Source: Paracoccaceae bacterium (GTDB lineage: Bacteria > Pseudomonadota > Alphaproteobacteria > Rhodobacterales > Rhodobacteraceae). From it: DNA of 33,659 nucleotides. Under the pieces are notes generated by a model that was not told the DNA's origin, did not search any database, and was given only the letters and a program-made list of their open reading frames with translations. The DNA lies in assembly GCA_027069385.1 (NCBI GenBank), contig JALXER010000393.1, positions 1-33,659 of the forward strand, given 5' to 3'. Made by a program: the position numbers and the translations under genes. This document shows positions 1-33,659 of this stretch, one piece after another (position 1 is the first letter of the stretch; every line of letters begins with the position of its first letter).

Positions 1-2
1 GC

Positions 3-770
3 ATCCACCCGATCAGCCAGGTCACAGAAGAAATCATCGCGATCTTTGCCGACCTTGGCTATGGCGTTGCCGAAGGCCCGCAGATCGAGGATGATTACCA
101 CAATTTCGACGCGCTCAACATCCCGCCCGAGCACCCCGCCCGGCAGGAATTCGACACCTTCTATATGCACCGCGCCGAGGGCGACAACCGCCCGCCCCAT
201 GTGCTGCGCACCCATACCAGCCCGGTGCAGATCAGGCATATGGAGCAGCACGGCGTGCCCTGCCGGATCATCGCACCGGGGCGGGTATACCGCTCGGATT
301 ACGACAACACCCACACGCCGATGTTCCATCAGGTAGAGGGGCTGGCGATTGATAAAGATATCTCTATGGCCAACCTGAAATGGACGCTGGAGGAATTCTG
401 CCGCGCGTTTTTCGAGGTCGATAACGTGGAGTTGAAGTTCCGCGCCTCGCATTTCCCGTTTACTGAGCCGAGCGCCGAGGTCGATATCCGCTGCTCATGG
501 GCCGGTGGGCAATTGAAAATAGGCGAGGGCGATGACTGGATGGAAATTCTGGGCAGCGGCATGGTGCACCCGAAGGTGCTTTCGGCGGCCGGTGTGGACC
601 CCGAGGCGTATCAGGGCTTTGCCTTTGGCATGGGCATTGACAGGCTGGCGATGCTGAAATACGGCATTCCCGATTTGCGGGCGTTCTTTGACAGTGACCT
701 GCGCTGGTTACGGCATTACGGCTTTGCGAGTCTGGATGTGCCGAATATGCGGGGGGGGATATCAAAGTGA
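3..770 (+). CDS. pheS: Phenylalanyl-tRNA synthetase alpha subunit, 5' end outside the window
   Basis: Frame is open from the window start ([47 protein letters not shown]...), with class II aaRS motifs [31 protein letters not shown] and [22 protein letters not shown]. Confidence 0.98.
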
Positions 771-812
771 ACGAACAAATTGTGAGTTGAAGGACCGGCC
801 ACCAGTTGTTTT

Positions 813-836
813 GTAGGGTGGGTGCTTGCACCCACC
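813..836 (+). repeat. REP-like palindrome GTAG-GGTGGGTGC-TT-GCACCCACC (copy 1)
   Basis: Perfect 9-bp stem GGTGGGTGC/GCACCCACC with TT loop. Same 24-mer recurs at 973-996. Confidence 0.85.
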
Positions 837-972
837 ACCCCCTCTATTGCTCAACAAAGATGCGCGGGGATCACGCTCCCTGCCGCTTTGCCGTCTTTTC
901 GTACACCGCATCACGATTGCGCATGCCTTAACCGTGCACCGGCTTTTGACGATCTTGCGCATCAAAGCAAGC

Positions 973-996
973 GTAGGGTGGGTGCTTGCACCCACC
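973..996 (+). repeat. REP-like palindrome, copy 2 (identical 24-mer)
   Basis: gtagggtgggtgcttgcacccacc, identical to 813-836. Confidence 0.85.
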
Positions 997-1017
997 AATC
1001 ACAACCGGAATTCCGCA

Positions 1018-1042
1018 CGGTGGGTGCGAGCACCCACCCTAC
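1018..1042 (-). repeat. REP-like palindrome, inverted copy 3 (loop variant)
   Basis: cggtgggtgcgagcacccaccctac; same stem, 2-nt loop differs, and the GTAG flank lies on the opposite side. Confidence 0.8.
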
Positions 1043-1112
1043 AATCGCTCTTGGAAATTCGGGCCGGGTGCATTACACGTCAATTCAAATCGAATGACCC
1101 CGAGAGAGACCC

Positions 1113-3536
1113 ATGAAATTTACCCTGAACTGGCTCAAAACCCATCTGGACACCGAGGCAACGCTCGATGAAATAACCGAAGCGCTCACCGATCTGGGGT
1201 TGGAGGTCGAAGGGGTTGAAAACCCTGCCGACACATTGGGCGCGTTCCGGCTGTGCCGGGTGATCGAGGCCGTACAGCATCCCAATGCCGACCGGCTGCG
1301 CCTGTGTCGGGTCGAAACCTGGCCCGACGGCGAAAACGGCCGCACCGAAGAGGTGCAGGTGGTATGCGGCGCACCCAACGCGCGCACCGGTCTGGTCGGG
1401 GTTTTTGCGCCCGTAGGCTCTTATGTGCCGGGCATCGACCTGACCCTGAAAGCCGGCAAAATCCGCGATGTAGACAGCCTTGGCATGCTGTGTTCCGAAC
1501 GCGAACTGATGATCTCGGACGAGCATGACGGCATCATCGATCTACCCGCCGACGCGCCGCTGGGGGCGCGGTTTATCGACTATCTGGACCGCAACGATCC
1601 GGTGATCGACATTGCCATCACCCCCAACCGCCCCGATGCGCTGGGGGTGCGCGGCGTGGCAAGGGATCTTGCGGCCCGCGGGCTTGGCACATTGAAACCC
1701 GCCGCCACTGCCAGCGTTTCGGGCAGCTTTCCCTGCCCGATTACCGTCAGCATCGATGCGGATACGGCCAAGGATGCGCCGGTCTTTACCGGTCGGCTGA
1801 TCAAGGGGGTCAGGAACGGCCCCTCGCCGCAATGGTTGCAGGACCGGTTGCGCGCCATCGGTTTGCGCCCGATTTCGAAACTGGTCGATGTGACCAACTT
1901 TTTCACCTATGACCTGAACCGCCCGCTGCATGTGTTTGACGCCGATAAGGTGTCGGGCGATTTGCGGGTGCATTACGCAGCGGGTGGCGAGACGATAACC
2001 GCGCTTGACGATAACGACTATACGCTGGAACCCGGCATGATGGTGATTTCCGACGCCAACGGGCCGGAAAGCATCGCCGGAATCATGGGCGGTGCGGCAA
2101 CGGGTTGCAGCGATGAAACCGTCAATGTGTTCGTTGAAAGCGCCTATTGGGATCCGATCGCCATTGCCATGACCGGCCGCAAGCTGAAAATTAACTCGGA
2201 TGCGCGCTATCGCTTTGAACGCGGCGTTGATCCGGCCTTTACGCCGGTGGGGCTGGACCTTGCCAGCGCGATGATCCTTGACCTGTGCGGTGGCGAGACC
2301 TCGGAAATGGTGATTGCCGGTGCGGTTCCCGATACGGCGCGGTCCTATCGGCTTGACCCGCAACGGGTGGTGTCGCTGGTCGGGATGGAGATCGCAGAAT
2401 CCGAGCAGATTCGCATTCTGGAAACGCTGGGATTCACCGTTGACAGCGCCCTTGATGTCTCGGTGCCAAGCTGGCGCCCCGACGTGCAGGGTCAGGCGGA
2501 CCTGATCGAGGAAATCGCCCGCGTCGCCAGCTTGACCAAGCTGCAAGGCAAACCCATGGGTCGTAAGGCGCCGGGCGTGGCGCGTCCGGTGTTGACCCGC
2601 GCGCAAAACCGCCTGATGGGCCTGCGCCGCGCCATTGCGGCGCTCGGGTTCAACGAATGCGTGACCTACAGCTTTATCGACCAGAAATCCGCCGAGCTGT
2701 TTGGCGGGGGCGATGATGCGGTGCGGTTAAGCAACCCGATTTCTTCCGAGATGAGCCACATGCGCCCTGCCCTGATGCCCAGCCTGCTGCAGGCGGGCGC
2801 GCGCAATCAGGCGCGCGGCTTTGCCGATATGGCGCTGTTCGAAATCGGGCAGGGATTTGCCGGCCCCGAACCCGAGGACCAGCGTAATCTGGCCACCGGT
2901 ATTCGCATTGGCCAGACCGCGCCGCGCAACCCGCACGGCACCCGCCGTCCGGTTGACATGTTCGACGCCAAGGGCGATGCCGAAGCTGCTTTGGCAGCCA
3001 TCGGTGCGCCGGTGGGCAACCTGATGGTGCTGCGCAATGCGCCCGACTGGTTCCACCCCGGGCGCTCGGCGGTGCTGTCACTGGGGCCGAAAAATCCGCT
3101 GGCGGTATTTGGTGAACTGCACCCGAAAATCCTGTCGGAAATGGGGGTCAAAGGCCCGGCGGTGGGGTTCAGCATCTACCCCGACAACGTGCCCTATCCC
3201 AAGGCCAAAACCAAAACCCGCCCGGCGCTGGCGATCAACGATCTGCAAGCCGTGGAACGGGATTTCGCCTTTGTGGTCGATGCGGGGCTAGAGGTGGACA
3301 AACTGCTGAAAGCCGCCAAAGGGGCGGACAAGAAACTGATAGAGGCGGTCAGCCTGTTTGACGTATTCAGCGGCCCGAAGGCCGAGGCGCAGATGGGTAC
3401 AGGCAAGAAATCGGTGGCGATTTCCGTGCGCCTGCAACCGCTTGGCTCGACCCTGACCGACAAGGACATAGAGGCGGTATCGGCCGCAATTATTGCCAAG
3501 GTCGGCAAGGCAACCGGTGCCGAATTGCGTGGATAA
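1113..3536 (+). CDS. pheT: Phenylalanyl-tRNA synthetase beta subunit
   Basis: 807 aa with MKFTLNWLKTHLDTEATLDEITEALTDLGLEVEGVEN, TPNRPDALGVRGVARDLAA and a C-terminal FDX-ACB-like domain; follows pheS. Confidence 0.98.
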   Translation: MKFTLNWLKTHLDTEATLDEITEALTDLGLEVEGVENPADTLGAFRLCRVIEAVQHPNADRLRLCRVETWPDGENGRTEEVQVVCGAPNARTGLVGVFAPVGSYVPGIDLTLKAGKIRDVDSLGMLCSERELMISDEHDGIIDLPADAPLGARFIDYLDRNDPVIDIAITPNRPDALGVRGVARDLAARGLGTLKPAATASVSGSFPCPITVSIDADTAKDAPVFTGRLIKGVRNGPSPQWLQDRLRAIGLRPISKLVDVTNFFTYDLNRPLHVFDADKVSGDLRVHYAAGGETITALDDNDYTLEPGMMVISDANGPESIAGIMGGAATGCSDETVNVFVESAYWDPIAIAMTGRKLKINSDARYRFERGVDPAFTPVGLDLASAMILDLCGGETSEMVIAGAVPDTARSYRLDPQRVVSLVGMEIAESEQIRILETLGFTVDSALDVSVPSWRPDVQGQADLIEEIARVASLTKLQGKPMGRKAPGVARPVLTRAQNRLMGLRRAIAALGFNECVTYSFIDQKSAELFGGGDDAVRLSNPISSEMSHMRPALMPSLLQAGARNQARGFADMALFEIGQGFAGPEPEDQRNLATGIRIGQTAPRNPHGTRRPVDMFDAKGDAEAALAAIGAPVGNLMVLRNAPDWFHPGRSAVLSLGPKNPLAVFGELHPKILSEMGVKGPAVGFSIYPDNVPYPKAKTKTRPALAINDLQAVERDFAFVVDAGLEVDKLLKAAKGADKKLIEAVSLFDVFSGPKAEAQMGTGKKSVAISVRLQPLGSTLTDKDIEAVSAAIIAKVGKATGAELRG

Positions 3537-3550
3537 ACAAACCGGCAAAA

Positions 3551-3588
3551 CCCCGCACAAACCGGCACTTTGAAGGGTTTGTGCGGGG
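3551..3588 (+). terminator. Strong hairpin 3' of pheT
   Basis: 13-bp perfect stem CCCCGCACAAACC / GGTTTGTGCGGGG with a 12-nt loop; no long T-run follows on the + strand. Confidence 0.6.
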
Positions 3589-3604
3589 CGGCTTAGGGCA
3601 AGCG

Positions 3605-4252
3605 CTATTCTTTTTCTATCTTCGACTTCAGCGCGGCAACACCTTTTTGAAACAACTTCAGATCGCCAATTGTTTTATTGGCTCCATCTGTGATTTCTGC
3701 GCGTTTTTTGTCATTTGAAATGTCATCATCAATCTTGAGCATTGCTTTTTGAAGCTCTTTGATCTTGGCAGGATCCCGGGTCTTATTATACTCCTTCATA
3801 ACCTTGTCTGCTTCGGCAGCTGCCTTGGCCACCGCTGACTCTGTCTGTTTCAGGTGTTCCTTTTGGCGCGCTTCAAACATTTTTTGCCGTTTTAACAAAA
3901 CCTGTTTAAGCTTGTCTGTCTCCGAGGCTGATTGTGCAAACATAGCCGTGAATTTTGAAAACACCTTTTGGTTCCGAGCAATAAATTCGCGGCGCATTTT
4001 CAATGTATCGGTTATAGGATAAACCGTCAGTGCCTCGGGGCGGGGGCCGATATCCAGCACAAATGCCGTTATCTCGCCAACAACCCCGTCCACTTTCAGC
4101 TTTTTGGTTTTCTGGAACCCCTTCACCCCTGCATCGGTTTTCGGCCCGAATATCCCGTCAACCTTCAACTTGGGGGATGCACCGTTTTTGTTCAACGCGG
4201 TTTGCAGTTGCTCTACCGGTTTACCCTTGGAGCCTTTTTTTAAAGTCGCCAT
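3605..4252 (-). CDS. Peptidoglycan-binding (PG_binding_1-like) domain protein with coiled-coil C-terminus
   Basis: N-terminus KKGSKGKPVEQLQTALNKNGASPKLKVDGIFGPKTDAGVKGFQKTKKLKVDGVVG has the PG_binding_1 pattern; the rest is Lys/Glu/Ala-rich helix; no signal peptide is apparent. Confidence 0.8.
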   Translation of the reverse strand: MATLKKGSKGKPVEQLQTALNKNGASPKLKVDGIFGPKTDAGVKGFQKTKKLKVDGVVGEITAFVLDIGPRPEALTVYPITDTLKMRREFIARNQKVFSKFTAMFAQSASETDKLKQVLLKRQKMFEARQKEHLKQTESAVAKAAAEADKVMKEYNKTRDPAKIKELQKAMLKIDDDISNDKKRAEITDGANKTIGDLKLFQKGVAALKSKIEKE

Positions 4253-4510
4253 CTACTTTCCTTTTAAAAACTATCGTCGGAAATATGTACCCGACAGGGC
4301 TTACCTTATAGCAGACCACGTTATTTTCAAGATTTAGACAGTAAACGGGCAGCATGGCCGTTGTGGCAAAGGTGAATCAGGTTTCCCCGCACGCCCCGGC
4401 CTTGAATGCGCCAAATATGTCGCGAAACCTTGCCGCTTTCCGGCGGTAAGTTTGACGTTTTCCCTACATCTGGTATGATACGGGTGGAGCAAACACTAAA
4501 GAGGGACACT

Positions 4511-4939
4511 ATGCTTAAAGAATTCAAGGACTTTATTGCCAAGGGCAATGTCATGGACATGGCTGTTGGTATCATCATCGGCGCGGCGTTTACCGCCATC
4601 GTCAAATCACTGGTTGCCGATCTGATCAACCCGTTTATCAGCCTGTTTACCGGCGGGATCGACTTTACCAACTTGTTCGTCATTCTTGGCGAAGGTGAAT
4701 TTGCAACGCTGGCCGAGGCACAGGATGCGGGCGCGGCGGTATTCGCCTATGGCTCGTTTATCATGGCGGTAATCAACTTCCTGATCGTCGCTTTTGTGGT
4801 GTTCATGCTGGTTAAAATGGTGAACAAGGCCAAGGCAGCCGCCGAAGGCCCGGCCGAGGAACCGGCACCGGAAGAACCCAAAGGCCCGACACAAGAAGAA
4901 CTGCTGGCCGATATCCGCGATCTGCTGAAAGCAAAATAA
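4511..4939 (+). CDS. mscL: Large-conductance mechanosensitive channel
   Basis: 142 aa: [46 protein letters not shown]...; RBS-like gaggga upstream. Confidence 0.97.
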
Positions 4940-4963
4940 ACCGGAGCGTTTGTCAACGCCAAG

Positions 4964-4995
4964 GGGCGCGGGCCGGCATGGTCCGCGCCCTTTTT
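4964..4995 (+). terminator. Intrinsic terminator after mscL
   Basis: Stem GGGCGCGGGCC / GGTCCGCGCCC (one G-U) followed by TTTTT. Confidence 0.75.
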
Positions 4996-5053
4996 GCTTG
5001 CCTATCCCGCGCAAAGGCGTACCCTTGGCCCATGGGTAAAAGGGGTTCAGGTA

Positions 5054-5692
5054 GTGCGGGCTGCATTATTCTTTCTTGCGGTAACCACGCTGCTTTTCGG
5101 GTGCGAAGAACCACCCCTGCCCCGTTGCGCGCAGGCCAATTGCATCGCGCTGACCTTTGACGACGGGCCGGGGCCCTATACGGCGGTGTTGCTCGATATG
5201 CTGCGCGACCAGAACGCCCACGCCACGTTTTTCGTGTTGGGCGAACGGGTAGAGCGCAACCCCGAACTGGTGGCGCGCATGATTGCCGAGGGGCATCAGG
5301 TGGGCAACCATTCCTGGAACCATCCAATTTTTCCGCAGCTTTCGGCGGCACAGATCAACCTGCAGATTTCGCGCACCAACGCCGCGATTGCAGCCGCGGC
5401 CAACGGCTATGTCCCCGAGGTTTTCCGCCCCCCTTATGGCAGTTTCAGCGCCCGGGTCGCGGCGATTGTGCCTTATGTTCCGATTGGCTGGGATATCGAC
5501 ACCCGCGACTGGGAAAACCGCAACACCGCCACCATCACCCGTCTGGCCGAGCGCGCGCGCCCCGGCAGCATCATCCTGATGCACGATATCAACCTGCCCA
5601 GCATCCGCGCCATCCCCGCCATTCTGGCCGAACTGCGCGCGCGTGGCTTTGTCTTTGCCACCGTGTCCGAGCTGGCCTATCAATCAAGGTAA
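5054..5692 (+). CDS. Polysaccharide deacetylase (NodB-like) lipoprotein; start codon uncertain (ORF opens at 4994)
   Basis: LTFDDGPGPYTAVLLDML, HATFFVLGERV, GHQVGNHSWNHP, FRPPYG and IILMHDI are CE4 motifs; a lipobox-like LLFGC sits after a hydrophobic stretch. Confidence 0.9.
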   Translation: MRAALFFLAVTTLLFGCEEPPLPRCAQANCIALTFDDGPGPYTAVLLDMLRDQNAHATFFVLGERVERNPELVARMIAEGHQVGNHSWNHPIFPQLSAAQINLQISRTNAAIAAAANGYVPEVFRPPYGSFSARVAAIVPYVPIGWDIDTRDWENRNTATITRLAERARPGSIILMHDINLPSIRAIPAILAELRARGFVFATVSELAYQSR

Positions 5693-5701
5693 GAGGCACC
5701 C

Positions 5702-6799
5702 ATGCGTAAAACCGGTTTCTTTTTTGACGAGCAATGTTTCTGGCATTCGGGCGGCAACTATGCCCTGACCGCGCCGGTGGGCGGGCTGGTGCAGCCGCTT
5801 GCTGCGGGTGGTCTGCCGGAAAACCCCGAGACCAAACGCCGCCTGAAAAACCTGCTGGAGGTCAGCGGGCTGATGCGCGACCTGCACCCGCAAGGGGCCG
5901 AACCGGCCAGCCGTGACACGCTGCTTGGCGTGCATCCGGCATCCTATCTGGATGCGTTCAAAGCCCAAAGCGATGCGGGCGGTGGTGAAATCGGCCTGCG
6001 CACGCCTTTTGGCGCGGGGGGATACGAAATTGCCACGCAATCGGCGGGGCTGGTGATCGGCGCGGTGCGGGCGGTGCTGGAAGGCCGGCTCGACAATGCC
6101 TATGCCCTGTCGCGCCCGCCCGGTCACCATTGCCTGCCCGACTGGTCCAACGGGTTTTGCCTGCTGGCCAATATCGCCATTGCCATTCAGGCCGTGCAGC
6201 CGCTGCGCGTCGCGGTGGTGGACTGGGATGTGCATCATGGCAACGGCACCGAAACCATATTCTATGACCGCGATGATGTGCTGACCATCTCGATCCATCA
6301 GGAACACAACTATCCGCTGGATAGCGGCGGTGTGGCCGATACCGGCAGCGGCGCGGGCGAGGGCTTTAACATGAACATCCCGTTGCCGCCGGGCGCGGGG
6401 CATGACGCCTATCTGTACGCGATGGAACGGCTGGTTCTGCCGCGACTGGCGGGGTTCAAGCCCGACCTGATCATCGTCGCCTGCGGGTTTGATGCCTCGG
6501 GGGTGGACCCGCTGTCGCGTATGCTGTGCAGCGCCGAAACCTTTCGCCACCTGACCCGCGCCGTGATGCAGGCCGCCGATACCCTGTGCGACGGGCGCCT
6601 GGTGATGGCGCACGAGGGCGGCTATTCCGAGGTGCATGTACCGTTTTGCGGCCACGCGGTTTTGCAGGAAATGAGCGGATCAACCATCGATGCGGGTGAT
6701 GCTCTGGGGGCGCGGATTGCGGGGCAGCAGCCCAACGCGGCCATGCAGGCGGTCTATCGCGACATTATTCAGGGCTATGCCAAGGGGTTCGGGTTGTGA
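5702..6799 (+). CDS. Histone deacetylase family protein (class II-like / acetylpolyamine amidohydrolase superfamily)
   Basis: SRPPGHHC, VVDWDVHHGNGTE, IIVACGFDASGVDPL and MAHEGGYS motifs. Confidence 0.93.
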   Translation: MRKTGFFFDEQCFWHSGGNYALTAPVGGLVQPLAAGGLPENPETKRRLKNLLEVSGLMRDLHPQGAEPASRDTLLGVHPASYLDAFKAQSDAGGGEIGLRTPFGAGGYEIATQSAGLVIGAVRAVLEGRLDNAYALSRPPGHHCLPDWSNGFCLLANIAIAIQAVQPLRVAVVDWDVHHGNGTETIFYDRDDVLTISIHQEHNYPLDSGGVADTGSGAGEGFNMNIPLPPGAGHDAYLYAMERLVLPRLAGFKPDLIIVACGFDASGVDPLSRMLCSAETFRHLTRAVMQAADTLCDGRLVMAHEGGYSEVHVPFCGHAVLQEMSGSTIDAGDALGARIAGQQPNAAMQAVYRDIIQGYAKGFGL

Positions 6800-7344
6800 T
6801 CACAACCGAGCGCCTGAATCTGGTTCCGATGGGCGCGCAACATCTGGACGGGCTGGCCGCCATGAACGCCGACCCTGCGGTGATGGAGCATTTCCCCGAT
6901 GTGATGACCCGCGCGCAATCCGCCGCGCAACTGGACCGCATGCAGGCCCATTGGGCCGCGCACCAGATGGGGCTGTTCGCGCTGATTTCCAGCCAAACCG
7001 GTGCCTTTCTCGGCTTTACCGGCCTGACCCACCCGGGCTATGAAACCCCGTTCACCCCGTGCGTCGAGGTCGGCTGGCGGCTGCACCCTGCGGCGTGGGG
7101 CAAAGGGTTGGCGCACGAGGCCGCGACCGCCTGTCTGGACTGGGGCTTTGGCGCGCTGGACCTGCACGAAATCGTCAGCTTTACCGCGCGGGCCAACACG
7201 CGCTCGATCCGGCTGATGCAACGCCTGCACATGCAAACCGACCAGACCGAAGATTTCGAACACCCGATGCTGGAAATCGGCCACCGGCTAAGCTGGCATG
7301 TGCTCTATCGGCTTGACAGGGCACGGTTTCAGGCGTGTAGATAG
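6796..7344 (+). CDS. GNAT family N-acetyltransferase
   Basis: TERLNLVPM...VGWRLHPAAWGKGLAHEAATACLDWGF...ARANTRSIRLMQRLHM (RimJ/RimL-like); 4-nt overlap with the preceding gene. Confidence 0.9.
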   Translation: MITTERLNLVPMGAQHLDGLAAMNADPAVMEHFPDVMTRAQSAAQLDRMQAHWAAHQMGLFALISSQTGAFLGFTGLTHPGYETPFTPCVEVGWRLHPAAWGKGLAHEAATACLDWGFGALDLHEIVSFTARANTRSIRLMQRLHMQTDQTEDFEHPMLEIGHRLSWHVLYRLDRARFQACR

Positions 7345-7367
7345 AGCAGCAAAAAACAGGAGGCCCA

Positions 7368-8063
7368 ATGAACAAGATTTACCAAACCGCAAGCGCCGCG
7401 CTGGAGGGCACGTTGTTTGACGGCATGCTGATTGCCGCCGGTGGCTTTGGCCTGTGTGGCATCGCCGAGGACCTGATGGAGGGCATCCGCAACGCCGGTG
7501 TCAAAGACCTGACCGTCGCCAGCAACAATGCCGGTGTAGACGGCTGGGGGCTGGGGCAATTGCTCGAAACCCGCCAGATCAAAAAGATGATCAGTTCCTA
7601 TGTGGGCGAGAACGAGGAATTCATGCGCCAGTATCTAAGCGGTGAACTGGAGCTGGAGTTTTCACCCCAGGGCACCTTGGCCGAACGCATGCGCGCCGGC
7701 GGGGCCGGCATCCCGGGGTTTTATACGCCAACCGGCGTGGGCACGGTGATTGCCGAGGGCAAAGAAGTAAAGGAATTCAACGGCAAGACCTATATTATGG
7801 AAGAAGGGATTTTTGCCGATCTGTCGATCGTCAAGGCATGGAAGGCCGACGAGCAGGGTAACTTGGTTTATCGCAAAACCGCGCGCAATTTTAACCCCAA
7901 CGCCGCCACCTGCGGCAAGATCTGCATCGCCGAGGTCGAGGAAATCGTGCCCACAGGCTCGCTCGACCCCGACCTGATCCACACGCCGGGGATATTCGTC
8001 AACCGGATCATCCTGAGCAAAGCCGAGAAAAAGATAGAGAAAGTAACCACAAGAACCGCATAA
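7368..8063 (+). CDS. 3-oxoacid (succinyl-CoA type) CoA-transferase subunit A
   Basis: GTLFDGMLIAAGGFGLCGIAEDLMEGI...GLGQLLETRQIKKMISSYVGENEEF. Confidence 0.95.
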   Translation: MNKIYQTASAALEGTLFDGMLIAAGGFGLCGIAEDLMEGIRNAGVKDLTVASNNAGVDGWGLGQLLETRQIKKMISSYVGENEEFMRQYLSGELELEFSPQGTLAERMRAGGAGIPGFYTPTGVGTVIAEGKEVKEFNGKTYIMEEGIFADLSIVKAWKADEQGNLVYRKTARNFNPNAATCGKICIAEVEEIVPTGSLDPDLIHTPGIFVNRIILSKAEKKIEKVTTRTA

Positions 8064-8092
8064 CCGTAACCCGTATCAGAAAGGTGGACCCC

Positions 8093-8317
8093 ATGAACCG
8101 GGATCAATACGCAGCCCTGCCGAAATTTATCAAGGCACGCACCGAGGAATACCTCAAACTGGCAAAAACCCTTTCCGATGACTGGTACGGCATGGACCGC
8201 GAGGACGAAGTGCATTTGCTAACCGTGCAACTGGCCGCCGCGATGATGAACATGGATTCCGCCGAGGTGATCGCCTCGCAAATCGCGGAATTCTCCAAGC
8301 AACTGAACACGAGGTAA
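8093..8317 (+). CDS. Small conserved-looking hypothetical protein between the CoA-transferase subunits
   Basis: 74 aa from ATG at 8093 ([38 protein letters not shown]...), aaggtgg RBS, same orientation, tightly spaced. Confidence 0.8.
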
Positions 8318-8321
8318 CCCG

Positions 8322-8948
8322 ATGAGCTGGGACAGAAACCAAATGGCCGCGCGCGCGGCGCAGGAATTGCAAGACGGCATGTATGTGAACCTTGGCATCG
8401 GCATTCCGACGCTGGTCAGCAACTATATTCCCGACGGGGTCGATGTGACGCTGCAATCGGAAAACGGCATGCTGGGCATGGGCCCCTTCCCGACGACGGA
8501 CGAGGTCGATGCCGACCTGATCAACGCGGGCAAGCAAACCATCACGCAACTGCCGCGCACCAGCTATTTCAGCTCGGCCGACAGCTTTGCGATGATCCGT
8601 GGCGGCAAAGTCGACATGGCCATTCTGGGCGCGATGGAGGTGGCCGAAAACGGCGATCTGGCCAACTGGATGATCCCGGGCAAGCTGGTCAAGGGCATGG
8701 GCGGCGCCATGGATCTGGTCGCCGGGGTTAAACGGGTGATTGTGGTGATGGATCAGGTCAACAAGCATGGCGCATCCAAGCTGCTGCACGCCTGCACCCT
8801 GCCCCTGACCGGCAAGGCCGTGGTGGACCGCATTATCACCGAGTTGGGGGTCTATGACGTGGTGCAGGGTGGGCTAAAGGTCGTTGAAATGGCCGACGGG
8901 GTCACCCTTGCCGATATCCGCGCCGCCACCGAGGCAACCCTTGTCTAG
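8322..8948 (+). CDS. 3-oxoacid (succinyl-CoA type) CoA-transferase subunit B
   Basis: [35 protein letters not shown]...[15 protein letters not shown]. Confidence 0.95.
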
Positions 8949-8953
8949 CGCCG

Positions 8954-9017
8954 CTTCCCGGAACGGGAAGCTCTGCGAAAGAGGGGGGCCGTTTACGGCT
9001 CCCCGAGCGAGCAGAGC
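8954..9017 (+). terminator. Multi-hairpin 3' region after CoA-transferase subunit B
   Basis: CTTCCCG-GAA-CGGGAAG (8954-8970), then outer stem GCTCTGC/GCAGAGC (8970-8976/9011-9017) enclosing GGGGGGCCG-TTTA-CGGCTCCCC (8983-9004). Confidence 0.55.
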
Positions 9018-9056
9018 GTCAGACAGGACATTGCCCCGTTGCCTGTTTTTGGCACC

Positions 9057-10010
9057 GTGAATTTGCAGCCGCACACAACCACCATTGCCGGGCTGGGTTT
9101 GCTGGTGTTGTTTGTGCTGGGGATGCTCGGTCTGGTTTTGCTGACCGACTGGGCAGTGATCCGCGAACATCTGTCCCGCATCGGGATCGCAGAATTGCTG
9201 GCCCTGCTGGGGTTATCGCTGCTCAACTATCTGGCGCGGGCGCTGCGCTGGCGGCTGTATACGCGCGCGCTGGCACTGCCCACCGGTTTTACACAGGACC
9301 TGCGTCACTATCTTGGCGGTTTTGCCCTGACCATCACCCCCGGCCGCGTCGGAGAGCTGATCCGCCTGCGCTGGATCAGCCTTGAAACCGGCGCGCCACT
9401 AACCCAAGTCGCGCCACTGGCGCTGGTTGACCGCGCCGCCGATCTGGCCTCGGTGGCGCTGCTGCTGATGCTGGCAACCCTGCTGGGCACCGCCGGACTG
9501 GCCGGAGCAGTGCCCGCGGGGCTTGTCGCCGCTATTGTGGCGGTTTTGGCTACGCATCCGCGCCTGACGGTCTGGGGCATAACGCTGGCGTGGCGGATCA
9601 CCGGACGCTGGCCACGGCTGTTCGCCACCCTGCGCCGCGCCGCACGCCGGTTGCGCGCCTTTTCCCGCCCCGCCATCGTGTTGCCCGCCTTGGCCTTAGG
9701 GGCGCTTGGCTGGTTTGCCGAATCATTTGCTTTTTATCTGTTGCTGGGCTGGCTGGGGGCCGATATCGGATTATGGGGCGCGGTGGCGATCTTTCTGTTT
9801 TCCATGCTGGGCGGCGGCGCAACCGGCCTGCCCGGCGGGCTGGGCGGGGCCGAAGCCGCCATGGTCGCGCTGCTTAGCCTGAAAGGCGTGCCGTTGCTGG
9901 TCAGCCTGCCCGCCACCGCCATTATCCGCCTGACCACGCTGTGGTTTGCCATCCTGATCGGCATTACGGTGTTTCCTTTTGCGCAACGATCTGCCAGAAA
10001 GGCGAGGTAA
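9057..10010 (+). CDS. Flippase-like (lysylphosphatidylglycerol synthase TM / UPF0104-like) polytopic membrane protein; ORF opens at 9039
   Basis: SLLNYLARALRWRLYTRAL...LGGFALTITPGRVGELIRLRWIS...LALVDRAADL...GGGATGLPGGLGGAEAAMVALLSLKGV; multiple hydrophobic helices. Confidence 0.85.
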   Translation: MNLQPHTTTIAGLGLLVLFVLGMLGLVLLTDWAVIREHLSRIGIAELLALLGLSLLNYLARALRWRLYTRALALPTGFTQDLRHYLGGFALTITPGRVGELIRLRWISLETGAPLTQVAPLALVDRAADLASVALLLMLATLLGTAGLAGAVPAGLVAAIVAVLATHPRLTVWGITLAWRITGRWPRLFATLRRAARRLRAFSRPAIVLPALALGALGWFAESFAFYLLLGWLGADIGLWGAVAIFLFSMLGGGATGLPGGLGGAEAAMVALLSLKGVPLLVSLPATAIIRLTTLWFAILIGITVFPFAQRSARKAR

Positions 10011-11328
10011 TGCGCTGGAAAACCACAACATATAGCGGATGGGGCAACCATCTGCGGGCGACGGGCCAACTGGCCCGCCCCGAAAAGACCGCCCTGCTGG
10101 CACCGCTGCTGGCCGATGAACCGGCACCGGCGATCGGCAACCGGCGCTCTTACGGCGATGCCTGCCTGAATTCGGACGGGCGCGCCATCGACATGACCCG
10201 CCTGGATAATCTGATCGGTTTTGACCCCGACAGCGGCACCCTGCACGCACAAGCCGGTGTCCTGATCGGCGATATTCTGGATATTTTCGGCCCGCTGGGC
10301 TGGATGCCCGCGGTGATGCCGGGCACCGGTTTTGTCACGCTGGGCGGGGCTATCGCCAATGATGTGCATGGCAAAAACCACGAGCTGACCGGCAGCTTTG
10401 GCCAGCATGTGGCCAGCATCGAGTTGATCAATCAGGCCGGTGACATTGAAACCATCACCACCGAAACCCACCCCGACCTGTTTCGCGCCACCATCGGCGG
10501 GCTTGGCCAGACCGGCGTCATCGCCAGCGCAACCCTGCGTCTGGCCCGTTGCCCGGGCGGCACCATTGCCGTATCCGAACGCCGCATGGCCGATCTGGAT
10601 GCTTTTCTGGATGCGTTCCATGGCTCTACCGCCACCTATCAGGTCGGCTGGATCGATATGGGCGCGCGCGGCGAAAGCATGGGCCGCGGTATTCTGGAGG
10701 AAGGCTCGCCCGCCGAAGGGCGGTTTGCCAAGCCGCGCAAGCTGCGCGCCGTGCCCTTTACCCTGCCCGGATTTGCCATCAACCGCCTGAGCGTGCGCGC
10801 CTTTAACGCCCTTTATCTGCGACGGGTGCCCAAGTCTGGGCGCGAGCGCGAACGCCCGTTGCGCGATTTCTTTTTCCCGCTCGACCGGGTGCTGAACTGG
10901 AACCGGGTCTACGGCAAGCGCGGATTTCAACAATTTCAATGCATCCTGCCCGACGAGACCGCACCGGCAGCCCTGCGCGAGATGCTGGACCTGATTAGCG
11001 CCAGCGGCATTGCCTCGCCGCTTTCGGTGCTGAAACGGCTGGGGCCGGGGCGCGCGGGGATGCTGTCCTTTCCCATGCAAGGGTTCACGCTGGCGGTCGA
11101 TATCGCCACCAAAAAGGGCAGCAACGCCCTGCTGGCCAGTTGAACCGGATCACCGCTGACGCCGGCGGTCGGGTCTATCTGGCCAAGGATTCGAGCCTGC
11201 CCGCCGACGCCTTGCCCGATATGTACCCCGAATTGGCCGATTTCCAAAAAGTGCTGCGCCGCGTCGATCCGGCAGGCCGGTTTGAAACCGACCTGACGCG
11301 ACGATTGCAGATCAGGGGGGTAAAATGA
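10010..11328 (+). pseudogene. DprE1-like FAD-binding oxidoreductase (decaprenylphosphoryl-ribose oxidase-like), interrupted by an apparent -1 frameshift near 11138-11143
   Basis: Frame A 10010-11143: SGWGNHLRATGQLARP...IGNRRSYGDACLN...MPGTGFVTLGGAIANDVHGKNHELTGSFGQHV, ending GSNALLAS-stop. Frame B 11140-11328 continues LNRITADAGGRVYLAKDSSL...FETDLTRRLQIRG, the expected C-terminus. A sequencing error is equally possible. Confidence 0.82.
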
Positions 11329-12062
11329 CCGAAACCTGGATCATCCTCGGGGCTTCGTCGGCCATCGCCCGTGCCTTTGCCCGCCAACAGGCCGCCACCG
11401 GCGCGCGCCTTATACTGGCGGGGCGCAACCATCAGGAATTGCTGGAACAAGCGCAGGATCTGTGCCTGCGCGGTGCCCCCGAAGCCGACGCGGCAGAGTT
11501 CGATATCCGCAACCCGGGCACCTTTGCCCCGATCATCGATCTGGCTGCGCAAACCACCGGAACGGTGAATGCAGCGGTGTTTGTCGGCTCTATGCCCGAA
11601 CAAGCCGATATCGACCGCGACCCGGACTTGCTGGATACGGTGGTTCTGGACAATTTCACCGGCCCTGCCCACTTTTTGCACGCGCTCGCACCGCTGCTGG
11701 AGGCACGCGGCAAAGGCACCGTTATCGGCATAGGCTCGGTTGCCGGAGATCGCGGACGCCTGGGGAACTATGCCTATGGTGCCGCCAAGGCCGGATTTCA
11801 TACCTACCTGTCAGGCCTGCGTAACCGGCTGGGCCGGAAAGGTGTGCAGGTGATTACCGTGAAACCGGGATTTGTCGATACGGCGATGACCTGGGGAATC
11901 GAGGGCATGTTCCTTGTGGCATCCCCCGAAGACATTGCCAAAGCCCTGATCACCGCAACCCGCAAACGCAAAAACGAGATCTATACCCCGTGGTTCTGGC
12001 GCTACATCATGCTGATCATTCGAAATATCCCCGAATTCATCTTCAAGAAACTGTCGATCTAA
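11325..12062 (+). CDS. SDR oxidoreductase, DprE2-like
   Basis: WIILGASSAIARAFAR Rossmann motif, GSVAGDRGRLGNYAYGAAKAG (S-YxxxK), VITVKPGFVDTAMTWG, C-terminal YTPWFWRYIMLIIRNIPEFIFKKLSI; 4-nt overlap with the upstream oxidoreductase. Confidence 0.92.
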   Translation: MTETWIILGASSAIARAFARQQAATGARLILAGRNHQELLEQAQDLCLRGAPEADAAEFDIRNPGTFAPIIDLAAQTTGTVNAAVFVGSMPEQADIDRDPDLLDTVVLDNFTGPAHFLHALAPLLEARGKGTVIGIGSVAGDRGRLGNYAYGAAKAGFHTYLSGLRNRLGRKGVQVITVKPGFVDTAMTWGIEGMFLVASPEDIAKALITATRKRKNEIYTPWFWRYIMLIIRNIPEFIFKKLSI

Positions 12063-12075
12063 CCCGAATCCGGGC

Positions 12076-12224
12076 GCTCCCGCACTCCAGCCATTGACTG
12101 GCTAAAGCCAGCCAACGACTTCCGTTTGGGCCGGGCCTCGGCTTCGCCTCGGCAGGGGGCAAGCCCCCTCTGGCGCAAGCGCCATTCACCCCCCCCCGGG
12201 ATATTTGCGAAAAGAAGAAGATGA
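12076..12224 (+). repeat. Composite multi-hairpin intergenic element, copy A
   Basis: CTCCCGCACTCCAGCC, hairpin CTGGCT-AA-AGCCAG, linker CGACTTCCGTTTGGGCCGGGC, GCC-TC-GGC-TTC-GCC-TC-GGC, hairpin AGGGGGC-AA-GCCCCCT, hairpin TGGCGC-AA-GCGCCA, tail CCCCCGGGATATTTGCGAAAAGAAGAAGATGA. Confidence 0.85.
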
Positions 12225-12225
12225 G

Positions 12226-12371
12226 ACTTCATTCTTCCTTAAATACTCTCAGGGGGGAGCGACGCCAAGTCGCGAGGGGGCGGAACGCCCCCATACCGCC
12301 CGCAGGGCGGCCCGGCCCAAAGGGAAGCCTGTGATTGCGGAACGCAATCAGGGGCTGGACTGCGGGAGTAC
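12226..12371 (-). repeat. Composite multi-hairpin intergenic element, copy B, tail-to-tail with copy A
   Basis: Minus-strand reading: ACTCCCGCAGTCCAGCCCC, TGATTGCG-TTC-CGCAATCA, GCTTCCCTTTGGGCCGGGCCG, CCGCCC/GGGCGG, GGGGGCG-TTC-CGCCCCC, GCGAC/GTCGC, CCCCCTGAGAGTATTTAAGGAAGAATGAAG. Confidence 0.82.
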
Positions 12372-12381
12372 TCCGGTTTGG

Positions 12382-13926
12382 CTAGATGACCGAGGCGGCA
12401 GCCAGGGTCAGGCCTGCGCCGATTGCCATCAAGGTCAGGCCGACCGGGTCGCGCAGGGCAAAAACAATCGGGTCATAATTCATCCGCCCTTGCCAGCCGC
12501 GCCAGATCATTCGCGCCAGCCACAGCGCCACCGGCACTGCCGCCAGGCGCAGCAACCAAACGTCTTTGTACAGGTTCAGCGCAATACTGTCGTAAGAATA
12601 GAGCAGATAGACCACCAACGCACCAACCGACGCAGTTATGGCAATATTGCGCAGGTCGCCCCGATCGTGCCGGGCATAGCCTCGCCCGGGCAGTTGCCGG
12701 TCGTCAGAGGCCCGGCTTAGCTCTATCAGACGCTTGACACAGCCCAGCGCCAGAAACACCGGAAACACAAAGCTGCCCAGCCAGCCCGACATCGGCACGC
12801 CGGCCACAACCGCCCCCGCCACCACCCGCAAGGTATAAAGCGCCGCAAGGGTTGCCACATCGACCCAGCGTAACCGCTTCAGCACCAGCGAATAGGATAG
12901 CGACAGCACCATATACACCGCAATTATCCCGCAAAGCCCCGCCGAATGCAGCAACGCCCCGCCCAGCGCCGTACTCGCCAGCAGCAAGAACAGCACCATG
13001 CCGGTCTGGATCGGCACCGCCCCCGCGGCAAACGGACGCTTGCACTTGGTCGGGTGACGCCGGTCTGCCGACAGATCCAGCAGATCGTTGATGATATAGA
13101 TCGAGGAAGCCGCCGCGCTGAAAACCGCAATCCCCCACAGGGTCAGCAGCACGCTATGCAACTCCAGCCGGTGGGCCGCCACGATCGGCAGGAACAGCAG
13201 GATATTCTTGATCCACTGATGCGGCCGCAAGGCGCGCAGGCTATCCTTTGGCCGCTGCCTGGATTCGATGATCTCTACCGGCGGGTCAAAGGATTGCAGC
13301 GCATTTCGAAACCGCGCGCTTCGAACTACGGCTATTTTACCCGCTGATTCGGCCCATACCGGCAGATCGGCGCGGGAATCACCGACATAGTCAAAACCCG
13401 CCTTGCCAAACCGTGCCACCAGGGCGCGCGCTTTGGTGTTTCCGGTCATATTGGTTTCGCCGTCCGATGCCAGCACCGGCTCGCCCAGATCCAGCCGGTC
13501 AGCCAGCGCGCGCACAAGGGTTTGATCCGAACCCGAGGCCAGCGCGACCGCTCGTTCGGCTTGGCGGGCATCGCGAATCCGCTTTTCGACCTCGGGGTTC
13601 AGGGGCATTTCGGCCATGTCCAACTGTGCCAGCCGCGCCAGATTTGCCTTTAGCCTTGCCTTGTGGATCAGGTTTTTGAATACCACCTTACAGGTCGCAA
13701 CCGGATGCCGGCCAAGCGCCGCCCAAAAGCTTTCGAACAATAAATCGGTGCGGAGCAACGTCCCGTCTACATCCACGACAAGGGGCAACTGTCCGCTTTG
13801 TTCGTTTTGTTCACTGTCGGGCAATTGCGAAGCTCCAAAGAAAATATCGAGTCCCCGCCTTCGCAAAGAATTTCGCCAACGGCTATGGGGTAAGTTCAGG
13901 ATATTCCGAATCCGGTCAATGATCAA
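12382..13926 (-). CDS. HAD-like hydrolase / UbiA prenyltransferase fusion (decaprenyl-phosphate phosphoribosyltransferase-like)
   Basis: HAD motif VVDVDGTLLRTD...FDYVGDSRADLPVW in the N-terminal half; LRPHQWIKNILLFLPI...YIINDLLDLSADRRHPTKCKRPFAAG...VLKRLRWVDVATLAALYTLRVVAGA in the C-terminal half. Confidence 0.9.
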   Translation of the reverse strand: MIIDRIRNILNLPHSRWRNSLRRRGLDIFFGASQLPDSEQNEQSGQLPLVVDVDGTLLRTDLLFESFWAALGRHPVATCKVVFKNLIHKARLKANLARLAQLDMAEMPLNPEVEKRIRDARQAERAVALASGSDQTLVRALADRLDLGEPVLASDGETNMTGNTKARALVARFGKAGFDYVGDSRADLPVWAESAGKIAVVRSARFRNALQSFDPPVEIIESRQRPKDSLRALRPHQWIKNILLFLPIVAAHRLELHSVLLTLWGIAVFSAAASSIYIINDLLDLSADRRHPTKCKRPFAAGAVPIQTGMVLFLLLASTALGGALLHSAGLCGIIAVYMVLSLSYSLVLKRLRWVDVATLAALYTLRVVAGAVVAGVPMSGWLGSFVFPVFLALGCVKRLIELSRASDDRQLPGRGYARHDRGDLRNIAITASVGALVVYLLYSYDSIALNLYKDVWLLRLAAVPVALWLARMIWRGWQGRMNYDPIVFALRDPVGLTLMAIGAGLTLAAASVI

Positions 13927-14284
13927 ACGGCTTTTCTATCCTTACATCAGCGTCGATTCGGGGTGCCCAAATGTGTCACAATTGGTCAAATTTGGCATGC
14001 TGCCGACATTATTTCGCGGCAGGTATCGCGCTAACCTATTGTTTTTACGATTTATTCACAAATATACCCATTTGATGGCAATCCGCCTTTATTCTGCCAC
14101 ATTTCCCCACCATTTTGACAATTAACCGGTCGAATCCTTGTGTTAAGTGATTCTTTCGGCACGTGTCAGAAGGACAGAAGGCCTTGGTTTTTTGTTTTGA
14201 GACTCGGAACTTTGCCCCGTAACGCGGGGTTTTGGTGGGGTTTATCCCTTAATGAACTGAAATGTATCCTTTGGAGGGAACAAA

Positions 14285-14458
14285 ATGAAACTTCTGAACG
14301 TATTCTTGAAAGACGAAGACGGCGCTGTAACTGTTGACTGGGTTGTTCTGACCGCTGCAATCGTGGGTATCGGCATTGCTGTTGCCGCTGCGATCAAAAC
14401 CGGCCTGGACACCGCTGCCGGCAGTGTTGCCGCTTCGATCACCGACGCCGTAACCTAA
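14285..14458 (+). CDS. Flp-type pilin 1 (57 aa), absent from the supplied ORF track
   Basis: MKLLNVFLKDEDGAVTVDWVVLTAAIVGIGIAVAAAIKTGLDTAAGSVAASITDAVT; RBS ggaggg upstream; Flp-like G|xxxxD-W processing context plus hydrophobic helix. Confidence 0.9.
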   Translation: MKLLNVFLKDEDGAVTVDWVVLTAAIVGIGIAVAAAIKTGLDTAAGSVAASITDAVT

Positions 14459-14459
14459 G

Positions 14460-14499
14460 CATTGCCCGATTGGCCCGACTGTCGGGCCGAAAGGCAATG
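14460..14499 (+). terminator. Nested hairpin between pilin 1 and pilin 2
   Basis: Outer CATTGCC/GGCAATG (14460-14466/14493-14499), inner GGCCCGA-CTG-TCGGGCC (14472-14488). Confidence 0.65.
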
Positions 14500-14539
14500 T
14501 TGAATGCTTTCTAGATGTACTAGCGAGCTATGCTATTTT

Positions 14540-14560
14540 CCGGAGCGCGCTGCGCTCCGG
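14540..14560 (+). terminator. Second hairpin between pilin 1 and pilin 2
   Basis: CCGGAGCGC-GCT-GCGCTCCGG, 9-bp perfect stem. Confidence 0.5.
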
Positions 14561-14629
14561 ATACAGTGCTCGTAACCATTTCTCTGTTTAGTTCTTGCCA
14601 GCTGTGTATTTGGTTATGGAGGATGTGCT

Positions 14630-14824
14630 TTGTTGAAAAAGCTTAAAAAATCCCGGTTTCTTACGGATGAAGATGGCGCGGTCACGGTTGACTGGGTTGT
14701 TCTTACGGCAGCAATTGTGACCTTCGGGATCGCGGTTGTGGTGCTTATCCGGCCCGCTTTGGAAGATTCCGCTGATACCATTAGCACAAATATTGTTAGC
14801 GCCGTTGCCGACGCGCTTTCCTGA
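14630..14824 (+). CDS. Flp-type pilin 2 (64 aa), TTG start
   Basis: LKKLKKSRFLTDEDGAVTVDWVVLTAAIVTFGIAVVVLIRPALEDSADTISTNIVSAVADALS; GGAGG upstream; same DEDGAVTVDWVVLTAAIV block as pilin 1. Confidence 0.85.
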   Translation: MLKKLKKSRFLTDEDGAVTVDWVVLTAAIVTFGIAVVVLIRPALEDSADTISTNIVSAVADALS

Positions 14825-14928
14825 CGTCTTTTCCAAACCCGTACAATCATCTTCAGGCTTGATGTTGTCTTTCTTTGACAAATTGTTAAGTATGGCCTTG
14901 GTCTGATTCTGCTATAGGGTTTAAAAAT

Positions 14929-15777
14929 ATGCGCATTATTTTCTTGCTGGTCTTGGTTGTTGGTATGGGGCTGGCGGGCTATGCCGCCTTTATGATCATG
15001 CAGCAATTCGAGGGCTATCAGGCCCAGATTGTCAGCCTGAACAACGACCTGCGCCAAAGCAAGGCAAACGAAATCGAGGTCACAACGGTTATCGTTGCGG
15101 CCGAAGAACTGAAATTCGGGGCCGAGTTGCTGGAAGAAAACGTCAAAGAGGTGCCCTGGCCTGCAACCGATGTTCCGCCCAATGCATTTACCTCTTTGGA
15201 AGACCTGTTAGGCGGCGAAAATGTCGATCCGCGCTATATTGTACGCCCGATGGAGATTGGCGAACCGATCCTGTCAACCAAGGTTACCGATTTTGGCGAG
15301 GATGCCGGGCTGCGCTCGCGCCTGCGTCCGGGCATGCGGGCCTTTACCATCGAAGTCAACGTGGCCTCGGGGGTTTCAGGCTTTTTGCAACCGGGCGATC
15401 TGGTTGATGTATACTGGACCGGCGGCGGACGTGATATTGCCCAAAAAGTCACCAAACTGATCCTTGAAGGGGTTACATTGATGGCCATTGACCAGACCTC
15501 CAGCGAGGATATTTCGCGGCCTTCCGTCGCAAAAACCGTCACTTTGGAAGTTTCTCCGCAAGTTGTTGCAAAATTGGTACAGGCCCAGCAAACCGGCAAG
15601 TTGACCCTTGCCCTGCGCGGCACCCAGGACGTGTCCTTGGTGGGGGAAATCCAGGTCGATCAAAACGACATTAATCCTATAGAAAACAATGAGATACCCG
15701 AAGAGCGCCATTGTTTCCGAAGCGAACGCCGCGCCGGTGAATTGACTCAGATTGAAGTCCCCTGCCCTGAAAATTGA
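14929..15777 (+). CDS. cpaB: Flp pilus assembly protein CpaB/RcpC
   Basis: N-terminal TM; VIVAAEELKFGAELLEENVKEVPWPATDVPPNAF SAF-like region; LRPGMRAFTIEVNVASGVSGFLQPGDLVDVYWT. Confidence 0.93.
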   Translation: MRIIFLLVLVVGMGLAGYAAFMIMQQFEGYQAQIVSLNNDLRQSKANEIEVTTVIVAAEELKFGAELLEENVKEVPWPATDVPPNAFTSLEDLLGGENVDPRYIVRPMEIGEPILSTKVTDFGEDAGLRSRLRPGMRAFTIEVNVASGVSGFLQPGDLVDVYWTGGGRDIAQKVTKLILEGVTLMAIDQTSSEDISRPSVAKTVTLEVSPQVVAKLVQAQQTGKLTLALRGTQDVSLVGEIQVDQNDINPIENNEIPEERHCFRSERRAGELTQIEVPCPEN

Positions 15778-15798
15778 ATCCCTTTTTTTCTGAAAAAG

Positions 15799-15822
15799 CC
15801 CGCCCTCGAGGCGGGTTTTTTT
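15799..15822 (+). terminator. Intrinsic terminator between cpaB and cpaC
   Basis: CCCGCC-CTCGA-GGCGGG followed by TTTTTTT, then GTTTTTTTT. Confidence 0.9.
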
Positions 15823-15959
15823 GTTTTTTTTCACTGTAGCGACTCAGTGTAACACATTGATTCTTGCAATTATTATTTAATTGACGCATTGTCTCTGCAA
15901 GTTCGGGCGACAAACGACCCGTTCAGATTTCCATAAGTGATTTTGAGAGGCAGGATCAC

Positions 15960-17345
15960 ATGCAGTATGCAAACCTTTTGAAGGCGGGTCTTTTGGGATT
16001 CGCACTTTCTGTACCGATGGCCAACTCGGCCATGGCACAGAGCGCAGTATTGTCCGTCATGCACGGATCTGTATCCAGTAGAATATCTGTAGACGTCAAT
16101 CGCGCCATCGTAATGGAAAGCGATCTTCCCTTTGCCGAACTATCCGTTGCCAATCCCGGCATTGCGGATATTGCGTCATTGTCGGATCGCACCATTTATG
16201 TGCTGGGCAAATTGCCGGGGTCAACAACCCTGACATTGTTTGACCAGGACGGGCGGCTGATCGCGAATGTCGATGTGCGGGTATCACCGGATATTTCGGA
16301 GTTTAAAGAACGCTTGCGGGAAATTCTCCCGAACGAGCCGATTCAGGTACGCACCGCCAATGACGGTATCGTGCTTAGCGGTCGGGTCTCGGGGGCGCGC
16401 AAGGTGGTTCAGGCCATGGATCTGGCCGAACGCTATGCACCGGATCGGGTAACCAACCTGATGACGGTAGGCGGGCAGCAACAGGTTATGTTGCAGGTTC
16501 GTTTTGCAGAAATGCAGCGCAGCGTGGCAAAAAGCCTTGGGTCCTCGGTGGGGATTTCCAGCCTGGTTGCCCCGACGGTCGGCACACAAGGCGGCACCGG
16601 CTCGCTGGTCACTTCGGTTCCCGGCGCTTCGCCGACCAGTGCCGGCGCGGTTAACCTTGGTTTCGGGATTGGCGGCGTTGCCGTTAATGTTCTGATCGAG
16701 GCGCTGGAAAGCAAAGGGATGGTCCGCACATTGGCAGAACCCAATCTGGTTGCCATATCCGGTCAGGCAGCGAACTTTTTGGCGGGTGGCGAGTATCCGA
16801 TACCGGTTTCGGACGGGAACGGTGGTGTTACCATTGAATTCCGGCCTTTCGGTATCCAGTTGCTGTTCAAACCCACCGTGGTTGACGAAGATATTATCAA
16901 TGTCGAACTGAACACCATTGTCAGTTCGCTTGATCCGGACAATATCTTTTCGAGTGGCGGGCTGGAAGTTGCATCGTTCAAGGTTCGGCGGGCCCAGACC
17001 ACCGTGCAGATGCGCGACGGCCAAAGCTTTGCTATTGCGGGCTTGTTGCAGGATGACTTTACCGACTCCGCCAATCATGTGCCGTGGTTGGGCGATGTGC
17101 CGATCCTTGGGGCCTTGTTCCGCAGCGCCGAATTCCGGCGTCAGCAAACAGAGTTGGTTGTTATTGTAACCGCACACCTTGTATCGCCGGTAGACGGAAA
17201 TGCCCTGGCATTGCCCACCGACCGGATGCGGATACCCACTGAAACCGAGCTGTTCCTGTCGGGACGTACCGAAGGGGCAGGCAATTTCGCAGATGTTGCG
17301 CAGCAGGCTTTTGAAGGTGCCTCTGACGGATATGTGATGGAGTAA
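15960..17345 (+). CDS. cpaC: Tad secretin CpaC/RcpA
   Basis: VNRAIVMESDLPFAELSVANPGIADIASLSDRTIYVLGKLPGSTTLTLFD; secretin region RTLAEPNLVAISGQAANFLAGGEYPIPV...VPWLGDVPILGALFRS...ELVVIVTAHLV. Confidence 0.96.
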   Translation: MQYANLLKAGLLGFALSVPMANSAMAQSAVLSVMHGSVSSRISVDVNRAIVMESDLPFAELSVANPGIADIASLSDRTIYVLGKLPGSTTLTLFDQDGRLIANVDVRVSPDISEFKERLREILPNEPIQVRTANDGIVLSGRVSGARKVVQAMDLAERYAPDRVTNLMTVGGQQQVMLQVRFAEMQRSVAKSLGSSVGISSLVAPTVGTQGGTGSLVTSVPGASPTSAGAVNLGFGIGGVAVNVLIEALESKGMVRTLAEPNLVAISGQAANFLAGGEYPIPVSDGNGGVTIEFRPFGIQLLFKPTVVDEDIINVELNTIVSSLDPDNIFSSGGLEVASFKVRRAQTTVQMRDGQSFAIAGLLQDDFTDSANHVPWLGDVPILGALFRSAEFRRQQTELVVIVTAHLVSPVDGNALALPTDRMRIPTETELFLSGRTEGAGNFADVAQQAFEGASDGYVME

Positions 17346-17346
17346 G

Positions 17347-17991
17347 ATGATGAAAATCCTTAAAACAGTCACAGGTCTATCCGCAGTCATCGCACTGTCA
17401 GGTTGCCTGGAAACCGCCGGGAATGTTCCCAATCAGAAAAGCTTTGCCGAAGCGACCCAGCAGAACATTCTTGTTCAGACGGGTCAGGGGGGGTCGGTTG
17501 CCTATCTGCAGCTGTTGTCGCAACAATTCCGCGACGATGTGCCCACGATGATCAACTTCGACTTCAACTCGACACAGCTTGACGGCGAAGCACGGCGCAT
17601 TCTGGCCCTGCAGGCCGATTGGATCAAGTCGCACACCACGGTAATGTTCCGGGTTTACGGCCATACCGATCTGGTAGGCAGCAACGCCTATAACCGTCGT
17701 CTTGGTTTGCGCCGGGCCCGCGCTGCGGTGAACTATCTGGTTTCCCTGGGCGTGCCTCGTAACCGCCTGGATGCCTATAGCAGCCTTGGCGAAACCGAGC
17801 CGTTGATCAACACACCGGACCGCGAGCGCCTGAACCGGCGCACCGTTACCGACGTGTTCGGCTTTGCTCCCAACGTAACGCCTTCCGACTTTGACGGCAG
17901 ACGCGCCTATATCGTTTATGGCAACTATGTCACCTTCGGTACGGAAATCGATTACAAGAAATGGATCCCGGTTCCTGCGACAGGCGAATAG
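17347..17991 (+). CDS. OmpA-like lipoprotein in the CpaD/RcpB position of the Tad cluster
   Basis: Lipobox-like IALSGC; INFDFNSTQLDGEARRILALQADWI...VYGHTDLVGSNAYNRRLGLRRARAAVNYLVSLGV...RRT OmpA C-terminal pattern. Confidence 0.88.
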   Translation: MMKILKTVTGLSAVIALSGCLETAGNVPNQKSFAEATQQNILVQTGQGGSVAYLQLLSQQFRDDVPTMINFDFNSTQLDGEARRILALQADWIKSHTTVMFRVYGHTDLVGSNAYNRRLGLRRARAAVNYLVSLGVPRNRLDAYSSLGETEPLINTPDRERLNRRTVTDVFGFAPNVTPSDFDGRRAYIVYGNYVTFGTEIDYKKWIPVPATGE

Positions 17992-18020
17992 CCGGTCAGA
18001 AACGATCCACAAGATTAACG

Positions 18021-18061
18021 CCGCCACTTATCGCATTGATAAGTGGCGGTGTTTTTATTTT
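18021..18061 (+). terminator. Intrinsic terminator between the ompA-like gene and cpaE
   Basis: 12-bp perfect stem CCGCCACTTATC-GCATT-GATAAGTGGCGG followed by TGTTTTTATTTT. Confidence 0.9.
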
Positions 18062-18282
18062 CTGCGTGACGAATAACCTTCAATATGTAATGATAGGCAC
18101 CTATATGGGGTGTTTGGTAATTTGTATGCGATTCGGATAACGATCGCAGTAACCGTTTCTTACTTTGTTTTGAATGGATTTGGGTTCATTCGCCATGTAA
18201 CATGGGTTAGTACGATCTTACCAAGACAGTTTAGGGTGAAGCCTTTCCATTGAAAGGGATTCTGTAGAACCGAGGTGCAAAA

Positions 18283-19503
18283 GTGGCGTTACTGAGACTA
18301 AAAGAACGTGCGATGGAAGCCTATTCCGTAGCGCAAAACCCCGAGAGCTTTGCCTTGCTTGACAAGGATCTGAATGGTGCATTCGGCAACAATTGGGAAA
18401 GCCAGACCTTTGCGGTTGCCGGCGAACATCTTGGTCGCGGAGAGATGCGCGGCTCGGAAATCCTGATTGTCTGCGTCGAGGCAAGCGATGAATCGAACAT
18501 GGCGCCGGTCGATGCCTACGTCCGCGCCGCCAAACGGCTTGAAATGAGCGTGGTGCTGATCGCCAAGGATGTCAGCCCGTCTGCGCTGCATCATCTGTTG
18601 CAACTCGGGGCCGACGATTTTGTGCCCTACCCTATGCCTGAAAACGCACTGGCCAATATTTTCTCGCGGCTGCGCGAAAAGCAGAACGAGCCCGAGATCA
18701 AAAGCCAGCAATCCAAAAAACGGCGCGGCATCATTTTGCCCGTTTATGGCGCGGCTGGCGGGGTCGGGGCCTCTACCTTTGCGGTTAATCTGGCATGGGA
18801 AATGGCGATTCATACCCGCAAGGAGGACGTGCGCGTCGCGCTGGTCGATCTGGATTTCCAGTACGGCTCGGTTGCTACGCTGCTGGACCTGCCGCGCCGC
18901 GAACTGGTATTCGAATTGCTGACCGAGCCGGACCGGCTGGAGGCCGAGACCCTGGGTCAGGCGATGATTTCCTACAAAACCAATCTGGCCGTTCTGACCT
19001 CGGCGCCCGAGGTGTTACCGCTGGATATTGTCGGGACGGATTTTATCCAGAAGATGCTTAACATCTTGCAAAGCAAGTATGATTTCATCGTCATCGACCT
19101 GCCCAAGGCGCTGACCGACTGGTCGGCGGACGTGCTGAATGCCTGCGAAACCTATTTTGCCATGCTTGAACTGGACATGCGTTCGGCGCAAAACATCATG
19201 CGGTATCTGCGCGTGCTGCGCTCCGAGGAACTGCCGGGCGAAAAGCTGCAATTCGTGCTGAATCGCGCACCGGGCTTTGCCGATCTGTCGGGCAAGACCC
19301 GCGTCGGGCGGTTTTCCGAAAGTCTGGGCGTTGAACTGAACATCCAGTTGCCCGATGGTGGCAAACAGGTTACCGCGGCGGGCGATCAGGGGGCACCGAT
19401 GGCGGATACCAGCCCCAAAAATCCGTTGCGCAAGGAAATTCGCAAGATTGCGGTTTCGACCGTGGATATGGCGCTGGCGGCAAACGCTGCTATCGCGGAA
19501 TAG
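18283..19503 (+). CDS. cpaE: CpaE/TadZ-like ATPase (alternative ATG start at 18313)
   Basis: Receiver-like N-terminus; IILPVYGAAGGVGASTFAVNLAWEMA deviant Walker A; VALVDLDFQYGSVATLLDL; DFIVIDLPKAL. Confidence 0.9.
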   Translation: MALLRLKERAMEAYSVAQNPESFALLDKDLNGAFGNNWESQTFAVAGEHLGRGEMRGSEILIVCVEASDESNMAPVDAYVRAAKRLEMSVVLIAKDVSPSALHHLLQLGADDFVPYPMPENALANIFSRLREKQNEPEIKSQQSKKRRGIILPVYGAAGGVGASTFAVNLAWEMAIHTRKEDVRVALVDLDFQYGSVATLLDLPRRELVFELLTEPDRLEAETLGQAMISYKTNLAVLTSAPEVLPLDIVGTDFIQKMLNILQSKYDFIVIDLPKALTDWSADVLNACETYFAMLELDMRSAQNIMRYLRVLRSEELPGEKLQFVLNRAPGFADLSGKTRVGRFSESLGVELNIQLPDGGKQVTAAGDQGAPMADTSPKNPLRKEIRKIAVSTVDMALAANAAIAE

Positions 19504-19520
19504 CTTGAAGGGCAGCATCT

Positions 19521-20972
19521 ATGTTTGGCAGGTACAAGTCTAAACCGGACCCCATCACCCTTGAAGACCCGGCCAAGGTCGAGTTGACCCTTGAACCCGA
19601 GGTCATCCACAAGGCCCGCCCAAAGGGCCTTGACGAAAAAACGCCCGAGCAACTGGAAGCCGAAGCCAAAGAGCTGAAGCGTCAGGAACGGCTGATGAAT
19701 ATCCGCATGGATATTCATAAACGGTTGCTGGAAACCCTGAACCTTTCCGCCATCGATACCGCAGCCGAGGCCGATTTGCGCCGTGAAATCGGGGCCATCA
19801 CCCGCGAGGGTGTGCATGAAATGGGCGTCGTGCTTAGCGCGGTCGAACAAAAACAGCTTTTGCAAGACCTGATGGACGAGGTCACCGGCCTTGGCCCGAT
19901 CGAGGTATTGCTGCGCGATGAAACGGTCAACGATATTCTGATCAACGGCCCGTTTCAGGTGTTTGTCGAACGGTTCGGCAAGCTGGAACTGACCAAAATC
20001 AGGTTCAAGGACGAACGCCACCTGCTGCGGATTATCGACAAAATCGTCTCGGCCGTGGGCCGGCGGGTCGATGAAAGCCACCCCTATGTGGATGCGCGGC
20101 TTGAAGACGGTTCGCGTTTCAACGCCATGGTGCCGCCCTGTGCGGTTGACGGGGCGCTGGTTTCCATTCGTAAATTCTCCAAAGAAAAGCTGTCGATCGA
20201 GGAACTGATCGAGTTTGGTGCCTTTAACGAGGCCATGGCCACCTATTTGCAAGCTGCAGTAGCCACACGACTGAATATTGTGGTGTCCGGCGGTACCGGT
20301 TCGGGTAAAACCACCACGCTCAACGCGCTGTCGGGCTTTATCGGGGCCAGAGAACGCATCGTGACGATCGAGGACACGGCCGAGCTTCAGTTGCAACAGA
20401 TCCATGTGGGCCGGATGGAAAGCCGCCCGCCCAACGTAGAAGGCAAGGGCGAGGTCTCGCAACGTGACCTGCTCAGAAACGCCCTGCGTATGCGCCCCGA
20501 CCGCATCATCGTCGGCGAGACCCGTGGCGACGAGGTGATCGACATGTTGCAGGCCATGAACACCGGCCATGACGGCTCTATGACCACGATCCATGCCAAC
20601 TCGGCCCGCGACTCTGTCGCGCGTATGGAAAACATGATTTCCATGTCGGGGATTGAAATGCCGCTAAAGGCCATGCGCGGGCAGATCGCCTCGGCGGTTA
20701 ATCTGATCGTGCAGGTCAGCCGCCTGACCGACGGTTCGCGCCGCATGGTCAGCATCACCGAAATAACCGGGATGGAGGGCGAAATTGTCTCTATGCAGGA
20801 AATTTTCAAGTTCCAGCGTGATTACATCGATGACGAGGGCAAAATCCACGGGCATTTCACGCCCACGGGCCTGCGCTCGGCCTTTGCGGAACGGTTCAAA
20901 CAGTGGGGGTATGAATTACCCATGACCCTGTTTACCGAAAAAACGGTCTACTCTACAGCGGATGAAGCATAA
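19521..20972 (+). CDS. cpaF: Tad secretion ATPase CpaF/TadA
   Basis: [22 protein letters not shown] Walker [51 protein letters not shown]. Confidence 0.98.
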
Positions 20973-21934
20973 TGAGCATTGAACCCCTGATTTATGCCGT
21001 CATTTTTGCGGCGGTTCTGTTCCTGATCGAAGGGATTTATCTGGCGGTGTTTGGCAACTCCGTCCGGCTGGAATCCAAGGTTAACCGCCGCCTGCAAATG
21101 CTGGAAAAGGGTGAAACGCGCGAAACCGTGCTTGAAACCCTGCGCAAAGAGCGCGAACAGCACAAAAGCGGCATTAAAATTCCGGTGCTGGGCGTCTTGT
21201 CCAAAAAGGCAAAAATCGCCAATATCGCCTTTTCGCCGCGTGCAATTATCGGCATCATTATGCTGATTATCGTGCTGGCCTTTACCGCGTTGACCTTTAC
21301 CACCAGCGCCAACATAACCATGCGGATCGTTATTTCGGTCGCCATGGGGTATGGCGCGGTATTTATCTGGCTAAGCTCCAAAGCCAAAAAACGTATGGAC
21401 ATGTTCGAGGAACAACTGCCCGACGCCGTTGAACTGATGGTGCGCTCGCTGCGTGTTGGCCATCCCTTTGCCTCTGCTGTGGATATCGTTGCCAAAGAAA
21501 TGCCCGACCCGCTCGGCACCGAATTCGGCATTCTGGTTGATGAAACCAACTTTGGTGCCGATGTAACCGAATCCTTGCGCCAGATGACCGAACGTGTCGA
21601 TGTGCCCGACCTGCGGTTCCTGACAGTTGCAGTATCGATCCAAAGCTCCTCGGGGGGCAATCTGGCCGAGATCCTGGACGGGCTGGGCAAGGTTATCCGT
21701 TCGCGGTTCAAGCTGTTCCGCCGGGTTAACGCCATCACCGCCGAGGCCAAATGGTCGGGCTGGTTTTTGTCCATGTTCCCGCTATTTGCCCTGATCGGCA
21801 TCAATGTTTTCCAGCCGCATTATTACGACGCCGTGCAAACCACGCCCGTATTTATGCCGCTGGCCATTCTTGTATTTGCATTTCTGGCGGTTAATATTGT
21901 ATTTATGCGCATGATGGTAAACATCAAAGTCTGA
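20972..21934 (+). CDS. tadB: Tad inner-membrane protein TadB
   Basis: T2SSF-domain region EEQLPDAVELMVRSLRVGHPFASAVDIVAKEMPDPLGTEF; overlaps the cpaF stop. Confidence 0.95.
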   Translation: MSIEPLIYAVIFAAVLFLIEGIYLAVFGNSVRLESKVNRRLQMLEKGETRETVLETLRKEREQHKSGIKIPVLGVLSKKAKIANIAFSPRAIIGIIMLIIVLAFTALTFTTSANITMRIVISVAMGYGAVFIWLSSKAKKRMDMFEEQLPDAVELMVRSLRVGHPFASAVDIVAKEMPDPLGTEFGILVDETNFGADVTESLRQMTERVDVPDLRFLTVAVSIQSSSGGNLAEILDGLGKVIRSRFKLFRRVNAITAEAKWSGWFLSMFPLFALIGINVFQPHYYDAVQTTPVFMPLAILVFAFLAVNIVFMRMMVNIKV

Positions 21935-21953
21935 CAACAGCGGAGAGACCGAA

Positions 21954-22934
21954 TTGTTAAACCAATCCCTTGAATTTATCACCGCAGCGCTGGGGCCGAT
22001 GGGCCCTGTCATCGTTGCTGGCGTATTCGGGTTGCTGCTGATCCTGTTGTCATTGCCGCTGATTCTGAAAAAAGGCCCCGACCCGTTTGACAAGCTTCGC
22101 GGCAGTGGGCTGGGCGGTTTTGGCGCCACTTCCGGCCCCGTCGGAACGACGAACGAGCCTTCGCGGCTGCGCTATAACAGCGGAAAATTCAATCTGCAAA
22201 AATTCGAAAGCTACCTGACCCCCAAGAACGAGGAAGAACTGACCGCCGCCAAGTTAAAGCTGCTTCAGGCCGGTTACCGTTCGGCCGGTGCGGTCGGGAA
22301 CTATAACTTTTTGCGCATGGTGCTGGGGCTGGTTGCCCTGATGGGCGGAGTGATTTATGTGCTGTTTAACAGCACCCATCTGTCCCCGACCATGATGATC
22401 GTCTATATTCTGGTGCCCGGCGCGATTGGCTATTTCCTGCCGGTCTACTGGGTGGAACGCCGTCTGCAAACCCGACGTGAAGAAATCGAGAACGGCTTTC
22501 CCGACGCGCTCGACCTGATGCTGGTCTGTGTAGAGGCCGGCCAGTCTATGGACCAGTCCATCCTGCGGGTGGCCGTCGAAATCAAACACGCCAACAAATC
22601 CCTTTCCGAGGAATTCGAGATCGTCGCCAACGAATTGCGCGCCGGCAAGGACCGGATCACGGTGTTGCGCGATATGGGTGAACGTTGCGGCGTGACCGAT
22701 ATCAGCTCTTTTGTCACCGTTCTTATCCAGTCCGCATCCTTTGGTACCTCTATCAGCGATGCGTTGCGGGTCTATGCAGCAGAAATGCGCGACAAACGCA
22801 TCATGCGCGCCGAGGAAAAGGCCAACAAACTGCCGACAAAAATGACACTGGGCACGATGCTGTTTACCGTGCCGCCGCTTTTGATTATCATGGTGGGACC
22901 ATCCGTGTATAATATCTATGTCAGTCTGTTTTAA
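21954..22934 (+). CDS. tadC: Tad inner-membrane protein TadC
   Basis: T2SSF-domain region ENGFPDALDLMLVCVEAGQSMDQSILRVAVEIKHANKSLSEEFEIVANELRAGKDR; TTG start. Confidence 0.94.
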   Translation: MLNQSLEFITAALGPMGPVIVAGVFGLLLILLSLPLILKKGPDPFDKLRGSGLGGFGATSGPVGTTNEPSRLRYNSGKFNLQKFESYLTPKNEEELTAAKLKLLQAGYRSAGAVGNYNFLRMVLGLVALMGGVIYVLFNSTHLSPTMMIVYILVPGAIGYFLPVYWVERRLQTRREEIENGFPDALDLMLVCVEAGQSMDQSILRVAVEIKHANKSLSEEFEIVANELRAGKDRITVLRDMGERCGVTDISSFVTVLIQSASFGTSISDALRVYAAEMRDKRIMRAEEKANKLPTKMTLGTMLFTVPPLLIIMVGPSVYNIYVSLF

Positions 22935-22946
22935 CGGCGAGTTCAC

Positions 22947-23510
22947 ATGAACATCAAACCGGTTATCCTGTGCGTTGCGGTTCTTTTGGGCGGCTGCGAA
23001 ACAACGCCCGGTGTCTTGTCAAACCAGAATAACGGCGTCGCACCGCCACCGGGCACCGAACATATAACCGAAGCCGTAGACGGCCTGCTGGTCGGGCACC
23101 GGCTGATGGCTGCGGGTGAATACGAACTGGCGCTAAAGGCCTATTCGCGCGCGGTCGCCACCCACGGGCTGTCATCGGATGTGCTTAGCGCCATCGGCTC
23201 GGCCAATTTGCGGCTGGGCCGTCTGAAACAGGCCGAGAAATTTCTTGAAACCGCGGTTGACCGCGACCCCGATTTCGTTCCGGCGTGGAATAATCTGGGG
23301 GTGGTACAGATGAGCCTTGGCAAGCTGCCCGACGCGCGGGCCAGTTTTCAGCGGGCCTATGCGCTGGATAACGGCAATTCCGACGAAATTCGTGACAACC
23401 TGCGCCATGTAATCGCGCTTATGGGCGATTTTTCGGCGGAAAACCCCCCGGAATATGATTTCATGCTGGTTCGGCGCGGCAATGGGCGTTACTTGTTACT
23501 TGGGCAGTAA
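22947..23510 (+). CDS. tadD: TPR lipoprotein TadD
   Basis: Lipobox VLLGGC; TPR repeats ALKAYSRAVATHGLSSDVLSAIGSANLRLGRLKQAEKFLETAVDRDPDFVPAWNNLGVVQMSLGKL. Confidence 0.87.
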   Translation: MNIKPVILCVAVLLGGCETTPGVLSNQNNGVAPPPGTEHITEAVDGLLVGHRLMAAGEYELALKAYSRAVATHGLSSDVLSAIGSANLRLGRLKQAEKFLETAVDRDPDFVPAWNNLGVVQMSLGKLPDARASFQRAYALDNGNSDEIRDNLRHVIALMGDFSAENPPEYDFMLVRRGNGRYLLLGQ

Positions 23511-23535
23511 CAAAAAAACAAATCACGGGGTTATC

Positions 23536-24402
23536 ATGCAGGGACATGTATTTCGATACGGGCTAATGGCGCTGGTCGTCGGTGCCACGCTAACCGGTTG
23601 TGGCGGCAAGATCACCGAAGAAGACAAGCAGCTGGATGGCGAACTGAACGTCATAGACGCAAGCGATCTTAACGACATCATGCTGAATTTTTCCACCGAC
23701 CCGGAACAGGCCGTAACCTATTTTCGCGAGGCTTCGGCCAATGAACCCGATCGGGTGGATTTCCGGCAGGGGCTGGCCATTTCGCTGATGAAGGCCAAAC
23801 ACTATGCCGAGGCCATTCTGGTCTTTGAACAGTTGGACGAAGAAAACAACCTGACCAATGAAAACCGGGTTTCATTTGCCGAAGCCTATATTCGTGAGGG
23901 CGGCTGGGAACAGGCCACCGCGCAGCTTAACAAGATCCCTCCCACCTTCGAGACCTTTGAGCGCTACCGTCTGGAGGCGCTGGTTGCCGATCATAACGAA
24001 GACTGGGAAAAGGCCGATAGCTTTTACGATATTGCCCGCGGGCTGACGACCTCGCCCGCCGGGGTGCTGAACAACTGGGGGTATTCCAAGCGGATTCGCG
24101 GCGATCTGGCCGAGGCCGCAACCCTGTTCAAGCTGGCACTGCGCCATAACCCGCAACTGTATACCGCCAAGTCCAATCTGGTGATTGTGCGGGCCATGCA
24201 GGGCGAATACCGCTTACCGATCATCCCGATGACCGATACCGAGCGCGCGCAACTGATGTATGAAATCGCCCGTGTCGCGCAGCGTCGGGGCGATACTGAG
24301 GTGGCGATCAACCTGCTGCAACAGGCAATCGAAACCCACCCGCAGCATTTCGAGGCCGCAGCGGCTGCCTTGGCGGCGTTAACCAGCAACGTTGGCAACT
24401 GA
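23536..24402 (+). CDS. Second TPR lipoprotein of the Tad cluster
   Basis: ATG at 23536 gives MQGHVFRYGLMALVVGATLTGCGG lipobox; multiple TPR-like repeats. Confidence 0.86.
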   Translation: MQGHVFRYGLMALVVGATLTGCGGKITEEDKQLDGELNVIDASDLNDIMLNFSTDPEQAVTYFREASANEPDRVDFRQGLAISLMKAKHYAEAILVFEQLDEENNLTNENRVSFAEAYIREGGWEQATAQLNKIPPTFETFERYRLEALVADHNEDWEKADSFYDIARGLTTSPAGVLNNWGYSKRIRGDLAEAATLFKLALRHNPQLYTAKSNLVIVRAMQGEYRLPIIPMTDTERAQLMYEIARVAQRRGDTEVAINLLQQAIETHPQHFEAAAAALAALTSNVGN

Positions 24403-24409
24403 GGCAGTG

Positions 24410-24883
24410 ATGCACTGGGCAATTCCGTTACTTATCCTGTCGCTGCCCTTTTGCATCATTGCCGCGTGGTACGACCTGAAATTCCTGCGCATCCCCAACT
24501 GGCTGTCCATTGCCGTTTTTCTGGTTTATGTTGCCGCAGGGCCGCTTATCCTGCCGCTTGATGAATACGGGGCGCGGCTGCTGATCGGGCTGTATGTGCT
24601 GATCGGCGGGATGGTGCTTTACTATATGGTGCCGATTGGCGGCGGGGATATTAAGTTTCTGGCGGCAATCTTTCCCTATGTGGCCTCGCGCGAATGGGTC
24701 GCGTTTGTGCTGGCGCTGTCGCTGACGTCGCTGGCCGGGGTGGCAACGCTAAAGCTGCTCAAGGCCTTGGGCAAAACGCCCGAGGGCTGGAAATCCTTTC
24801 AGGGGCGCAAGTTTCCGTTTGGCTTTTCCATGGCGGGGGCGCTTATTCTTTATCTGGGCGACCACGTCATTCATCAGTTTTGA
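24410..24883 (+). CDS. cpaA: Type IV prepilin peptidase, CpaA/TadV-like
   Basis: AAWYDLKFLRIPNWLSI and GGGDIKFLAAIFP carry the two A24 aspartate motifs. Confidence 0.94.
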   Translation: MHWAIPLLILSLPFCIIAAWYDLKFLRIPNWLSIAVFLVYVAAGPLILPLDEYGARLLIGLYVLIGGMVLYYMVPIGGGDIKFLAAIFPYVASREWVAFVLALSLTSLAGVATLKLLKALGKTPEGWKSFQGRKFPFGFSMAGALILYLGDHVIHQF

Positions 24884-26474
24884 CAATGCGGTAGACCGCC
24901 ATCAAAGACGACGCAAACCGTTGCTCCAGCCGCCATCCGGTGGTCAGCATCTGCCGCACCATATTGTTACGCGCCCGACTGTCGAGCGGGCAATTGGGCA
25001 CCACAAAGTATTGAGCCGCATCAAACCCCGACCTGTCGTCATAATACCACGGCGCCGCACCGCGCACCCTTTCCTGATCGCCAAGCAACCATAGCAAATT
25101 CAGAATATCCGCCATCAAAATCTGTTTACCACGGGTTTCGGGCAGGGCGTCAAGTTGCGCCGACATCCGCACCACCGTGTTTACCCCGCCGTTAGAGGTC
25201 GAACAGGCCGGCAATTCGGCCCCGTTGATCGCCACCGGCGTTTCGTTTTCGGGCACATAGGCCGGAATGCCGATGATATTGATCAGCGCGTCGGTGCCTT
25301 TGACCTTTTGCTCGGAGACCAGAAAATCCGCCAGACGCGGGTCGATGGGCACCGGCAACCGGCCCTCGGGGCTGGCAAAAATCGCCCTTACCGGAGACGA
25401 GGCCAGCGTGATGATGCTCGGGGTGATCACCGTCAGCGCCACCAGCGCCATGCCCAGACCGGCCTGACGTTTGGCAGCTTGCTCGGGCAGAAAGGCCAGC
25501 AGATAGAACACCAGAAACACCAGCCATTTCGGGTCATTCCCCCAGTTCTGATAGGTGATATAGCTGAATGCCGGTGCCAGTATCAGCAATGCCAGCCCTT
25601 GTTCGGGGCGGTTGGATTTACGAAACAGCAGGATTGCCGCCAGCAAAACCCCCGAATGTACCAGCGTTTTCGGGCTGCCGATAACATCGATCCACGCGGC
25701 GGTCGGGTGCGCGCGCACCACGTCGCCAAAGGCCAGCGCAAACAGATTGTCCTTATAGGCCAGTACGAAATCAACCCCCAGCGCCGCCGTAACCGCAACC
25801 GCCACGGCGGCCCCTGCCCCGATAGAGGCCAGCAAAAGCCCAAACCGTTTCTGCGCCACCAATATAAGAACCACCGCCGGAGCAAAGGACACGAAATAGG
25901 TCATCTTGATCAGCGCCAGCGCCGCCAGCGACAGGCCGATGACCACCGCAGGCACCCATGCCTCGGCCATGGGGGATTTTGGCCGCAGCAGCAGCGTGGC
26001 CAGCATGACAAAGGATATGCCCCATGCCCAGCGGTTATAGTAGAGCGACAGGCTGAGCGAGGTAATCTCTCCTCCAAAGACCAGCGCGCTAAGCAGCACC
26101 ACGATGTAACCACCAAACAAAAACCGCATCGGGCCGCTAAACCGCGTCACCCCGACCCACCAAAGCGCCGGCAACAGCAGCACCAGCACCAGCAGGTCCG
26201 CCATCACCGCCGAATGCACCGCCCCGTAGCCAAGGCCAAGGAACAGCGCCACCGGCGCAATCCCAAGGATGCCGATCGGGGTCATGAAGTCCAGATGCGG
26301 CAGTTCGCCCGCCGTCATGCGCAGGCCCATATCGAGCATATGCAGCATATCGCCTTCGTGGCCGGTAACGCTGTAACGCGCCGGCCAAAGGGTCAGCGCT
26401 GCCTCCAGTGCCGTCAGGCCGATCAGGAATAACCCGAATTTCAGTTTTTGATTCAGCATCGAAATGGCTTCCAT
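24867..26474 (-). CDS. Polytopic membrane protein, GT-C-like glycosyltransferase candidate
   Basis: 535 aa, many TM helices; first extracytoplasmic loop GHEGDMLHMLDMGLRMTAGELPHLDFMTPIG resembles GT-C family loops; 17-nt convergent overlap with cpaA. Confidence 0.6.
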   Translation of the reverse strand: MEAISMLNQKLKFGLFLIGLTALEAALTLWPARYSVTGHEGDMLHMLDMGLRMTAGELPHLDFMTPIGILGIAPVALFLGLGYGAVHSAVMADLLVLVLLLPALWWVGVTRFSGPMRFLFGGYIVVLLSALVFGGEITSLSLSLYYNRWAWGISFVMLATLLLRPKSPMAEAWVPAVVIGLSLAALALIKMTYFVSFAPAVVLILVAQKRFGLLLASIGAGAAVAVAVTAALGVDFVLAYKDNLFALAFGDVVRAHPTAAWIDVIGSPKTLVHSGVLLAAILLFRKSNRPEQGLALLILAPAFSYITYQNWGNDPKWLVFLVFYLLAFLPEQAAKRQAGLGMALVALTVITPSIITLASSPVRAIFASPEGRLPVPIDPRLADFLVSEQKVKGTDALINIIGIPAYVPENETPVAINGAELPACSTSNGGVNTVVRMSAQLDALPETRGKQILMADILNLLWLLGDQERVRGAAPWYYDDRSGFDAAQYFVVPNCPLDSRARNNMVRQMLTTGWRLEQRFASSLMAVYRIVKTDE

Positions 26475-26596
26475 TTTGTGTTTGACCCCAAGACTATACG
26501 GCCTTTCTTTGGAAAAAAACCAATGATTTAGCCGCGCTTCTTGCCACGGGGCGGTATTGCGCGGTAAACTGTCCGGAAACCGGCCTTACCAAGGGG

Positions 26597-27904
26597 ATGT
26601 TAACGTTGAATATCAACCACAATCCGTCATTGATGCCCAAACCGCCCAAAAACCTTGCCGATCTGGGGATTGACATTACCCTGTTGCGGGAAATTTTGCT
26701 GAAAACCATTATCCGGCGCAATCTGGATAACGTGCTGACCATTTCAAAAGCCTTGAAAATCAGTGTGCCGTTAACGCAGGAATTGCTGGAAATCACCCGC
26801 GAATACAAGCAGATCGAGACCATCGGGGCCAGCCGCTACGAAGAACCCAAAAACATGCGCTATCGCCTGACCGATCAGGGCCGTACCGCTGCGCTCGATG
26901 CGCTAAGCCAGTCGGAATACTATGGCGCGGTTCCGGTGCCGCTGGAAGCATTCAAGGCGCAGGTGCTGAAACAGTCAGTGCAAATGGCCGGTATCCCCCA
27001 GGATGATCTGAAGAAAAGCCTCAGCCATCTGGTGATCAACGATCATATGTTTGACCAGCTCGGGCCTGCGGTGAACTCGCCGCGCTCGGTGCTGTTTTAC
27101 GGGCCGCCGGGCAACGGGAAGTCCTCTATTGCTGATGGAATCCGTAATGCGTTCAAAGACAATATCTATGTTCCCGAATATATCGAGTATTCGGGCAACG
27201 TGATTTCGATGTACGACCCGCTGATCCACACAAAGATCGAAAGCGACGAACAGGACCCGACCGCCATTCGCCTGACCGGCAACTATTTTGACCAACGCTA
27301 TGTGCTGTGTCGCCGCCCCGCGGTGATCACCGGTGGCGAGTTGACCATGGATATGCTGGATCTGAACTTTAACCCCGTGTCCAAGACTTATCAGGCACCG
27401 CTGCAAATGAAATCGTCGGGCGGCGTGTTTATTGTGGATGACCTTGGCCGCCAAACCACGCCGCCGCAAACGCTGGTCAATCGCTGGATTGTACCGATGG
27501 AGTCGGGCTTTGATATTCTGACCCTGCAATCAGGGCAGAAATTTGTGGTGCCGTTTGATACCAAGGTGATGTTTTCAACCAACTTCGCCCCGACCAAGAT
27601 TTTTGACGGCGCGGCATTGCGCCGGGTGCATTACAAGATTTATGTGGGCAATCCCGGCCGGGACGAGTTTATCGAAATCTTTGTCAGAACGGTGGCGAAT
27701 TATCCGCTGGAGTTTAAGGAAGATGTGCTGGCGCACCTGATCAAGAACCTGTACCCGACGGTCGATAATATATACAGCGCCTATCATGCTCCGTTCCTGA
27801 TAGAGCAAATGCTGTCTTCGTGCCGGTATCTGGGTATTGAACCGCAGATGAATATTGAACTGGTCAATAACGCCTGGGAACACCTGTTCGTCAAAGACGG
27901 CTGA
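26597..27904 (+). CDS. AAA family ATPase
   Basis: VLFYGPPGNGKSSIADGI Walker A; GVFIVDDLGRQ Walker B-like; KVMFSTNFAP sensor-1-like; about 150-aa N-terminal non-AAA region. Confidence 0.9.
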   Translation: MLTLNINHNPSLMPKPPKNLADLGIDITLLREILLKTIIRRNLDNVLTISKALKISVPLTQELLEITREYKQIETIGASRYEEPKNMRYRLTDQGRTAALDALSQSEYYGAVPVPLEAFKAQVLKQSVQMAGIPQDDLKKSLSHLVINDHMFDQLGPAVNSPRSVLFYGPPGNGKSSIADGIRNAFKDNIYVPEYIEYSGNVISMYDPLIHTKIESDEQDPTAIRLTGNYFDQRYVLCRRPAVITGGELTMDMLDLNFNPVSKTYQAPLQMKSSGGVFIVDDLGRQTTPPQTLVNRWIVPMESGFDILTLQSGQKFVVPFDTKVMFSTNFAPTKIFDGAALRRVHYKIYVGNPGRDEFIEIFVRTVANYPLEFKEDVLAHLIKNLYPTVDNIYSAYHAPFLIEQMLSSCRYLGIEPQMNIELVNNAWEHLFVKDG

Positions 27905-27937
27905 TCGCGGCCCTGCCCTTCCGGCACCCAAACCGAG

Positions 27938-28090
27938 CCTCTCCCGCCCGTCATCGGCATTTTTCGCAAGCGAAAAAGCCTCTTCCCGTTGGGCCGGGCG
28001 CCTCGCCTTCGGCTCGGCGCGGGGGCGTGCCGCCCCCCTTGCCATTCCGGCAATTCCCCCCTGAGAGTATTTATAGAAGAATGAAGATGT
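27938..28090 (+). repeat. Composite multi-hairpin intergenic element, copy C
   Basis: TTTTTCGC-AA-GCGAAAAA (27960-27977), linker CTTCCCGTTGGGCCGGGC, GCGCC-TC-GCC-TTC-GGC-TC-GGCGC, GGGGGCG-TGC-CGCCCCC (28021-28037), TTGCC-ATTCC-GGCAA (28039-28053), tail CCCCCCTGAGAGTATTTATAGAAGAATGAAGATG. Confidence 0.85.
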
Positions 28091-28109
28091 AGGGCAGGCG
28101 TAAGGCGGC

Positions 28110-28133
28110 GTAGGGCGGGCTTCAGCCCGCCAC
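28110..28133 (+). repeat. REP-like palindrome, divergent copy 4
   Basis: gtaggGCGGGCT-TC-AGCCCGCcac; same GTAGG lead and palindrome layout as 813-836 with a changed but still paired stem. Confidence 0.65.
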
Positions 28134-28213
28134 TCCCCCTACCACAATCATATCCCTCCCCTTCACGCGCCATAGGCGCGTCCCGACCGTCCCCCACTCA
28201 CAACCTCATGCTA

Positions 28214-28309
28214 GCGCAGCGACCCGCCCGATGGCGAAGCCGAGGGCGCGGCCCAAACGGAAGTCGTGGGCTGGCTTTAGCCAGTCCATGGCTGGAGTGC
28301 GGGAGTGCA
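28214..28309 (-). repeat. Composite multi-hairpin element, copy D (partial)
   Basis: 28249-28305 on the minus strand matches 12077-12133 of copy A at 55 of 57 positions in a hand alignment. Confidence 0.85.
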
Positions 28310-28315
28310 CGGTTT

Positions 28316-29215
28316 TCAGGCGGTCAGGCCTTCGGGTTCATCGAGATGGTTTGCACGACACGCTGCGGTCACGGTATTGGCCAGCAGGCATGCAATGGTC
28401 ATCGGGCCGACGCCGCCGGGGACGGGGGTTATCGCGCCGGCGACCTGTGCGGCGCTCTCGAATTCCACATCACCGACAAGGCGCATTTTCCCTTCGCCGC
28501 GTTCGGGTGCCGGAATGCGGTTAATCCCCACATCGATCACCGTGGCACCGGGTTTCACCCAGTCACCGGTGATCATCTGCGGCCGCCCGACCGCTGCCAC
28601 CAGAATATCGGCGCGCCGGCACAGGGCCTCTATGTCTTTGGTGCGCGAATGGGCGATGGTTACCGTGCAGCTTTCGCGCAGCAACAGCGCCGCCATGGGT
28701 TTGCCCACGATATTAGAGCGCCCGACCACCACCGCGTTCAGCCCCGACAGGCTGCCATGTTGTTCGCGCAGCATCATCAGGCAGCCCAGCGGCGTGCAGG
28801 GCACCATCGATTTCTGCCCCGTGGCCAGCAGCCCGACGTTGGAGATATGAAACCCGTCAACATCCTTGGCCGGATCAATCGCGTTCAGCACCTTTTCGCT
28901 GTTAATGTGGTCGGGCACCGGCAGTTGGCACAGGATGCCATGCACGGCGGGGTCGTTATTCAGCTGTTCGATCAGCGCCAGCAAGTCCGCCTCGGGGGTA
29001 TCGGCGGGCAGCTTGTGTTCAAAGCTGTTCATGCCGACCTCGACCGTCTGCTTGCCCTTGTTGCGCACATAAACCTCCGAGGCCGGGTCCTCGCCCACCA
29101 GCACCACGGCCAGCCCGGGGGTAATACCGGCCGATTTCAGCCGCGTCACATGCTGCGCCACCTTTTCGCGCACCGATGCCGCAAAGGCCTTGCCGTCGAT
29201 GATCGTTGCTGTCAT
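28316..29215 (-). CDS. folD: Methylenetetrahydrofolate dehydrogenase/cyclohydrolase
   Basis: Start [80 protein letters not shown]. Confidence 0.97.
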
Positions 29216-29517
29216 GTCGTTTCCTTTTCCAGTTTGGCCGCCTCGCGCGCGATCGACCATTCGATCATTTCGCGCCACAGGCTTTCGGCCAGATCCGCAT
29301 CAAAGCCGAGCTTTTGGGCATTGATGCGCGCGTTTTTTGCCACTTCTTCCACCCGCCAATCGATCCTTGCGGGCAGATCCTTGGTTTCCTTTATCTCGGC
29401 GGCTCGATCGACATAGCCTACGCGACGCATCAAAAGCCCCATGATCTGCTGATCGAGCGCATCGATTTGCGCGCGCAGTTCGGGCATGGTGCGACAGGTT
29501 TCGGGGGGCAGAATCAT
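29212..29517 (-). CDS. Chorismate mutase (AroQ type)
   Basis: [79 protein letters not shown]; overlaps the folD start by 4 nt. Confidence 0.92.
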
Positions 29518-29577
29518 GGGACGTTCTCCAATGCTGGTCTGCCCTTTTCCTACGCCGAACCGCCCTGCCCTTCAACC

Positions 29578-31254
29578 TTAGAACAACCCTTCGATTTCGC
29601 CCGCATCGTTAAGCATAATCGCCTCGGCTGCGGGTTTGCGCGGCAGGCCGGGCATGGTCATGATCGCCCCGCAGATCACCACGATAAACCCTGCTCCGGC
29701 GCTTAGGCGCACCTCGCGGATCGGCACAGAATGGCCGGTGGGTGCGCCGCGCAGGTCGGGGTCGGTCGAAAAGCTGTACTGGGTCTTGGCCATGCATACC
29801 GGCAGGTTGCCAAAGCCCGCTGCCTCCCAGTCGCGCAACTGCGCGCGGATTTTCTTGTCGGCCATGACCTCGTCGGCACGATAAATCCGTTTGGCGATGG
29901 TTTCGATCTTTTCGAATAGCGGCATGTCGTCGGGATAAAGCGGCGCAAATTGCGCGGCGCAACTGTCGGCCACCTGCGCGACGCGGGCCGCCAGTTCCCT
30001 GGTGCCTTCGGAACCCAGTTCCCAGTGTTTACAAACGATTGCCTCGGCCCCGTGGCTATCGGCGTATTCGACAATCGCCGCGACTTCGGCATCGGTATCG
30101 GTGACAAAGTGGTTGATCGCCACAATTACCGGCACACCAAAGGCCTTGAGGTTTTCGATATGGCGGCCAAGATTTGCGCAGCCCTCTTTGACGGCCGCGA
30201 CGTTTTCCGGCCCAAGGTCGGCGCGCGCCACGCCGCCATTCATTTTGCTGGCGCGGATGGTGGCGACCAGCACCACCACATCGGGGGCCAGACCGGCCTT
30301 GCGGCATTTGATATTCATAAACTTTTCAGCGCCCAGATCAGCGCCAAAACCGGCCTCGGTCACCACGTATTTTGCCAGCTTTAGCGCGGTCTTGGTGGCC
30401 ACCACCGAATTGCACCCGTGGGCGATATTGGCAAACGGGCCGCCATGCACGAAAGCGGGGTTGTTTTCGAGGGTCTGCACCAGATTGGGCTGCATGGCCT
30501 GTTGCAGCAGCACGGTCATCGCGCCGTCGGCCTTGATATCGCGGCAATAGATCGGTTTGCGGTCGCGGGTATAGGCCACGATGATATCGCCAAGGCGGCG
30601 CTGCAAGTCCTCCAGATCATTGGCAAGACACAGGATCGCCATCACTTCGGAGGCCACGGTAATATCAAACCCGGTCTGGCGCGGAAATCCGTTGGCAACG
30701 CCGCCAAGGCTGACCACCGTGTCACGCAAGGCGCGGTCGTTCATGTCCATCACCCGTTTCCAGACCACACGGCGTTCGTCGATCCCCAGATCATTGCCCC
30801 AATAGATATGGTTGTCGATCATTGCAGTCAGCAGGTTATGCGCCGAAGTGATGGCGTGGAAATCACCGGTAAAATGCAGGTTCATTTCCTCCATCGGGAC
30901 CACCTGCGCATAGCCGCCCCCCGCCGCGCCGCCTTTCATGCCAAAGCACGGGCCAAGCGAGGCCTCGCGAATGCAGACCATCGCATTCTTGCCAATTGCG
31001 TTCAGCCCGTCGGCCAGCCCGACCGTGGTGGTGGTTTTCCCCTCGCCCGCCGGAGTGGGCGACACCGCCGTTACCAGAATCAGTTTGCCATCGGGGCGGT
31101 CTTCCTGCGCCTTGATGAAGCTGGCCGATACCTTGGCCTTGTCATGGCCAAAGGGCAGCAGGTCGGCCTCGGGGATGCCCAGCTTGGCGCCAATCTCCTG
31201 AATCGGTTTCTTGGTGGCCTCGCGGGCAATTTCGATGTCGGTTTTGTAGGCCAT
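29578..31254 (-). CDS. fhs: Formate-tetrahydrofolate ligase
   Basis: [65 protein letters not shown]; full-length 558 aa. Confidence 0.98.
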
Positions 31255-31446
31255 GCTGCTGTCCTTTGCTGACGGTTTCGGGGCTTGGTTCTGGATAACC
31301 GGTTTTACGCCGCGTGAAGGGATGGTTTTCGACCCTGTTTTGCCCCAAGACGACGCGCAACTTGCAAAAGACTAACCGATTCGCGGTAGAAAGCCAGCAC
31401 TGTATTCAAGTGTATGCACTTGAGGCACGAATCGGAGCGTCGTTTC

Positions 31447-31495
31447 GGCAGGGGGATTGACCCCCTGCCTCTCCGAGCAATTTGTGCCAAATTGC
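31447..31495 (+). repeat. Tandem hairpins between fhs and the methyltransferase (3' of the latter on the minus strand)
   Basis: GGCAGGGGG-ATTGA-CCCCCTGCC (31447-31469) followed by GCAATTT-GTGCC-AAATTGC (31477-31495). Confidence 0.7.
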
Positions 31496-31507
31496 GGGCG
31501 CCCGGTG

Positions 31508-32293
31508 TCAGGCGTTGCGGGTAAGGGTGAAAAACTGCCGCAGAAACGGAAATGTGGTGCGGCCGTTATGGACCGGGTACGCAGCATGCAGGGCCTGGTC
31601 ATAGGCCGCCGTAAGCCGCGTTTGTTCGGACAGGTCCAGCTTGGCCAGCACCGGCCGCATGGCGGTCGAGGCGGTGAAGTTACGCACCGGATGCGCGTCG
31701 GATTGGGTCGTCAGGGTTTGGAAATACCGGGTTTCCCAGATATTCAGGTCGCCCAGACCTGCCAGCATTTCAGCCAGCCGGACCGGAGGGGCAACCGGCG
31801 CGACGTAGCTGTCAAAGTTAAAGCGGTCGGGAAACAGGTTTTGCGCGGTTTGACGCAACAACCGGTGTGACGGCGCATCGAACTGGCGTGGCATTTGCAC
31901 CGCAAGCACGCCGCCCGTTGCCAGCACCCCCGCCAATGCCGGAAGCAGCCGTGCATGGTCGGGCAGCCAATGCAGCGCCGCATTGGAAAAGACGAGCGCG
32001 GGCGGCGTATCGGCTTGCCAGTCGGCGATATCGATATGATGCAAAGACGCGTATACTCCGGCCTTTTTGGCCTCGGCCAGCATCGTGCGGGAATTATCCA
32101 CTCCGACAAGCGAATGCCCGTTAAACCGACCGGCCAGCGCCGCGCCAACCGCGCCATTGCCACACCCGAGGTCAACCACATCGCCCGAAGGCAGGTCGGG
32201 CACTTGCGCCAGCAGGTCAAGCGCGGGGCGCAAACGCAAATCCCGGAACCTTGCATAGGCCCCGGGATTCCAGTCTGATTGCTTGTGCGGCAT
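31508..32293 (-). CDS. SAM-dependent methyltransferase, trans-aconitate 2-methyltransferase-like
   Basis: DWNPGAYARFRDLRLRPALDLLAQVPDLPSGDVVDLGCGNGAVGAALA; ALVFSNAALHWLPDH. Confidence 0.88.
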   Translation of the reverse strand: MPHKQSDWNPGAYARFRDLRLRPALDLLAQVPDLPSGDVVDLGCGNGAVGAALAGRFNGHSLVGVDNSRTMLAEAKKAGVYASLHHIDIADWQADTPPALVFSNAALHWLPDHARLLPALAGVLATGGVLAVQMPRQFDAPSHRLLRQTAQNLFPDRFNFDSYVAPVAPPVRLAEMLAGLGDLNIWETRYFQTLTTQSDAHPVRNFTASTAMRPVLAKLDLSEQTRLTAAYDQALHAAYPVHNGRTTFPFLRQFFTLTRNA

Positions 32294-32296
32294 GGT

Positions 32297-33658
32297 CTAG
32301 CCTTGCGGCTGCGGTTCCATCCCGCCATCCCCTTTGGGCTTTTTCGGCGCTTTGGGAATAGAGGTAACCGAAGTTGTGTCATCGGCCGGGGTGCCGTCAT
32401 CGTCATCATCTTCGCGATGGACAGGCTCGCCGCGCATCACGCGCTTGATTTCATCGCCGGTCAGGGTTTCGTATTCGAGCAACCCTTGCGCGAGGTTCTC
32501 GAATTCCTCGGCATGCTCGGTCAGGATGCGCTTGGCAGTTTCGTAGCCTTCATCGACCAGCGCACGAATTTCGGCGTCGATCTTTTTGCGAGCTTCGGGA
32601 CCGGCGACAAACTGGCTACCGCCGCCATAGTTGTTATCCTGTTGCACATATTCGATGTTGCCCAATTCCTTGGACATACCGAATTGCGTCACCATGGCGC
32701 GCGCGGTGCGGGTCACCATCTGGATATCCGACGACGCGCCCGAGGTCACATTTTCAGCGCCAAAAGTCAGTTCCTCGGCCACTTTGCCCCCCATGCCCAT
32801 CGCGATTTTCGACTTGTACTTGGTTAGCGAGATCGACAGGTGATCCCGTTCAGGCAGCGGCATAACCATGCCCAGTGCCCGCCCGCGCGGAATGATGGTC
32901 GCCTTGTAAATCGGGTCATGCTGAGGCACATGCAGGCCCACCACCGCATGGCCGGCCTCGTGATAGGCGGTCAGCTTTTTCTCGTCTTCGGTCATCACCA
33001 TAGAGCGGCGCTCCGACCCCATCATCACCTTGTCCTTGGCGTGCTCGAAATCCTCCATCGTGACAAAACGCTTGCCGGTGCGCGCCGCGGTCAGGGCCGA
33101 TTCGTTGACCAGATTGGCCAGATCCGCCCCCGAAAACCCCGCCGTCAGTTCGGCCACCTTCTCGGGGTCCACCTCGGGGGCGATCTTCACCTTCTTCATG
33201 TGCACGCGCAGGATCTGCACGCGGCCCTTCTTGTCGGGCTTGTCCACCAGAACCTGGCGGTCGAAGCGGCCCGCCCGCAGCAGCGCGGGGTCGAGGATGT
33301 CCGGCCGGTTGGTCGCCGCCAGCAGCACGATGCCCGCCGAGGGGTCGAACCCGTCCAGCTCGGTCAGAAGCTGGTTCAGCGTAGCCTCCCGCTCGTCGTT
33401 GCGCATCCCCCCGCGGGCCTTTCCCACGGCATCTATCTCGTCTATGAAGACTATCGCCGGAGCGGCCGCTTTGGCCCTCTTGAAGAGCTCTCTTACCCGC
33501 TTCGCACCCATTCCCGCATATATCTGGGCTAATGATGCGCCGCTCTGATAGAAAAAAGGTACTCCCGCTTCGCCGGCAACCGCCTTGGCTATCAGCGTCT
33601 TTCCCACCCCGGGGGGCCCTACCAGAAGTACGCCTCGCGGCATACGGATACCGAAATT
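32297..33658 (-). CDS. ftsH: ATP-dependent zinc metalloprotease FtsH, 5' end outside the window; 5' part looks mosaic
   Basis: [13 protein letters not shown] Walker [51 protein letters not shown] zinc motif. Frame remains open to the window edge (NFGIR before the ATG at 33643). Confidence 0.93.
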
Positions 33659-33659
33659 G

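Follow-up and report, generated by a model that had tools for sequence, protein, structure and literature searches.

The window analysed here is a stretch of 33,659 nt from a Paracoccaceae genome assembly, in which a short-chain dehydrogenase (SDR) gene with its stop at position 12062 converges on a UbiA-family gene with its stop at 12382. The gap is occupied by two half-elements, A on the forward and B on the reverse strand, which are arranged tail to tail and comprise four hairpins each (Table 1). Read from the outside inward, a half-element consists of an end motif, CTCCCGC, hairpin 1, a linker GGGCCGGGCC, hairpins 2, 3 and 4, a C-run and an ATATTT/purine-rich tail, and the composite ends reach approximately to CCGGGCG (12070) and CCGG (12378). 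The original prediction of two multi-hairpin halves that meet tail to tail in the gap between the convergent SDR and UbiA genes is borne out by this layout, as is its description of shared linkers and tails alongside hairpins 1 and 4 that are unrelated in sequence and still pair. The stretch from 12063 to 12380 (318 nt) folds at −185.2 kcal/mol as compared with −132.2 kcal/mol for shuffles (z = −9.9). The UbiA protein itself (window 12382–13926) has an N-terminal HAD phosphatase-like domain.

Table 1. Features of the composite between the SDR and UbiA genes and of a second composite in the window (bounds of the half-elements are approximate).
Feature	Position	Strand	Description
Half-element A	12070–12221	+	End motif CCGGGCG, CTCCCGC, four hairpins, C-run, purine-rich tail; 93% identical copy at C212:5427–5587, plus others
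Hairpin 1 of A	12090–12119	−	Unbroken stem with G-U pairs, UUUA loop on − strand
Linker of A	12125–12137	+	TTTGGGCCGGGCC; pairs with linker of B
Hairpin 2 of A	12135–12153	−	GAA triloop on − strand
Hairpin 3 of A	12154–12169	−	AGGGGGCAAGCCCCCT; CUUG loop on − strand
Hairpin 4 of A	12171–12184	−	TGGCGCAAGCGCCA; CUUG loop on − strand; family-wide, stem sequence free and pairing kept
Tail of A	12185–12221	+	TTCA, C-run, tail GGGATATTTGCGAAAAGAAGAAGA
Half-element B, whole	12219–12378	−	CTCCCGC end and CCGG motif toward UbiA stop
Tail and C-run of B	12227–12257	−	CCCCCCTGAGAGTATTTAAGGAAGAATGAAG
Hairpin 4 of B	12259–12273	+	GCGAC/GTCGC
Hairpin 3 of B	12276–12292	+	GGGGGCG-GAA-CGCCCCC
Hairpin 2 of B	12296–12310	+	CCGCCC-GCA-GGGCGG; double change C-G to A-U in 10 of 30 copies
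Hairpin 1 of B	12327–12355	+	GCCTGTGATTGCG/CGCAATCAGGGGC
Second composite	27941–28315		B-type half (+) at 27941–28094; (−) half with A-type hairpin 1 and differing inner modules

The A+B composite of about 300 bp is the unit of a dispersed repeat. A genome search for further copies had been set beforehand as a test of the original prediction, and in the 3.23-Mb, 411-contig assembly a core covariance model (hairpins 4-3-2 and the tail) gives at least 127 matches; the same model finds 63 matches in one relative and 32 in another, and each of the 13 same-genus genomes has one or more. Searching the own genome with blastn gives at least 57 places like A, at least 41 like B and at least 65 like the pair, counted on 40 scored candidates out of 166–192, and a tail pattern matches 54 times with 0 matches for the reversed control. 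Since several contigs end within copies (e.g., C50, C255, C263, C274 and C81), the true copy number is probably higher. The further pair announced in the original prediction (its copies C and D) is the second composite of Table 1, which likewise lies between convergent genes.

The copies are mosaics. Types A and B are defined by hairpins 3 and 4 and the tail, while modules 1 and 2 differ from copy to copy; with hairpin modules 1 and 2 typed on 76 extracted halves, the 22 complete composites show 13 combinations of the outer modules. These combinations show directly the exchange of hairpins proposed in the original prediction. All 22 of the complete composites are A/B heterodimers (9 in the arrangement A>B< and 13 as B>A<; p = 2 × 10−7 against random pairing). 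One A-A homodimer occurs in a distant genus (G057), so the heterodimer rule is not absolute across the family, and the pattern used to separate A-A from A-B pairs family-wide demands a T that is absent from the own B halves (GGGGGGAGC), which makes it uninformative on pair types. Halves that stand alone are common, as are swaps of interior modules. After an A-type hairpin 1 and without the type-A hairpins 3 and 4, another string of inner modules (GCGCCCTCGGCTTCGCCATCGGGCGGG ... GGGACGCGCCTATGGCGCGT) is seen in the second composite of the window as well as in L028, L033, L035, L037 and L038. One B half and one A half (L012, 1245–1550) stand head to head in a codirectional gap, the opposite of the usual tail-to-tail order.

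The copies show a preference for convergent junctions. Using flanking genes called by a simple codon-usage gene caller, we find that the 34 copies with both flanks called are all intergenic and lie in 21 convergent, 12 codirectional and 1 divergent gaps, compared to a baseline of 4 convergent junctions among the 33 gene junctions of the window (p = 1 × 10−11 for the convergent excess). The start of CTCCCGC falls no more than 40 nt past the stop of a long same-strand open reading frame in 49 of 76 halves, as opposed to 7% of random positions, and the loci elsewhere in the family are 6 convergent, 13 codirectional and 0 divergent. Such a position at convergent 3' ends, together with GC-rich hairpins followed by ATATTT/GTATTT, is what one would look for in a bidirectional intrinsic (Rho-independent) terminator that has been multiplied. 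It is unlikely that this describes the element, however, as a terminator scan gives no site inside 12063–12381, no hairpin is followed by a U-run, the tail is purine-rich, and a length of 300 bp with four hairpins and an A/B heterodimer rule is not needed for terminators of this type. The likeness to bidirectional intrinsic terminators is that of GC-rich hairpins between convergent genes, and the difference lies in a repeat that has no U-tract and is far longer, mosaic and dispersed.

The SDR-UbiA junction is kept in six same-genus genomes (L105, L108, L110, L111, L112 and L116), in all of which the element is absent from it, and in three of these there is almost no intergenic DNA at the junction. 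The element at this locus is therefore most simply explained by a lineage-specific acquisition, judging from the orthologous junctions of the relatives. In two of the six (L111 and L116, the junctions of G007 and G004) another palindromic sequence, approximately CCTAGGTTTATTAACCTAGGTAAGTAGTT, is common to both in the element's place. On a broader scale, of 60 further genera sampled within the family, 29 contain a strict core pattern, often several times. Outside the family, the pattern turns up in 2 of about 190 genomes of the class, and in one of these two it does not pair. The core model has matches in 72 of 151 family genomes, and its top-ranked matches visibly share the same architecture. 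The repeat is apparently specific to one bacterial family, the Rhodobacteraceae, across which it is simpler in form than in this genome, with the unpaired TTCACCCC and the ATATTT tail conserved across genera.

The conservation of pairing through sequence change was analyzed on B halves alone or from the loop outward, because the MAFFT register is imperfect for hairpins 3 and 4 of the two halves and for the outer pairs of hairpin 1. In an antisense-strand alignment of 30 B halves, standard pairs make up 99.9% of the stem cells and double changes are seen at 7 of the 23 pairs; none of 500 shuffles attains the covariation score of 0.109, and slid structures score no higher than 0.012. The two outcomes named beforehand as refuting the original prediction, no further copies and no covariation, did not occur, the latter as judged by these shuffles. 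Nearly every pair of hairpin 1 is variable. For the family-wide comparison we used a core pattern, GCCCCCTCT-N(8-26)-ATTCACCCC, that leaves hairpin 4 unconstrained, and 101 of the 104 distinct hairpin-4 interiors from 28 family genomes can pair into a stem of 4 bp or more, a comparable stem being reached by 15% of shuffles.

Selection on structure, as put forward in the original prediction, agrees with this retention of pairing in the B halves and in hairpin 4 across the family, but a purely RNA account of it is not supported. The strand that folds better runs antisense to the gene next to it, every change in hairpins 2–4 of B is two-sided with no one-sided change seen, and in one copy (L141, 1352–1500) hairpin 1 is a perfect palindrome running through CTCCCGC with the linker overwritten, with a near-perfect long palindrome overwriting the linker in another (L003-B, L003 1645–1792). 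The palindrome in L141 resembles what template switching during replication would produce, and some of the covariation may reflect replaced modules or corrected palindromes instead of selection. Correction of palindromes at the DNA level and processes acting on single-stranded DNA are both possible alternatives to the RNA account.

A strand bias in folding is new relative to the original prediction. The better-folding strand is the complement of the CTCCCGC strand, i.e., the reverse complement of the strand on which the element was originally written. For hairpin 1 of A, A-C mismatches break the stem on the + strand, and the predicted RNA stabilities are −22.8 kcal/mol (− strand) and −9.7 kcal/mol (+ strand). 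Of the 45 distinct hairpin-1 variants in the own genome, 43 are more stable on the complement of the CTCCCGC strand, and so are all 14 of the relatives' variants. Under symmetric scoring, the stem mismatches on that strand are 32 G-T and 1 A-C, although these come from related copies and do not represent 33 independent events. This asymmetry is better evidence than the covariation for selection on a folded strand. The loops follow the same direction family-wide: among hairpin-4 triloops, GNA is found in 36 of 55 on the CTCCCGC-complementary strand against 0 on the other, and among tetraloops the corresponding numbers for GNRA are 11 of 41 against 0.

A structured RNA acting in trans or in cis (an sRNA or riboregulator), encoded by the strand that folds better and with transcription running outward from the center of the composite, would account for the G-U pairs and the GNRA and CUUG loops on that strand. 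This is the least probable of the readings we weighed and seems highly improbable: a sigma-70 promoter scan returns no promoter-like site in the region, the Rfam covariance models give no match to the element, and more than 100 copies with free stem sequence and no conserved loop sequence usable as a seed do not fit a regulator of this kind.

In a convergent composite, the half on a transcript's own side is crossed in the weaker orientation, whereas the far half is crossed in the stronger, a geometry that would be consistent with the far half being selected as an RNA 3' boundary. In distant members of the family the simpler half sits in codirectional gaps in either orientation (7 vs. 6), and the loops do not visibly differ between the two. 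A loop bias that is independent of the direction of transcription is more in keeping with a role at the DNA level than with one in RNA, and loops that are alike in both codirectional orientations are equally compatible with a strand-specific role in single-stranded DNA. In DNA, d(GNA) loops are exceptionally stable.

A rival reading is that the repeat is mainly selfish or neutral palindromic DNA, which spreads through single-stranded DNA, is tolerated only in gaps at gene ends and owes its pairing to template switching that copies one arm onto the other. The palindromes of L141 and L003-B, the exclusively two-sided changes in hairpins 2–4 of B, the loop bias regardless of gene direction and the stability of d(GNA) loops would all be in line with such DNA. 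The 32 to 1 asymmetry of G-T over A-C mismatches, on the other hand, points to selection on one folded strand beyond arm copying, conservation across genera extends to the unpaired TTCACCCC and the ATATTT tail, and strong convergent placement flush with both stops exceeds what tolerance alone predicts. We regard a mainly selfish or neutral nature as a possibility of rather low probability.

With respect to known systems, it is well supported that this mosaic hairpin repeat is of the REP/BIME-like kind, stands outside the named REP classes and is not a single-locus regulatory RNA. Dispersed extragenic palindromic copies in excess of roughly 100, inverted palindromic units with interchangeable modules and a position near 3' ends that is rarely divergent define REPs and BIMEs, and correspond here to the at least 127 core matches in the own genome, the 22 tail-to-tail pairs in 13 combinations, and the 21/12/1 distribution of contexts (6/13/0 in the family). 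Like the BIMEs of enterobacteria, which are mosaics built from REP/PU units and conserved inter-motifs, the copies are dispersed extragenic mosaics of inverted palindromic units, numerous, assorted in their modules and placed at 3' ends. They differ in that each half combines four dissimilar hairpins with linkers and a tail that are single-stranded and conserved, in the absence of a GTAG tag and of a RAYT, and in forming only A/B heterodimers among the complete pairs of this genome. Among the functions ascribed to BIMEs are binding of gyrase, Pol I and IHF, stabilisation of mRNA and Rho-dependent termination; in the present repeat, an IHF consensus is found in 0 of 22 composite centers.

Di Nocera and colleagues reported that REPs are mainly found in gaps between convergent or unidirectional genes, in many cases no more than 20 bp from both 3' ends, and described an alphaproteobacterial class with a CGTC tag that lacks a dedicated transposase and often forms dimers (PMC3733652). 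The present repeat resembles that class as an alphaproteobacterial palindromic repeat without a dedicated transposase, often dimeric and near convergent 3' ends. A CGTC REP is a single stem of 8–9 bp that carries the CGTC tag together with a CCA tail (PMC3733652), and both tag and tail are absent from the core hairpins here, CGTC otherwise occurring inside one hairpin-1 module type and not at a stem foot. With the GTAG REPs, which are marked by GTAG or GGAG at the hairpin foot and by a cognate RAYT flanked by repeats, the repeat shares a strand-specific folded palindrome, and antisense hairpin 3 (AGAGGGGGCTTGCCCCCT) resembles a Pseudomonas fluorescens REP, GTGGGAGGGGGCTTGCCCCCGAT, listed in PMC2817692. 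Neither half contains GTAG on either strand, a GTGG foot is likewise absent, GGAG occurs only in the end motifs, around the C/G-run and in the hairpin-1 flank and not as a shared hairpin foot, and the repeat unit is much longer than a REP. A literature search, mostly of sources outside subscription journals, found no description of this repeat.

We rejected a RAYT partner, as the only Y1 proteins in the own genome are of the IS200 type (140 bits to NF033573, and 32 bits to the RAYT model against a cut-off of 80). No element modules lie beside the Y1 proteins of the own genome, and 9 of the 10 other element-rich genomes examined have no Y1 transposase. If the composite were a MITE, its ends being terminal inverted repeats that a transposase recognises in trans, one could point to the terminal inverted repeats that are present, imperfect over 37 nt at 73%, to the conserved end CCGKRGCNCTCCCGC and to the lineage-specific presence. 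We consider this very unlikely given that the 22 complete pairs have no target-site duplication, the ends are fuzzy, solo halves and interior module swaps are frequent, and no transposon with these ends was found. Beside one truncated copy (L027, after 1590) lies an open reading frame resembling an IS66-type transposase.

Taking placement, mosaicism and folding together, we propose that the element is probably a family-specific REP/BIME-like mosaic repeat, present at this locus as a tail-to-tail heterodimer, which provides convergent genes with a common 3' boundary. Whichever of the two genes it came from, a transcript would first cross the near half in its weaker-folding orientation and would then meet the far, stronger-folding half just before entering the other gene in antisense. 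There, the hairpins could reduce read-through, either together with Rho or through stalling, and could protect the trimmed 3' end of the RNA from exonucleases in the manner of REP sequences in enterobacteria. The copies may spread and swap modules by a strand-specific process acting on single-stranded DNA together with recombination between copies.

A bolder form of this proposal, which we put forward tentatively and hold to be doubtful, is that of a family-wide, strand-specific palindromic system lacking a Y1 transposase, which spreads via a folded single strand with the help of an enzyme not known to mobilise REPs, and which now serves the lineage, instead of U-tract terminators, as the standard bidirectional boundary at gene ends. 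If this were the case, converging gene ends in a large family of bacteria that abound in marine and soil habitats would be marked by a mosaic palindromic repeat able to spread without the transposase credited with driving REPs. It would then offer one system in which to test how transposase-less REP classes are mobilised, and in which to test REP-like repeats as real 3' boundaries in termination, RNA protection and supercoil relief.

An IS200 copy in L026 (approximately 86–231) is inserted in the element tail right after TTTAG, and an IS200 copy in L102 (approximately 1380–1420) is likewise preceded by TTTAG; since the same motif precedes both, the element tail may offer a target for IS200.
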